A program made the position numbers and the translations under genes. A stretch of 58,146 nt of DNA from assembly GCF_002414845.1 (NCBI RefSeq), contig NZ_DIAX01000051.1, positions 14,890 to 73,035 of the forward strand, given 5' to 3'. This DNA is from Gordonia sp. UBA5067 (GTDB lineage Bacteria > Actinomycetota > Actinomycetes > Mycobacteriales > Mycobacteriaceae). Numbering within the stretch: position 1 is the first letter of the stretch; every line of letters starts with the position of its first letter. A model generated the notes under the pieces. That model had not been told where the DNA came from, searched no databases, and saw only the letters and a program-made list of their open reading frames with translations. This document shows positions 1-58,146 of the stretch, one piece after another.

Positions 1-1343
1 TCGAGGTCGTTGGTCGGTTCGTCGAGTAGCAGCACATTCGGCTCGGCCATCAGAACTCGCGTCAATTGGAGGCGGCGACGCTCTCCGCCGGAAAGGTCGC
101 CGACCGGGGTGCGCTGACGGGCGGGAGAGAAACCCAGCCGCTCGGCAAGCTGACTGGCCGACATCTCCTTGTCTCCCACCATCATTCGGGTGGCGACGGC
201 CTCCACTGCGTCGAGGACCCGCTGGTCGGGGTCAAGGTCGTCGAGTTCTTGGCGCAGCCAGCCGATCGACACCGTCTTGCCTTCGATCCGCCGGCCGGGC
301 GCAACCGGCACTTCACCGGCCAGTGCGCGCAGCAACGTCGTCTTTCCGGAGCCGTTGACGCCGACCAGGCCGACCCGCTCGCCCGGGGTCAGTCGCCAGG
401 TCAGGTCGTCGAGCAGAACACGGGAGGTGCCGTCCTGGGCCACCGGGGTCGTCAGGTGTGCGTCTTCCAGCTCAATGACGATGCGGCCCAGCCGCCGTTT
501 GGCGAACGCCGACAAGGTGACGCTGTCACGCGGTGGGGGCACGTCGGCGATCAGCTTCTCGGCCGCCTCGATGCGATACTTCGGCTTCGACGTCCGCGCC
601 GGCGGACCCCGCCGTAGCCAGGCCAATTCTTTGCGCGCAAGATTGCGCCGCCGCTCCTCGGCGGCATCGGCCAGTCGTGAGCGCTGCGCCCGCGCGAACA
701 CCCAGTCGTTGTATCCGCCGTCGTACTCGTCGACCCCGCCGCCGTGCACCTCCCAGGTGCGCTGGGCGACGGTGTCGAGGAACCAACGGTCGTGGGTCAC
801 GACGACAACGGCGTCGCCGCGCGCAACGAGGTGGTCGGCCAACCATTCGACACCCTCGATATCGAGGTGGTTGGTGGGCTCGTCGAGGATGAGGACGTTG
901 GCGTCGGCCACCAGCGCTGCTGCCAGTGCCGCGCGGCGCCGCTGCCCACCCGACAGCTCGTCAGTGCGCCGGGTGAGCAGTTCGGCCACGCCGATGCCCG
1001 AAAGCACGTCACGGATCCGCGGATCCCCCGCCCATTCATGTTCGGCGAGACCGAGTGATCCGACGACGATGTCGGCGACCGTGGTGTCCGCTGGCAGCTC
1101 TGAACCCTGCGTGACGGTGGCGACACGCGCCTCACTCGCCCGCGACAGCCGGCCGCCGTCGGGCTCGGCGATGCCGGCCAGGATCTCGAGCAGGGTAGTC
1201 TTCCCGCCGCCGTTGAGGCCGACGACGCCGATCCGCTGACCGGCGTGCACCCCGACGCTCACCGACTCGAGCAGGGGTTTGATGCCGAAACTCTTGCTGA
1301 TCTTCTCGGCGTTGATCAGTACCGGGTTGGCCGGGGCGGTCAC
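1..1343 (-). CDS. ABC-F family ATPase (3' end outside window)
   Basis: This is a soluble twin-ATPase of the ABC-F class; members of this family act on the ribosome (translation factors or antibiotic protection). Both cassettes are visible. Domain 1 has Walker A GLNGGGKT near residue 45, signature LSGGQ and Walker B ILDEPTNHLD. Domain 2 has Walker A GVNGSGKT, signature LSGGE and Walker B LLLDEPTNDLD at the very edge of the window. There are no membrane segments. The GTG start at 1343 overlaps the TGA of the upstream lipase by 4 bases, so it is probably translationally coupled. About 447 residues are present and the C-terminus is missing. The subgroup (EttA, Uup or resistance type) cannot be decided from this. 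Confidence 0.93.
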   Translation of the reverse strand, partial: MTAPANPVLINAEKISKSFGIKPLLESVSVGVHAGQRIGVVGLNGGGKTTLLEILAGIAEPDGGRLSRASEARVATVTQGSELPADTTVADIVVGSLGLAEHEWAGDPRIRDVLSGIGVAELLTRRTDELSGGQRRRAALAAALVADANVLILDEPTNHLDIEGVEWLADHLVARGDAVVVVTHDRWFLDTVAQRTWEVHGGGVDEYDGGYNDWVFARAQRSRLADAAEERRRNLARKELAWLRRGPPARTSKPKYRIEAAEKLIADVPPPRDSVTLSAFAKRRLGRIVIELEDAHLTTPVAQDGTSRVLLDDLTWRLTPGERVGLVGVNGSGKTTLLRALAGEVPVAPGRRIEGKTVSIGWLRQELDDLDPDQRVLDAVEAVATRMMVGDKEMSASQLAERLGFSPARQRTPVGDLSGGERRRLQLTRVLMAEPNVLLLDEPTNDL

Positions 1344-2467
1344 CGAAAGTACCTCGCGACCGTGCCCATGGTGTCCGCCATCGACTGGCGGGTCACCGCC
1401 ATGTGGTCGCCCGGGTACACGCCCATCGCCACCGCGACGCCGGCGGCGCGCAGCTGATCCTGCAATGCCAGGGTGCCGATCGGGCTGACGACGTCGTCGG
1501 TCAAGCCCTGTTCCAGACGTACCGGGCGAACGAAGCCGGTAGCCGGAATACCGGCGTAGTCCCGGAGTGCGGCCATGAACGCCGGGGAACTGCTCGTCGA
1601 CCGCGCATACAGCGTTCCGGGCGCGACGGTGCGGAGCGCGACGACGAGATCGTGGACGCACAGATTGCGCGACTTGGCGACCCACTCCCGGCCGACGGGT
1701 GTCAGGTAGTCCAGGGCATGCACGTCGGGCCGCGCGTGGTTGAGCCCGCTCATCACATACAGACCAAAACCGGACATCGAGTTGAAGTAGCCGAGACTCG
1801 GGGTGCCGGGCTGCTGGAAGAGCGGCACGATCGTGGTGATCTGACTGGCCGGTGCGATCGCCACGGTGCCCAGCATCGTCAGCTCCGGCGCGTAGCGGGG
1901 TGCGACCCGCGACGCCCACAGCGCGGCGTGACCGCCCTGCGAATGCCCCAGCGACACCCATCGCTTGCCGATCACCGGGTCAATACTGCGCGCCGCCCGC
2001 ACCATGTCGATCACGTTGAAGGCCGACGACCGGCCGCCGAGGTACTCGGCGACGCCGCCGCCACCGAGGCCGATGTAGTCGGTGGCGGTGACCACGTAGC
2101 CGCGCCGCAGGGCCCCGGAGATGGTGGGCTGGTCGCGGTCGAGGAGTTGCCCCGATTGCACGCTGGGCGCACACCTGGCCGAGATGCCGCTGGTGCCGTG
2201 GGCCCACGACACCACCTGCCAGCCGTCGGCGGGCACCGCGCGCCGGGGGTAGTAGACGGCACCGGTACTCAGCGCCGGCCGACCGTTCTGGTCGCGCGTC
2301 GTGTATCGAACGGCCACTCCGCGCGCGGCTTCGGACGGCAGGTTGACCGTGGGTACCGCCGATTGTGCCACCACGGTTCCGGTGACCGGGTCCGCCGACG
2401 CCGGCGGAGTCGCACACACGCTGGTCACCGCGAGAACCGCACCGAGGAACACCGTCACGATCCGCAT
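1340..2467 (-). CDS. Secreted lipase / alpha-beta hydrolase (LIP family)
   Basis: A 375-residue exported esterase/lipase. An N-terminal signal peptide runs to the ASA-DP junction near residue 25. The nucleophile elbow GHSQGG puts Ser at about residue 176. A TDD segment and a GDHM segment near the C-terminus are the likely Asp and His of the triad. The size and the WAHGTSG oxyanion region fit the actinobacterial secretory lipase family, which hydrolyses acylglycerols or other esters outside the membrane. I chose the ATG at 2467, 33 bp after ispE, because it starts directly at the signal peptide; GTG codons at 2476 and 2500 are possible earlier starts. It sits between ispE and the ABC-F gene in one minus-strand run. 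The substrate is unknown. Confidence 0.85.
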   Translation of the reverse strand: MRIVTVFLGAVLAVTSVCATPPASADPVTGTVVAQSAVPTVNLPSEAARGVAVRYTTRDQNGRPALSTGAVYYPRRAVPADGWQVVSWAHGTSGISARCAPSVQSGQLLDRDQPTISGALRRGYVVTATDYIGLGGGGVAEYLGGRSSAFNVIDMVRAARSIDPVIGKRWVSLGHSQGGHAALWASRVAPRYAPELTMLGTVAIAPASQITTIVPLFQQPGTPSLGYFNSMSGFGLYVMSGLNHARPDVHALDYLTPVGREWVAKSRNLCVHDLVVALRTVAPGTLYARSTSSSPAFMAALRDYAGIPATGFVRPVRLEQGLTDDVVSPIGTLALQDQLRAAGVAVAMGVYPGDHMAVTRQSMADTMGTVARYFR

Positions 2468-2500
2468 GTGAGACACCCTATCGACCGCCCGACTACCCAC

Positions 2501-3418
2501 TCAAACAATCCGGCACCCCGGCACTGGGCCGTGCGCGGTGCGCACGGACTTGGCCACGCCGCGACCGGCCAGTTCGGCGGCGACCCGCACCGCCGCCTCC
2601 TCGTCCGCGCACAGGAACGCGCACGTCGGCCCCGAACCGGAGACGATCCCGGCCAGCGCACCGGCATCGACCCCCGCGCTCAGCGTCCGGCGCAGCGTTG
2701 GCTGCAGCGACAACGCCGCAGGTTGCAGATCATTGTGCAGCAGCGCTGCGACCTGCTCCACCTCGCCCGCGGCCAAGGCCCGCAGCAGGTCGTCGGGCCG
2801 GTGCGTCACCGGCTCGGCGGCGGCTTCTTTGGCCCGCAGCCGATCGAGTTCGGCAAACACCGCGGGGGTGGCCAGGCCGGTCTTGGCGATCGCGAGCACC
2901 CAGTGGTACTGGCCGCGCGACAACACCGGCGAGAGCCGTTCCCCACGTCCGACGCCCAGCGCGGTGCCGCCGTGTAGCCCGAACGGCACATCGGAGCCGA
3001 GGTCGGCGGCCGCGGCAATCAGTTCGGCGCGACTCCAGCCGACGCCCAGCAGCCGGGTGCAGGCGAGCAACGAGGCGGCCGCGTCGGCGCTGCCGCCGGC
3101 CATTCCGCCCGCGACGGGGATCGACTTGCCGATCTCAATGGCCACTCTGGCATCCGGGTCGACGCGGACCGCCGCGCGCCCGGCAAGGTTGAGCGCGGGA
3201 TCGTCGGGCACCTCGGCCGCCCCTTCGCCCGACGTCTGCACCGACAGCACGTCGGCTGCTCGTACGGTGACGTCGTCGAAGAGTGAAACCGCCTGGAACA
3301 CCGTAGTCAGCTCGTGATAGCCGTCGGCTCGAACTGCACCGACACGAAGGTGCAGGTTGACCTTGGCCGCGGCACGCACCGTGATCGCAGCGGATCGCGC
3401 GCGGGGTTTGAGGGACAC
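2501..3418 (-). CDS. ispE: 4-diphosphocytidyl-2-C-methyl-D-erythritol kinase
   Basis: IspE phosphorylates CDP-methylerythritol in the non-mevalonate (MEP) isoprenoid pathway, which feeds decaprenyl-phosphate and menaquinone synthesis. The 305-residue protein has the GHMP-kinase ATP loop [14 protein letters not shown] at residues 101-114, the N-terminal AKVNLHL motif and a C-terminal GSGPT motif. Length is normal for the family. The GTG start at 3418 lies 7 bases after the rsmA stop, giving the conserved rsmA-ispE pair. Confidence 0.96.
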
Positions 3419-3424
3419 GAAACC

Positions 3425-5508
<2,084 letters not shown>

Positions 5509-5594
5509 TCACGACGGACATGTCACGAAATGATATCGAACTAGCGACTTTCCGGCCACCCGAAAGTGGACAACTAGGTGCTGAACAGCGACTT

Positions 5595-6437
5595 CTACGA
5601 GCTGATTCCATACACTCGGCGGGCATTGCCGCCCAATATCGCAGCCATCTCACCGTCGGACACGCCGCGCAACTCGGCCAGAAACCGTGCGGTGTACGGC
5701 AGACAATACGACTGATTGCGGCGCCCCCGATAGGGATGCGGGGTGAGGAACGGCGCGTCGGTCTCGACGAGGATCTGCCCGTCGGGCACGAGGAGCGCAG
5801 CCTCCTGCAACGTCTGCGCATTGCCAAAGGTCACGGTGCCCGAGAAGCTCAGCACATACCCCCGCTCGACACACTCGCGCGCTATCGCCGCGTCACCGGA
5901 GAAACAGTGCATGATCACCGTCTCCGGCGAGCCCTCGGCAGCCAGGATGTCCAGCAGCGCACGGTCGGCCTCGCGATTGTGGATCATCAGGGGCTTGCCG
6001 ACCCGTTTCGCGAGATCGATATGCCAGGAGAACGCCTCGGCCTGTACCTGCGGCGAGGCACAGTCGGGCGAGCGCGACGGCCAGTAGTAGTCCAAGCCAG
6101 TCTCCCCCACGGCGACGACGCGCTCATGACGCGCCATCTCCTCGAGTTCGGCCTGCGTCTGCGCGGTGAGGTCGCCGGCATGCATCGGGTGCAGCGCCAC
6201 CGCCGCGTAACACCGGTCGTCCCACTCGGCGGCCGCGATCGCCCACCGGGCGTCGACCATGTCGTCGGCCACCGTGACCACCTGTTCGACCCCCACCGCG
6301 GCGGCGTGGTCGAGGATGGCGGCCACGGTCTCCGCCGAGCGGCCGCCGCATGCGGCGAGGTGCGTGTGCGCGTCCACCAGTCCGGGCAGCTGCTGCGGAT
6401 CGGGCGGAGGTTCGCGGCGGTCAGTCTTCTTGCTCAC
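5595..6437 (-). CDS. tatD: TatD-family metal-dependent hydrolase/DNase
   Basis: The TatD family consists of TIM-barrel metal hydrolases with 3'-5' DNase activity implicated in DNA repair and quality control. The 280-residue protein shows the metal ligands in order: DAHTHLA near the N-terminus, GETGLDYYW, IHNREAD, MHCFSGD and ETDAPFLTPHP. The likely start is GTG at 6437. It lies upstream of rpfB with a 152-bp gap, so rpfB may have its own promoter there. A plus-strand unit starts just upstream, making 6438-6470 a divergent promoter region. Confidence 0.93.
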   Translation of the reverse strand: MSKKTDRREPPPDPQQLPGLVDAHTHLAACGGRSAETVAAILDHAAAVGVEQVVTVADDMVDARWAIAAAEWDDRCYAAVALHPMHAGDLTAQTQAELEEMARHERVVAVGETGLDYYWPSRSPDCASPQVQAEAFSWHIDLAKRVGKPLMIHNREADRALLDILAAEGSPETVIMHCFSGDAAIARECVERGYVLSFSGTVTFGNAQTLQEAALLVPDGQILVETDAPFLTPHPYRGRRNQSYCLPYTARFLAELRGVSDGEMAAILGGNARRVYGISS

Positions 6438-6470
6438 CGGTTCACCGTCTCATAGATTGGAGGTGCCCCT

Positions 6471-6527
6471 GTGCCGCCGGACGAGGAGTTCGGTCGCGGC
6501 GGCGTCCAGCGCGCACTGGCCGGATGA
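6471..6527 (+). CDS. Candidate 18-residue micro-ORF (leader peptide?)
   Basis: A short open frame starting with GTG at 6471, preceded by a near-ideal GGAGG at 6459-6463 with 7-base spacing. It encodes VPPDEEFGRGGVQRALAG and its stop overlaps the ATG of the next small ORF in an ATGA arrangement. No homolog is recognised. It could be a leader peptide that couples translation to the downstream reductase, or the residue of a decayed gene. The good ribosome site and the two successive ATGA junctions are the only evidence. Confidence 0.4.
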   Translation: MPPDEEFGRGGVQRALAG

Positions 6528-6643
6528 AGGGAAGCCGCATGGGACACGGGATGACCTGGACCGGAGTGGTGAAGAAGTCGCGCGAGCTGCTGGACGGCTC
6601 GAACTTGGTCACCGATGGCGGGCCGGAGCCTCACCGCACATGA
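6524..6643 (+). CDS. Candidate 39-residue small ORF coupled to the reductase
   Basis: The ATG at 6524 overlaps the stop of the 18-residue ORF, and its own TGA (6641-6643) overlaps the ATG of the reductase at 6640. The peptide is moderately basic, with a segment TGVVKKSRELLDGSNLV. I recognise no family. The double ATGA chain suggests real translation, but the sequence could also be a gene remnant. Confidence 0.35.
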   Translation: MKGSRMGHGMTWTGVVKKSRELLDGSNLVTDGGPEPHRT

Positions 6644-7236
6644 ACCTCACGGTCAGCCTGCAGGTCACCCTCGACGGCGTCGCCCAGGCGAACGGCGGCA
6701 ACAACGAGGCGACGGACCCGGGATTCACCCGCGGCGGATGGGCGCTGCCGCACAACGACGGCGACGTCGTGCAATACATCCTTGACACCTGGCGGCGTCC
6801 CGACGCCTTCCTGCTCGGCCGGCGGACCTACGGCCTGTTCGAGTCCTACTGGGGCGCCCGCCGCGACGACCACAGCTTCGGCGAGGCGATCAGCTCGAAA
6901 CCGAAGTACCTTGTCTCCACCACCGTGACCGAGCCGACATGGGAGCAGACGACGGTCATCACCGGCGATGTCGCGGCCCGCGTGCGCGAACTCAAGGCGC
7001 GGCACGGCGGCGAGCTGCTCGTGGTGGGCAGCACGGCGCTCGCCCGGTGGCTGCTCGAGAACGAGCTGGTGGACCAGCTGAACCTGGTGCAGTTTCCGGT
7101 CATCGTCGGCGAGGGCGAACGACTGTTCCCCGCACAGGGCCTGGATTTCGCGCTCGACCTGATCGACTCCCGCGTGTTCGGCACCGGCATCGTCGCCCTC
7201 ACCTACGACGTGGTCGGTCGCCCCAACTACGCCTGA
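6640..7236 (+). CDS. Dihydrofolate reductase-like (RibD C-terminal domain) protein
   Basis: A 198-residue protein of the RibD-C/DHFR fold family, which are NADPH-dependent reductases often of unknown substrate. It starts MNLTVSLQVTLDGV, the typical first strand, followed by FLLGRRTYGLF and, near the C-terminus, LLVVGSTALARWLL and FPVIVGEGERLF, the nucleotide-binding signature of the family. ATG 6640 is chosen because the family begins there and because it overlaps the preceding small ORF. True folate metabolism is unlikely; many such genes are stand-alone stress or accessory reductases. Confidence 0.85.
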   Translation: MNLTVSLQVTLDGVAQANGGNNEATDPGFTRGGWALPHNDGDVVQYILDTWRRPDAFLLGRRTYGLFESYWGARRDDHSFGEAISSKPKYLVSTTVTEPTWEQTTVITGDVAARVRELKARHGGELLVVGSTALARWLLENELVDQLNLVQFPVIVGEGERLFPAQGLDFALDLIDSRVFGTGIVALTYDVVGRPNYA

Positions 7237-7342
7237 ACGATCGTCGTCGAGACTCCGTCGGATTACCCGTGGAAAGGATCACGAGCAGATCGAGCCGACA
7301 GGGCCGCCGGACAGGCGCCGCGCCCGGTTGAGTCGCACGGGC

Positions 7343-7972
7343 CTACGTGGCGTCGCCCTCGACCGCAAACGCCACTATCGCTTTGACGAGTGTGCGCCGT
7401 TGCGCCGACGCCGGCGATGCCTCCGGCTCCAGAAGCCAGCGCAACACGTAGCCGTCCATGAAGTTCATCGCAAATAGCCCCAGCTCATCAACATCGATCG
7501 CCCAGTTCACCCTCGCGACCTCGGCGCACGTAACCAGCATCGCCGTGATGTAGGCAGTATTCAATCGGTACTGGAGCAGAGCGGTGTCGAGTATGGGACC
7601 ACCGCCACGGATGCCGTTGGTGGCGATCTCGTAGGTCACCAACCGCCGTGTCGGCGTCGAAGAGATGATCCCCCACCAGGACTCCACGGCCTGGGTCAAC
7701 AGGTTGTCCAGGCCCGCAACTCCACGCATGTCTGTTGCACCGGGCGGTAACTGTCCAGCGACTTGAACCACCTGATCAGCCAATTCCAGAGCCACTGCAC
7801 GAACCAGTTCGTCCTTGCTCGGATAGAAGTACTGCAGCGTGCCCAAGGAGACACCGGCGGCCACCGCGACATCCCTCATCGTGAACGACGAGAACCCTAA
7901 CCGCTCGGCCAACTCGACCGCCGCTTCGAGCAACTGCCGCCGCCTGGCCGAGGCTGTCATCCGTGGAGCCAC
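7343..7972 (-). CDS. TetR/AcrR-family transcriptional regulator
   Basis: A 209-residue repressor-type protein. The N-terminal helix-turn-helix is clear (FTMRDVAVAAGVSLGTLQYF, about residues 31-50), followed by a C-terminal ligand/dimer domain with a TetR_C-like stretch. The GTG at 7972 is preferred because a minus-strand promoter (-35 TTGGAC at 8007-8002, -10 TACCCT at 7985-7980) places the transcript start at or next to it, which would give a leaderless mRNA; an internal ATG at 7960 is the alternative. It diverges from three exported-protein genes, with a triple palindrome between them, and is the obvious candidate to bind it. The ligand is unknown. Confidence 0.92.
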   Translation of the reverse strand: MAPRMTASARRRQLLEAAVELAERLGFSSFTMRDVAVAAGVSLGTLQYFYPSKDELVRAVALELADQVVQVAGQLPPGATDMRGVAGLDNLLTQAVESWWGIISSTPTRRLVTYEIATNGIRGGGPILDTALLQYRLNTAYITAMLVTCAEVARVNWAIDVDELGLFAMNFMDGYVLRWLLEPEASPASAQRRTLVKAIVAFAVEGDAT

Positions 7973-7979
7973 GAGGTTG

Positions 7980-8007
7980 AGGGTAGCTCTGCGTCCACCC
8001 AGTCCAA
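7980..8007 (-). promoter_or_regulatory. Candidate promoter of the TetR gene, leaderless
   Basis: On the minus strand, TTGGAC (8007-8002), a 16-base spacer and TACCCT (7985-7980) lie 7 bases before the GTG start at 7972. This is the spacing expected for a leaderless actinobacterial transcript. It is a motif reading only. Confidence 0.5.
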
Positions 8008-8034
8008 GAAGTTCGATCGGTTGACCATCGGTAT

Positions 8035-8090
8035 TCGTACGATTTTGGTATCTGTCAGTCGTACGATTATGGTATCTGTCAGTCGTACGA
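8035..8090. promoter_or_regulatory. Triple TCGTACGA operator array
   Basis: The 8-bp palindrome TCGTACGA occurs three times at exactly 24-bp intervals (8035-8042, 8059-8066, 8083-8090). The first two 24-bp units are identical except for one base; the third diverges after the palindrome. An 11-bp inverted repeat CTGTC-C-GACAG follows at 8095-8105. The array lies in the 189-bp divergent gap between the TetR gene and the exported-protein genes, so it is most likely the TetR operator. Binding is inference. Confidence 0.7.
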
Positions 8091-8161
8091 TAAGTCTGTC
8101 CGACAGTCGGTCGCAGTCCTACCCTCGACTCCTAGAACTCGCAACGAAAGGCCAGTTGAGA

Positions 8162-8434
8162 ATGAAGAGATTAGCCTCGAGTCATCGCCGGATATTCGGC
8201 GCCACAGTCGTCATCGGTGCGCTTTTCACCGGTTCCGTAGCCGGAGCATCCATCGCCGCTGCGGACGACGGCCCACCGGAACCCGGTCAGAATCAGATGC
8301 AGGGCCCCAACAGTGGGCCACCCGAGCCCGGCCAGAATCAGTTTCAAGGTCCCGGACAGACGCCAAGCCCGAAGAAGCCCGCACCGAAGGCCGGATTCTG
8401 GTTAGGTCCGTTCTGGATCGCTACCGATTCCTAA
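8162..8434 (+). CDS. Small exported Pro/Gln-rich protein with internal repeat
   Basis: A 90-residue pre-protein. It has a basic N-terminus, a hydrophobic core and a likely cleavage after SIAAA near residue 34. The mature part contains a tandem duplication, GPPEPGQNQMQGPNS then GPPEPGQNQFQGPGQ, a Lys/Pro linker and an aromatic tail FWLGPFWIATDS. No family is recognised. The ATG at 8162 is preceded by GAAAGG; the frame stays open upstream through the operator array, but that part is not plausible protein. It is first of three genes for small exported proteins and ends 7 bases before a strong terminator hairpin. Confidence 0.8.
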   Translation: MKRLASSHRRIFGATVVIGALFTGSVAGASIAAADDGPPEPGQNQMQGPNSGPPEPGQNQFQGPGQTPSPKKPAPKAGFWLGPFWIATDS

Positions 8435-8440
8435 GCTAGA

Positions 8441-8470
8441 GCGCCCCCCACCTCGGTGGGGGGCGCCTTT
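8441..8470 (+). terminator. Rho-independent terminator-like hairpin
   Basis: A perfect GC-rich stem (8441-8451 with 8456-8466, tetraloop) is followed by CTTTGT. It would end or attenuate transcription after the first small exported-protein gene, so the second and third genes may be expressed at a lower level or from their own promoter. Confidence 0.7.
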
Positions 8471-8504
8471 GTATGTCGCCCCGCGAAAGGACTGCAGAAC
8501 CACA

Positions 8505-8906
8505 ATGAATAAAGATGCATATTCTCGACGCCGCGCACTGATCACTCTCGCCGCCGCCGGGCTAATTCCGGGCATCGTGGGCGGTGCCTCCCAGGCTCAG
8601 GCCGAAACCTTCACCATCAACGCGGTCGCAGACGGCAACACCATCGCAGCCAGCTCGTTCGGCGCTCCCGAATGGGGCGATCCAGACAACAACGGCTGCG
8701 CCCTGGTAGACGTTGGCCGCGGCCGAGTCATCGGATCTGGAAATCGCGATAGCGCCAACCCCGGCCGCATCTACATCAAAAGTGAACCAGTGGCGAACGG
8801 CACATATACGGTCGCCATCCGGTGCTACACCGGATTCTACTCGTCTTCGGTGGTCTCCAACCGTGTCGTCGTCACCGTTCCCGGAGCTCCGGGGTTCGGC
8901 AGCTAG
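8505..8906 (+). CDS. Exported protein with Tat-like signal
   Basis: A 133-residue pre-protein. The N-terminus carries SRRRALITLAAAG, a plausible twin-arginine signal, with cleavage after the AQA near residue 33. The mature domain is about 100 residues, Ser/Val/Asn-rich, with alternating hydrophobic strands and two Cys (NNGCALVDV and IRCYTGFY) that could form a disulfide, reminiscent of a small beta-sandwich. No family is recognised. The ATG at 8505 follows GCGAAAGG at some distance. It lies between two other small exported-protein genes on the same strand. Confidence 0.8.
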   Translation: MNKDAYSRRRALITLAAAGLIPGIVGGASQAQAETFTINAVADGNTIAASSFGAPEWGDPDNNGCALVDVGRGRVIGSGNRDSANPGRIYIKSEPVANGTYTVAIRCYTGFYSSSVVSNRVVVTVPGAPGFGS

Positions 8907-8948
8907 TCTCCACACTCCCCGAGTTGCCTGAAACTAAAGGACCTTATC

Positions 8949-9335
8949 GTGAGACTTGTACGCAATTCCAGGCTCGCCGTTGCCATTGCAACGATCACAG
9001 CGTTCGGCGGCCTCGTGATCGGCGGCGTCGTGAATGGCAGTGGCGGAGCGGTTGCCGACGTAAATCCGCCATCGCACCACGGGTTCGGCGCATTCAATCC
9101 GAAGCTGCACAAACAAGGCGACCGGTGCACCGCTGCCGGGCGCCGCGGCGTGTGGGTGGTGGACCATTCGAAGTCGAACCACCGCTGGGTCTGCGACACC
9201 GACGACGGCCTGCCCACCTTCAACCCCAGCGCGCACGCAAAAGGTGATTCCTGCACGAGCAACGGCCGAGTCGGCGGGTGGATGCCCATCGATAGCGGAC
9301 ACGGGCGGGAGTGGGTGTGTTACACCGACCGCTGA
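8949..9335 (+). CDS. Exported protein with two copies of a Cys/Trp motif
   Basis: A 128-residue pre-protein with a signal peptide ending around AVADV (residue 37). The mature part holds two copies of a roughly 30-residue unit with the pattern H-x2-GD-x-C-T...W...R-x-WVC-x-TD (about residues 54-85 and 96-127), each with one Cys pair. The GTG at 8949 has AAAGGA 6 bases upstream. The repeat architecture suggests a small disulfide-stabilised extracellular binding module, but I recognise no family. It is last of the three-gene exported-protein group downstream of the TCGTACGA array. Confidence 0.8.
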   Translation: MRLVRNSRLAVAIATITAFGGLVIGGVVNGSGGAVADVNPPSHHGFGAFNPKLHKQGDRCTAAGRRGVWVVDHSKSNHRWVCDTDDGLPTFNPSAHAKGDSCTSNGRVGGWMPIDSGHGREWVCYTDR

Positions 9336-9430
9336 GCATGCCCGGTGCATGTCAAATCACCATTTCCTGACATGCACCGAACGTGGTTGTCGCCGCGCAG
9401 CGCATGCAAGATTCGCGTAGCGTGTTCCCA

Positions 9431-10186
9431 ATGCTGGGGCTGCCCGAATCCGTCACCGTTGCACTCTTCGACCTCGACGGTGTGTTGACAGACACCGCCT
9501 CGGTCCACCTGACCGCGTGGACCGAGGCGTTCAACAACCTCCTGCCCGACATCGTCGACGACGACGGCCACACCCCGGCGCCGTTCACCGAGTCCGACTA
9601 CCGCGCGCATGTCGACGGGCGGCCCCGCGAAGACGGTATCAACGCCTTCCTCGCCGCCCGCCGGATCACCGTCGACCCCGATACCGTCGCAAAACTGGGG
9701 CAGGCGAAGAACCGCCGCTTTCTGGCAATCCTCGATCGCGACGGCGTGACCCCCTACCCCGACGCCGTCGCCTACCTGCACGCCGCCCGCGACGCCGGCC
9801 TGGGCATCGCCGTGGTGACCTCGTCGCGCAACGGTGGACCCGTCCTCGAGGCCGCCGGTCTGACCGAGTTCGTCGCGGTTCGGGTCGACGGCAACGACAT
9901 CGTCGAGCGCCACCTCGCGGGCAAACCCGCACCCGACTCCTTTCTGCTCGGCGCAGAGCTGATGGGCGTTGGCCCCGCGGGTGCCGCCGTCTTCGAGGAC
10001 GCGGTATCCGGGGTGGCGGCCGGATCTGCGGGCGACTTCGCCGCCGTGATCGGCGTCGACCGCACCACGAGCGAAACCCAGCCGAGCCCGCACGCCAAGG
10101 ATCTCGCCGGCGCGGGTGCGACCGACGTCGTCACCAGCCTGGACCGGCTGCGCATCGGCGGGCAGCCGGAAGGAGCACCGCAATGA
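9431..10186 (+). CDS. HAD hydrolase, beta-phosphoglucomutase family
   Basis: About 251 residues. The HAD motif I FDLDGVLTDT (near residue 12) is followed by an alpha-helical cap, motif II VVTSSRNG, Lys in the GKPAPDSF segment and motif IV FEDAVSGV. This is the beta-PGM-type layout, and with the downstream GH65 gene it would convert beta-glucose 1-phosphate to glucose 6-phosphate. The stop overlaps the GH65 start (ATGA). Start choice is uncertain: ATG 9431 precedes the first strand directly, but upstream GTGs at 9422 and 9383 are in frame. A comparable pair, Rv3400/Rv3401, exists in M. tuberculosis (recalled). Confidence 0.87.
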   Translation: MLGLPESVTVALFDLDGVLTDTASVHLTAWTEAFNNLLPDIVDDDGHTPAPFTESDYRAHVDGRPREDGINAFLAARRITVDPDTVAKLGQAKNRRFLAILDRDGVTPYPDAVAYLHAARDAGLGIAVVTSSRNGGPVLEAAGLTEFVAVRVDGNDIVERHLAGKPAPDSFLLGAELMGVGPAGAAVFEDAVSGVAAGSAGDFAAVIGVDRTTSETQPSPHAKDLAGAGATDVVTSLDRLRIGGQPEGAPQ

Positions 10187-12555
10187 CCCACTCCCATCCC
10201 GATCCGCACGGCCCCCTTCGCGAGATGGGCTTCGAGGTCCACCCGTGGCGACTCCAATGGAGCGGGCTGCGCGTCGACATGCTGGCACGCACCGAATCCC
10301 TGTTCGCACTCTCCAACGGCCACATCGGCCTGCGCGGCACGTTCGAAGAAGGCGAGCCGACCGTGTTGCCCGGCTCCTATCTCAATGGGTTCTACGAGTT
10401 GCGCGGCCTGCCGTACGCCGAATCCGGCTACGGCTACCCCGAATCGGGGCAAACGGTTGTCAACGTGACCAACGGCAAGATCATCCGGCTGCTCGTTGAA
10501 GACGAGCCGATGGATCTGCGCTACGGCACCACCGAGTCGCACACCCGGACCCTGGACTTCCGCACCGGCACGCTTCAGCGCGAAACCGTCTGGACATCGC
10601 CGACCGGCCGGACGGTGCGCATCCGCTCGGAGCGGTTGGTGTCGTTCACCAAGCGGGCAATCGCCGCCATCCACTACGAGGTGGAACCGCTCAGCGAGGA
10701 CATGACCCTGGTCCTGCAGTCCGACCTCCTCGCGAACGAGCCCATCCCCGTGCCGGGCAACGACCCGCGCCTCGCGGCCGCCCTCGATTCGCCCCTGGTG
10801 TCGGACATGGCCGACAGCCGCGGCTACTCCGCCGTGCTCGCCCACCACACGCGCAACTCCGAGCTATACATGGCTGCGGGCATGGACCACATCCTGGATC
10901 TGCCGTCGGACGCGGAAACATCGATCCGCGCCGACGGCGACCTGGCGCGGCTGACCGTCTCGGCGACCGTGCCGCGAGGGCAGAAGCTCACCCTGACCAA
11001 GTACATCGGCTACGGCTGGTCGGCCCGGCGCTCGGTGCCGGCACTCGGCGCGCAGGTCGAAGCGGCACTCGCACTGGCCGTCGACACCGGCTGGGACAAG
11101 CTCGTCGCCGAGCAGACCGCCTACCTCGACGACTTCTGGCACGACGCCGACATCGAACTCGACGGCGACCCCGAATTGCAGCAGGCGGTGCGCTTCGCGC
11201 TGTTCCACGTCTTACAAGCCGGCGCGCGCGGTGAATCTCGTGCCATCCCGGCCAAAGGGCTAACCGGGCCCGGCTACGACGGGCACGCGTTCTGGGACAC
11301 CGAGAGCTTCGTGCTGCCCATGCTCACATACACCCTTCCGGTCGCCGCCAGCCAGGAACTGCGGTGGCGGCACGCGACGATGGACAAGGCGAAGGCGCGC
11401 GCCGCCGAGCTGGCCCAGAAGGGCGCGATGTTCCCGTGGCGGTCCATCAACGGCGACGAGTGCTCGGGGTATTGGCCGGCCGGGACCGCCGGGGTGCACG
11501 TCAGCGCCGACATCGCCAACGCCGTCGCCCGATACCTGAACGCGACGAACGATGAACAGTTCGACGTCGAATGCGGCGTCGAACTACTCGTCGAAACCGC
11601 GCGCCTGTTCTCCGGCATCGGTCACTTCGACATGAACGGCGAGTTCCGGATCGACGGTGTCACCGGGCCCGACGAGTACACCGCAATCGTCAACAACAAC
11701 GTCTTCACCAACCTCGCGGTGCAGCAGAACCTGCGCGACGCCGTCGCGGCCGTCCGACGGCAACCGGAGGTGGCCCGACGGCTGGCCGTCACCGACGAGG
11801 AGACGGCGCGCTGGGAGGCATGCGCCGACGCGATGTGCATCCCCTACGACAAGCAACTCGACATCCACCAGCAGTGTGAGTCATTCACCCTGCTCGGCCA
11901 ATGGGACTTCGAGGCGTCCAAGGACCGCTACCCGCTGCTGTTGAACTACCCGTACTACGACCTGTACCGCAAGCAGATCGTCAAGCAGGCCGATCTGGTC
12001 TTCGCCATGTACACCCGCGGCGACGCCTTCGACGACAACGCCAAGAAGCGAAACTTCGACTACTACTACCCGCTGACAGTGCGCGACTCCTCACTGTCCG
12101 CGTGTTGCGAGGCGGTCGTCGCCGCCGAGGTCGGCTACCTCGACCTCGCCTACGACCTGATGTGCGAGTCGGTGTTCACCGATTTGCACGACCTGCACGC
12201 CAACGTCGAGTCCGGCTTGCACATCGCGGCGCTGGCCGGCGCCTGGATGGACTGCGTTGCCGGATTCGGCGGGATGCGCGACTTCGGCGGCAACATCACC
12301 TTCGCCCCGCGCCTGCCAAAACGGTTGACCTACATGTCGTTTCGCATGATTGTCCGTGACTCGTCGATCGTCGTCGCAATCGACCGTGAAACCGCGACGT
12401 ATCGCTTGCTGTCGGGCTCCTCGATCACACTGGCGCATCACGGCGCGGAGTTCGAGCTGGACGGGACGCCGGTGACCATGCCGATTCCGGAACGGCCCGC
12501 ACTGGTTCCACCCCTCGCGCCGCCGGGGTGTGAGCCGTATAGCCGTCCCGAGTAA
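10183..12555 (+). CDS. Glycoside hydrolase/phosphorylase family 65
   Basis: A 790-residue GH65 protein with the family's N-terminal beta-sandwich (about residues 1-290), (alpha/alpha)6 catalytic domain and C-terminal beta cap. The catalytic acid is the Glu of GVTGPDEY at about residue 498; [11 protein letters not shown] and PWRSINGDE are other conserved segments. The family includes maltose, trehalose and kojibiose phosphorylases and some hydrolases. Translation coupling to a beta-PGM-type HAD gene favours a phosphorylase releasing beta-glucose 1-phosphate from an alpha-glucoside. The exact disaccharide cannot be read from sequence alone. Confidence 0.93.
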
Positions 12556-12568
12556 CCTGACTGGCACT

Positions 12569-14134
12569 ATGGCCAGCCACTCCTCCTATGGCGAGTACCG
12601 CCCGTTCTACCTGACGACGGCGATCGCCTACCCCAATGGCGCCCCGCACATCGGGCACGCCTATGAGTACATCTCCGCCGATGCCTTGGCGCGGTTCAAA
12701 CGACTCGACGGCTTCGACGTGCGGTTCCTCACCGGCACCGACGTCCACGGCCAGAAGATGCAGCAGACCGCACAGGCCCAGGGAATCGCCACCGCCGAGT
12801 TGGCGTCGCGCAACTCGGACGAGTTCCAGGCACTGCAGGAGCGGCTCGGCTCCAGCTTCGACCGCTTCATCCGGACCTCCGACGACGATCACAAGCGGGC
12901 GTCGACCGAGATCTGGAATCGGATGGCGGCGGCCGGTGACATCTATCTAGACAAGTACTCGGGGTGGTACGACGTCCGTGACGAGACCTTCTACGCCGAG
13001 GTCGACACCACCGTCGGCGACGACGGTCAGCGCGTGGCCGGCGACAACGGCCACGTCCTCACCTGGACCGAGGAGCAAACGTACTTCTTCCGCCTGTCGG
13101 CCTACACCGACCGGCTGCTCGCGCTCTACGACGAGGAACCGGGCTTCCTCGGGCCCGAAAGCCGCCGCAACGAGATCGTCAGCTTCCTGCGTGGCGGTCT
13201 CACCGACTTGTCCATCTCACGCACCACGTTCGACTGGGGCGTGCCGGTCCCCGGCAACGCCGGCCACGTCATGTACGTGTGGGTCGATGCACTCACCAAC
13301 TACCTGACCGGGGTGGGCTTCCCCGACGACACGGCGCTGTTCGACCGGTACTGGCCGGCCGATCTGCATGTCATCGGCAAGGACATCATCCGGTTTCACT
13401 GCGTCTATTGGCCGGCGTTTCTGATGAGTGCGGGAATCGAACTCCCCAAGCGGGTCTTCGCGCACGGATTCCTCTTCAACAACGGCGAGAAGATGAGCAA
13501 GTCGGTGGGCAACGTGGTCGACCCCGTCGAACTGATCGACGCGTTCGGCCTCGACCAGGTGCGCTACTTCTTCTTGCGCGAGGTTTCCTACGGCCAGGAC
13601 GGCTCCTACTCCGCAGAGTCCATGGTCGCGCGGATCAACGCCGACCTCGCCAACGAGTTCGGAAACCTCGTCCAGCGCACCTCCTCGATGATCGCGAAGT
13701 ACTTCGACGGTGCGGTCCCCGCGCCGGGCGACTACACCGACGCCGATAGCGCCCTGCTGCGGCAGGCCGCCGAACTCCTACCAACGGTGCGTGCGCACTT
13801 CGACGCGCAAGCGATCCACCTCGGCCTCGAAGCGCTGTGGCAGGCCCTCGCCGAGGCGAACCGGTACATCTCCGCCCACGAGCCGTGGAAGCTGGCCAAG
13901 ACGGATCTGGCGCGCACGGCATCGGTGCTCTACGTCTGTGCCGAGGTGGTCCGCATCGTCGCCCTGCTGACCCAGCCGGTGATGCCGCTGTCCAGCAGGC
14001 AGATTCTCGACCAACTGTCGGTACCGGCCGCCGACCGGGACTTCACCGCCGTCGACCGGCGCCTGACGCCCGGCACCGAACTGCCCCGGCCCACCCCCGT
14101 CTTCCCGCGCCTCGAGGCGCCCGCGCGGGACTGA
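12569..14134 (+). CDS. metG: Methionyl-tRNA synthetase
   Basis: A class I aminoacyl-tRNA synthetase of 521 residues charging tRNA-Met. The HIGH motif appears as PHIGH (residues 26-30) and the KMSKS motif at about residue 308 is perfect. The C-terminal anticodon-binding helical domain contains the conserved W of HEPWKLAK. The length matches the short actinobacterial form without a C-terminal tRNA-binding extension. The start is ATG 12569, 13 bases after the GH65 stop. In mycobacteria the same gene neighbours tatD and rpfB; here about 6 kb is inserted between. Confidence 0.97.
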
Positions 14135-14140
14135 TCGGAG

Positions 14141-15304
14141 ATGAGCCCCAGCGCGCTCGACGTGCTGCGGTCGTTGCACCGGCACACGCGCGAGGAGGGG
14201 CTGCCGCCGCCGGCGGCACTCATCGGTTCCTGGTTCGGGGCCGAGGCCGTTATCGCGCCCTCCCTCGAACTCGTCGCGGGTCTGGGTCCGCCCGATCATC
14301 CCGATCGGTTCTGGTTGGGGCACCTGGGCTTCCCGGTCCACAGCGAGCATGCGCCTTTTCCCAGTGTGGCGGGCGGGCTCGCCGACGCGATCCTCATCCT
14401 GCGCGGCGGTCAATGGTCCTATGCCGATGTGACGGGCGCGGCGTGCCCGGGCTGGATCACCGACGTGCTGACCTCTCCCCCGCCGCGGACCGAGCCGGTG
14501 ACCGGGCACTGGCACGAGCCGTCGGCCCACCGCCGCGCCGACCACGGCCGGGCGGTGGCGGACGCGCTGGCGGCGATCGCCGCCGGCGAGATCTACCAGG
14601 CGTGTATCTGCACCCGCGTCGACGGGCGCCTGCGGGGAGAGCCGATCGAGTTCTTCGGGACCGTCGCCGCGGCCACTGCGCCGGTGAAGGCCGCCTTCCT
14701 CCAGGGGCCCTGGGGCACCGTCGCGAGTTTCTCCCCCGAATCCTTCCTGCGCCGCCGAACCGGCGCCGTCACCTCGTCGCCGATCAAGGGCACCGCGCCC
14801 GCGAGAGCCGATCCCGGCGTGCTGGCCGCCTCGGTCAAGGATGTCGCCGAAAATGTGATGATCGTCGACCTGGTCCGCAACGACCTCGGCCGGGTCGCAC
14901 GCGTCGGGTCGGTGACCGTGCCCGAGTTGCTGACGGTCGTCGGCGCCCCCGGTGTGTGGCACCTGGTGTCGACGGTGCGGGCCGAGCTCGATCCCACCGT
15001 CGGCAACGATGCGCTGTTGGCCGCGACCTTCCCGCCCGCCTCGGTGACCGGCACACCCAAGATCCGCGCAGCCGAACTGATCGGCCGGTGGGAGTCCCGG
15101 CCGCGCGGGGTCTACTGCGGGGCGGTCGGTATCGCCGGGCCCGAGCACGAGCTCGACCTGTCGGTCGCCATCCGGACCGTTGAAGTCGATCGTGACGGTG
15201 CGATGCGCCTGGGCGTCGGCGGCGGCATCACCATCGACTCGGTCCCCGAGCGCGAATGGCAAGAGTGCCTGGACAAGGCGGCCGCCATCATCGCGGCGAC
15301 CTGA
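14141..15304 (+). CDS. pabB: Aminodeoxychorismate synthase component I
   Basis: A 387-residue chorismate-binding enzyme making aminodeoxychorismate for p-aminobenzoate and folate. The chorismate-binding core shows PIKGT (Lys is the PabB-type residue; TrpE has PIAGT), NVMIVDLVRNDLGRV, and PASVTGTPK followed by GVYCGAVG. It is shorter than E. coli PabB because the N-terminal part is reduced. It begins 6 bases after metG in the same transcriptional unit and converges on rsmI. Confidence 0.92.
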   Translation: MSPSALDVLRSLHRHTREEGLPPPAALIGSWFGAEAVIAPSLELVAGLGPPDHPDRFWLGHLGFPVHSEHAPFPSVAGGLADAILILRGGQWSYADVTGAACPGWITDVLTSPPPRTEPVTGHWHEPSAHRRADHGRAVADALAAIAAGEIYQACICTRVDGRLRGEPIEFFGTVAAATAPVKAAFLQGPWGTVASFSPESFLRRRTGAVTSSPIKGTAPARADPGVLAASVKDVAENVMIVDLVRNDLGRVARVGSVTVPELLTVVGAPGVWHLVSTVRAELDPTVGNDALLAATFPPASVTGTPKIRAAELIGRWESRPRGVYCGAVGIAGPEHELDLSVAIRTVEVDRDGAMRLGVGGGITIDSVPEREWQECLDKAAAIIAAT

Positions 15305-15314
15305 TCGCCGGCAC

Positions 15315-16178
15315 TCATGCGTCGTGTGCGGCCTCGTAGAGTTCGCGCTTGGACGCCCCGGTCTCCTCGGCGATCTGGGCGCACGCGTCCTTGAGACGCA
15401 TCCCGCCGCCGGCCAGGGTCCGTACCCGGCCCACAAGATCGTCGATCTCCGGGACCTGCGCCGCTCCCGGTGCCAGCACGACGGTGATCTCCCCCCTGAC
15501 CCCGTCGGCCGCCCATGCGGCGACGTCGTCGAGACGCCCCCGACGCACCTCTTCGTAGGTCTTGGTCAACTCGCGGCACACCGCGACGCGCCGGTCCGGG
15601 CCGAGCGCGTCGACGGCGTCGGCGAGCGTGTCGGCCAGCCGGTGCGGCGATTCGAAAAAGACGACGGTGCGCGGCTCGGCGACCAACTGGGCCAACCACT
15701 TCCGCCGGGCGCCGGGTTTTCGTGGAGCGAAACCGTCGAAGCAGAACCGCTCGCACGGCAGTCCCGAAACGGCCAGCGCCGTCGTCACCGCCGAGGGGCC
15801 CGGCAGGCAGGTGATCGGCAGGCCGGCGTCGGCGCAGGCGGCGACGAGCCGAAACCCCGGGTCGCTGACCGACGGCATTCCCGCATCGGTGACGACGAGG
15901 ACGGTGTGCCCGTTCTCGATGGCTTCGACCAGCCCGGGGGTCCGAACGGCCTCGACCTGGTCGTAGTAGCTGACGATCCTCCCGGTGATCACCACCCCCA
16001 GCCCGGCGGCCAGCGCACGGGTGCGGCGGGTGTCCTCGGCGGCAACGATGTGGGCCGAGGCCAGTGCCGCCCGCAGGCGCGGCGACGCATCGCCGTACTG
16101 TCCCATCGGCGTGGCGGCCAACACCAGGGCGCCGGCAGCGGGGCCATCCCCCCTTGGTTTCGCGTGCGCGGCACTCAT
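15315..16178 (-). CDS. rsmI: 16S rRNA (cytidine-1402 2'-O) methyltransferase RsmI
   Basis: A 287-residue tetrapyrrole-methylase-fold protein that 2'-O-methylates C1402 in the decoding site of 16S rRNA. The N-terminal LVLAATPMGQYGDAS, the AEDTRRTR segment, VVTDAGMPSVSDPG, LPGPSAVTTAL and FFESPHRL are family hallmarks. The ATG at 16178 is used; a start 7 codons earlier is possible. It is divergent from pmt with a 50-bp gap and convergent with pabB. Confidence 0.95.
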   Translation of the reverse strand: MSAAHAKPRGDGPAAGALVLAATPMGQYGDASPRLRAALASAHIVAAEDTRRTRALAAGLGVVITGRIVSYYDQVEAVRTPGLVEAIENGHTVLVVTDAGMPSVSDPGFRLVAACADAGLPITCLPGPSAVTTALAVSGLPCERFCFDGFAPRKPGARRKWLAQLVAEPRTVVFFESPHRLADTLADAVDALGPDRRVAVCRELTKTYEEVRRGRLDDVAAWAADGVRGEITVVLAPGAAQVPEIDDLVGRVRTLAGGGMRLKDACAQIAEETGASKRELYEAAHDA

Positions 16179-16228
16179 GGTTGACCAGCCTAGGCGCAAC
16201 CTCGGTCGCGCCCACTACCATCGACCTG

Positions 16229-17851
16229 GTGACGACCGCCGACGACAACGCCACCAGCAGTTGGCTCGTCGTTCGGCCGAGCGGCACGCCCAGGTCGATT
16301 TCCTCGCCGGGCGGCGTCGAGGACCTTGGCCGCAGCCCGGGCAGAACGATTCCGGACCCCGTTTTCGGCGCCGCGGACCGGCGGCGCGGACTCCTGGTGG
16401 GGATCGTCATCGCTGTGCTCGCCAGCCTCACACGACTGTGGGATCTGACGCATCCCACCGACAAGGGAACCCCGGTCTTCGACGAGAAGCACTATGTCCC
16501 GCAGGGCTGGCAGGTGCTCACCGGCGCGAACTGGATCGAGGACAACCCGGCCTACGGCCTCATCGTGCACCCGCCGGTCGGCAAATGGATGCTTGCGATC
16601 GGGCAAGCCGTGTTCGGCTACACCCCGATGGGCTGGCGGATCGTCTCGGCCCTGTGCGGCATCGCCATCGTCGTCATGGTCTATTGCGCCGCCCGCCGGC
16701 TCGCCCGCTCGACGCTGGTCGGCGCGATGGCGGGCATCCTCGCCATCTGCGACGGGGTGCTCTTCGTCCAATCCCGCATGGGCATGCTCGACATCTTCCA
16801 GACCTTCTTCGTCGTCGCCGCGTTCACCGCGCTGATCGCCGACCGCGACCAGATGCGCCGCCGGCTCGACGACGCCTACCATCGTCGCGGACCGTTCTCC
16901 GGCGCGTACGGCCCGCGGCTGGGCTTCCGCTGGTATCGCTTCACCGCGGGTGTGCTGCTCGGCCTCGCGTGTGGCACGAAGTGGTCCGGCATCTACTTCG
17001 TTGTCGCGTTCACCCTGATGTCGCTGGCGTTCGACGTTGCCGCGCGCCGCGCATACGGGGTCGAGCGGCCGTGGGTGGGCGTGTTGGCACGCGATCTCCT
17101 ACCGTCGTCGCTGAGCCTGGCCGTGATGCCGGTCCTGCTCTACCTCGGCTCTTTCGCCCCGTGGTTCGCCTCGGAGACCTCGGTGTACCGCTACCAGGTC
17201 AGCGGCGGGGGCAGCGGCGCCCTGGGCTGGGTGCCGGCGGCGTGGCGTTCCCTCTGGTACTACCAGTCGGGGATCCTCAAGTTCCACGAAGGGCTGACCA
17301 ACGCGGCCGGCAACCACCACCCGTGGGAGTCGAAACCGTGGACGTGGCCGATGGGGCTGCGCCCGATGCTGTATGCGGTGGAGACGGGACCGGACCGCTG
17401 CGGCGCCGACGAATGCGCGCGCGTGCAGATGCTGATCGGCACCCCGGCGATCTGGTGGGCCGCACTTCCCGTCCTCGCGTGGGCAGTGTGGTCGTTCGCG
17501 GGCCGCCGGGACTGGCGGTACGGGGTGGTTCTCGTCGCCTATGGCGCGGCATTCGCACCGTGGTTCGCCAACATCGACCGGCAGATGTACTTCTTCTACG
17601 CGACCCTCATGGCGCCGTTCCTCATTATCGGCCTCGCCTTGTGCCTCGGTGACGTCCTGCGCTATGGCGCGACGATCCCCAGGCGCGCGAACGATTCACC
17701 CTCGGATCGCCAAATCCTCATCGTCGGTCTGGTTGCCCTCTATCTGGCGGTGGTCATCCTCAACTTCGCCTGGCTGTGGCCGGTGCTGACCGGCGTGCCG
17801 ATCACGAAACTGCATTGGCATCAAGAGATTTGGCTGCCGAGCTGGTCGTGA
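16229..17851 (+). CDS. pmt: Polyprenyl-phosphate-mannose protein O-mannosyltransferase
   Basis: A 540-residue multi-pass membrane enzyme (GT-C fold) that transfers mannose from a polyprenyl-phosphate carrier to Ser/Thr of exported proteins during secretion. After a cytosolic N-terminus of about 50 residues there are roughly 10-11 hydrophobic segments. The first external loop has the essential acidic motif FDEKHY, followed by HPPVGKWM, both diagnostic of Pmt. The GTG at 16229 is chosen because upstream sequence belongs to rsmI antisense. The 3' end overlaps the convergent BCCT transporter gene by 50 bases. Several exported proteins encoded here are possible substrates. Confidence 0.94.
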   Translation: MTTADDNATSSWLVVRPSGTPRSISSPGGVEDLGRSPGRTIPDPVFGAADRRRGLLVGIVIAVLASLTRLWDLTHPTDKGTPVFDEKHYVPQGWQVLTGANWIEDNPAYGLIVHPPVGKWMLAIGQAVFGYTPMGWRIVSALCGIAIVVMVYCAARRLARSTLVGAMAGILAICDGVLFVQSRMGMLDIFQTFFVVAAFTALIADRDQMRRRLDDAYHRRGPFSGAYGPRLGFRWYRFTAGVLLGLACGTKWSGIYFVVAFTLMSLAFDVAARRAYGVERPWVGVLARDLLPSSLSLAVMPVLLYLGSFAPWFASETSVYRYQVSGGGSGALGWVPAAWRSLWYYQSGILKFHEGLTNAAGNHHPWESKPWTWPMGLRPMLYAVETGPDRCGADECARVQMLIGTPAIWWAALPVLAWAVWSFAGRRDWRYGVVLVAYGAAFAPWFANIDRQMYFFYATLMAPFLIIGLALCLGDVLRYGATIPRRANDSPSDRQILIVGLVALYLAVVILNFAWLWPVLTGVPITKLHWHQEIWLPSWS

Positions 17852-19412
17852 CGAGCGGATCGTGGCGGATGTCCCGCACGAAGGACACACCGAGGGCGAT
17901 CATCACGATGACGAACGGTAGGGCCGCCAGGATCGCCATCTGCTTGACCCCGGTCAGCGCATCGGCACTTCCTTCGCCGCCGCCGACGACAAGCAGCAGG
18001 AGCGCCACCCCACCGGTCAGCACGCCCCAGAAGACGGTGATCCAGCGGCTCGGCTCGTGGGCACCGCGTTGCGACAAGGTGCCCATGACCAGTGACGCGG
18101 AATCGGCGCCGGAGACGAAGAAGATCGCCACCAGGACCATCACCAAGACCGAGGCGATCCCCGTCAGCGGGAGATGGTCGAGGACGCGGAATAGCAGGTC
18201 CTCCTCGTCGCCGGCCGATCCGACGCGGTAGTTCGCGCCCTCGTTCTGCTGTCGGATCGCGGTACCGCCGAAGATGGCGAACCACACCAGCGACACCGTC
18301 GACGGCACGATCATCACGCCGACGACGAATTCGCGAATCGTGCGGCCCCGGCTGATCTTCGCCAGAAACATGCCGACGAAAGGCGTCCACGAGACCCACC
18401 ACGCCCAGTAGAAGATGGTCTGCTCGGCGAGCCACTGTTCGCCGGCCCCGTCGACCGTCGCCGAGGATCGTGCGGCCATCGCCATGATCTGGTCGAAGTA
18501 GGAGCCCAGCGTCGTCGGAATGACGTTGAGGATGAACACCGTCGGTCCGACCAGGAACACGAAGACCGCCAGAATCAGCGCCAGCACCATGTTGATGTTC
18601 GACAACCACTGGATACCTTTGGCGACACCCGACACCGCCGACGCGACGAAGGCCGCGGTCAGCACGGCGATGATCGCGACGAGCATCATCTTCGACGGAC
18701 TCGACACCCAGTTCACCGCCTCCAGTCCAGAGCCGATCTGCAGTGCCCCCAAGCCCAGCGAGGCGACGGTGCCGAACAGCGTCGCGACGATGGCAAGCCC
18801 GTCGATGACCTTCCCGGCCGGGCCGTTGGCGCGCCGCGATCCCAGGAGCGGCGTGAAGGCGGCAGACAGCAGCTGGCCGCGGCCCTTCCGATACGTCGAA
18901 TAGCCGAGCACCATGCCTACCAGCGCGTACATCGCCCACGGGTGCAAGCCCCAGTGGAACATCGTGGTCGCCATCGCCGCCGGTAGATGGTTCCCCACCG
19001 TCCCCGGCGGGGTCCTCACCGTGGCACCCGGGGGTTCCTGCAGGTAGTGCAGCAAGGGCTCGTAGGCGCCGAAGAACATGAGCCCGATTCCCATGCCCGC
19101 GGCGAACATCATCGAAATCCAGCTGATCGTCCGGTACTCCGGCTTCTCGCCGTCGCGGCCCAACGGAATGCGGCCATACTTGGTGAACGCGACGACCAGC
19201 ACAAAGACGACGAACCCACTGGCCGCGACGATGTAGAGCCAACCCATGTTGGCGGTGACCCACGTCATCGCGCTCGTCGTCGCGACACGCATCGAATGCG
19301 GGGCTACGATTCCCCATCCGACGAAGGCAAAGACGACGACAGCGGTGCTTCCGAATACCGCATAGTCCAGCCGAGGCTTGCTGACAACGTTCCGTACCCG
19401 GCCGGTTTCCAC
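17802..19412 (-). CDS. BCCT-family betaine/carnitine/choline transporter
   Basis: A 536-residue, 12-segment secondary transporter importing quaternary-amine osmolytes with sodium or proton. The glycine-rich unwound segment MFAAGMGIGLMFFGAYEP (about residue 100) is the coupling-ion motif, and WAWWVSWTPFVGMFLAKISRGRTIREF in the segment-8 region carries the Trp box and BCCT signature. The C-terminal tail is short, without the long osmosensing extension of BetP. The start is GTG 19412. It lies 35 bases after the universal stress gene, consistent with co-transcription in an osmotic or general stress unit. Confidence 0.94.
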   Translation of the reverse strand: METGRVRNVVSKPRLDYAVFGSTAVVVFAFVGWGIVAPHSMRVATTSAMTWVTANMGWLYIVAASGFVVFVLVVAFTKYGRIPLGRDGEKPEYRTISWISMMFAAGMGIGLMFFGAYEPLLHYLQEPPGATVRTPPGTVGNHLPAAMATTMFHWGLHPWAMYALVGMVLGYSTYRKGRGQLLSAAFTPLLGSRRANGPAGKVIDGLAIVATLFGTVASLGLGALQIGSGLEAVNWVSSPSKMMLVAIIAVLTAAFVASAVSGVAKGIQWLSNINMVLALILAVFVFLVGPTVFILNVIPTTLGSYFDQIMAMAARSSATVDGAGEQWLAEQTIFYWAWWVSWTPFVGMFLAKISRGRTIREFVVGVMIVPSTVSLVWFAIFGGTAIRQQNEGANYRVGSAGDEEDLLFRVLDHLPLTGIASVLVMVLVAIFFVSGADSASLVMGTLSQRGAHEPSRWITVFWGVLTGGVALLLLVVGGGEGSADALTGVKQMAILAALPFVIVMIALGVSFVRDIRHDPLVTTSSAAKSLDANAVS

Positions 19413-19447
19413 CAGCCCACCATAGGCACGCGGCTGCTCCTACGGGG

Positions 19448-20311
19448 TCACTCGCGCACGATCATGACCGGGCAGCTCGCATGCTGCAGGATCTTCTGAC
19501 TGGTCGAACCGAGCAGGAGACCTTTGAAGCCACCGCGTCCACGGCTGCCGGCGACGATCAGCGACGCGCCGCGCTCGTCGGCGGCGGCGACGATGGCCTT
19601 GGCCGGATCATCGGGTACGACGACGCGCTGAACCTCCACGTCGGGATAGTCCTGCGAGTAGCCGGCCAGGCGCTCGGCGACCGCTTCATTGGCCTCGGTG
19701 CTCATCCGCTCGACCGCGTCGGGCTCAATACCGAAGCCGTGTAGCGCGTCGGCGTCGAGTTGCGCCCACGTGTGGACCGCGACGAGCGGTACCCGCAGCG
19801 AGTCCGCCTGACGGTAGGCCTCCTTGACGGCCGGATCGCTGATCGGCGTGTCGCCAACGCCGACCACGACCGGTCCGGCCTTTCCCTCTCCGTCGATGAC
19901 GACGACCCGGCCGTGGTAGTGCGCCGCGATGGTGACGCCCACCGAGCCGAGCACCAAGCCGCGCACGCTGCCGAGGCGACGGGTGCCGATGACGATGGCC
20001 GTCGCGTCCTTGCCGACTTCGAGGAGGGTCCGCGCGGCGTCACCCTCGCCGACGCTGGTGCGCACCCGGACATCCGGTGCCGCCTCCAACGCGGCGGCGG
20101 CCGCCTGCTTCACGGCGTCCTTGGCCTCGCCGGCGATCGCCTCGACGACATCCTGCGGGATCACCAGGCCGGGGGCATAGTCGCTAGTGCTGGCATCATA
20201 CGCACCGACGATGTGTAGTTCCGACTCCTCGCGGGCGGCCAGCGAAGCGGCCCAACGAGCCGCGTGCAGCGACGTTTCGGTGCTATCGACTCCGACGACG
20301 ACAGTGGGCAT
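19448..20311 (-). CDS. Universal stress protein with two Usp domains
   Basis: A 287-residue tandem UspA protein. Domain 1 (about residues 1-140) starts PTVVVGVDSTETS. Domain 2 (about 145-287) starts PVVVGVGD and ends with the canonical ATP-binding G-x2-G-x9-G-S/T pattern GSRGRGGFKGLLLGSTSQ. The architecture equals the mycobacterial two-domain ATP-binding Usps linked to hypoxia and persistence. ATG 20311 has GAGGAGG 7 bases upstream. I saw no clean DosR box upstream. Confidence 0.94.
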   Translation of the reverse strand: MPTVVVGVDSTETSLHAARWAASLAAREESELHIVGAYDASTSDYAPGLVIPQDVVEAIAGEAKDAVKQAAAAALEAAPDVRVRTSVGEGDAARTLLEVGKDATAIVIGTRRLGSVRGLVLGSVGVTIAAHYHGRVVVIDGEGKAGPVVVGVGDTPISDPAVKEAYRQADSLRVPLVAVHTWAQLDADALHGFGIEPDAVERMSTEANEAVAERLAGYSQDYPDVEVQRVVVPDDPAKAIVAAADERGASLIVAGSRGRGGFKGLLLGSTSQKILQHASCPVMIVRE

Positions 20312-20498
20312 GAGTGATCCTCCTCGAGTGGCGATCGGCAACCTATCGGGCACCTTGTGTCCATCGTTACCCCAACCGCTGCGACCGTCAAACGAAGTAG
20401 TGTGACGTAGGCTGAATAGGGACGAATTGCCCACGGCAGGCTGAAAGTTTCATCGTCCGTTCACTTCAGCGTCGACCTGAATTCCCACTTGAGGAGCG

Positions 20499-20801
20499 AT
20501 GTCCGTGACCACCGATCCAACGATTCGACGTGCCTTTATCCACGGTTCCGTCACCGTGGCACTCGCGTTGGGGGCCCTCATCGCCGGCGGCGCCGCCGAC
20601 GGGACCACGCGGACCGTGCTGCTCGCCGCGTGCCCGCTGATCACCCTTATCGGTGCGGTGGCCGCGGGGATCCGGACCTACCGGGCCTGGAAGGTCAACA
20701 ATCGGTGGCCGGTGTGGCAGGGGCTCCTGTGGTTCCTCCTCATGACGACACTGCTTTTGTTCATGAGTGTCGCCCCGACAGTTCTCGGGCTCACCGCGTA
20801 G
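20499..20801 (+). CDS. Small three-segment membrane protein
   Basis: A 100-residue protein with three hydrophobic segments (about residues 14-33, 38-60 and 74-95) separated by short basic loops. No conserved family is recognised. ATG 20499 is preceded by GAGGAG with correct spacing. It is transcribed away from the Usp gene and towards the antiporter gene, so it appears monocistronic. The function is unknown. Confidence 0.75.
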   Translation: MSVTTDPTIRRAFIHGSVTVALALGALIAGGAADGTTRTVLLAACPLITLIGAVAAGIRTYRAWKVNNRWPVWQGLLWFLLMTTLLLFMSVAPTVLGLTA

Positions 20802-20820
20802 CCGGAGATCGATCCCGGCG

Positions 20821-22470
20821 TCAGTGATAGAGGTCGACGCTGATCTGCTCGGCGTCGAGCCGCGCGAGCGCCTCGGTCAGCACCTGTGAGCTGAACTGGC
20901 CCTCATCACGCAGCGCCAGCAGCTCGGACCGCTGGGCGTCGATCATCGCCTGCCGCAGCGCCGCGAACTCCGCGCGCCCGACATGCGCGACGGTGCCGTC
21001 CTCGGAGTCCTCGGACCGCACCACCACCTCGCGCACCCGCCGGTAGTGCTCGGGGTCGGTGGCGAACCGGTCGGCGAGGTCGTCCTCGATGACCCCGCGG
21101 AGCCGGACGTGCAGGGTATTGCGCTCGACGTCGATCTCCGCGTCGTCGGGGGTGACGCCGAGCAGGCGGACCAGCGGGCCCAGCGTCAATCCCTGGAGCA
21201 GCAGCGAACCCAGCGCGACGAGGAAGGCGACCAGCACCAGCAACGATCGTGACGTTGTCTCGATCGGCAGGGTCTGTGCCGCGGCCACCGTCACCGCCCC
21301 GCGCATACCGGCCCATACGACGACGGTCGACTCCCGCCAGCCGAGCGGCGAGGACAAGAAGTAGTCCAGGTCGGCGAGTTTGCGGTTCAACTTGCGGGAC
21401 ACCCTGGGTGGGGCGTCGTCAGGCATCCGACTGCCGATCTCGCGCAGTTTGGGAGCCAGGTCGTCGAGCCGGCGCGCACGGCGGTGCAACATTCCAGCCA
21501 TCGGACCGACAAACGCGACGCGGACCGCCAGCACCACGACGAGCACCAGCGCGGCCAGGCCGAACGCCGTGTGCAGCCGCCCCCCGTCCCGGCTGACATC
21601 CCCGATCAGCGAGGACAGTTCCAGGCCCATCAGCAGGAATACCCCACCCTCTAGGAGTAGTTCGATGGTGCGCCAGTTGTGTACCTCCGCCATGCGATGC
21701 GCCGCGCTGAGGTGGCTGGCGGCGCCCACCCCGGTGACGATGCCGGCGGTCACCGAGGCGACGAGACCGGAGGCACCCACATGTTCGGCGGGCAGATAGG
21801 CCAGGTACGGGATGGTGAACGACACCGCCGTCGTGACCGTCGAATTGCTCAGCCGGGACGCAACGAGAAGATTCGCCTTGCCCACGAGAAACCCGATGCC
21901 GAGCGCCGCGACAACCGCCCAGACGAAGCCGCCGATGGCACCGCCGATCGAGATGCTCACCGCTGTCGCAGCCACCGCGGTGCGCAGCAGGACCAACGCG
22001 CTCGCATCGTTGAGCAGGCTTTCCCCCTCGAGGATCGCGACCACCCGGCTGGGCGCCCCCAGTCGCTTGACCATCTGCGTCGCCACCGCATCGGTGGGCG
22101 AGACGATCGCACCCACCGCGATTCCGGTCCATAGCGAAATCTCGGGGATGAGTGCGTGCACGACCACACCGACCACAACTGCACTGAGCACCACCAGGGT
22201 CAACGACAGGCCGCCGATCGCGGCCAGATTGCGGCGGAACTCCATCGTCGGCATCGACACGGCCGCCGAGTACAGCAGCGGCGGCAGGACGCCGAGCAGG
22301 ATCCATTCCGGCGAAACCATCACGTTCACCTGTGGCAGGAGTCCGACGAGCAGGCCGCCGGTCACCAGGATCAGTGGCGGCGCAATCGCGACCCGCGGGC
22401 CGAGTGCGTTGGCCGCGGCAATGGCCAGGACCCCGACGATAATCACGAGAATCGCTTCCATGGGCGTCAT
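20821..22470 (-). CDS. CPA1-family Na+/H+ antiporter
   Basis: A 549-residue cation/proton antiporter of the NhaP/CPA1 type with about 12 hydrophobic segments. Diagnostic motifs are AIVSPTDAVAT and GESLLNDASALV (transport-core Asp residues) and GMRGAVT in a late segment. The last 130 residues form a cytosolic tail rich in charged residues, probably regulatory. The start is ATG 22470; ATG 22461 is an alternative. Together with the BCCT and Usp genes it suggests a salt or pH stress region. Confidence 0.93.
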   Translation of the reverse strand: MTPMEAILVIIVGVLAIAAANALGPRVAIAPPLILVTGGLLVGLLPQVNVMVSPEWILLGVLPPLLYSAAVSMPTMEFRRNLAAIGGLSLTLVVLSAVVVGVVVHALIPEISLWTGIAVGAIVSPTDAVATQMVKRLGAPSRVVAILEGESLLNDASALVLLRTAVAATAVSISIGGAIGGFVWAVVAALGIGFLVGKANLLVASRLSNSTVTTAVSFTIPYLAYLPAEHVGASGLVASVTAGIVTGVGAASHLSAAHRMAEVHNWRTIELLLEGGVFLLMGLELSSLIGDVSRDGGRLHTAFGLAALVLVVVLAVRVAFVGPMAGMLHRRARRLDDLAPKLREIGSRMPDDAPPRVSRKLNRKLADLDYFLSSPLGWRESTVVVWAGMRGAVTVAAAQTLPIETTSRSLLVLVAFLVALGSLLLQGLTLGPLVRLLGVTPDDAEIDVERNTLHVRLRGVIEDDLADRFATDPEHYRRVREVVVRSEDSEDGTVAHVGRAEFAALRQAMIDAQRSELLALRDEGQFSSQVLTEALARLDAEQISVDLYH

Positions 22471-22650
22471 TGTGCCCGGCGCCCAGCGGTTCGCGTGGCG
22501 TCGTGTCGCAATGGCGCCCGCAGGGATATGCCGGGAGACTCCGGCTCCCGGCACCGAGGGCGCCGGGCCACTGTCGATGACGGGCTACCCGCCGGGAATG
22601 AGCACGACCGCTCAATCGAAGCAGGCCAGCGGTCATCCCGAGAAGCATCA

Positions 22651-22679
22651 TTCCCAATGCCACCAAGAACCGTTACAAT
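22651..22679 (+). promoter_or_regulatory. Candidate promoter of the diiron oxygenase gene
   Basis: TTCCCA (22651-22656), a 17-base spacer and TACAAT (22674-22679) lie about 70 bases upstream of the ATG at 22751. The rest of the 280-bp gap back to the antiporter start (22471) shows no further gene. Confidence 0.45.
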
Positions 22680-22750
22680 GGCTGTTGAGACATGGCGCTG
22701 TTGCCGGCCCGGCGAGAGCGACACCGCTTCCCCGCCCTCGGAGGTCGACG

Positions 22751-23770
22751 ATGACCAGCACACTCAACCCGCAGAGTACGAGCCACCAATACGTCCCCGT
22801 GGCCAAGTCCCAGGTTCGTGAGGACTACCACCAGGTCCTCGACGACCTGTCCGACGCGTCGGTGCACCGCAACTTCGACCCGTACCTCGACATCGACTGG
22901 GACTCGCCCCAGATGGCCGTCGTTCCCAATGACCGGCGCTGGATCATGTCCCCGCACGATCCGGTCGGGCGGCATCGGTGGTTCGCCGAGCAACCGGTCG
23001 ACAAGCAGATCGCCATGGGCATGTGGCGCCAGGCCAACGTCGCCAAGGTGGGCCTGCAGTTCGAGTCGATCCTCATCCGTGGCCTCATGCAGTATTCCGA
23101 CCGGTTGCCCAACGGCGCCAAGGAGTTCCGCTACACCACGCATGAAGCCAAAGAAGAGTGCAACCACACCCTGATGTTTCAGGAGTTCGTGAACCGCACT
23201 GGCGTCGACGTCCCCGGCGGCCCGCGCTGGTTCCGCCGCCTGTCCCCGATCATCCCGTTGTTCTCGACAATCTTCCCCAGCGTCTTCTATTTCGGCGTGC
23301 TCGCCGGCGAAGAGCCAATCGATCACATTCAGAAGGAGTTCTTGCGCAAGGATCAGAATCTGCATCCGACCATGCAGGCCATCATGCAGTTGCATGTTGC
23401 CGAGGAAGCGCGCCATATCTCCTTTGCCCACCACCTGCTGCGCGAGTCCATCCCCAAGAAGGGGCCGCTGACCCGGTTCGCCCTGTCGATCACAATGCCC
23501 ATCGTCATGCGCCTGTTGTGCGAGGTGATTGCCAAGCCACCACGCGAGTTCCGGCGCACCTTCGATATTCCGCGGTCGGTGTGGAAGGAGCAGTTCTGGC
23601 GCTCGCCGCAGTCGCGCCAGTTCCTGGCCAACGTGTTCGGCGACGTCCGGATGCTCGCCGAGCAGTGCGGCCTGATGAACCCGGTCTCCCGACGCGTCTG
23701 GCGGTTGATGCGGATCTCCGGTCGGCCGTCCCGCTACCGCAGCGAGCCGACCTACTCGGCCGCCGCGTAG
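22751..23770 (+). CDS. AurF-like diiron oxygenase
   Basis: A 339-residue all-helical protein of the AurF/diiron oxygenase family. Helix motifs supplying carboxylate and His ligands are visible: an early Glu in LQFESILIRG, EECNHTLMFQEF and EEARHISFAHH. Family members oxidise amines to nitro compounds or perform other O2 chemistry; the mycobacterial homolog (Rv0885 by recollection) also sits next to fprB. GGAGG lies 6 bases upstream of ATG 22751. The next gene, 32 bases on, is a ferredoxin/NADP reductase fusion, a natural electron donor. The substrate is unknown. Confidence 0.85.
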   Translation: MTSTLNPQSTSHQYVPVAKSQVREDYHQVLDDLSDASVHRNFDPYLDIDWDSPQMAVVPNDRRWIMSPHDPVGRHRWFAEQPVDKQIAMGMWRQANVAKVGLQFESILIRGLMQYSDRLPNGAKEFRYTTHEAKEECNHTLMFQEFVNRTGVDVPGGPRWFRRLSPIIPLFSTIFPSVFYFGVLAGEEPIDHIQKEFLRKDQNLHPTMQAIMQLHVAEEARHISFAHHLLRESIPKKGPLTRFALSITMPIVMRLLCEVIAKPPREFRRTFDIPRSVWKEQFWRSPQSRQFLANVFGDVRMLAEQCGLMNPVSRRVWRLMRISGRPSRYRSEPTYSAAA

Positions 23771-23802
23771 CGCGCAGGCCGACCAGAAAGCAGCCCACCT
23801 CA

Positions 23803-25320
23803 ATGCCCCACGTCGTCACTCAGGCGTGCTGCGGCGACGCCTCCTGCGTCTACGCATGCCCGGTCAATTGCATTCACCCGACCCCCGATGAGCCCGGTTT
23901 CGGCACCGCCGAAATGCTCTATATCGACCCGACCACCTGCGTCGACTGTGGAGCCTGTGTCACCGCCTGTCCGGTCGGCGCGATTGTCCCCGGCCATCGC
24001 CTGAAGCCCGAGCAGACGCGCTTCGCCGAGGTGAACGCCGCCCAGTACGGCGCGAATAGCATCCTCGGCGAGGTCCGCTTTCCCGTGGACATGGCCAAGC
24101 GTCTGCCGCTGGCCCCGGTCGCCACGCCCGGACCGTTGCGCGCCGGACCGCAACACGTCGCCATCGTCGGCTCCGGACCATCGGCCATGTATGCGGCCGA
24201 CGAATTGCTGCGCTTGCCCAACGTCACCATCACCATGTACGAGCGGCTGGACGCCCCGTTCGGCCTTGCCCGCTACGGCGTCGCGCCCGATCACACCGCC
24301 ACCCGCGCGGTGATGCACCTCTTCGACGACATCGCCCGCCATGAGCGCCTGCGCATCCTGCTGGGCGTCGAGGTCGGCCGCGACCTCACCGTCGACGAAT
24401 TGCGTGCGCGCCACGATGCAGTGTTCTGGGCCGGTGGCGCCGCCACCGATCGCCCGTTGGGGGTGGCCGGTACCGATGCTGTCGGCTTCGCTGCCGCCAC
24501 GTCGCTGGTCGGCTGGTACAACGACCATCCCGATTTCGCCGACGCGCAGTTCGATCTGTCCGCACCGCGGGTCATCGTCATCGGCAACGGCAATGTCGCG
24601 CTCGACGTCGCCCGGATCCTGACTGCCGATCCGACCGGCCTCGAGTCGACAACTATTGCACGTGGCGCATTGGATACGCTGCGCCGCAAGGGAATTCGCG
24701 AGGTTGTCGTCGTCGGGCGACGCGGTCCGCGGGAAGCAGCATTCACCCTGCCCGAACTCATCGGCCTGGTGGATCACCAGGATCCCACCATTTTCGTCGA
24801 CCCGGCCGACCTTGTCGGCGTCACCGCCGACCCCGACAACATCACCGAGCAGGAGAAACTCGCACTCCTCCGCGAGATTTCGCAGCGCACCTACACCACC
24901 GAGGAGTTGGCCCGCCCCACGATCCGCTTTGCCTTCGGCCTCGCGCCAGCCGAGATTCGGACTGAAAACGGCACGGTCAGCGGGGTTCGCTTCGCGCGCA
25001 ACACCATTGCCGCCGACGGCACCGCCACCCCCACCGGCGAAATTCTCGACATCGACGCCGGGCTCGTCCTGTCCTCGGTTGGGTATCACGGTGTGGCAGT
25101 GCCGGGCCTTCCCTTCGACGAACAAAGCGGCGTGATCCCCAACGACGCAGGCCGCGTTGTCGACGGCGATATCCCCGTCCCCGGTGTCTATGTCACCGGC
25201 TGGATCAAGCGCGGTCCGAACGGCTTCATTGGGACCAACAAGACCGACTCCGCCCAGTCGGTCGCATCGTGGCGCCATGATGTCGAGACCCGATCAGGAC
25301 GGCTGTCGCGTGGCAATTGA
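23803..25320 (+). CDS. fprB: Ferredoxin/ferredoxin-NADP+ reductase fusion (FprB type)
   Basis: A 505-residue redox protein. Residues 1-60 are a bacterial ferredoxin with two cluster motifs (C-x3-CPVNC and CVDCGACVTACP), the second a classic 4Fe-4S pattern. Residues 115-505 are an adrenodoxin-reductase-like FAD/NADPH domain: HVAIVGSGPSAMYAADELL for FAD, VIVIGNGNVALDVARIL for NADPH, and GWIKRGPNGFIGTNK near the end. It would move electrons from NADPH to the adjacent diiron oxygenase or to P450s. The gap of 32 bases indicates an operon. Confidence 0.94.
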   Translation: MPHVVTQACCGDASCVYACPVNCIHPTPDEPGFGTAEMLYIDPTTCVDCGACVTACPVGAIVPGHRLKPEQTRFAEVNAAQYGANSILGEVRFPVDMAKRLPLAPVATPGPLRAGPQHVAIVGSGPSAMYAADELLRLPNVTITMYERLDAPFGLARYGVAPDHTATRAVMHLFDDIARHERLRILLGVEVGRDLTVDELRARHDAVFWAGGAATDRPLGVAGTDAVGFAAATSLVGWYNDHPDFADAQFDLSAPRVIVIGNGNVALDVARILTADPTGLESTTIARGALDTLRRKGIREVVVVGRRGPREAAFTLPELIGLVDHQDPTIFVDPADLVGVTADPDNITEQEKLALLREISQRTYTTEELARPTIRFAFGLAPAEIRTENGTVSGVRFARNTIAADGTATPTGEILDIDAGLVLSSVGYHGVAVPGLPFDEQSGVIPNDAGRVVDGDIPVPGVYVTGWIKRGPNGFIGTNKTDSAQSVASWRHDVETRSGRLSRGN

Positions 25321-25488
25321 GCCGTCGCACAACATGTATTACACTAGTTCACGTGTTCTAGTAATATTGCGACATGGTACCTCCTACCAGCACAGCTCCC
25401 CCCTTCGCGACAAGCGCAGCGGGTGCTAGCGCAGGCGAGGATGGGGTTCCTACTTCGGCCGCCGATCCGTGGCGCCTGGTCCACCAGC

Positions 25489-26130
25489 GGCATCAGCAAC
25501 CTCGCCGACCGCATCGTGTTCCGCCACGACCCCGACTCGGTGCGAAGACCCGCGAACGCAGCATCGCCGACCGCAGCACCACCGCCCGCATCGTCGTGCA
25601 CGTTGTCTGCGACGAAGCCACTGCCGCCGGCACTGCCGACCACCCCGGCTTCCTCGCCAACCACGGTGTCATCAGCGCCGACCACATCCACGGCATTGTC
25701 AACCGCCCCGACACCACCGTGCGCCCACTGGGCAGGTCGTCGGCGCCGTCGGAGACGGCACCACCCGAACCGAAGCCACCGTCGCTGCCGCTTTACCAAC
25801 AGGCCAGCCCCTACCGCCCGTCTGCAGCACTGGACACCTTTATCCGCATCCGCGACGGCTACTCTGCACCACCCCCGGATGCGACCGGCCCGCCTTCACC
25901 GGCGAGCTCGACCACGTTGTGGAATACGACCATCGCGACCCCGCCGCCGGCGGGCACGCCCGTACCATCGGGATTACCCCTGAACACATCAGCATCGACG
26001 GCCCCGCCGCGTCAAGACTCGCACGCAACGCAAACATGAACGCCGACAGGGCCGAACGCACTCGAAACCGAAGAACGCGCGAACAGCTGGCGCAAGTCCG
26101 GCAGCAGGCCCGACAACCCGCCCTACTAGA
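25489..26130 (+). pseudogene. Decayed 13E12/DUF222-type HNH endonuclease gene
   Basis: Fragments typical of actinobacterial 13E12 proteins appear in three different frames: GISNLADRIVFRHDPDSV (25489-25540), then RSIADRSTTARIVV through ALDTFIRIRDGY (about 25548-25862), then CTTPGCDRPAFTGELDHVVE (from about 25864) carrying the HNH core with its Cys residues. The junctions need a frameshift near 25545 and a 2-base insertion near 25862; internal parts of the family are also missing. It is flanked upstream by an unusually AT-rich stretch (25321-25373). It is a mobile-associated repeat-family remnant, not a working gene. Confidence 0.8.
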
Positions 26131-26131
26131 C

Positions 26132-27565
26132 CTAGTCCAACCCGAACCGGTACACGGTTTCGTTGGGCAGATACGCCGCCCAGCCCGGGTCACCAGTCTT
26201 GGCAAACGCCACCCAGGCACTGTGCATGACATCGGCGACCGCCTGCGGCGCATCCGGGCCGGTCAGCCGACGGGCGACGGCAAGGTGGTCGAACACATAT
26301 GGGATCTCGACCGCGTGGGCGGCGCCGATCCCGGCCTCGTTGTTGGGCACGCCGAACTCGTACAGGTACGTCGGCTCGGTCGGCCGTAGCCGCGCCAGCT
26401 TGAGTGAACCGGCCCGGAAGGCGATATCGGTGAGCACCATGCACAGCGCGTCGCCCGGTGATGTGCCCGCCGTCACGTGCTCGTCGAACTGCTCGACCGC
26501 GCCATCGATCCCGCCGATCATTCCCCGTGCGAACTCCGGCGTCGCCATCGCGGCCACCCCCGTGGGGACGAGGAAGAAGCGAAACTCGTCGGCATTCCAC
26601 CCGGTGATCAGCGGGATCCCGGATGACTGACTCGCGATCGAGGCGATCGGCAGGTTCGGCAATACCTCGCCGTCGACGACGGGCATGGTCGACATAATGC
26701 CCATCCCCACCGCGACGACGGTGGCGCCGAAGATCTCCGGATCAGGATTCAGGGTCAACTCCAGCGCCACGTCGGTCTGCGCCTGGAGTAGCAGGGCTGC
26801 TGAGACCGAGCCCAGCCCGGCCGCATCGGCGCCAACCCCGAGCAGCCCGGCCACGCGCGCGGTCACCTTGCGCGCGTCGGATACGGCAACAGCAGCGGTA
26901 GCGTTGCCGCTCTGCATGATTGCGCGGTGGATCAGCCCCGTCGCCAGCGGCGAGGACAGCAGTGAGGCAACGCTCATCGCACCCGCGGACTCACCGAAAA
27001 CAGTGACCTGCCCCGGATCGCCACCGAATGCCTCGACATTATCCCGAACCCACCGTAGGGCCGCGAGTTGGTCGAGAAGCCCACGGTTCTCCGGCGCACC
27101 GTCCACCGACGCGAAGCCGGGTACGCCGAGCCGGTAGTTCACGCTGACGAAGACCACGCCGTCCCGGGCAAAGGAATCACCCGCATACATCGGCAACCGG
27201 TTCGACCCGCGCGCAAATGCGCCCCCGTGGATCCACACCATGACGGGCAGGCCCGATGCGGACGGATCGCGCGTCCAGACATTGACGGTGAGGTAGTCGT
27301 CGCCGAGTTCGATGTCGTTGTCCAACAACGCCGCGATCGGCGCCGGATATCCGACCTGTGGTGCCGTCGGCCCGTATGCGGTCGCATCACGCACCCCGTC
27401 CCACGCGGGCGGCGGGGCCGGCGCCTGGAATGCCGCCGGCCCGATGGGTGGCGCCGCATAGGGAATACCCAGGAAGGCGATCGTGCCGTCGCGGGCGGTG
27501 CCCCGTACCGCACCAGCGGAAGTGGTGACGATCAAACCCGCCGTGGAACCGTCCGTGTCGCCCAT
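26132..27565 (-). CDS. Type-B carboxylesterase
   Basis: A 477-residue alpha/beta hydrolase of the carboxylesterase/para-nitrobenzyl esterase family. The N-terminus FLGIPYAAPP and the DYLTVNVWT segment are family signatures. The nucleophile is Ser in VFGESAGAMS (about residue 195), the oxyanion hole is WIHGGAF, and the acid and His appear in NADEF and GAAHAVEIPYVF. There is no signal peptide, so it is probably cytosolic. ATG 27565. It is convergent with the dead HNH gene and 62 bases downstream of the helicase gene. Confidence 0.92.
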   Translation of the reverse strand: MGDTDGSTAGLIVTTSAGAVRGTARDGTIAFLGIPYAAPPIGPAAFQAPAPPPAWDGVRDATAYGPTAPQVGYPAPIAALLDNDIELGDDYLTVNVWTRDPSASGLPVMVWIHGGAFARGSNRLPMYAGDSFARDGVVFVSVNYRLGVPGFASVDGAPENRGLLDQLAALRWVRDNVEAFGGDPGQVTVFGESAGAMSVASLLSSPLATGLIHRAIMQSGNATAAVAVSDARKVTARVAGLLGVGADAAGLGSVSAALLLQAQTDVALELTLNPDPEIFGATVVAVGMGIMSTMPVVDGEVLPNLPIASIASQSSGIPLITGWNADEFRFFLVPTGVAAMATPEFARGMIGGIDGAVEQFDEHVTAGTSPGDALCMVLTDIAFRAGSLKLARLRPTEPTYLYEFGVPNNEAGIGAAHAVEIPYVFDHLAVARRLTGPDAPQAVADVMHSAWVAFAKTGDPGWAAYLPNETVYRFGLD

Positions 27566-27627
27566 GACCCCAACCTACGGATCGGGACTCGCGCGACGGG
27601 CCCGTTCGCCCGGACCGGTCTGCGGCA

Positions 27628-28980
27628 CTAGCTGTGCGACGCGGCCCGCTGCTGTCCACCACGGGTGCCGCGGCTCCGCGAGCGGGAGCCGCCGGCGTTG
27701 CGGTTGGCCGAGTTGCGGGCGCCACCGGAGTGGCCGCCGGAACGGCCGCCACCACGCCGACCGCCGCCCGCCCTGGGTGCCGCCGGTGCCGGCCGGGGGG
27801 CCGGCTCGACGTGGGCTGCGCGCGGGCCGACCAACTGGTCAACCGACTCCGACGCGGCCGTCACCCGCTGCGGCTGAACGTCGATCTTGGCGTTGCGCAA
27901 CAGCTTTCGCAGATCGCCACGCTGCTCCGGCAGGCACACGGTCACCACGTCACCAGCCTCACCGGCGCGCGCCGTACGGCCCGAGCGGTGCAGGTATGCC
28001 TTGTGCTCGGCCGGCGGGTCGACGTGGACGACCAGCTCGACGCCGTCGACGTGCACGCCACGAGCCGCAACGTCCGTGGCGACCAGGACGCGCGCCCCGT
28101 CGCCGCCGAAAGCGGCGAGGTTGCGGTCGCGCTGAGCCTGGCTGAGGTTGCCGTGCAGATCGACGGCCGGAATTCCTTCGTCGGTCAGCTTCTTGGCCAG
28201 CTTCTTGGCCTGATGCTTGGTGCGGGTGAACAAGATTCGCCGGCCGGTTCCCGACGCCAACTCCCGCACCAGCGCATGCTTGTCGGTTGCGTTGGACGCT
28301 TCATAGACATGATGGGTCATCTTGGCCACGGGCGAGTTCGCCTCGTCAACCGAATGGGTCACCGGGTCGTGCAAGAACTTGCGGACGAGCTTGTCGACAC
28401 CGTTGTCCAGCGTGGCCGAGAACAGCAACCGCTGCCCGTCCTGCGGGGTGGCCGACATGATGCGGGTCACGACGGGAAGGAAGCCGAGGTCGGCCATGTG
28501 GTCGGCCTCGTCGAGCACGGTGATCTCAACATCGTCGAGTTTCACAATGCCCTGCTTCATCAGGTCGTCAAGGCGGCCCGGGCAGGCGACGACGATGTCA
28601 ACACCGCGTCGAAACGCCTGTTCCTGGCGGGCTTGTTTCACACCGCCGAACACCGTGGTGACCGACAAGCCCATCGCCTGGGCGAGCGGGGTGACCGTGT
28701 CGGCGATCTGGGTGGCAAGCTCGCGGGTCGGGGCGAGCACGAGGCCCGTCGGGCGCCCAGGTTTGGTGGTCACCCCGATCTCGCGCAGTCCCGCGACGAG
28801 CGGGATGGCGAAGGCGAGGGTCTTACCGGAGCCGGTCTTGCCGCGGCCGAGGACGTCATCGCCCTCAAGGGTGTTTCCCAGCGTGGCGGCCTGGATGGGG
28901 AAGGGTTCGGTCTTTCCTTGGGCGTCGAGCACTTTGACAAGCGCATCGGGCACACCGAGGGAAGCAAAAGTTGTAGTCAT
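27628..28980 (-). CDS. DEAD-box RNA helicase with RGG-like tail
   Basis: A 450-residue ATP-dependent RNA helicase. Motifs in order: Q motif (FASLGVPDAL), I (GRGKTGSGKT), Ia (PTRELATQI), Ib (CPGR), II (DEAD), III (SAT), V (ATDVAARGVHV) and VI (HRSGRTARAG). The C-terminal 70 residues are Gly/Arg/Ser-rich (GGGRRGGGRSGG), an RNA-binding tail as in RhlE/CsdA-type proteins of ribosome assembly and cold adaptation. The chosen start is ATG 28980, where homology begins. A leader of 200 or more bases separates it from the divergent two-component operon. Confidence 0.95.
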   Translation of the reverse strand: MTTTFASLGVPDALVKVLDAQGKTEPFPIQAATLGNTLEGDDVLGRGKTGSGKTLAFAIPLVAGLREIGVTTKPGRPTGLVLAPTRELATQIADTVTPLAQAMGLSVTTVFGGVKQARQEQAFRRGVDIVVACPGRLDDLMKQGIVKLDDVEITVLDEADHMADLGFLPVVTRIMSATPQDGQRLLFSATLDNGVDKLVRKFLHDPVTHSVDEANSPVAKMTHHVYEASNATDKHALVRELASGTGRRILFTRTKHQAKKLAKKLTDEGIPAVDLHGNLSQAQRDRNLAAFGGDGARVLVATDVAARGVHVDGVELVVHVDPPAEHKAYLHRSGRTARAGEAGDVVTVCLPEQRGDLRKLLRNAKIDVQPQRVTAASESVDQLVGPRAAHVEPAPRPAPAAPRAGGGRRGGGRSGGHSGGARNSANRNAGGSRSRSRGTRGGQQRAASHS

Positions 28981-29240
28981 GTTTAGTGGGTGCCTTTCCG
29001 GCATGGCGATCCACGGGCGCGCACAGTTGCGCGCTATCGAGTGCGGATCAGAAATGGCGAAGACGCCCGGCCGGGCGCATTCGTTCGCCGTTGTGAAGTC
29101 AACCAGCCGGTGCAATCCGGCGGAGAAGAAGCGTTCTAACGACGCATGACAGTGCGTTGACGCCTGTCAGTTGGGATCAAGCCTACCTGACGGCTGCCAA
29201 TTCCCGTGATCTATCCTGCGCGACCTTGCTCACACCCCCT
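28981..29240 (-). other. Long leader/promoter region of the helicase gene
   Basis: About 260 bases with no gene. It holds an inverted repeat TGACAG-N11-CTGTCA (29147-29152, 29164-29169). An upstream in-frame extension of the helicase exists but does not resemble the family. Long 5' leaders are common in DEAD-box genes that autoregulate or respond to cold; here that is inference. Confidence 0.35.
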
Positions 29241-29279
29241 CACAGCCCACGCATAGCTTTGACCTAGCAATTGCATAGC
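29241..29279 (+). promoter_or_regulatory. Four 11-bp-phased CATAGC-like repeats (response-regulator box)
   Basis: CACAGC (29241), CATAGC (29252), CCTAGC (29263) and CATAGC (29274) start exactly 11 bases apart, all in the same orientation. This is the spacing and near-sequence of PhoP-type boxes in mycobacteria (CACAGC direct repeats, 11-bp period). The array ends about 10 bases before a -10-like GATACT (29289-29294), where an activating OmpR-family regulator would sit. The autoregulation call is inference. Confidence 0.7.
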
Positions 29280-29294
29280 CGGACGGCGGATACT

Positions 29295-30035
29295 GTGACG
29301 GTGGTGTCGACAACTCCCCAACGGCTGATGCTGACCCGCACTGACGGTTCTCCCATCAGTGCGCTGGTCGTCGACGATGAGGCGGTCCTCGCCGAGATGG
29401 TCTCGATGGCCCTTCGCTACGAGGGCTGGACGGTGACGACCGCCGGCGACGGCGCCTCGGCCATTGCCGCGGCCCGCGAGTGCCGTCCCGACATCGTCAT
29501 CCTCGACGTCATGCTCCCCGACCTGAGTGGCCTCGAAGTCCTGCTCCGGTTGCGGAAGCTCAATCCGGCACTGCCGGTCCTCATGCTGACCGCGAAGGAC
29601 TCCGTCGAGGACAGAATCGCCGGACTCACCGCCGGTGGCGACGACTACGTCACCAAGCCGTTCAGCATCGAGGAGGTGGTGTTGCGTTTGCGGGCGCTGC
29701 TGCGCCGGGCGGGCATCACCACCGACGATGGTGACTCGCAACTCGTCGTCGGGGATCTCGTCCTCGACGAGGACAGCCACGAGGTCGCCCGCGACGGCGA
29801 ATCGGTGACCCTGACCTCCACCGAGTTCGAACTGCTGCGCTTCCTCATGCACAACCCTAAGCGGGTGCTCTCCAAGGCGCAGATCCTCGACCGGGTATGG
29901 GACTACGATTTCGGCGGACGCTCGAACATCGTCGAGCTCTACATCTCTTATCTGCGCAGAAAGATTGATGACGGCCGGGAACCGATGATCCACACGGTGC
30001 GCGGCGCCGGATATGTCCTCAAGCCCGCCCGCTAA
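29295..30035 (+). CDS. OmpR-family response regulator (PhoP/TrcR-like)
   Basis: A 246-residue response regulator. The receiver domain has the DDE acidic pair near residue 28, the phospho-acceptor Asp in ILDVMLPD (about residue 71), and Lys in YVTKPFS. The C-terminal winged helix ends with SNIVELYISYLRRKID and HTVRGAGYVLKP, typical of the OmpR/PhoB class. The phrase GGDDYVTKPFSIEEVVLRLR is very close to mycobacterial PhoP/TrcR. Start uncertain: GTG 29295 has GGCGGA upstream, but GTG 29301 or 29304 fit a leaderless transcript from GATACT. It overlaps the kinase gene by 23 bases. Confidence 0.94.
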   Translation: MTVVSTTPQRLMLTRTDGSPISALVVDDEAVLAEMVSMALRYEGWTVTTAGDGASAIAAARECRPDIVILDVMLPDLSGLEVLLRLRKLNPALPVLMLTAKDSVEDRIAGLTAGGDDYVTKPFSIEEVVLRLRALLRRAGITTDDGDSQLVVGDLVLDEDSHEVARDGESVTLTSTEFELLRFLMHNPKRVLSKAQILDRVWDYDFGGRSNIVELYISYLRRKIDDGREPMIHTVRGAGYVLKPAR

Positions 30036-31524
30036 CCCTGCCCGACGCCGGGGGTCGCCGGCCACGTGGCCGTTGCGCACCCAGCTTCTGGTCGGCCAGG
30101 TCATCCTCCTCGCCCTGGTGTGCCTCGCAATCGGCACCGTCACCGAACTCGCGCTGCGCCACTATCTCGTCAATCAGCTCGACGAGGAACTGCGTGAAGT
30201 CTCGCACCGCTCGACGATGATGGCGGCCTCGCCCGCAGTCCCGGAGCCGCCCCGGCATTCTCGGCGCCAACAGGCCGGTCCCGGTCCGGAGTTTCTCGAC
30301 GCCGCCGGCCAGCCCGCCGGCTTGATCGCCGCAGTCGTCCCGAATGATGGCCAGGTCGCCGCCGGTTCCCTCGACAGCCATGGTGCGCGGCACAGTCTGA
30401 GCGACGACGAGGTCGCGCAGCTGGCCGCGGTGATTCCCAGCCCGGCACCGACCACGGTGCCGATCGGCGACCGCGGCCAGTATCGGGTGATCGCCACCAC
30501 CACCCCGAAGGACGATGTCGTGGTGACCGGACTTCCGCTGGCCGACATCAACAACACGATGTGGACGGCGCTGCTGATCATGACCGTGGTTGCCCTCGGC
30601 GCACTCCTGGCCGCGGCCACGCTCGGAGCCGCGATCACTCGCCGGGCACTCGCGCCGCTGCATCGGGTCGCCGCGACGGCCCGCGAGGTCGTCGAACTGC
30701 CACTCGACCGCGGCGAGGTGATCCTTCCGGTCCGTGTCCCCGAGGCCAACGCCGACCCCAACACCGAGATCGGCCAGATGGGCTCGGCGCTGAACCGGAT
30801 GCTCGACCACATCGGCACCGCGCTGGCGACCCGTCAGGCCAGCGAAAGCCGGGCCCGTCAGTTCGTCGCCGATGCCAGTCACGAGTTGCGCACTCCGCTG
30901 GCCGCGATTCGCGGCTACACCGAATTGTCCCGCCGGCGCCGCGCCGACGTGCCCGATGAGGTGGCCCACGCGATGGGGCGGGTGCAATCGGAATCCGATC
31001 GGATGACCCACCTGGTCGAAGACCTGTTGCTGCTCGCCCGACTGGACTCCGGGCGTCCACTCGAACGCGAAAAGGTCGACCTGTCGAACCTGGCCGTCGA
31101 CGCGGTGAGCGACGCCCACGTCGCCGGACCCGACCACAGCTGGAACCTCGACCTGCCCGACGAGCCCGTGGTTGTCGTCGGCGATGCGGCTCGCCTACAC
31201 CAGGTGCTGGCCAATCTGCTCGGCAACGCGCGGGTGCACACCCCGCCCGGTAGCACGGTGACCGTCGAGCTCACCTCGACCGCCGACCGTGCCGCGTTGC
31301 GGGTGACCGACGACGGGCCCGGGATAGACCCGGCCCTGCAGTCGGAGGTGTTCACCCGGTTCGCACGGGGCGACACGTCTCGCTCGCGCAAGGCCGGTAG
31401 CACGGGATTGGGCTTGTCCATCGTCGATGCGGTCGTCAAGGCCCACGGCGGCACCATCGCACTGCGCAGCCGGCCGGGAGCCACCGAATTCACCGTGAGC
31501 ATCCCGGTAGACGCATCCGCCTGA
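30013..31524 (+). CDS. Sensor histidine kinase, partner of the OmpR-type regulator
   Basis: A 503-residue membrane kinase. Membrane segment 1 is at about residues 23-46, an extracytoplasmic sensor region of about 130 residues follows, and membrane segment 2 is at about 180-205. Then come HAMP, the HisKA dimer domain with the phospho-His in DASHELRTP (His 290), and the ATPase domain with N (LANLLGNARVHT), G1 (DDGPGID) and G2 (GLGLSI) boxes. ATG 30013 lies inside the end of the regulator gene. The signal is unknown. The operon probably ends at the hairpin at 31571-31605. Confidence 0.95.
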   Translation: MSSSPPANPARRRGSPATWPLRTQLLVGQVILLALVCLAIGTVTELALRHYLVNQLDEELREVSHRSTMMAASPAVPEPPRHSRRQQAGPGPEFLDAAGQPAGLIAAVVPNDGQVAAGSLDSHGARHSLSDDEVAQLAAVIPSPAPTTVPIGDRGQYRVIATTTPKDDVVVTGLPLADINNTMWTALLIMTVVALGALLAAATLGAAITRRALAPLHRVAATAREVVELPLDRGEVILPVRVPEANADPNTEIGQMGSALNRMLDHIGTALATRQASESRARQFVADASHELRTPLAAIRGYTELSRRRRADVPDEVAHAMGRVQSESDRMTHLVEDLLLLARLDSGRPLEREKVDLSNLAVDAVSDAHVAGPDHSWNLDLPDEPVVVVGDAARLHQVLANLLGNARVHTPPGSTVTVELTSTADRAALRVTDDGPGIDPALQSEVFTRFARGDTSRSRKAGSTGLGLSIVDAVVKAHGGTIALRSRPGATEFTVSIPVDASA

Positions 31525-31570
31525 AACCTTCCGCACCTGGCATCCCCGGCGATGGCCCCCTACCGAAAAC

Positions 31571-31605
31571 GACCCCGGTCCCGCCTGGAGGGCGGGACCG
31601 GGGTC
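31571..31605. terminator. Bidirectional terminator hairpin
   Basis: A perfect 15-bp stem (31571-31585 with 31591-31605) with a 5-base loop. On the minus strand it is followed by GTTTTC. It separates the kinase gene from the convergent 35-residue peptide gene and probably ends both. Confidence 0.8.
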
Positions 31606-31620
31606 GTTGCGCGCGAAGTC

Positions 31621-31728
31621 TTACTTCTTGCCCTTCGGCTTCGACTTCGTCTTGGTCTTGGTCTGCACAGGCTGCGGGAAGCGGTGGCGGACCTGGGGCT
31701 TCTGGGTGCTGGTCAGGTGACGGAACAT
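31621..31728 (-). CDS. 35-residue basic small protein
   Basis: A short gene that size filters would miss. ATG 31728 is preceded by GAGGAG at good spacing. The peptide starts MFRHLTSTQKPQVRHRF and its second half is an alternating Lys/Thr/Ser stretch ending KPKGKK, net charge strongly positive, with no membrane segment. The stop is followed 16 bases later by a strong terminator hairpin. About 90 bases upstream of the start is a two-copy CATAGC repeat matching the array at the two-component promoter. No family is recognised; nucleic-acid or ribosome binding is possible from composition. Confidence 0.7.
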   Translation of the reverse strand: MFRHLTSTQKPQVRHRFPQPVQTKTKTKSKPKGKK

Positions 31729-31817
31729 GGTGACTCCTCGTTAACTGTGTTGAACTCAGGTGGTTGGCCTGACTCCACTGACGTTATGAGGCCCAAATTT
31801 GTGTCAGTCCTGTCTTA

Positions 31818-31834
31818 GCTATGAAATTGCTATG
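31818..31834 (-). promoter_or_regulatory. CATAGC-N5-CATAGC box upstream of the basic peptide gene
   Basis: On the minus strand CATAGC occurs twice with 11-bp phase (GCTATG at 31818-31823 and 31829-31834 on the plus strand). Sequence and spacing equal those of the array at 29241-29279. It is positioned about 90 bases upstream of the 35-residue gene and points the same way, so that gene is the candidate target. Confidence 0.65.
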
Positions 31835-31931
31835 TGTGCGAAACCATGGCGAAGACCACCCCGGTGACGTCCGGGTCCGATGGGTTGAAACCGCTGGTCC
31901 CGCCGGCCCCGATTCCGCTGGTGACGACCGA

Positions 31932-33509
31932 TCAGGGATCGACGGCCTCGGTACGCGTCGAGGTGGCTAGTTCCTTGGGGTCGATGAAACACAGCACCGC
32001 GAACGCCACCACGGCCAGCGGGACGAGGAACAGGAAGATCGGCAGCAGCGCCTCGTTGTAGGCCTCCACGATCGGGGTCCGCACCGCGTCGGGCAGTGCG
32101 TTCACCGCGGCGGGGGTCAGGTGGTTGCGCCCCTTGTCGCCGCCCTGGACGGCACCGGTTCCGGCCAGCTTCTCCGCGAGGATGGACATCAGCCGCGACG
32201 CGAAGACCGAGCCGACGACGGCGGAGCCCAGCGTGGCGCCCACCTGGCGGAAATAGTTGCTCGCCGCCGTGGCGGTACCGACAATCGCGCCGGGGAACGA
32301 GTTCTGCACGATCAGCGTCAGGATTTGCAGGCTCAAGCCGATACCGATGCCGAGAATCGCCAGGTAGGTGCACATCAACCAGTTGGGCGTCGTGACCGTC
32401 ATCGTCGACAGCAACGCGAGCCCGATGCCGATGACCACGGCACCAGCAATGGGGAAGGCCTTGTAGCGCCCGGTACGTGTGACGGCCTGGCCGGAGATGA
32501 CTGATGCGACGAGCAGGCCGCCCATCATCGGGATCATCAGCAGGCCCGAGTGGGTGGCGTCCACGCCGGTCACCATCTGGATGTAGGTGGGCATGTAGCC
32601 GATGGCACCAAACATGGCGACCCCGATCGCGAGGGCCGCAACAGTGGTCACCGCGAAGTTGCGGTCCGCGAACAGCGACATCGGGATGACCGGGCTCTGG
32701 GCGCGGCGCTCGGCCCAGACGAACGCGCCCGCCAGGACCACGGTTGCCACCGCAAGACCGATGATCTGTGCCGAGCCCCACGGATAGGTGTGTCCACCCC
32801 AGGTACAGATCAGCACCAGCGTCGTCGTCGCCGCGGCGATCAGCGCCATCCCCAGATAGTCGAGGCGTGGGCGCTCCGCGGCCCGCGTCGCCCGGGCCGG
32901 AAGGAACACAATGGTGGCCGCTATCGCAAGCAGGCCAAGGGGCAGGTTCATCCAGAACGCCCAGCGCCAGCCGGGGCCCTCGGTGAGCCAGCCGCCGAGC
33001 AACGGGCCGGCGACCGATGCGACGGCGAAGACCGCCCCCATCGCACCCATGTATTTGCCGCGTTCGCGCGCCGGGACGGCGTCGGCGATGGCCGCCTGCG
33101 ACAGAATCATCAGTCCACCGCCACCGAGCCCCTGCAGGACGCGGCCGGCGATGAGGATCCCGATATTCGGCGCCAGCCCGCCGACTATCGACCCGACGAT
33201 GAACAGGATGATGGCCACGACCAGCACCGGCTTGCGGCCCAGCTGATCGCTGATCCGACCGTAGACGGGCATCACGATCGTGCTGGCCAGAATGTAGCCG
33301 GTGATGACCCAGGTCATCTGGTCGACGCCGTTGAGTTCGCCGACGATTGTCGGCAGCGCGGTCGACAACACCGTCTGGTTCAGCGAGGCCAGCAGCATGG
33401 TGATCATCAGGCCGATGAATAAGAACAGGACGGTTCGCTTGTCCTTCTCGCCGGCCGGGCCGGCCGGTGTCGAGGGCGGCAGCGATTCAGGGTGGTTGCG
33501 GGTGGACAT
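31932..33509 (-). CDS. MFS multidrug efflux transporter (DHA2, 14 segments)
   Basis: A 525-residue drug/proton antiporter of the EmrB/QacA type with about 14 hydrophobic segments. Motif A appears as GRISDQLGRKP between segments 2 and 3, and motif C as GPLLGGWLTE. ATG 33509 shares its A with the TGA of the upstream TetR gene (TGATG), with AAAGG 8 bases before, so the two are translationally coupled. The repressor plus pump pair is a standard inducible efflux unit. Substrates are unknown. Confidence 0.94.
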   Translation of the reverse strand: MSTRNHPESLPPSTPAGPAGEKDKRTVLFLFIGLMITMLLASLNQTVLSTALPTIVGELNGVDQMTWVITGYILASTIVMPVYGRISDQLGRKPVLVVAIILFIVGSIVGGLAPNIGILIAGRVLQGLGGGGLMILSQAAIADAVPARERGKYMGAMGAVFAVASVAGPLLGGWLTEGPGWRWAFWMNLPLGLLAIAATIVFLPARATRAAERPRLDYLGMALIAAATTTLVLICTWGGHTYPWGSAQIIGLAVATVVLAGAFVWAERRAQSPVIPMSLFADRNFAVTTVAALAIGVAMFGAIGYMPTYIQMVTGVDATHSGLLMIPMMGGLLVASVISGQAVTRTGRYKAFPIAGAVVIGIGLALLSTMTVTTPNWLMCTYLAILGIGIGLSLQILTLIVQNSFPGAIVGTATAASNYFRQVGATLGSAVVGSVFASRLMSILAEKLAGTGAVQGGDKGRNHLTPAAVNALPDAVRTPIVEAYNEALLPIFLFLVPLAVVAFAVLCFIDPKELATSTRTEAVDP

Positions 33510-34141
33510 CAAATTCCTTTCAAGGCTTCGCGAAATGCCGCCATCGCGGCATCGATCGCCGCTTGGTCCGGGTTGTCGAGCAGCGCGGGTTCGCTGCCGC
33601 GCGCGTATCGCAGCACGGCTCCGGCCAGGAGCACCATCGCCCGGGCGCTGTCGGAGGCCTGCGAGGTCGGATTCTCTTCAGCGAGACGCCTGGTGAGCAC
33701 GACGACGAGTTCATGCTGAACAGCGTCGCGGTGGGCGCGCAGCCGGTCGAGGAGTTCGGGATGCGAGGCGACCACCGCCATGAGTGCGCCGTCTTGACCC
33801 ATCGGGAGCCCGAGCGTCGCCAAGGTGGTCACCGTCATCCGCAGCGCACGCCGGAACCGCTCGCTGCCCGCGGAAACGGTGGGCTGGCCGACGGCGTCCT
33901 CGACGAAGGCGTCGAGCGCTTCCGGCGAGATCTGCGGTTGCTGAATGCCGAGGACGGCATCTTCCTTGGAGTCGAAGTAGTTGAAAAAGGTGCGTCGCGA
34001 AACTCCGGCGCGCTCGGCGATCGCACTGACCGTCGCCTCGGCAAGTCCGTCCCGTTTCGTGAGTTCGGCAGCTGCGTCGTGGATGCGCCGCAACGTCTCC
34101 GCCCGCTTGCGGTCCCGCACCCCGCCCACCATTGTTTGCAC
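33509..34141 (-). CDS. TetR-family repressor of the adjacent MFS pump
   Basis: A 210-residue TetR protein. The N-terminal HTH is VSAIAERAGVSRRTFFNYF (about residues 38-56), with a C-terminal regulatory domain of about 150 residues. The start is GTG 34141 or ATG 34132; both lie next to or inside the doubled palindrome at 34137-34164, which is expected for an autorepressor. It is followed by the MFS gene in a TGATG overlap. Confidence 0.93.
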   Translation of the reverse strand: MQTMVGGVRDRKRAETLRRIHDAAAELTKRDGLAEATVSAIAERAGVSRRTFFNYFDSKEDAVLGIQQPQISPEALDAFVEDAVGQPTVSAGSERFRRALRMTVTTLATLGLPMGQDGALMAVVASHPELLDRLRAHRDAVQHELVVVLTRRLAEENPTSQASDSARAMVLLAGAVLRYARGSEPALLDNPDQAAIDAAMAAFREALKGI

Positions 34142-34164
34142 TAGTGCACTATTGCACTAGTGCA
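34137..34164. promoter_or_regulatory. Two TGCACTAGTGCA palindromes (TetR operator)
   Basis: The perfect 12-bp palindrome TGCACTAGTGCA occurs at 34137-34148 and again at 34153-34164, 16 bp apart. It overlaps the start of the TetR gene. Binding here would block the tetR-MFS promoter; it is 70-110 bp upstream of the divergent SGNH hydrolase gene and might also affect it. Confidence 0.8.
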
Positions 34165-34246
34165 CTCTTCGTGGTGGCATCTGGCGAAAGCTGGTCGATG
34201 CCATTTGTGCAGCCGGAGACCAAGCGCCAGGCGCTACCCTGGACCG

Positions 34247-35080
34247 GTGATAAAGCAGCTGCTCTGTGCGACGGCGCTCACGCTGACACTCGGCAGCGGC
34301 GGGCAGAGCGCTGCGGCAACCGGCCCCCACTACATCGCACTCGGGGACTCCAGGGCGGCGGCGCCGACCTGGACATCACCATTGACCGGCGACGGTTGCG
34401 GACGCACCACCGACGCGTACCCGGGGAAAGCAGCCGCGCTACTTGGCGTCACATTCCGGTCGGTGGCATGCACGGGTGCCACCACCGAGGACGTCATGGA
34501 CGGGCAGACGACCGGGTCGGGCCGAAAAATCGCACCACAGATTGCTGCGCTCACTGCTGACACAAAGCTGGTCACCTTATCGATCGGCGGTAACGACATC
34601 AAGTGGTGGTCACTGGTCGCACCATGCTTCAGCCCGGTCGGGGATGCGAACTGTCGCACGAATCCGGCAGTCGAGCACGCCATTGACAGTGCCTTGCGCG
34701 GTCTCCCTGCCAAGGTCGACCGGGTGCTTGCCGCGGTGGTGCGGCGTGCATCGCACGCCCGAATCGTCGTCGTCGGCCACGGCGGGATATTCGGACCATC
34801 GGGGTGTTTCCCCGAAGCGACGATCAGCGACGGCGATGCCGCGTTCGTGGCGCGATTCTTCGACCGGTTCAACACAGTGCTGCGGGACGCCGCCGGACGT
34901 GCCGCCGGCATGTTCATCGATGTGTCGGGCGCAGCCGTCGGGCACGACGTGTGCTCGCGAACTCCGTGGTTTGCCGGGAACTGGCCGGACTCGGTGATTC
35001 AGGTGCGACATCCAACTCCCCTGGGAAGCAAGGGCATCGCGCGGCTGATCGTCGATCGGCTCGGCGCCACGCCGGTCTAG
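34247..35080 (+). CDS. Secreted SGNH-family hydrolase
   Basis: A 277-residue exported esterase/lipase-like protein. A signal peptide ends near SAAA (residue 25). Block I is ALGDSRAA with the nucleophile Ser, block III is SIGGNDIKWW, and the C-terminal HPTPLGSKG carries the catalytic His. Several Cys pairs suggest extracellular disulfides. The GTG at 34247 sits 6 bases after a -10-like TACCCT (34235-34240), which suggests a leaderless mRNA. The substrate is unknown; mycobacterial relatives are cell-wall associated. Confidence 0.88.
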   Translation: MIKQLLCATALTLTLGSGGQSAAATGPHYIALGDSRAAAPTWTSPLTGDGCGRTTDAYPGKAAALLGVTFRSVACTGATTEDVMDGQTTGSGRKIAPQIAALTADTKLVTLSIGGNDIKWWSLVAPCFSPVGDANCRTNPAVEHAIDSALRGLPAKVDRVLAAVVRRASHARIVVVGHGGIFGPSGCFPEATISDGDAAFVARFFDRFNTVLRDAAGRAAGMFIDVSGAAVGHDVCSRTPWFAGNWPDSVIQVRHPTPLGSKGIARLIVDRLGATPV

Positions 35081-35086
35081 CAGACA

Positions 35087-35120
35087 AGAAAAACGCCCTC
35101 CCCCAGGGTCGGGAAAGGGC
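35087..35120 (-). terminator. Terminator of the tRNA-Ala gene
   Basis: On the minus strand a GCCCT...AGGGC hairpin (35120 to 35095) is followed by GTTTTTCTT. It lies directly downstream of the tRNA and also faces the SGNH gene end. Confidence 0.75.
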
Positions 35121-35137
35121 ATCTGACCTACATATTG

Positions 35138-35213
35138 TGGTGGAGCTAGGGAGAATCGAACTCCCGACCTACTCGATGCGAACGAGTCGCGCTACCAACT
35201 GCGCCATAGCCCC
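35138..35213 (-). tRNA. tRNA-Ala (anticodon CGC)
   Basis: A cloverleaf can be drawn on the minus strand: acceptor GGGGCTA/TAGCTCC, D arm GCGC...GCGC, anticodon stem ACTCG/CGAGT with loop TTCGCAT (anticodon CGC, reading GCG), T arm GGGAG-TTCGATT-CTCCC. The CCA end is encoded (35138-35140). It is divergent from the gene at 35292. Confidence 0.95.
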
Positions 35214-35291
35214 GGGCGACCGTCGCCGGTCGACCGCCAGCAACCCTATCACCTCGACGACATGCGCCGCGAAGCACCCGACCACTAGTCT

Positions 35292-36053
35292 GTGAGCGTG
35301 CCAGAACTGAGTGAACAGCAGATCATCGACGCATTGAACAGGACGATCGCGGCGATCAATCCGGTCATCGACGTCCTGTCGCAGACCGACGTGACCGGCC
35401 TGAGGGCAAAGACCTTTGACGCCGAGCCGAGGAATGGCAGCATCGTTCGCCGCGTCGAGCATGTTGTGGCCAAGGCCGTCGACTTCACCGCGCTCCCCGG
35501 CACCAAGCACTGGGACGAACTATCCATGGATGAGCGTGCACAGTGGTGGGTGACCCGGATCGGCGGCCTCAACACCGTCGGCGTCGCCTTCCCCAACATC
35601 TTCGGATTGTGGGCTCGCCGCCTGCCCGTGACGACCGTGCTCGGCTTTGTGAATCAGGCGATGGTCCTTGTTGCCGTCGCGCGGGAGTATCGCGTGACCG
35701 ACCGCGAGCGACAAGTCGAACTGCTCGCCAGCGTCCTCGGCAACCGGGCGATCACTCCCCGCGGCCTGACCCCGGTCCCCGACGCGATTCCGGTGGAGGG
35801 CAAACGCAAGTCCCTGCTCAAGGCGACGTGGGAGATTGCCCGCACCCTCCAGGGCGGCGTCGACGAAATGGGGAAACGACCGCAACCGGCCCGCGTGTTG
35901 CGCTGGTTGTCCCTCGTTCCCGTGGTCGGCGCACCGTTCGCCTACGCCGGTGAACGATTGGCACTCCAGCATGCGGTGAACGCCGGCCGGGCGTGGATCG
36001 TCGCCCACCCCGAGGCGATCGCCCACCCACCGAAGAACGCCGAACCCCGCTGA
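35292..36053 (+). CDS. Conserved-looking hypothetical protein
   Basis: A 253-residue protein I do not recognise. The N-terminal half is helical and charged, with FPNIFGLWARRLP and VLGFVNQAMVLVAVAREY in the middle, followed by GKRKSLLKATWEIARTL and a weakly hydrophobic SLVPVVGAPFAYAGERLAL near the C-terminus, perhaps a membrane-associated helix. There is no signal peptide. GTG 35292 is used; GTG 35298 is an alternative. It is adjacent to tRNA-Ala and converges on glpR. Confidence 0.75.
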   Translation: MSVPELSEQQIIDALNRTIAAINPVIDVLSQTDVTGLRAKTFDAEPRNGSIVRRVEHVVAKAVDFTALPGTKHWDELSMDERAQWWVTRIGGLNTVGVAFPNIFGLWARRLPVTTVLGFVNQAMVLVAVAREYRVTDRERQVELLASVLGNRAITPRGLTPVPDAIPVEGKRKSLLKATWEIARTLQGGVDEMGKRPQPARVLRWLSLVPVVGAPFAYAGERLALQHAVNAGRAWIVAHPEAIAHPPKNAEPR

Positions 36054-36075
36054 CCCTCGCTGCCGGCAAAGCGGG

Positions 36076-37599
36076 TCAACCAACCGCTGCCGCGCGGTAC
36101 CCATCGTCGGAACGCATCATGCGCGGCGGTTCGTAAATCGGCAGGTGGTCGAACACCGGGTCCTCGTCGTCAATGCTCACCACAGTCATCCCACTGGGTC
36201 GCCGCACCCGCGGCCGGGGCTGCGGCGCCACGTCAACAGTCGGCGACGCCGCCTCGCTGCGCCGACGACGAGCCACTTCCTCTCGCCGCGACCGCTCGAG
36301 GCGCGCCAGGCGCCGCTGCCGGATCTGCGCCTCACTCTTCACCGCGCGGCGCAGGAACACCAGGTAGGAAACCAGGAAGAAGCCCGCCACCCCCGCCGCA
36401 ATCCAGCCCGGCGTCTTGACGAGGACCCCGGCGCCGACTGTGAGCAGAGTGAGGCCTACCAGTGTCAGCAGTACTCGCTGCCGCTCTTTGTATTTCAGAT
36501 CCAGGCGCTCCTGGTCCACCTCGGGATCGAAGCCGCCCCGGCCCGGGCGCGTCATCAAGACCTGGGTGAGTTCGTTCGGATCGACGTCATCCCACCGCGC
36601 CGTCAGTTCCGAATCCTCCTCGACCCCGTCAACCTCGTCGGGGACCTCGTCGGCTTCGGCCACCGCTTCGACGGATTCCGCTTCGTCCGCCACCGCTTCG
36701 ACGGATTCCGCTTCGTCCGCCACCGCTTCGTCCGCCACCGCTTCGTCGGCCACCGCGTCGTCGGATTCCGACACCGTCTTCGCATCCTCGACAGACTGGT
36801 CCGACTCGCCGGCCGGCTCGTCCTTGACGTCGTCGTCGGCGGGAGTCGTAGCGACGGTATCGAGATCAAACAGGGTCGCTGCGACAGGCTCTGCTGCACC
36901 GTCCGCCCGCCCGCGCTTCATACCGCTGGTCTTCGGGCCGGACACTTTGCCGATCTTCGCGGTCGGCGCCTCGTCTGCGACCGTCTCGATCCGTTCGGTG
37001 ATCTCGACGTCGATCACCTCGACCGCCTGCACCTCGACGATCCCCGTGCGTTCTTCCACGACTTCGGCATCGATGATCGCGTCCTCGTCGACAGCGAGAA
37101 TCGACCCCCCAGCGTCGGCGCCTCGCGCGTTCGACCGATCGGTGTCGACCACCGGGATCACCTCGGTGACCTCCTCGGCAACGGTGCGTGTGGCGGTCAC
37201 GCTGACCACACGACGCATCCTTGCGACGACCGTCCGGGCGCTCGCCCGCTTGCGCGTGGGAACTTTGCCCGGGATGCGCGCCGGATCGACCTCGTCGGCC
37301 TCCTCGAGGTCGTTGGCATCCTCGAGGTCGGCGAGCGGGAGCGGGTCGGCGGGCGCTGCGCGCCTCGCCGAATCGGTGTCAGCCGCCTCAGCCTTGACCG
37401 GCTGATAGTCCGGGTCATGCGGGTGCGCGCCCGCACCGATGCCCCGGCGGCGCACCGCCTCCTCGCCACGCTTGAGCACTCGGGTCGCCGCAGCGACCGG
37501 GGTGGACTTACGGATCTCGGGCCGACCCTGAATCACCATCGGGACCAGTACGAACAGCCAGATCGCCACCAGACATACCCACAACACTGAGTTCGGCAT
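36076..37599 (-). CDS. glpR: Divisome membrane protein GlpR/SepX
   Basis: A 507-residue protein with one N-terminal membrane segment (about residues 5-24), a long acidic low-complexity region (about 60-370) and two membrane segments near residues 410-450, followed by an Arg-rich tail. The ends (MPNSVLWVCLVAIWLFVLVP and FDHLPIYEPP) are those of the actinobacterial SepX/GlpR family, described in Corynebacterium as the receptor of the gephyrin-like Glp and in Streptomyces as SepX. Glp itself is encoded 3 kb away. The ATG at 37599 has GGGAGAG upstream. The acidic linker contains expanded DEAVA/ESVEAVADEA repeats. Confidence 0.85.
   Translation of the reverse strand: MPNSVLWVCLVAIWLFVLVPMVIQGRPEIRKSTPVAAATRVLKRGEEAVRRRGIGAGAHPHDPDYQPVKAEAADTDSARRAAPADPLPLADLEDANDLEEADEVDPARIPGKVPTRKRASARTVVARMRRVVSVTATRTVAEEVTEVIPVVDTDRSNARGADAGGSILAVDEDAIIDAEVVEERTGIVEVQAVEVIDVEITERIETVADEAPTAKIGKVSGPKTSGMKRGRADGAAEPVAATLFDLDTVATTPADDDVKDEPAGESDQSVEDAKTVSESDDAVADEAVADEAVADEAESVEAVADEAESVEAVAEADEVPDEVDGVEEDSELTARWDDVDPNELTQVLMTRPGRGGFDPEVDQERLDLKYKERQRVLLTLVGLTLLTVGAGVLVKTPGWIAAGVAGFFLVSYLVFLRRAVKSEAQIRQRRLARLERSRREEVARRRRSEAASPTVDVAPQPRPRVRRPSGMTVVSIDDEDPVFDHLPIYEPPRMMRSDDGYRAAAVG
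36661..36765. repeat. In-frame tandem repeat inside glpR
   Basis: Two identical 30-bp units (36661-36690, 36691-36720) are followed by three 15-bp units (36721-36765) sharing the CACCGCTTCGTC core. All keep frame and encode acidic Asp/Glu/Ala/Val repeats. Copy number probably varies between strains. Confidence 0.85.
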
Positions 37600-37749
37600 C
37601 CGACTCTCCCGTCTTTCACTCTGGTCACACGTGCCCGACTTCAATCTAGGTCCGGCGAAGCCGATTACGGCGCCGACGCGCCGACAGTCGGCGATCTGAT
37701 CCGATACGACTGAGCGCGGCGGCGGCCGGGCGCGGGTACGGTTGCCGCC

Positions 37750-38466
37750 ATGGCCACGCAACCGGCGGTGCGATGTACTTCGGTCACCGTCCACCGCGGC
37801 GACACGGTCGCCTGCGACAACGTCTCGCTGCACATCGATCGCGGCTCCATCACCGGCCTCTTCGGCCCCTCCGGATGCGGAAAGACGACCTTGATGCGCT
37901 CCATCGTCGGCACGCAGGCCAAGGTCGCCGGCAGCATCGACGTCCTCGGCGAGCCTGCGGGGACGGCCACACTGCGGCGACGGATCGGATACGCGACCCA
38001 GTCCGCGTCGACGTACGCCGACCTCAGCGTCATCGACAACGTCACCTACTTCGCCAGCCTGCACGGTACGACCGACAACGTCGCCGAGACCCTCGCTGCC
38101 GTCGGCCTCGCGGCCTACGCGAAACGCCGCGTCAGCGATCTTTCCGGCGGGCAGATCAACCGCGTATCGATTGCCTGCGCACTCGTCGCCAAACCAGAAC
38201 TGCTGATCCTCGACGAGCCGACTGTCGGACTCGACCCGGTACTCCGTGCCGAACTGTGGCACTACTTCGCAACGCTGGCCGCCGACGGCACCACGCTGCT
38301 CGTCTCCAGCCACGTCATGGATGAGGCCGAACACTGCGCCGAGATGATCCTCATGCGAGCGGGCAGGGTGCTCGCCCAGTGCACGCCCGCCGACCTCAAA
38401 TCACGCACCGGCAAACCCTCCATCGACGACGCCTTCCTCGCGCTCATCGAAGGAACCGCAGCGTGA
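37750..38466 (+). CDS. ABC transporter ATP-binding protein (drug/lipid exporter type)
   Basis: A 238-residue single ABC ATPase. Walker A GPSGCGKTT (about residue 40), Q-loop YATQSAS, signature DLSGGQINR, Walker B LLILDEPTVGLD and switch SSHVMDEAEH. The layout is that of DrrA/ABC-2 exporters. Its stop overlaps the GTG of the permease gene (GTGA). ATG 37750. Confidence 0.93.
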   Translation: MATQPAVRCTSVTVHRGDTVACDNVSLHIDRGSITGLFGPSGCGKTTLMRSIVGTQAKVAGSIDVLGEPAGTATLRRRIGYATQSASTYADLSVIDNVTYFASLHGTTDNVAETLAAVGLAAYAKRRVSDLSGGQINRVSIACALVAKPELLILDEPTVGLDPVLRAELWHYFATLAADGTTLLVSSHVMDEAEHCAEMILMRAGRVLAQCTPADLKSRTGKPSIDDAFLALIEGTAA

Positions 38467-39218
38467 ATCCGAAACTGTTGGGCGCCACCACGATTCGCGT
38501 TCTACGCCAAGTCCGCGCCGATCACCGCTCACTGGCGATGGTGCTGCTGCTGCCGCTGCTGCTGCTCACACTGCTCTACTTCATGTTCGTCAACGTGCCC
38601 GTACCACCCGGGCACGCAACACCGTTCGACCGCTTCGGCATCATCATGCTCGGTATCCTTCCGTTCACGGTGATGTTTGTAATCACCTCGGTGGCAATGC
38701 TGCGCGAGCGTCGCGCCGGAACACTCGAACGACTGATGACGACGCCGCTGTCGCGCCTGGGTCTGCTCGGTGGTTACGCGGTGGCGTTCGGTCTGCTGGC
38801 CGTCGCGCAGACCGCCATCACCTGCAGCTTCACCTTCTGGGCACTGCATCTGCACACCGTGGGCTCACGCGGATGGATCGCGGTAATCGCACTGTCGGTA
38901 GCCCTGCTCGGTGTTGCGCTCGGCCTGCTGTGCAGTGCCTTCGCACAGACCGAGTTCCAGGCCGTGCAGTTCCTGCCCCTGGTGGTGATCCCCCAACTCT
39001 TCCTGTGCGGATTGTTCGTCGCGCGCGCCGAACTACCCGGCTGGATGCAGGCACTCGCCAACGTCATGCCGCTCAGCTACGCGGTCGAGGCGCTCCAGCA
39101 GGTCGCGACCGAAGCGTCGGTCACCTCGACGATGATTCGCGATCTGCTCGTGGTCGTCGCCATCATGCTGGTGTCACTGGCGTTGGCGGCGGCCACGCTG
39201 CGACGCCGAACGCCGTGA
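38463..39218 (+). CDS. ABC-2 type permease
   Basis: A 251-residue membrane partner of the preceding ATPase with six hydrophobic segments. LRERRAGTLERLMTTPLSR is the ABC-2 coupling segment, and a late PLSYAVEALQQV motif is also typical. GTG 38463 overlaps the ATPase stop by 4 bases. Together they would export a drug or lipid. The pair lies between glpR and the SIMPL/rimJ/glp genes, on the opposite strand. Confidence 0.92.
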   Translation: MNPKLLGATTIRVLRQVRADHRSLAMVLLLPLLLLTLLYFMFVNVPVPPGHATPFDRFGIIMLGILPFTVMFVITSVAMLRERRAGTLERLMTTPLSRLGLLGGYAVAFGLLAVAQTAITCSFTFWALHLHTVGSRGWIAVIALSVALLGVALGLLCSAFAQTEFQAVQFLPLVVIPQLFLCGLFVARAELPGWMQALANVMPLSYAVEALQQVATEASVTSTMIRDLLVVVAIMLVSLALAAATLRRRTP

Positions 39219-39225
39219 GCAGCCG

Positions 39226-39888
39226 TCAATCCCCGACGGTGAACCGGGCATCGACGGCAACGGCGATCACGATATCCTCGGGACGCAAGTCCAGTGACAA
39301 TTCTGAGCCACCCATATCGGACATCACCGCACGCGCCAGCATGGGGCCCGGTTCGGGCTGAGCCGTGCCGAGCATGTCCGGGTCGGCCAGCGCGACGGCG
39401 GTTACCGTCCCGCGCCCGACGGCGTCGGCATAGGCCTGCGCCTTCCCCACGGCGTCGCGGACCGCCTCACGTCGCACCGCGGCCTCATACCGGGGCCGGT
39501 TCTCGTTCAGCACATCCCACACGATTTGCCCGACCTCCAGCCCGTCCCGGCCCGCCCAGTCGACGAGGAAGGCGGCGAGCGCCGCGAAGTCGAGGAACTC
39601 TGCGGTCATCGCGATCCGAGTGGTGTAGACGATGTCCGACGACAGTTTGCCGTCAACCCAAGGACGGTGCCCGAAAAAGTGAATGTCGTTGGCGTGCCAC
39701 GTGTTCAGTGCATTGGTCTCGTCCAGCCGCGTCAACTCTGCCACGACTTCGCTCTGCAGTTCCAGCGCCTTTGCCTGAGCTGATCCGCTGGTGGACTCGG
39801 TGAACACCGCGGACAGCAGCACCGTCCCCTGTTCGGGCCGGTACCGATGCTCGGCGCGTCCGCGCACCGTGATCTCCAATGCACTCAC
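39226..39888 (-). CDS. SIMPL (DUF541) domain protein
   Basis: A 220-residue protein beginning SALEITVRGRAEHRY, the first strand of the SIMPL domain, and ending with an LRPEDIVIAVAVDARF strand. There is no obvious signal peptide, whereas many SIMPL proteins are exported. GTG 39888 overlaps the end of rimJ (GTGA). The function of the family is poorly defined. Confidence 0.82.
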   Translation of the reverse strand: MSALEITVRGRAEHRYRPEQGTVLLSAVFTESTSGSAQAKALELQSEVVAELTRLDETNALNTWHANDIHFFGHRPWVDGKLSSDIVYTTRIAMTAEFLDFAALAAFLVDWAGRDGLEVGQIVWDVLNENRPRYEAAVRREAVRDAVGKAQAYADAVGRGTVTAVALADPDMLGTAQPEPGPMLARAVMSDMGGSELSLDLRPEDIVIAVAVDARFTVGD

Positions 39889-40541
39889 CGGAACTGCGCC
39901 CGACCCGAGCGGACCAGGGTTTCGACAGCACTGCTGATGACTTCCTCCGCTGTCAGCGCAAACAGATCGTGGTCGCGCCAGCGACCATTGACGTCCATGT
40001 AGCGCTTCAGCACGCCTTCGTGCCGGAAGCCGACATGGGTCAACACGGACCGAGACGCGGCGTTGGACGGTTGGACGGTCGCCTCCAGGCGGTGCAGGCC
40101 AACCGGCCCGAACGCGTGGTCGACCCCGAGTGCGACGGCGGCCGTTGCGACGCCCTTGCCGGTCCAATCCTGGTCCACCCAGTAACCGATCCACGCACTG
40201 CGCACCGCCCCACGCTGCAGATTTCCGATGGTGAGCTGTCCGGTGTACTCGCCGTCCACCTCGATCACGAACGGCAGGAGTGCACCGCGCTTGGCCTCGG
40301 CCTTGAGGACGGAGTACAGCGCCGGCCAATTGCTGCGGTGGTGCCGTGCCGCCCAGTTCCCATCGGCGGTCGGCTCCCACGGCACCAGCCAGTCGCGGTT
40401 ACGAATCCGCAGCCGGCTCCAGTCGGCCGAATCACGCATCCTGATCGGCCGCAAGGCGACCGCACCAGCCCCAACCCGCAGCGGCTCCAACCGCGCCGGC
40501 CAGCCCGGGCGTGAGCGCGAATTCGAACCCCAGCTGAACAC
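39885..40541 (-). CDS. rimJ: GNAT acetyltransferase, RimJ type
   Basis: A 218-residue N-acetyltransferase. Core GNAT strands are visible: LRPIRMRDSADW at the start, AWIGYWVDQDWTGKGVATAAV (acetyl-CoA loop, residues 116-136) and LEATVQPSNAASRSVLTHVGF. This is the RimJ/RimL type that acetylates protein N-termini. It lies 24 bases downstream of glp; the glp-rimJ order is conserved in mycobacteria. The start is GTG 40541. Confidence 0.9.
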   Translation of the reverse strand: MFSWGSNSRSRPGWPARLEPLRVGAGAVALRPIRMRDSADWSRLRIRNRDWLVPWEPTADGNWAARHHRSNWPALYSVLKAEAKRGALLPFVIEVDGEYTGQLTIGNLQRGAVRSAWIGYWVDQDWTGKGVATAAVALGVDHAFGPVGLHRLEATVQPSNAASRSVLTHVGFRHEGVLKRYMDVNGRWRDHDLFALTAEEVISSAVETLVRSGRAQFR

Positions 40542-40565
40542 GCTACAACTCTAGACGCCGGCGGA

Positions 40566-41870
40566 CTAACCGCGCTGGGCGAGGAACATGACGTCGACCT
40601 CATCGCCCGGGTCGAGTTTCGCCGCCGCTTCCGGGACGACGACCAGGCAGTTCGCCTCGGCCAACTCGGCGAGCAGGTGCGACGACCCGGTGGACGACCC
40701 GCCGATGACCTGGACCATATAGTCACCGGTCCCCTCTTCGCGCATGAGCTGACCACGCAAATAGCCCGAACGCCCCTCCACCGAGGCGATCGGTCCGATC
40801 GTGCGGGCCCGGATCAACCGGCGCAGCGGGTCACGCTTGCCCAACGCGATCCGGATCAACGGGCGGACCACTACCTCGAACGTCACCAGCGCCGACACCG
40901 GGTTCGCGGGCAACAAGAAGGTGGGAACCTCGTCCCGGCCGAGTCGGCCGAATCCCTGCACCGAACCCGGATGCATCGCTACCCGCGCGATCTCCAGATC
41001 GCCCAGGTCCCCGAGTGCTTCGGCAATCGCCTTCGACGACGAGCCGCCGACCGCACCACAGATCACGACGATCTCCGAACGGATGAGCTGGGCCTCGACG
41101 ACCTCGCGCAGCCGGGCGGCGTCGCGCTCGGCGATGCCGACCCGGTTGACGTCGGCACCCGCATCACGCGCGGCCGCTGCCAGTGCGTAGCTGTTCACGT
41201 CGTAGACCTGGCCTTGCCCGGGCACCCTGTCGATGTCGACGAGTTCGGAGCCGACGGCGATCACCGACAGACGCGGACGGGGGTGGACCAACACCCGGGC
41301 CCGTCCGACCGCAGCGAGGAGCCCGACCTGCGCGGGCCCGATGATCTCGCCGGCCCGCACCGCAACGTCGCCCGGCTGCACGTCGTCACCGACGCGTCGC
41401 ACGTAAGAGCCGCTATCGACGCCGTGCGCCACGCGCACCTTCTGGCTTGCGCCATCGGTCCAGCGCAGCGGTACCACGGAATCGGCGAGGGTCGGCATCG
41501 GCGCACCGGTTTCCACTCGCACCGCCTGGCGCGGCTGCAGCCGGATCGGCGTGCGCGACCCCGGTTCGACATCCCCGACCACTGGCAGGAAGACCGCGAT
41601 CGATTCGCCCTCGACGAGGGTGTCGAGGTCGGCCTCCCCGGCATCGAACTCCTCATCCCCGCTCGGCGCCACCACACCGGCCAGCGCGACATCGACCGCG
41701 CGCACGGCATAGCCGTCGACGGCGGCCTGGTCGAAACCGGGCAGCGGGCGCTCGGTGAGGACCTCCTCAGCGCACATCAAACCCTGCGCCTCGGAGATCG
41801 CAATCTTCACCGGCCGCGGGACCACGGCGGACGCGGTCACCCGCGCCAAGTGCTCATCGACCGACCGCAT
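40566..41870 (-). CDS. glp: Gephyrin/MoeA-like protein Glp
   Basis: A 434-residue MoeA-fold protein: linker domain with PLPGFDQAAVDGYAVR (residues 43-58), MogA-like domain and a C-terminal domain. The normally conserved active-site segment GGVSxG(D/E) is replaced by CGAVGGSSSK, and GLPGNPVS is LLPANPVS, so molybdenum insertion is doubtful. This is what is described for corynebacterial Glp, a divisome protein that binds FtsZ and the membrane receptor GlpR, encoded at 36076 here. M. tuberculosis Rv0994 is annotated moeA1. ATG 41870; the stop is 24 bases before rimJ. Confidence 0.87.
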   Translation of the reverse strand: MRSVDEHLARVTASAVVPRPVKIAISEAQGLMCAEEVLTERPLPGFDQAAVDGYAVRAVDVALAGVVAPSGDEEFDAGEADLDTLVEGESIAVFLPVVGDVEPGSRTPIRLQPRQAVRVETGAPMPTLADSVVPLRWTDGASQKVRVAHGVDSGSYVRRVGDDVQPGDVAVRAGEIIGPAQVGLLAAVGRARVLVHPRPRLSVIAVGSELVDIDRVPGQGQVYDVNSYALAAAARDAGADVNRVGIAERDAARLREVVEAQLIRSEIVVICGAVGGSSSKAIAEALGDLGDLEIARVAMHPGSVQGFGRLGRDEVPTFLLPANPVSALVTFEVVVRPLIRIALGKRDPLRRLIRARTIGPIASVEGRSGYLRGQLMREEGTGDYMVQVIGGSSTGSSHLLAELAEANCLVVVPEAAAKLDPGDEVDVMFLAQRG

Positions 41871-41974
41871 CTCGCCTCCTTCACGTACCCAATGTCAGGT
41901 TCTGGGTCAACAGACCGACTCTAGCGCCGCCCCCCACCGGGTCAGCGGCGCCACGCCGACTCCCGCCGGCCGGC

Positions 41975-42898
41975 CTACCCCTCGTTGAGGCGCTCGACGA
42001 GCCAGGCGCGCAACTCGGGTCCGTAGTCGTCCCGGTCCAAGGCAAAGTCCACGGCCGCCTTCAAATAGCCCCCCGGGTTGCCCAAGTCGTGCCGGGTGCC
42101 GCGGTGGACGACGACGTGGACGGGCTCCCCGTCGGCGATGAGCAGCGCGATCGCATCGGTGATCTGAAGTTCACCGCCGGCACCGGGGGTGATTCGGCGC
42201 AGCGCGTCGAAAATTTTGCGGTCCAGGATGTAGCGGCCGGCGGCGGCGAGGTTCGACGGCGCATCAGCGCACTGCGGCTTCTCGACCATCCCGCGCACGC
42301 GCAGCACGTCGGGGTTGGCCGCATCGGGTACCGCCTCGACGTCGAAGATCCCGTAGGACGACAGCTGTTCGTCGGGCACTTCGATGGCGCACAACACCGA
42401 ACCGCCGCGCCGCTCACGCACCCGCGCCATCGTCTCGAGGACCCCGCCGGGCAGCACCAGGTCATCGGGCAACAGCACGGCAATGGCGTCCTCGTCGTCG
42501 GCGAGATGCGCTTCGACGCAGCCGATCGCGTGCCCCAGGCCCAGCGGCTTGTCCTGGATAACCGACGCAACCTCGAGGAGGTTGGGCGCTTTACGCACCT
42601 TGGCCAGCATCGCGGCCTTGCCTCGCTTGGCGAGTGTGTTCTCCAGGACGAGGTCTTCCACGAAATGCGCCACGACGCCGTCCTTACCCGGCGACGTGAC
42701 GATAAGGAGCCGCTGCGCTCCTGCCGATTTGGCCTCCTCGGCGACGAGTTCGATGCCCGGCGTGTCGACGACTGGTAGCAGCTCCTTGGGAACAGTCTTT
42801 GTCGCCGGCAGAAAGCGAGTGCCCAGACCGGCAGCGGGCACGACTGCCGTGCGCGGAATGGGCGGTGCGGCCTCGATGGCGGGTTTGGTGGAACTCAT
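41975..42898 (-). CDS. galU: UTP-glucose-1-phosphate uridylyltransferase
   Basis: GalU makes UDP-glucose for glycans, trehalose and cell-wall sugars. The 307-residue protein has the nucleotidyltransferase start AVVPAAGLGTRFLPATK, the KELLPVVDTP segment, VLLPDDLVLPG and GMVEKP. Length is normal. ATG 42898 lies 54 bp from the divergent 5-FCL gene, and glp follows on the same strand about 100 bases downstream. Confidence 0.96.
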   Translation of the reverse strand: MSSTKPAIEAAPPIPRTAVVPAAGLGTRFLPATKTVPKELLPVVDTPGIELVAEEAKSAGAQRLLIVTSPGKDGVVAHFVEDLVLENTLAKRGKAAMLAKVRKAPNLLEVASVIQDKPLGLGHAIGCVEAHLADDEDAIAVLLPDDLVLPGGVLETMARVRERRGGSVLCAIEVPDEQLSSYGIFDVEAVPDAANPDVLRVRGMVEKPQCADAPSNLAAAGRYILDRKIFDALRRITPGAGGELQITDAIALLIADGEPVHVVVHRGTRHDLGNPGGYLKAAVDFALDRDDYGPELRAWLVERLNEG

Positions 42899-42952
42899 GG
42901 CTCTACACTGTATTCGGCGCGCCGCCGTGCACGACAACCGCGGGAGAAGTCG

Positions 42953-43528
42953 ATGACCAAGGACGAGGTTCGGGCCCGCCTGCGCGCCAAGCGCGAGGCC
43001 ATGTCAGTCTTCGCCGTGGAGGGCGCGGCGGCGAACCTCGCCGAATGGATGTACCGCCTACCGATGCCGGTCGGCGAGGGCGAAACCATCGGCTGCTATC
43101 TGCCGATAGGCAGCGAACCGGGTTCCGACGCGATGCTCGACGCCCTCATCGACCAGGGATTTCGGCTGATCGTTCCGGTCGTCCCCGACGGGGATCCGCA
43201 GCCGCTCCACTGGGCGGCCTACTCGTTGGCCACTCCGCTGGAGACCAGGCGCTGGGGTCTGGTCGAACCGAAGTCCGAGTCACTCGGGCCGGGCGCCCTT
43301 GCCGACGCCAGCGTGATATTCGTACCCGCCCTCGCGGTGACGCACGGCGGGGCCCGACTCGGCCGCGGCGCCGGGTATTACGACCGCAGCCTGCCCGCGT
43401 CGCGCGCAGTGCGGATCGCGATCGTCTACGACGACGAGGTCCTCAACGACCTGCCGGTCGAACCGAACGACGTGCCGATGGAATGGGTTCTGACTCCGGA
43501 GGCCGGCTTCCGCCGGCTGGACGGTTAG
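42953..43528 (+). CDS. 5-formyltetrahydrofolate cyclo-ligase
   Basis: A 191-residue enzyme that converts 5-formyl-THF to 5,10-methenyl-THF using ATP. The C-terminal signature RLGRGAGYYDRSL is diagnostic, with ETIGCYLPIGSEP in the N-terminal half. ATG 42953. It overlaps the convergent ruc gene at the stop codons by 4 bases. Confidence 0.95.
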   Translation: MTKDEVRARLRAKREAMSVFAVEGAAANLAEWMYRLPMPVGEGETIGCYLPIGSEPGSDAMLDALIDQGFRLIVPVVPDGDPQPLHWAAYSLATPLETRRWGLVEPKSESLGPGALADASVIFVPALAVTHGGARLGRGAGYYDRSLPASRAVRIAIVYDDEVLNDLPVEPNDVPMEWVLTPEAGFRRLDG

Positions 43529-43839
43529 GACGCAGCCGTCGCGGCGGGCTTGCTGGTCGAGGATTCGGTACTGCCCGAGGTGCTCGATGAACCACTGCCC
43601 GTACTCGAATCCGAGGATCCCACGCTGGCTGCCGACGAGTCCTTCGAGGCGGGCACCGAGCCCGAGCGCGAGTCGGTTCGATAGAAGCCGCTGCCCTTGA
43701 AGACGATACCGACGCTGTTGAACAGTTTGCGCAGCTTGCCCTGACATTCGGGGCACACGGTCAGCGCATCATCGGAAAACGACTGCACGACGTCGAACTT
43801 GTTATCGCACGCCGTGCAGGCATAGGAGTAAGTAGGCAC
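43525..43839 (-). CDS. ruc: FmdB-family zinc-ribbon protein, Ruc-type redox chaperone
   Basis: A 104-residue protein: N-terminal zinc ribbon with CxxC at residues 8-11 and CPEC at 29-32, then a GFYRTD motif, then a Ser/Thr-rich disordered tail. Position next to 5-FCL and galU, plus domain layout, match M. tuberculosis Rv0991c (Ruc), described as a redox-regulated chaperone that works with DnaK. GGAGG stands 7 bases before the GTG at 43839. A CIRCE-like element lies about 50 bases upstream, in line with HrcA heat-shock control. Confidence 0.88.
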   Translation of the reverse strand: MPTYSYACTACDNKFDVVQSFSDDALTVCPECQGKLRKLFNSVGIVFKGSGFYRTDSRSGSVPASKDSSAASVGSSDSSTGSGSSSTSGSTESSTSKPAATAAS

Positions 43840-43889
43840 AATCAAACCTCCACACGGATCAGCGTTACTCTCGACAATTCTAACCGACG

Positions 43890-43916
43890 CTGGCACTCGT
43901 TCATTCCGAGTGCCAG
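43890..43916. promoter_or_regulatory. CIRCE element (HrcA operator) upstream of ruc
   Basis: A perfect inverted repeat CTGGCACTC-N9-GAGTGCCAG. It differs from the CIRCE consensus TTAGCACTC-N9-GAGTGCTAA at two symmetric positions per arm and has the exact 9-base spacer. Located 51-77 bases upstream of the ruc start. Confidence 0.85.
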
Positions 43917-44025
43917 TCCACCTCGCCTGGCACGGGTTCCCCACAGTCTTCGGCCCTCCACAACGACGCCCAACCGAACCCGACGACCGCCGCTCACCGC
44001 ATCCCGGACGCGTAGCTTTCGCAGC

Positions 44026-44691
44026 ATGCCCACCCACCGCCGCGGCCAGTACCTGGCGCCCCGCTTACGCGACCGCCTCCGCCACGCCCTGCGCCCCGGC
44101 TGGACCCGAACGCTGGCGGTGCGCCGCACGGCGGCAGCCGTGCTTCTGGTGGCCGCGAGCGTCGCCTTCATCGCCGATCACCGCCAGGCCCCGGGGACCG
44201 CCACCGTCGTCGCCGCCCGTGATCTACGGCCGGGAAAGACACTGACCGCAGCCGATGTCACCGTCATCCGGATACCGGCGGAAGCTGTTCCCGACGGTGC
44301 CCTGCGGCTATCGGCCGACGTCCGCGAGCGCACCGTCACATCAATCGTCCGGCGCAACGAAGTCATCACCGACTCCCGGCTACTCGGGTCACGCCTCCCC
44401 GGGCAGCTGACCGGTGACCCCGACGCCCGTCTCGTCCCCATCCACCTCGCCGACGACGGCACTGCCGATCTGTTGGTGCCCGGCGACGTGGTGGACGTCC
44501 TCACCAAAGGCGGTCCGTCCGAGCCGCCGAGGGTCATCGCCGCCGGCGCCGTCGTCGCGCTGGGGTCGGGCCCAACCGGGCGACGAGGCGGGAACAGCGG
44601 GTCCCCGGTACTCCTGGCCCTCAACGCTTCGGCCGCACACCGGGTAGCCGCGGCGGGGCTGACGACGGCACTGACCGTCGTGATCCACTAG
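44026..44691 (+). CDS. SAF-domain membrane protein
   Basis: A 221-residue protein with a basic cytosolic N-terminus, one membrane segment (about residues 34-50) and an extracellular SAF/CpaB-like domain starting ATVVAARDLRPGKTLTAADV (about 58-120). Residues 130-221 resemble the RcpC-type C-terminal region (ARLVPIHL...GDVVDVL). Such proteins occur singly upstream of mscL in mycolata; the role is unknown. No pilus genes are nearby. ATG 44026. Confidence 0.85.
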   Translation: MPTHRRGQYLAPRLRDRLRHALRPGWTRTLAVRRTAAAVLLVAASVAFIADHRQAPGTATVVAARDLRPGKTLTAADVTVIRIPAEAVPDGALRLSADVRERTVTSIVRRNEVITDSRLLGSRLPGQLTGDPDARLVPIHLADDGTADLLVPGDVVDVLTKGGPSEPPRVIAAGAVVALGSGPTGRRGGNSGSPVLLALNASAAHRVAAAGLTTALTVVIH

Positions 44692-44882
44692 TGGAGCCTG
44701 CCGAGACAACCCCGTCCACCGGCAAACCCGTCCAACAATGTCTCAAAACGTGCACGAAACCACCTCGGTGCGGTGTCTTAGGCGATTTGTCGACAGAAAC
44801 CTCTCAAGACTGGTTTAGGATTCCTTTCGATTGCTTGGGCTTTCGCAATCCGGCCTGCGTCAATACCGAGGGAGGGCTCGCA

Positions 44883-45725
44883 GTGCTCAAAGGATTCAGA
44901 GATTTCGTCTTGCGCGGGAATGTCGTCGAGTTGGCCACCGCGGTCATCATCGGTGCTGCGTTCAACTCGATCGTCGAGGCGTTCACGAAGCGGGTGCTTG
45001 AGCCGCTGATCAACTCGATCCCGGGCGGCGACCCGGCGAAGGCCGCTGAAGGCGTCGGCTTTTGCGTCGGCGAATGCCGCTATGCCAATCCGAACAATGC
45101 CAATCCGATGGATGCGCTGAACTACATCGACCTCGGCGCCGTGATCACCGCGGCCATCAATTTCCTCATCGTCGCCTTCGTCGTGTACTTCATCATCGTG
45201 CTGCCGTACAACAAGCTTTCCAGCCTGGTAATCGGCGATAAGGAGGCAGAGGCCACCGAAGTTGCGCTGCTCACCGAGATCCGAAACCTGATGGATCCCG
45301 AGGCCACCGCACGCGCCGAGGCCGAGGCGGCGGAGAAGGCGGACAGCGAAGCCCGAACCGCCCACCTCGAATACGCACCGTCACCGCCCGCCATCGCGCC
45401 GCTGGCCGGTGGCGAACCCCTGATCCGACCGAGCACAAGCAATCCCGCATCGGGCGCAATACCACGATGGGAACAGGGCGGCTACCCGACTGGAACGCAA
45501 CGACCGGTCGCCGGTGGCGGCTACCCGACCGGATCGGTGCCACCGGTCGCCGGTGGCGGCTACCCGACCGGATCGGTGCCGCCCGTCGCCGGCGGCGACT
45601 ACCCGGGCGCGCCGACTCCACCACCGGCCAGGGGCTACGCACCGGGCGGCGACTATCAGCCGCCGCCGTTCCCCGGCGAAGGCCCAGAATTCCCCGGGGA
45701 GCACCCCAGCCGGCATTCCCGCTGA
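44883..45725 (+). CDS. mscL: Large-conductance mechanosensitive channel MscL with long tail
   Basis: A pentameric channel that releases solutes under hypo-osmotic shock. The N-terminus LKGFRDFVLRGNVVELATAVIIGAAF (first segment, gate glycines) and second segment INFLIVAFVVYFIIVLPYNK are canonical. At 280 residues it is about twice the usual size: after the helical bundle (to about residue 140) comes a Pro/Gly/Tyr-rich cytosolic tail with GGGYPTGSVPPVA repeats. GTG 44883 has GAGGGAGGG upstream. A 190-base gene-free leader precedes it, including a small GATTGC/GCAATC hairpin. Confidence 0.94.
   Translation: MLKGFRDFVLRGNVVELATAVIIGAAFNSIVEAFTKRVLEPLINSIPGGDPAKAAEGVGFCVGECRYANPNNANPMDALNYIDLGAVITAAINFLIVAFVVYFIIVLPYNKLSSLVIGDKEAEATEVALLTEIRNLMDPEATARAEAEAAEKADSEARTAHLEYAPSPPAIAPLAGGEPLIRPSTSNPASGAIPRWEQGGYPTGTQRPVAGGGYPTGSVPPVAGGGYPTGSVPPVAGGDYPGAPTPPPARGYAPGGDYQPPPFPGEGPEFPGEHPSRHSR
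45505..45605. repeat. 39-bp tandem repeat in the mscL tail
   Basis: Two nearly identical 39-bp units and a partial third encode GGGYPTGSVPPVA repeats. They keep the reading frame and are likely to vary in copy number. Confidence 0.75.
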
Positions 45726-45740
45726 TCTCCCGGCCAACCA

Positions 45741-45772
45741 CGGCCCGCCGTCGATGATTCGATGGCGGGCCG
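45741..45772 (+). terminator. Terminator-like hairpin after mscL
   Basis: CGGCCCGCC (45741-45749) pairs with GGCGGGCCG (45764-45772). It lies 16 bases after the mscL stop and before the convergent ABC exporter end. Confidence 0.6.
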
Positions 45773-45803
45773 AGTTGCTCGTTAGCAGCCGATACCGACC
45801 CCG

Positions 45804-47684
45804 CTAGTCGAGGCGGTCCGCCGATGCCGCAGGATACGGCGTCATCTCGACAATGCGCGGTGCTTGCGCAGCGAGCTTCTCGTCGTGGGTGATCAGGATC
45901 GTGGTGCGCGAGCGGGCCAATCGCAGCATCGGCTCCAGCACCCGCTCGGTCGTTGCCGCGTCGAGCCCCGTCGTGGGCTCGTCGAGGATGAGTAGCGGGG
46001 TGTCGCGCAAGAACGCCCGAGCCATCGCGATCCGCTGTCGCTGCCCACCCGACAGGTTCGCACCGGCATCGCGCAGCTGGGTGTCGTAGCCATCGGGCAG
46101 ACCAACGATGAAGTCGTGCGCATCGGCGGCCTGCGCCGCGGTGACGATCTCCGCGCGGGAGGCATTCGGGCAGGAGAAGCCGATGTTGTCGGCGATGGTG
46201 CCCCGGTACACCGCGATCCGCTGCGGCAGCAGGGTGATGTGGCTGCGCACCGCCTGTAGGCGCTCAGTGGACAGGTCGGTGTCGTCGATCAGCACCCGCC
46301 CCGAATCCGGGTCGTAGAAGCGCAACAACAGGTGGGTCACGGTGGACTTGCCAGAGCCGCTCGGCCCCACCAGCGAGACGAATTCGCCGGCGCCGATGGT
46401 GAGTGAAAACCCATCGAACACTCGCTTCCCCGAGTCGGGATAGGTGAAGCCGACATTGTCGAACACCACCCGAACTCCGCCGGCGGTGTGCGCTGGCGGC
46501 GCGCTCGGCACCGGCACCGGCGCGCCGGGATCGGTGTCAATATCGGCGTCGCCAATGGCGATCGGCTCATCGAGGACCTGCGCCACCCGTTCGGCACTGG
46601 CGGTCGCGGTCGTGATGGACACCGCGAGGCTGCCCAGCGACTGGATCTGCGGATACAGCTGGCCGAGATAGCCGGTGAGGGCGATCAAGCCGCCCAGCGT
46701 CGTGCGGCCGGTGGAGATCATCCACGCACCGATCACCAGCACACCGAGCATCACCAGCAGCTCGACCATGCCGACCGCCTGAGAGTAGAGCTCGCCGGCC
46801 TTGAGTTCGGTGATCCGGGCGCGCATCCACTCCCGCGATTGCGTGCGGACCCGGCGCCGGTCTGCGGGCCCCTGATTGTCTGCCTGGATGGCCAGTGAAT
46901 TGTCGACTCCCTCGGCGACGAGGGCACTGATCTTGCCGTTGGCCACCCGTTCGCGCCGGGACACGCGCTTGAGGACCCCGCCGAACCATCGGGACACGAC
47001 TGCCAGGATCGGGGCCAGCGCGAAGGCGACGAGGGCGAGTTCCCACTGCACCAGCAGCGCCGCCGTCGCGTACACCGCCACCGAGATGATCGCCAGACTC
47101 GCATCGACGACGGCCGACGACACCAGGTGCTCGGTCGACTCCACGTCACTGCTGTGCCGGGCGATGAGGTCGCCCGAAGGGTACTTGCGCCGCACATGCG
47201 GAGCCAGTTGCTGGGTTCGCTCGTACAGGTCGTCGCGAACGCGGGTCACCATGCGCTCCGCCACAATCCCGGTGGTCACCTCGCCGAAATACGATGCGGC
47301 CGCGCCGAGGATGGTGACGCCCACCCACGCGATCATTGGTCGCACCAGCGCCGCGAGATCTCCGGTCACCAGGACATGGTCGACAATATAGGCGAACAGG
47401 GCGATCGTGATCACCGTCGAGACCAGGTCGACGACCTGGAGGACGATCCCCACGATCAGGCGGCCGTACAGGCCGTGCATGTAGGGGCGGAACCGCCGGA
47501 TCGCCGCCAAGACGTGCAACGGGGAGGCGGGCGGCACCAGCATTGCATCGGGCAGCGGTTCGCCGTCGCCCTCCTGCCAGCGCCGTCCGCCCGAATCTGG
47601 AGCCGTGTCGACCTCGGGCCCGGCCTCGCCGTCGTGGTCCTCGTCGTGGTCGGCCGGGACGGACGTCATTCGATTGCGGGCCAT
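45804..47684 (-). CDS. ABC exporter, fused membrane and ATPase domains
   Basis: A 626-residue half-transporter of the type IV exporter fold. An N-terminal acidic cytosolic extension of about 70 residues precedes six membrane segments (about 75-360). The ATPase domain has Walker A GPSGSGKST (about residue 434), Q-loop LLPQRIA, signature ANLSGGQRQR, Walker B LLILDEPTTGLD and H-loop THDE. It works as a homodimer or with a missing partner. ATG 47684 is chosen with AGAGGA upstream; GTG 47777 in frame is less likely. The substrate (drug, lipid or peptide) is unknown. Confidence 0.93.
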   Translation of the reverse strand: MARNRMTSVPADHDEDHDGEAGPEVDTAPDSGGRRWQEGDGEPLPDAMLVPPASPLHVLAAIRRFRPYMHGLYGRLIVGIVLQVVDLVSTVITIALFAYIVDHVLVTGDLAALVRPMIAWVGVTILGAAASYFGEVTTGIVAERMVTRVRDDLYERTQQLAPHVRRKYPSGDLIARHSSDVESTEHLVSSAVVDASLAIISVAVYATAALLVQWELALVAFALAPILAVVSRWFGGVLKRVSRRERVANGKISALVAEGVDNSLAIQADNQGPADRRRVRTQSREWMRARITELKAGELYSQAVGMVELLVMLGVLVIGAWMISTGRTTLGGLIALTGYLGQLYPQIQSLGSLAVSITTATASAERVAQVLDEPIAIGDADIDTDPGAPVPVPSAPPAHTAGGVRVVFDNVGFTYPDSGKRVFDGFSLTIGAGEFVSLVGPSGSGKSTVTHLLLRFYDPDSGRVLIDDTDLSTERLQAVRSHITLLPQRIAVYRGTIADNIGFSCPNASRAEIVTAAQAADAHDFIVGLPDGYDTQLRDAGANLSGGQRQRIAMARAFLRDTPLLILDEPTTGLDAATTERVLEPMLRLARSRTTILITHDEKLAAQAPRIVEMTPYPAASADRLD

Positions 47685-47874
47685 CTGATCCTCTGGGTTG
47701 ACGGGAGCCCACGGTGCGGGAGACGCCGCACCCGGTGCGGGCCCGCAGCGCTCAACCGCCGGTGAACGTTCTTCCACCCTAAGGGCGGCCTCGGGGAAAT
47801 GCTACGAGTCGCAAGCACTCTCACAGCAACACACAGCGGAATCCCAGCGTCCGGTACCCCGGGCGTCGGAGGTG

Positions 47875-48537
47875 TCAGCCGAGGCTAAAGGGCTTGCCCC
47901 ACACGACGGCCTGCGCGCGCACCGTCTCGGTCTCCACCTCGACGGTGAAGCGGGCGCGGGCCGATGCGTAGCCGCCGCACCCGTTGACCCGGAAAGCCTC
48001 TTGGCTGAAGGCGACACCGCCGCGGTTGCCGCGGAACGTGAACTGGTTGACGTTGTAGTCGCGATAGTTGGTGTACTCGCCAGAGGTGGTTTGGATGATC
48101 GGCACCCACCCCGCCTGACCGGGGCCGAGGTGAAGCGTGGTGCCGCTGTTCGCGAGAGTCCCGCTGAACGTGGTCGGCTCCACCCCGCCCGAGTTCCCGC
48201 TGTCCATCCCGGAGATGTTGAGCTGGCAGCCCACGACATAGCCGCCGTAGATGGTTCCGCCGCGCGCACCGCCGCCCACCGTGGCGACAATCTTGCCCGA
48301 GACCCACACCTCGCGGCTGGTCGGGACATTCGCAACGTTCCCCGTGTGGTGCTGCGCGGACTCATCGTAGAGCCGGGCGGTGACGGTGGAACCATCGACG
48401 AATTTGCGGGAGATCTTCCCGCCGGGCAGACGCATGGCGTCGGCGTTCGGTGCGGTAACGGCAAACGCGGTGAACGCAACGGCCGCCGCCGTACCGAGTG
48501 CGGCGACACGACGTGCGGTGATCAAGGGCGATGTCAT
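47875..48537 (-). CDS. MspA-family porin (copy 1)
   Basis: A 220-residue outer-membrane (mycomembrane) porin precursor. The signal peptide is cleaved around NADA-MRLPGG (residue 34). The mature part has MspA family features: GGTIYGGYVVGCQLNISG, a repeated strand pattern, FRVNGCGGYASARAR with a second Cys, and the C-terminal VWGKPFSLG. It would form octameric hydrophilic channels. ATG 48537 has AAGGA upstream. It follows a second porin gene by 28 bases on the same strand. Confidence 0.93.
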   Translation of the reverse strand: MTSPLITARRVAALGTAAAVAFTAFAVTAPNADAMRLPGGKISRKFVDGSTVTARLYDESAQHHTGNVANVPTSREVWVSGKIVATVGGGARGGTIYGGYVVGCQLNISGMDSGNSGGVEPTTFSGTLANSGTTLHLGPGQAGWVPIIQTTSGEYTNYRDYNVNQFTFRGNRGGVAFSQEAFRVNGCGGYASARARFTVEVETETVRAQAVVWGKPFSLG

Positions 48538-48565
48538 CTCGTCAATAATCCTTCGTGGAGGGGGG

Positions 48566-49222
48566 TCAGCCGATGCTGAACGGCGCGCCGTAGAGGGTGG
48601 ACTGGATGGCGCCGCTCTCGCCGCTGACGGTGCCGCGGGCAGTGCTGTACCCCTCCGAGGCGAGGACCTTGATGAACGACCGCGCCTGTGCGAAGCCACC
48701 GCAGCCCTGCACGGAGATCTCCACGCCAGAGAGCTGGAGGCTCACCACCTTCTTGGAGAAGTTCTTATGGAGGGCCTGGACGACCTGGACTTGCCCGGGG
48801 GCGAGGGGGAAGGAGATGTTGCCACTGATGATCGGCAGGACGCCCGGCAGACCATTGGCCGCCGACGTCCCGGTTCCGAAGAGGCCACCGGAGATACCCA
48901 CGTCCAGGCCACCGACATTCACCTGGCAGCCGACGAGGTAGCCGACCTGGACGCTGCCTCCGCCGCGGTTGATGCGCGCAGTGTAGATGCCCGAGACGCG
49001 CGCCGAGCGCGCGAAGCCGTTGTTCGCCTCACTGGGCTGGGCGTACGCCGACTCGGCAGTGCGCTTGAGAGTGACAATCTGCCCGTCGATGCCGGTCGAA
49101 CGCTTCGACCCGTTGGGCAGTGCCATCGCCGGCGCGCCGCCCGCGCTCGATAGCCCGACCGCCACGGCCGCGGCAATTGCCGCGGCCACGTATCGCCGCA
49201 ACGACGTAGACGTCGCCCTCAT
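48566..49222 (-). CDS. MspA-family porin (copy 2)
   Basis: A 218-residue porin precursor with signal peptide to PAMA (residue 34). Mature motifs parallel copy 1: VGYLVGCQVNVGGLDVG, VSVQGCGGFAQARSF-like segment and C-terminal YGAPFSIG. The two copies differ strongly in sequence, so the duplication is old or they have different conductance. ATG 49222 has AGGGGAA upstream. It is first in the two-gene porin unit. Confidence 0.93.
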   Translation of the reverse strand: MRATSTSLRRYVAAAIAAAVAVGLSSAGGAPAMALPNGSKRSTGIDGQIVTLKRTAESAYAQPSEANNGFARSARVSGIYTARINRGGGSVQVGYLVGCQVNVGGLDVGISGGLFGTGTSAANGLPGVLPIISGNISFPLAPGQVQVVQALHKNFSKKVVSLQLSGVEISVQGCGGFAQARSFIKVLASEGYSTARGTVSGESGAIQSTLYGAPFSIG

Positions 49223-49328
49223 CACATTCCCCTGTCGTGGCCTCATCGCAAAAAATCTCATCGAGACCGTATCATTGCCCGCCCACCCTGCGCCCATCAG
49301 CCCCTGCGCACGCGACGAATCGGACCCG

Positions 49329-49505
49329 CTACCCGTGGTGCGGCGGGCGGTTGCGCTCATACCACTCGCGGGAGCGGCCGCTGCTCGGCGGACCGCTGCG
49401 CTCATCGGTGGTCGTCGCCGGCAAATCATCGCCGAATACCTCGGCAATCCGCCGGCGCCGACGCCAGCCCGGATCCGCGTCACCAGCTGCTTCGACATCC
49501 GCCAT
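49329..49505 (-). CDS. Small conserved-looking protein after moaB2
   Basis: A 58-residue protein starting 8 bases after the moaB2 stop (ATG 49505; a TTG at 49517 would overlap that stop). Sequence features are a basic WRRRRRIAEVFGD helix, a TTTDERSG stretch and a C-terminal EWYERNRPPHHG. The C-terminal pattern looks like a family that follows moaB2 in other mycolata, by recollection and not certain. It is soluble and of unknown function. Confidence 0.6.
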   Translation of the reverse strand: MADVEAAGDADPGWRRRRRIAEVFGDDLPATTTDERSGPPSSGRSREWYERNRPPHHG

Positions 49506-49513
49506 CGGTGCCC

Positions 49514-50074
49514 TCAAAACTCGGTGATGTCGGCGATCACCTGATGCGCAAGCATGGTGACCGTTGCCATTCCGTCGCGCACCGCGGATCGGGAATCAGC
49601 CAGGTTGACCACCAGCGTCTGTCCCGAAATCCCTGCGAGCCCGCGGGAGAGGCCGGCGTCGGTCGCACCCGCGGCCAAGCCCGACGACCGCACCGCTTCC
49701 TCAATGCCGGGCAACCGCCGGTCTAGGAGTGGCTCGGTCGCCTCCGGCGCCACGTCACGGGCCCGCACCCCGACACCGCCGACCGAGATGACGACATCGA
49801 CACCCCCGATGACCGCGGTGTTGAGCGCGTTGCGGATCTCCACCTCGTCCCCGGATACGACGACCTTCGCGTCGACGTGAAAATCGGCCTCCGCCAGCAA
49901 CTCCCCGACCAGTGCACCGAGGCCGTCGGAGTCCTCGTGGTCGTCGGCCACGACTATGACAAGCGCCCGGGTCGTCTGGACCCGATCGCCGACTGTGCCG
50001 GCGGACAGTTCACGCGCGGCCGCATCAGCAACCGAATCGTCACGGGTGGTTTCGTCGAACGCCGAGGTGGGCAT
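49514..50074 (-). CDS. moaB: MoaB/MogA-family protein (MoaB2-like)
   Basis: A 186-residue MoCF-biosynthesis-fold protein. The molybdopterin-binding signature VVISVGGVGVRARDVAPEATE (about residues 94-114) differs from the classic TGGTG by SVGGVG, and an N-terminal extension of about 30 residues is present. In M. tuberculosis moaB2 follows pepD just as here. With no other cofactor genes nearby, a role outside molybdenum cofactor synthesis is possible. ATG 50074. Confidence 0.9.
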   Translation of the reverse strand: MPTSAFDETTRDDSVADAAARELSAGTVGDRVQTTRALVIVVADDHEDSDGLGALVGELLAEADFHVDAKVVVSGDEVEIRNALNTAVIGGVDVVISVGGVGVRARDVAPEATEPLLDRRLPGIEEAVRSSGLAAGATDAGLSRGLAGISGQTLVVNLADSRSAVRDGMATVTMLAHQVIADITEF

Positions 50075-50098
50075 CGGACTCCTTGGGGTAGGCGCGGA

Positions 50099-51535
50099 TC
50101 AGTTGGGCGACAAGGTCTTGAGCTTGACACTAGTCGTCGCCGACTTGCCGTCCTTGCTGTACTCGACCTCGACGGTATCGTCCGGCGCGAACGACCGCAC
50201 CGCCGCGACCAGATCGTCGGCACCGGAGATCTGGCGCCCCCCGAAACGGTGGATCACCGCGCCGTCGGGGATGCCCGCCGCCGCGGCCGCACCGCCGGGA
50301 ACGATCTTCGTGACGCGTGCGCCCGACTGCGTGGCGTCGGTGGTCGAGGCCGGTCCAACCGAAACCCCCAGACTCGGATGCTGGGCCTTGCCGGTCTTGC
50401 GCAACTGGTCGGCGATACGCATCGCCTGGTCAATGGGGATGGCGAAGCCCAGGCCGATGCTGCCCGAGGCCCGCGTGTCGCCGTTGGCATCGCTACCGCC
50501 CAGCGTCGCGATCGCGGTATTGACCCCGATCAGCGCGCCCCGTGCGTTGACCAAAGCACCGCCGGAGTTGCCCGGGTTGATCGCGGCGTCGGTCTGGATC
50601 GCATCCATGACCGAGGTATTGTCCCCGACACGCGACGTCGACACCGGGCGGTTGAGCGCCGAGATGATGCCCGTGGTCACGGTACCGGCCAAACCGAGCG
50701 GTGAGCCGATCGCGATGACATCCTGCCCGACGGCCAGATTCTTCGACGAACCGACGTTGATCGGCTTCAGCCCCTGCTGGTTCTTGACCTGAATCACCGC
50801 GATGTCGGAGATCGGGTCAGCGCCCCGCAATTCGGCGGGGGCGCGAGTACCGTCGTGGAAAATCACGATGATGGTGGGGCGCGCGTTGGGCGACCGCGCC
50901 CCACCCGCCGACACGACGTGGTTGTTGGTCATGATCGTGCCGTCCGCGTCGAGAACGACTCCCGAACCCTCGCCCTCCTGGTTGCCCACGCGCACCGCGA
51001 TCGACACCACCGACGGCAGAACCTGAGCCGCGACCTCCTGAACACTGCCCGGCGGCGCGGGGACATCCGCTTTCGGCGCTCCGTCGCGGTACCGGTCACC
51101 GCCCACTGACATCGGTTTGGAGTCCGATCCGGTGAGGTTGGCGCCCACGACCCCGCCGACCCCACCTGACGCGAGTGCCAGGGCGACCGCGCCGACGACC
51201 ACCGCGGTCCGCTTGCCCCAACTGCCACGGACCTTGGGTGCCGGACTGACGTTATGCTCGCCGCCCGGGGCTCCGGTCGATCCGACCGCCCCCGGAGCGC
51301 CATACGATCCCGGCGACCCGACTCCGTAAGGGTTGGCCGGCGCGGAGCCGTACGCAGAATAGGACGTGGTCGTCGGTTGCGTCGTCGAGATCGTCGGTTG
51401 GTCGTCGGCCGGGAACGGCGATGCGGGCGGCCCGCCGTAGACCGGCTGCGGGGGCTGGTTCCCCGACTCGCCGCCGGTCCCGGCGCCACCCGGCGACTGC
51501 CACGGCGAGTTGGCGTTGGTGGGGGGTTGCGTCAC
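50099..51535 (-). CDS. pepD: HtrA-type serine protease PepD
   Basis: A 478-residue membrane-anchored DegP/HtrA protease and chaperone of the envelope stress response. A Pro-rich cytosolic tail (residues 1-105), one membrane segment (about 110-132), a trypsin-like domain with His in TNNHVV, Asp in SDIAVIQV and Ser in NPGNSGGALVN, and a C-terminal PDZ domain (about 385-475). In M. tuberculosis PepD is controlled by MprA and SigE and feeds back on MprB. GTG 51535. Confidence 0.95.
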   Translation of the reverse strand: MTQPPTNANSPWQSPGGAGTGGESGNQPPQPVYGGPPASPFPADDQPTISTTQPTTTSYSAYGSAPANPYGVGSPGSYGAPGAVGSTGAPGGEHNVSPAPKVRGSWGKRTAVVVGAVALALASGGVGGVVGANLTGSDSKPMSVGGDRYRDGAPKADVPAPPGSVQEVAAQVLPSVVSIAVRVGNQEGEGSGVVLDADGTIMTNNHVVSAGGARSPNARPTIIVIFHDGTRAPAELRGADPISDIAVIQVKNQQGLKPINVGSSKNLAVGQDVIAIGSPLGLAGTVTTGIISALNRPVSTSRVGDNTSVMDAIQTDAAINPGNSGGALVNARGALIGVNTAIATLGGSDANGDTRASGSIGLGFAIPIDQAMRIADQLRKTGKAQHPSLGVSVGPASTTDATQSGARVTKIVPGGAAAAAGIPDGAVIHRFGGRQISGADDLVAAVRSFAPDDTVEVEYSKDGKSATTSVKLKTLSPN

Positions 51536-51617
51536 TGCGCTGCCTCACTGTCTTGGTCGAAAAAGCCTATGCGTTGATGCACCCCTGCGTCGGCGCGCTG
51601 CACATTTGCGGTCCACA

Positions 51618-53036
51618 CTACTGACGAACGACGACCGGCGGTGGTTCCACCGGGATCGGATGCCCCGGGAGCGCCATGGTGATCAGTGCGCCGCCCAGAT
51701 GTGACTGCCCGGCGATCACCGTACCGCCGATTCGTTCGACGACCTGCCGCACGATGGCCAGCCCCAGGCCCGATCCCGGCATTGATCGCGCGGCGGCGGC
51801 GCGGTAGAAGCGCTCGAATACCAGTTCACGGTCCTCGGCGGGGATGCCCGGGCCTGCGTCGGCGACGGTCAGCACCGCGACGTTCACGGCCGTCTGGCGC
51901 AGCCGGACTTCCACACTATGGCCGCCGGGCGACCACTTCGCGGCGTTGTCCAGCACATTGAGCACCGCGCGGGAGAGTCCCGCCGACTCCCCGAACACGA
52001 ACCAGCTCTCCGCGTCGACATCGAACTCGACATCGTTGCGCCGCCGACGGACCCGTTCAAGACTGCGATCGATGATGTCGAGCATGTCGATCTCCTCGTG
52101 CACGACCTCGGGCGCCTCCTCTCTCGACAGGTCCACCAGATCGCCGACCAGGGTGGACAACTCCTCGATCTGTCCGACGATGTCGCTGCGCAACTCGATC
52201 ATGTCGGCCAGCGGCACCGTCGGCGCGCCGGGCTCGGCCGAGGCGATCAACAGCTCGACGTTGGTGCGCAGCGACGTAAGGGGGGTCTTGAGTTCATGTC
52301 CGGCGTCGGCGACCAGGCGGGCCTGTTTGTCGCGCGAGTTGGCCAGCGCGACGAGCATCGTGTTGAACGACTCGGTGAGTCGCGCGAGTTCGTCGTTGCC
52401 ACTGACCGGGATCGGGTCGAGGACCTCGGTTCGGGCAACGCGTTCGGCGGCGCGGGTCAGGCGGGCCACCGGCCGCAGACCGGTGCGCGCGACGGTCGTG
52501 CCGGCGAGTGCGGCCAGTGCCACTCCCCCGCCGCCAACCACGAGCAGCACCCACGCGAGACGTTTGAGGACGCGTTCGGTGTGCAGCAGGTTCTGCGACA
52601 TGATCAGGGTGTATCCGCGGTCGAGTTTGCGTGCCAGCACCCGCTGCTCACCCGCGGTCCGCAGACTCTGGTTGTACTGGCCGGGCGCGTTCACACTGCG
52701 CACGATCCGGCGTTCGGGCCCCTCGAACGGCACCGAGCCGACGAGGAAGGTCTGGCCGTCGGGACGGATCAGGGCGATCGAGATATTGGTTGAGAACACC
52801 GCCCCGGACACCACCCGCTGCGGGTCGCCGCGCAGCGCCCCGGTGCGCGACAACGCCGTCATCCCGTCGGCCCGGCTCTCCAACTGCCGGTCGACCTCGT
52901 TGTACATCGCCCGGTAGACGACGAAGTACGCGGCGGCGGCCATCAGCGACACCGACACCGCGACGACGGTCGCCGACAACAGGGCGACGCGCGTGGTCAG
53001 CGATGCCGAGCGGGTGAGCGCGAACGGCTCGCGCAT
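51618..53036 (-). CDS. mprB: Sensor histidine kinase MprB
   Basis: A 472-residue sensor of envelope stress. Two membrane segments (about residues 18-40 and 160-182) enclose a periplasmic domain. HAMP, HisKA with the phospho-His in DAGHELKTP (His 247), and ATPase boxes NVLDNAAKWSP, DAGPGIP and GSGLGLAIV follow. Large stretches match M. tuberculosis MprB by recollection. ATG 53036 is the first available start; 62 bases separate it from mprA. Confidence 0.95.
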   Translation of the reverse strand: MREPFALTRSASLTTRVALLSATVVAVSVSLMAAAAYFVVYRAMYNEVDRQLESRADGMTALSRTGALRGDPQRVVSGAVFSTNISIALIRPDGQTFLVGSVPFEGPERRIVRSVNAPGQYNQSLRTAGEQRVLARKLDRGYTLIMSQNLLHTERVLKRLAWVLLVVGGGGVALAALAGTTVARTGLRPVARLTRAAERVARTEVLDPIPVSGNDELARLTESFNTMLVALANSRDKQARLVADAGHELKTPLTSLRTNVELLIASAEPGAPTVPLADMIELRSDIVGQIEELSTLVGDLVDLSREEAPEVVHEEIDMLDIIDRSLERVRRRRNDVEFDVDAESWFVFGESAGLSRAVLNVLDNAAKWSPGGHSVEVRLRQTAVNVAVLTVADAGPGIPAEDRELVFERFYRAAAARSMPGSGLGLAIVRQVVERIGGTVIAGQSHLGGALITMALPGHPIPVEPPPVVVRQ

Positions 53037-53098
53037 CTCGCGGTGCGCGACTTCTTCACGATGGCGCTGCGACCACCGTCGCAGGTCGGACCAGAGGC

Positions 53099-53782
53099 TC
53101 AGGGCGGCGTCTCCCGAAGCACATATCCGACGCCGCGCACGGTATGGATCAGTCGGCGTTCACCCTCGGCCTCAGTCTTGCGGCGCAGATAGCCGACATA
53201 GACTTCCAGCGCATTGCCCGACGTCGGAAAGTCGTAGCCCCACACCTCTTCGAGGATCCGGCTGCGGGACAGGACTCGCCGCGGGTTGGCCATCAACATC
53301 TCCAGGAGTGCGAACTCGGTGCGCGTCAGGCTGATCGCCCGGTCGCCCCGGGTGACGTCGCGGGTCACCGGATCCAAGCGCAGATCCTCGAACTCCAGCG
53401 CCTCGGAGTCCTCCTCCTCCGGTGTCGCGCGGCGCAACAGGGCGCGCAACCGCGCAAGAAGCTCTTCGAGGGCGAACGGTTTGGCCAGGTAGTCGTCGGC
53501 GCCGGCATCGAGACCGGCCACCCGTTCGGACACCGAGTCGCGCGCGGTGAGGACCAGGATCGGCAGATCGTCGCCGGCCGATCGGAGGCGGCGGCAGACC
53601 TCGAGTCCGTCCATCCGCGGCATCATGACGTCGAGGAGTAGGACGTCGGGACGTTGCGCCACGACTTTTTCCAGCGCTTCGAGCCCGTCCCCCCCGGTGT
53701 CGACGGTGTAGCCGTTGAAGGTCAACGACCTGCGCAACGACTCGCGCACCGCACGATCGTCATCCACCACCAGAATCCGCAT
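53099..53782 (-). CDS. mprA: Response regulator MprA
   Basis: A 227-residue OmpR-family regulator. The receiver has VVDDDRAV, the phospho-acceptor Asp 51 in LLLDVMMP and Lys in YLAKPFA. The C-terminal winged helix ends [15 protein letters not shown] and [13 protein letters not shown]. First gene of mprA-mprB-pepD-moaB2. In mycobacteria MprA controls sigE, pepD and its own operon. Confidence 0.95.
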
Positions 53783-53784
53783 GA

Positions 53785-53814
53785 CTAATTCTTAGCGCAG
53801 CACGGCTGAGAATT
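53785..53814. promoter_or_regulatory. Inverted repeat at the mprA start
   Basis: AATTCTTAG (53787-53795) and CTGAGAATT (53806-53814) form an 8-of-9 inverted repeat 5-32 bases upstream of the mprA ATG. The TCTCAG core resembles recalled MprA boxes. Autoregulation is inference. Confidence 0.4.
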
Positions 53815-53938
53815 GGTGAAGGCCGACCGATCGGACCGCAACGAGTTACCCGGACAAGCGGCGGCCGGTGACGGCGTTGCGCAACTGGGCGACCGGCAGC
53901 ACGATGATTCCCACCACCGGCTGGATCGCCGGCGTCAG

Positions 53939-54739
53939 CTACGGCGCGATCGTCTCGTCCGCGAGGCGGCGCAGCGCGAACAGCGCGATGAGCGTGACGA
54001 TTGGCCCGGTCACAATGATGAACAAGCCACAGACGCTGTTCCCGACGATCCACACCATCCCGAGAAGCAGTGCAGTGACCAGGGATTCACCGAGATTCGC
54101 ACGCACGAGTGCCGCGCTGGCCTTCATCGCTACCAGTGGCCCGACGCCGCGGTCGACGATGATCGGGATGGTGAACCAGAATAGAAAGACGACGATGACT
54201 CCGCCGACGATCACGATTGATCCGATCGCGACGGCGACAAGCAGGATCAGCGTTGCGGCCACCACCGATCCGTAGCGCCGCGGCGTGAAGAAGGAGCCGA
54301 TACTCGTCAGCGCACCATTCGCAATGTCGACGACACCCCCGATATAAGCGCTCAGCGAGTAGGCGAGCAGGGCGAGGGCGACGAGCACTCCGAGAACGAT
54401 GGCGACAATGCTGCCCGGCGTCAGGGACACTTCGACGACCTCGACGCCCGCTCGCCCGATCGTGGTCGTCCGCTGACTCAGCGCGAACGCACCGCCGATC
54501 GCCACGGCCGGCCCAACGGCCTGCAACAGCGTATGAACGACGGCGCCGCCGACCAGACCGACCGCATTCGACGAAAACTTGCTCAACGCCCAGGTGAACG
54601 CCGCGCCGATATTGAACGGCACCCCGTTTGGATCGGCATGGACGGCAGAGGAGACCGGCTGCGGCGGACTGGCGCCAACGTGCACCGGGTAGGCGTCCGA
54701 GCGGTGCGAAGTTTCGTCCGAGGGCAGGGGTTGCGTCAT
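53939..54739 (-). CDS. Multi-pass membrane protein, paralog of the next gene upstream
   Basis: A 266-residue protein with a polar N-terminal tail of about 40 residues and five or six hydrophobic segments. The segment PFNIGAAFTWALSKFSSNAVGLV parallels PFSVGDGFSWAFNKFGKNVGPLI in the neighbour, and both contain a SFF(T/Q)PR loop, so they are paralogs. The function is unknown. ATG 54739 has AAAGGAC upstream. Confidence 0.8.
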   Translation of the reverse strand: MTQPLPSDETSHRSDAYPVHVGASPPQPVSSAVHADPNGVPFNIGAAFTWALSKFSSNAVGLVGGAVVHTLLQAVGPAVAIGGAFALSQRTTTIGRAGVEVVEVSLTPGSIVAIVLGVLVALALLAYSLSAYIGGVVDIANGALTSIGSFFTPRRYGSVVAATLILLVAVAIGSIVIVGGVIVVFLFWFTIPIIVDRGVGPLVAMKASAALVRANLGESLVTALLLGMVWIVGNSVCGLFIIVTGPIVTLIALFALRRLADETIAP

Positions 54740-54808
54740 CGTCGAAGTCCTTTCGAGCAGCGGGCCGGGGCGGCCGGCCAACACCGAACCTACCCGGTCA
54801 CCACACGC

Positions 54809-54840
54809 ATTCGGGCCCCCGCCACGGCGGGGGCCCGAAT
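54809..54840. terminator. Strong terminator hairpin between the paralogous membrane genes
   Basis: A perfect 13-15-bp stem ATTCGGGCCCCCG / CGGGGGCCCGAAT (54809-54840), directly after the upstream paralog's stop at 54855. It has no clear T-run, yet its strength suggests termination. Confidence 0.65.
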
Positions 54841-54854
54841 ACTGAAGATCGTGG

Positions 54855-55748
54855 CTACGGCGTAGCCGGCGCGACGTAGCCGCCGGTCAGTCCACGCCAC
54901 GAGTAGGCCACCAGCAACGCTGCCACCGGGACGGCAACGAGCAGGCCGACACCACAGAGGATCGCACCGACCAGCACGATCACGATGGCGAGCAACCACA
55001 CGAGGAGCGTCTGGCCGAAGTTATCCTTGACCAGGTTGAAACTAAGGCCCATCCCCTCGGTGGCCGAAGCGTTCCGGTCGACCACGGCAATGGTGGTGAA
55101 GTACAGGAACAGCGCAGCGATCAGACCCGGCAGGACGCACAAGATCGATCCGATGCCCGTGATGATACCGACGAGGATCGACGCGATGATCACATTTGTG
55201 ACGTTGCGCGGCTGGAAGAAGGATCCCAGCGTGACGTGCTGGCCATCGGCGATCTGCAGGATGCCGTTCCAGTACGAGGCTGCGACGTAGCCGCTAAGCA
55301 CTGCCAGAACGATATAGCCGAGCGCCATCACCAGGTAGCTGCCGACACCGTAGCTCGACGTCACCGCGAATGAATCGCCGTCGCTGATGCTCGAGGTATC
55401 ACCCAACGCGGCGGCGATGAACTGGAACAGCGAGCTCACCACGCCGAGGATCAGGCCGAAAACGAGGGTGGCAAGGATCAGGGGCCCGACATTCTTGCCG
55501 AACTTGTTGAACGCCCAGCTGAAACCGTCACCGACACTGAACGGCTGACCCGCGGCCGGACCGGGCGGGTAGGACCCCGGGGGCGGCGGCGGGTACGAGC
55601 CCGGCGCACCGGGCGGGGGCGGCGGGTACGCGCCCGGCTGCTGGCCCGCAGGTGGGTACGCCCCCGGCTGCTGGCCGGCAGGTGGGTACGCCCCCGGCTG
55701 TCCCGGGTTGATCGGTTGCTGGCCCGGATCGAAGGGCGGTTGAGTCAT
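54855..55748 (-). CDS. Multi-pass membrane protein with Pro/Gly/Tyr-rich N-terminus
   Basis: A 297-residue protein. The N-terminal 65 residues are a GAYPPAGQQP repeat tail, followed by six hydrophobic segments (about 85-290) with a SFFQPRNVTNVII loop. No enzyme motif is seen. It is paralogous to the gene at 53939. Such proteins are common and uncharacterised in mycolata. ATG 55748. Confidence 0.82.
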   Translation of the reverse strand: MTQPPFDPGQQPINPGQPGAYPPAGQQPGAYPPAGQQPGAYPPPPPGAPGSYPPPPPGSYPPGPAAGQPFSVGDGFSWAFNKFGKNVGPLILATLVFGLILGVVSSLFQFIAAALGDTSSISDGDSFAVTSSYGVGSYLVMALGYIVLAVLSGYVAASYWNGILQIADGQHVTLGSFFQPRNVTNVIIASILVGIITGIGSILCVLPGLIAALFLYFTTIAVVDRNASATEGMGLSFNLVKDNFGQTLLVWLLAIVIVLVGAILCGVGLLVAVPVAALLVAYSWRGLTGGYVAPATP

Positions 55749-55847
55749 TAAGGAGCTCCCCTATTATTCGTGTTGATACGGAACAGGCCCGAAACTACCA
55801 AATGTCGGCGGCGACACGCACGCCTTAGTAGCCAATCGTGATCCCGT

Positions 55848-55903
55848 GGAACGAAATGGCCGGAACGAAATGGCCGGAACGAAATGGCCGGAACGGAATA
55901 GCC
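55848..55903. repeat. Four tandem 14-bp repeats
   Basis: GGAACGAAATGGCC occurs three times perfectly (55848-55861, 55862-55875, 55876-55889) and once with two changes (55890-55903). It lies in the 264-bp divergent gap between the membrane protein gene and the SDR gene. It is too short and spacer-less for CRISPR and could be a regulatory array. Confidence 0.85.
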
Positions 55904-56012
55904 GGACCGGCCGACCATCCCACCGGTCGAGAGGGCACCCACGGTTAGCTGCCAGAATATGGTAGAAGCAGCAGTGTTGCACTGTGATGACGCAATCGAA
56001 AGCAGGCACGCA

Positions 56013-56786
56013 ATGCCCTCCATCTTCATTTCCGGTGGCGCCGCCGGCATCGGCCTCGCCACCGCGCAGCGCTTCGCGCGCGACGGGTGGACCGTGGGCG
56101 TCTACGACGTCAACCCGCAGGCCGTGGCGGCGGTCAAAGCCGACCACCCGGAGTTCATCACGGGCACCCTCGACGTCCGTGAACCCGCGCAGTGGGCCGA
56201 GGCGCTGACCGACTTCACTGCGCACACCGGCGGCGCCCTCGACGTGCTGGACAACAACGCCGGCATCCTTGCCGGGGGACGCCTCGATGCCATCTCACCG
56301 GAGGCCGTGCGGGCACAGATCGACATCGATGTACTGGGCGTCACGCTCGGCGCACAGGCGGCCTACCCCTATCTGAAGGTCACCCCGGGATCGCATCTGG
56401 TGAACATCGCGTCGGCGTCGGCCATTTACGGACAGCCCGACATCGCCACGTACTCGGCGGCGAAGTTCTACGTCGCGGGCCTGACCGAAGCCCTCGAATT
56501 AGAATGGCAGCGCGATGACATCCGCGTCGTCGCGATCTGGCCGCTGTGGGCCAAGACCGCACTGGCCGACGCCGACACCAAGTCGGCCAAGACGCTCGGC
56601 ATCCGGATAACTCCCGAGGAGATCGCCGACCGGGTTTGGACGTCGGTGCACCCGAATACCGCCGACAAGCTGATCCATCGCACCCACTACTCGGTGGGCG
56701 TGCAGACGACGGTTCTCAACAACGCGAGCAAAGTTGTACCCAACTTCGTCTCACGCCTGGTGAACAAGGTAATCGCACAGCATTGA
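56013..56786 (+). CDS. Short-chain dehydrogenase/reductase
   Basis: A 257-residue classical SDR. The cofactor loop is SGGAAGIGLATA near the N-terminus; NNAG at about residue 90 and the active-site Ser/Tyr/Lys appear in NIASASA and YSAAK. Asp in YDVNP after strand 2 suggests NAD rather than NADP preference. ATG 56013. The substrate is unknown. A strong hairpin follows. Confidence 0.92.
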   Translation: MPSIFISGGAAGIGLATAQRFARDGWTVGVYDVNPQAVAAVKADHPEFITGTLDVREPAQWAEALTDFTAHTGGALDVLDNNAGILAGGRLDAISPEAVRAQIDIDVLGVTLGAQAAYPYLKVTPGSHLVNIASASAIYGQPDIATYSAAKFYVAGLTEALELEWQRDDIRVVAIWPLWAKTALADADTKSAKTLGIRITPEEIADRVWTSVHPNTADKLIHRTHYSVGVQTTVLNNASKVVPNFVSRLVNKVIAQH

Positions 56787-56800
56787 GCAAACATGCAGCA

Positions 56801-56828
56801 GGCGCCCGCACTGTTCAGTGCGGGCGCC
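56801..56828. terminator. Bidirectional terminator hairpin
   Basis: GGCGCCCGCACT-GTTC-AGTGCGGGCGCC, a perfect 12-bp stem between the convergent SDR and rpmF genes. Confidence 0.75.
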
Positions 56829-56848
56829 CGGCAAGCCGTTCTCGCGTA

Positions 56849-57022
56849 CTAGCGGCGGTCGATGTCGATCAGGCCGAGCTCCGCGGCCTTCACGAGGCGA
56901 CGGGGAAGGCGCTGCGGCACCCCGTTGACCTTGACTTCCTGCAACACAGGATTGTCAGCCTTCCACTGCGAGCGGCGGCTGTGGGTGTTGGCCCGCGACA
57001 TGCGGCGCTTCGGTACGGCCAT
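56849..57022 (-). CDS. rpmF: 50S ribosomal protein L32, cysteine-free form
   Basis: A 57-residue protein starting [18 protein letters not shown] and ending LGLIDIDRR. The basic N-terminus and PKRRMSR motif define bL32. No Cys are present, so it is the zinc-independent form. The gene is below usual size cut-offs. AGAAGGG precedes ATG 57022. rpmF beside mprA matches mycobacterial order (Rv0979A). Confidence 0.93.
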
Positions 57023-57105
57023 GGGACTGCCCTTCTTTCACTCAAGTTCTTTGTCATTGCGCCAACATCCCCGGGTTCATACCCAGGTGGGCGCGCAACC
57101 CGACC

Positions 57106-57135
57106 AGAATACAGGGCAGGCACCACAACGACCAA
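57106..57135 (-). promoter_or_regulatory. Candidate rpmF promoter
   Basis: On the minus strand TTGGTC (57135-57130), an 18-base spacer and TATTCT (57111-57106) lie about 85 bases upstream of rpmF. Confidence 0.45.
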
Positions 57136-57154
57136 AACGCGTGGTGCGGCGGCC

Positions 57155-57715
57155 TTAGGAGCCCGACACCGCGGCGATGACAACCCCAACCAGATACACC
57201 GCGATGACGACGCTGGCAATCGCGCCGAGCACGATTCCCGCGATCGCCATCCCACGACTGCCGCCCCCATCCAGTGGATTCCGATTGTTGTTCCGGAGGC
57301 TGACTATTCCGAGAATCAGCGCGACCGGTCCGGGAAGGCAGCACATCAGGCCAAGGACACCGCACACCAGTGCCGCGACGGCCAACCCGTCGGTCCCCGA
57401 ACCCCGCACCGGGTATGCGGCATAGCCGTAGGCCGCCGAATAGGGATCCGGCGTAGCGGAGGGATACCCGGGTGTCGCGTATCCGCGTGCTGCCGCGGAG
57501 TAGTCCGGCGGTGGCGCAGTCTGCCCCGTTTGCGGCCCTGTGAACCCCGGCTGCGCCGCAGTGTATCCGGGCCCCGGATCGGGGTAACCCGGCGGCGGCG
57601 AGAATCCATGGTCCGGAGGGGACACCGACTTGTTCAGGTTGACCGGCGACCACTCATCGGGTGCCGCTGCGGCGGCCGAATCAGGGCGGGCGTTGGCATC
57701 GTTCCCGTCGGTCAT
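57155..57715 (-). CDS. DUF4190-type small membrane protein
   Basis: A 186-residue protein with a Pro/Gly/Tyr-rich tail (residues 1-105) and a two-segment domain: GLAVAALVCGVLGLMCCLPGPVALILGIVSL, then a polar GSRGMAIAGIVLG loop and a second segment. This GxA...SRGMAIAGI pattern marks DUF4190. Function unknown. It is a paralog of the next, truncated gene, which ends 35 bases upstream. ATG 57715. Confidence 0.85.
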   Translation of the reverse strand: MTDGNDANARPDSAAAAAPDEWSPVNLNKSVSPPDHGFSPPPGYPDPGPGYTAAQPGFTGPQTGQTAPPPDYSAAARGYATPGYPSATPDPYSAAYGYAAYPVRGSGTDGLAVAALVCGVLGLMCCLPGPVALILGIVSLRNNNRNPLDGGGSRGMAIAGIVLGAIASVVIAVYLVGVVIAAVSGS

Positions 57716-57750
57716 ATCCTCATTCTCTCCATGTCTGACGACATCTGGGT

Positions 57751-58146
57751 CTACCAGCCCGACGCGACGCCGACGGCAAACAGCACGATCACAACGATCG
57801 CGCCGAGCAACTGCAGAACACCCAACACGATTCCACCGATAGCCATGCCTCTACTCGCACCGTCGGGCACCGGATCGGCGTTAACCTGTTTGAGGGCGAT
57901 CGCCCCAAGCACCGTGGCTACCAGTCCGCTGATAGCGCCGATAGCAAAGAAGCACACTGTCGCCACGGCGCCGATCAGGCCGACCGTCAACGATGCGACG
58001 GCCAAGCCGTTTGTCGACGAGCGCGCCACGTATGCCGGATACCCCTGCGGCCCGTACGCCGAGCCGTAGACCGAGCCGTACTGATCGGGATATCCCGCAG
58101 GAGGGCCGCCATAGCCCGGTTGCTGGGCCCCGTACCCCTGGGCCCC
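57751..58146 (-). CDS. DUF4190-type small membrane protein (5' end outside window)
   Basis: About 131 residues are present. A Gly/Tyr/Gln-rich tail (GYGGPPAGYPDQYGS region) runs off the window end; then comes the two-segment domain with GLAVASLTVGLIGAV and ASRGMAIGGIVLG. It is a tandem paralog of the gene at 57155. The start codon is not visible. Confidence 0.82.
   Translation of the reverse strand, partial: GAQGYGAQQPGYGGPPAGYPDQYGSVYGSAYGPQGYPAYVARSSTNGLAVASLTVGLIGAVATVCFFAIGAISGLVATVLGAIALKQVNADPVPDGASRGMAIGGIVLGVLQLLGAIVVIVLFAVGVASGW

What the first reader, a model, noticed from the sequence alone, without database searches (positions are those of the whole stretch)
29241..31834. A shared 11-bp-phased CATAGC box links the two-component operon to a 35-residue basic peptide gene
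The promoter of the OmpR-type regulator holds four CATAGC-like hexamers starting at 29241, 29252, 29263 and 29274. The only other such array I found (31818-31834, two perfect copies, same spacing) faces the small gene just beyond the kinase. The motif is close to mycobacterial PhoP boxes (CACAGC repeats, 11-bp period). The simplest reading is autoregulation plus direct control of a small basic effector.
Basis: partly seen in the sequence, partly recalled or inferred. Interest (0 to 1): 0.75.

Follow-up and report, generated by a model that had tools for sequence, protein, structure and literature searches.

The report
TcrX operator drives a basic peptide
A repeated DNA box beside a regulator gene in a Gordonia bacterium appears to be that regulator's binding site; it also sits in front of a tiny, strongly basic peptide gene, and in front of related target genes in mycobacteria where no binding motif had been recognised.

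Summary
Observation confirmed; interpretation supported and widened. In 300 simulated windows the best 4-unit array had 6 mismatches (observed 2) and no perfect pair arose. In the held genome (91% complete) perfect CAYAGC-N5-CAYAGC occurs only at these two places, although pattern counts do not exceed the reversed control. The regulator is TcrX-type, not PhoP: a separate PhoP orthologue exists and its promoter lacks the box. The 11-bp-phased box precedes the regulator in 36 of 42 mycobacterial loci; other spacings give 0 or 1. It also lies ahead of the (first) tar-type gene in 30 of 30 fetched tarA/tarB loci. TcrX of M. tuberculosis binds tarA/tarB, but its authors found no motif there (PMC10883919). 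Three of four Gordonia relatives carry tiny pI-12 peptide genes at the cluster's end, with a box and a TANNNT -10 exactly 48 bp from its start in 5 of 5 genes. Best reading: autoregulation plus direct activation of a fast-evolving basic peptide. Binding, acid signal and peptide function are inferred. New, as far as searched: the operator and the peptide class.

The parts
29241..29279 (+). Four-unit, 11-bp-phased operator array (CACAGC, CATAGC, CCTAGC, CATAGC) ahead of the response regulator
   Evidence: conserved in relatives
29289..29294 (+). Probable -10 element GATACT, 48 bp from the start of hexamer 1; transcript probably leaderless at GTG 29301 or 29304 (inferred)
   Evidence: sequence; GATACT/CATACT/ATAAT-like element at a like place in mycobacterial loci, by eye
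29295..30035 (+). TcrX-type OmpR/PhoB-family response regulator (start GTG 29295, 29301 or 29304; the TTG at 29271 lies inside the operator array)
   Evidence: recognition helix NIVELYISYLRRK; 84-88% identical orthologues in 4 of 58 other genomes of the genus
30013..31524 (+). TcrY-type sensor histidine kinase (HAMP, HisKA, HATPase_c), overlapping the regulator gene
31818..31834 (-). Perfect operator pair CATAGC-N5-CATAGC ahead of the small gene
31781..31786 (-). Probable -10 element TAACGT of the small gene, 48 bp from the start of the first hexamer (same distance as in the regulator promoter)
   Evidence: TANNNT at +48 in 5 of 5 peptide promoters
31621..31728 (-). Small gene, 35 aa MFRHLTSTQKPQVRHRFPQPVQTKTKTKSKPKGKK, pI 12, GAGGAG ribosome-binding site; no Pfam or NCBIfam match
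31570..31606 (-). G+C-rich hairpin followed by TTTT: terminator of the small gene (convergent with the kinase gene), read by eye
   Evidence: sequence

Best explanation
The CAYAGC-N5-CAYAGC array is the operator of the TcrX-type response regulator encoded at 29295-30035. Phosphorylated by its kinase, the regulator binds head-to-tail, one monomer per 11 bp, on one face of the helix upstream of the -10. It activates (a) its own operon from 29241-29279 and (b) a monocistronic gene for a 35-residue, pI-12 peptide from 31834-31818. SHOWN here: the arrays; their conservation at strict 11-bp phase in TcrX-type loci; their presence ahead of tar-type genes, PMT/GT2-like glycosyltransferase genes and the basic-peptide genes of relatives; and a recognition helix that differs from PhoP's at two of six base-contacting positions (Val to Ile, Ser to Leu). 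INFERRED: that the regulator binds these sites, that it activates, that low pH is the signal (from the M. tuberculosis TcrXY work), and that the peptide is a stress effector: a disordered polycationic, proline-containing peptide that buffers or shields nucleic acid or protein at low pH, comparable in logic to tarA/tarB or enterobacterial Asr.
For: Array significance. Only two perfect sites in the held genome, both here. Pair with at most one mismatch within 250 bp upstream of the regulator in 36 of 42 mycobacterial, 4 of 5 Gordonia-group (window included) and 11 of 38 other actinobacterial loci; spacings 7-10 and 12-16 give 0-1 in every group; background expectation 0.015 per 250 nt. CANAG/CANAG at 11 bp in 39 of 42 mycobacterial loci. 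tar-type genes: array right ahead in 27 of 30 loci (22-bp pair in 27, 11-bp pair in 14; other spacings 8-29 at most 2; opposite strand 0); where the match begins at an ATG (19 of the 27) the array starts 60-63 bp before it. In the other 3 loci the hit was the second gene of a tandem and the array lies 531-603 bp up, 73-80 bp before the upstream tar-type match listed. Basic-peptide genes with a box in the window, G074, G062 and (two genes) G008; TANNNT at exactly +48 and ATG at +105 to +113 from the first hexamer in 5 of 5. PhoP-type promoters of five Gordonia-group genomes lack the box. Literature: TcrX autoregulates and directly binds tarA and tarB promoters, no motif found (PMC10883919; sections 6 and 12 read, passages of section 9).
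Against: No binding or expression data for any of these sites. Genome-wide counts of the perfect pair exceed the reversed control in only 2 of 12 genomes, so the pattern alone does not define a regulon. G005, a relative with an 86% identical regulator, shows no box-led basic-peptide gene in the 10.5 kb fetched. G008's two peptide promoters have a weak first hexamer (2 mismatches). The G074 regulator promoter fails the one-mismatch test at 11 bp, though CACAGC, CCTAGG and CATAGG stand 11 bp apart in it. Three Mycolicibacter loci (L038, L040, L041) and 21 of 38 other loci (Streptomyces, Streptacidiphilus, Kitasatospora) lack the CANAG pair. The opposite strand upstream of the regulator also holds such a pair in 6 of 42, 0 of 5 and 4 of 38 loci. 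The second tar gene has no array of its own in the 3 loci where it was the hit, although TcrX is reported to bind the tarB promoter. The published TcrX site is described as a 7-bp mirror repeat whose scrambling abolished binding, not as a direct repeat.
Confidence: 0.8

Rival explanations
1. The sites belong to the PhoP paralogue (same 11-bp tandem architecture, CACAGC-like motif); the TcrX-type regulator is only one of PhoP's targets.
For: PhoP box TCACAGC-N4-TCACAGC overlaps CACAGC-N5-CACAGC (PMC4832192, passages); base-contacting Asn, Glu and both Tyr are shared; a PhoP orthologue exists in the same genome; one box in G008 precedes a PMT gene about 5 kb from its PhoP-type gene.
Against: The loci of PhoP-type genes in five Gordonia-group genomes show no CAYAGC pair, though PhoP autoregulation is known in mycobacteria (recalled); the box tracks TcrX-type loci and TcrX-bound tarA; the T at the middle position (CATAGC) goes with Leu instead of Ser at a helix position next to that base pair (inference).
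Confidence: 0.1
2. The small transcript works as an RNA (as the PhoP-regulated Mcr7 of mycobacteria; recalled), and the 35-codon frame is incidental.
For: Short monocistronic unit with own promoter and terminator; the peptide sequence is hardly conserved between genomes; in G062 and G008b the ATG frame has low third-position G+C (0.63 and 0.61), and in G008b an overlapping frame has 0.92.
Against: ATG behind a purine-rich ribosome-binding site 105-113 bp from the box in 5 of 5 genes; third-position G+C of the window, G074 and G008a frames 0.94, 0.83, 0.85; all five products have pI 12 and are rich in Lys/Arg/His and Pro; the G062 and G008b frames share MPRPG at the start and PFWGS at or near the end; no Rfam match above threshold (the sole match, RF00624 at E 0.57, is the terminator hairpin).
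Confidence: 0.12
3. The array is real at the regulator, but the pair at 31818-31834 is a chance match.
For: A count of loosely matched pairs is near chance.
Against: Perfect pair never seen in 300 simulations; the G074 promoter keeps box, spacing and -10 (CATAGG-N5-CATAGCT...TAACGTC); same distance to the -10 as in the regulator promoter.
Confidence: 0.06

Closest known systems
TcrXY two-component system of Mycobacterium tuberculosis (PMC10883919)
   Same: Regulator/kinase operon, autoregulation, small proline-rich target genes. In M. simulans the kinase is convergent with an lpqH-type gene (L006), and in G083-G086 (M. gastri, simulans, angelicum, shimoidei) an lpqH-type gene lies about 2.3 kb from the box at the regulator, the order known for tcrXY-lpqH (recalled).
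   Different: Published operator is a 7-bp mirror repeat and no motif was found at tarA/tarB; here the operator is an 11-bp-phased direct repeat present at both kinds of promoter. The Gordonia peptide shows no membrane segment (by eye) and no sequence relation to TarA.
PhoP of M. tuberculosis and its TCACAGC-N4-TCACAGC box (PMC4832192)
   Same: 11-bp tandem repeats bound head-to-tail; helix residues Asn212, Glu215, Tyr217 and Tyr220 kept.
   Different: Ser216 is Leu and Val213 is Ile in the window regulator; the middle base of the motif is mostly T in the second hexamer; the genome has a separate PhoP orthologue.
Small proline-rich proteins TarA/TarB (Rv3706c/Rv3705A)
   Same: Small, Pro/His-rich, low-complexity products behind a TcrX-type box.
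   Different: TarA-type proteins are about 106-140 aa with one membrane segment (by eye) and, in M. tuberculosis, hexose-bearing tails (PMC7287972, one passage); the window peptide is 35 aa, Lys/Thr/Pro-rich.
RstA-Asr of enterobacteria (PMC11135836)
   Same: OmpR-family regulator directly activates an acid-shock gene in acid (passages read).
   Different: No sequence relation tested or claimed; Asr's basic, disordered nature is recalled; signal for the window system unknown.

Membership tests
TcrX-type response regulator | Receiver plus winged-helix (Trans_reg_C) domains | tested here: met
TcrX-type response regulator | Closer to mycobacterial TcrX-type loci than to PhoP | tested here: met
   74-81% identity to the 42 mycobacterial loci; 258 bits to M. 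tuberculosis PhoP, against 388 bits for the PhoP orthologue of the same genome. M. tuberculosis TcrX itself was not at hand.
TcrX-type response regulator | Operon with histidine kinase | tested here: met
TcrX-type response regulator | Kinase convergent with lpqH (mycobacterial synteny) | tested here: not met
   In the window the kinase is convergent with the basic-peptide gene; the one lpqH-type gene found lies on another contig (G000:C6). This synteny is mycobacterial and not expected to define the family in Gordonia.
TcrX-type response regulator | Acid-responsive autoregulation | not testable with these tools
   needs expression data
PhoP (mycobacterial) | Best match to PhoP in its genome | tested here: not met
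   another gene, G000:C55:3290-3976, is the closer match
OmpR/PhoB-type tandem operator | Direct repeats at 10-11 bp period | tested here: met
TarA/TarB small proline-rich proteins | Sequence homology to TarA | tested here: not met
   window peptide against the TarA-type protein of L132: 11.9 bits, E 0.86
TarA/TarB small proline-rich proteins | Promoter with the 11-bp-phased box | tested here: met
   window; tar-type loci

The most novel reading that the evidence does not exclude
TcrX-type regulators across Mycobacteriales read one conserved 11-bp-phased operator (TCAYAGC repeats), which is the motif missing from the tarA promoter. The reported 7-bp mirror repeat in the tuberculosis tcrX promoter would then be a pairing of one CATAG hexamer with the GATACT -10 (such a pairing exists in 4 of 42 mycobacterial promoters read; no chance control was run for it). 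In Gordonia the same regulator commands a fast-evolving class of 34-66 residue, pI-12 peptides, a lineage-specific kind of acid-stress peptide coupled to glycosyltransferases.
Probability: 0.5. Interest if true: 0.75.

Novelty: new variant of a known kind. Interest (0 to 1): 0.62.

Why it matters
A 2024 study reported that TcrX directly binds target promoters without any recognisable motif and suggested an atypical mechanism (PMC10883919). A phased direct repeat conserved at both the regulator and tar promoters would remove the puzzle, help to predict the regulon in mycobacteria and Gordonia, and point to tiny basic peptides as direct outputs. It makes an open question testable in a harmless organism.

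Tried and rejected
Genome-wide counting of the pair pattern as evidence of a regulon: rejected, since perfect pairs exceed the reversed control in only 2 of 12 genomes and near pairs do not in G000. Other perfect sites in relatives: several lie inside or beside unclear frames (L129, L135, L137, L139, L140) and were not counted as targets; of 52 sites listed only some were looked at. Peptide homologues in 60 relatives (G062 and G074 not among them): two marginal matches, E 0.0075 (one stop inside) and 0.0089, rejected. Searches read the tar loci in the wrong orientation for minus-strand hits; corrected, and only searches are used. The first helix search failed for a faulty pattern and was redone. 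Known RNA families: none above threshold. L141's tar-type protein was not listed for its genome at E <= 1e-5; a direct comparison with L132's gives 55% over 47 residues, E 5e-14.

Literature: six searches naming TcrX, Rv3765c or Rv3706c and one on PhoP boxes of an open-access library. No listing or passage seen gives a direct-repeat TcrX operator, but most listed papers were not opened, the 2011 paper that named the inverted repeat was not read, and the ChIP-seq data on Rv3765c used in PMC10312376 (passages only) may hold a motif.
Full report
WHAT IS THERE. The array at 29241-29279 reads CACAGC-CCACG-CATAGC-TTTGA-CCTAGC-AATTG-CATAGC; the pair at 31834-31818 reads CATAGC-AATTT-CATAGC and faces the 35-codon gene at 31728-31621. 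Both promoters hold a -10-like element 48 bp from the start of their first hexamer (GATACT 29289-29294; TAACGT 31786-31781), so the first two hexamers sit at matching places, about -60 and -49 from the presumed start (positions; start sites inferred). The regulator's TTG start at 29271 lies in the array, so the real start is a GTG at 29295, 29301 or 29304, probably leaderless.

CHANCE. Loose counting says little: 4 pairs with up to 2 mismatches against a mean of 1.60, reached by 9 of 100 shuffles; genome-wide, 8 places with up to one mismatch against 11 for the reversed control. The exact features do: over 300 simulated windows the best 4-unit array had 6 mismatches against 2 observed, and no perfect pair arose against 1 observed. 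In the held 3.0 Mb genome (91% complete) perfect CAYAGC-N5-CAYAGC occurs only at these two places, 2.6 kb apart (2 against 5 for the control). CAYAG-N6-CATAG occurs three times (control 1); the third site starts 38 bp before a polysaccharide-deacetylase lipoprotein gene. Over 12 genomes, perfect pairs exceed the control in 2.

WHICH REGULATOR. The regulator is OmpR/PhoB-type with its kinase. Its best solved relative is M. tuberculosis PhoP (258 bits), but the same genome holds a separate PhoP orthologue (388 bits). The nearest relatives among named genomes are mycobacterial loci (74-81% identity over 42 loci). In M. simulans the kinase is followed by a convergent lpqH-type gene (L006), and in G083-G086 an lpqH-type gene lies about 2.3 kb from the regulator's box: the tcrXY-lpqH order (recalled). 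I therefore call it TcrX-type; the tuberculosis protein itself was not seen. Among 59 genomes of the window's genus 5, the window's included, have this regulator at E <= 1e-80. A source names the G074 peptide as from Gordonia sp., so the genus is most likely Gordonia.

CONSERVATION OF THE BOX. In 85 TcrX-type loci (80, capped there; 4 Gordonia-group; the window) a forward pair with at most one mismatch to CAYAGC lies within 250 bp upstream in 36 of 42 mycobacterial, 4 of 5 Gordonia-group and 11 of 38 other loci at spacing 11. Every other spacing from 7 to 16 gives 0 or 1 per group; the reversed motif gives 0; the opposite strand gives 6, 0 and 4. Outside these regions the density in the mycobacterial loci predicts 0.015 per 250 nt. 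A CANAG pair is found in 39 of 42 mycobacterial loci; three Mycolicibacter loci lack it, as do 21 of the 38 others, all Streptomyces, Streptacidiphilus or Kitasatospora. By eye many mycobacterial promoters show four units, TTCACAGC, GCATAGS, a third CAYAGS and a weak fourth, then a GATACT-like element. The G074 regulator promoter has CACAGC, CCTAGG and CATAGG in phase and fails the one-mismatch test.

OTHER PROMOTERS WITH THE BOX. I looked at sites found, so these are selected, not a census. PMT-type genes (PMT_2 by Pfam in L030 and L199) and GT2-like genes (by eye) carry it; the box starts 60-61 bp before the start codon in L030, L099, L138 and L199. Two sites (L132, L141) lie ahead of a Pro/His-rich protein with one membrane segment (by eye), behind a gene order (asd-like, Rv3707c-like; recalled) that marks Rv3706c, tarA; the two proteins are related (55% over 47 residues). 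A search with the L132 protein hit 91 of 148 genomes; 30 loci were fetched. In 27 of 30 the array lies right before the gene (22-bp pair in 27, 11-bp pair in 14; other spacings from 8 to 29 at most 2; opposite strand 0); in 19 of these the match starts at an ATG and the array starts 60-63 bp before it. In the other 3 the hit was the second gene of a tandem, and the array lies 531-603 bp upstream, 73-80 bp before the upstream tar-type match (one of which, in G187, is listed with a TAG inside). The tails of these proteins resemble the hexose-bearing tails listed for Rv3706c and Rv3705A in PMC7287972 (one passage read). In PMC10883919 (outline and abstract, sections 6 and 12, passages of others) TcrX is shown to autoregulate, to bind tarA and tarB promoters directly, and to have no recognisable motif there.

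THE SMALL GENES. Of the four Gordonia-group relatives with the regulator, three have tiny genes at the end of the cluster facing back: G074, 42 aa; G062, 59 aa; G008, two, 34 and 66 aa. Each has a purine-rich ribosome-binding site and a hairpin behind it, by eye. All five products, the window's included, have pI 12 and are rich in Lys/Arg/His and Pro, two also in Gly; acidic residues number 0, except 4 in G074. In all five, TANNNT stands exactly 48 bp and the ATG 105-113 bp from the start of the first hexamer; MAFFT aligns box to -10 without a gap in four and sets one gap in the -10 of G008a. The window and G074 share much of the sequence between. The G008 boxes have a weak first hexamer, and the G062 and G008b frames have low third-position G+C (0.63, 0.61). 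G005 shows no such gene behind a CATAG box in the 10.5 kb fetched. The 42-aa peptide is a known hypothetical protein with one 75% relative. The 35-aa peptide has no credible match in 60 relatives and none to the TarA-type protein.

MECHANISM. The PhoP-DNA structure explains the phase: a tandem dimer on direct repeats with fixed spacer, with base contacts from helix alpha-8 residues Asn212, Val213, Glu215, Ser216, Tyr217 and Tyr220 (PMC4832192, passages read). The window regulator keeps Asn, Glu and both Tyr, and has Ile for Val213 and Leu for Ser216. All 80 relatives have N-[IV]-V-E-L-Y there, and the five PhoP-type regulators of the Gordonia group have N-V-V-E-S-Y. Asn212 contacts the middle C of TCACAGC and Ser216 lies beside the neighbouring base pair, so a change there fits the shift from CACAGC to CATAGC; this is inference. 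The PhoP-type loci lack the pair. So I propose direct, phosphorylation-dependent activation of the operon and of the small gene. The signal is probably acid, by analogy with tuberculosis TcrXY. The peptide would be a polycationic, disordered stress effector, in logic like tarA/tarB or the RstA-activated asr of E. coli (PMC11135836, passages read). I hold the regulatory part at 0.8 and the stress-peptide role at about 0.35.

THE PUBLISHED MIRROR REPEAT. The reported operator is a 7-bp mirror repeat whose second half overlaps the -10; both halves were required for binding. In 4 of 42 mycobacterial promoters read here a CATAG hexamer and the GATACT -10 form such a mirror repeat, e.g. CATAGGC/CGGATAC in L005 (words pre-filtered, no chance control). 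Scrambling the first half would then damage the array and the second half the -10. Loss of binding on scrambling the second half is not explained by the -10 alone. This is a prediction; the tuberculosis promoter was not seen.

VERDICT. Observation confirmed, interpretation supported and widened. New as far as I could search: the direct-repeat operator and the basic-peptide class (searches; most listed papers not opened).

Noticed in passing
G000:C43:39519-39534 (L205, gene 4558-5337): Third CAYAG-N6-CATAG site of the genome, starting 38 bp before a polysaccharide-deacetylase lipoprotein gene (PF01522); a possible further target of the regulator.
   Followed up: partly
L030, L034, L099, L100, L199 and others: Boxes precede GT2-like (by eye) and PMT/YkcB-type glycosyltransferase genes next to the regulator; in G008 also a PMT gene about 5 kb from the PhoP-type regulator. 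The window has no such genes beside its operon; the rest of its genome was not searched for them.
   Followed up: partly
L130, L133, L134 (M. gastri, M. simulans): Perfect box ahead of a similar multi-membrane-segment gene in two mycobacteria (L130, L133; by eye); in L134 a box precedes a kinase-like frame (by eye).
   Followed up: no
window 53114-53779, minus strand: Another OmpR-type regulator (MprA-like, recalled), 50% identical to the one studied; its 3.7-kb locus L192 has no CAYAGC pair.
   Followed up: partly
Streptomyces loci among L046-L078: TcrX-type orthologues (20 with helix NVVELYISYLRRK) that lack the CANAG pair often show a TCTCAG/TCACAG-like 11-bp-phased array upstream instead (by eye), so the half-site seems to have drifted while the phase stayed.
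   Followed up: no
G062 and G008 peptides (L099, L100); L199 gene 7635-9626: Gly-Pro-His-Arg runs in the 59 and 66 residue products resemble a Gly/Pro/His-rich stretch inside a PMT protein of G008 (by eye).
   Followed up: no
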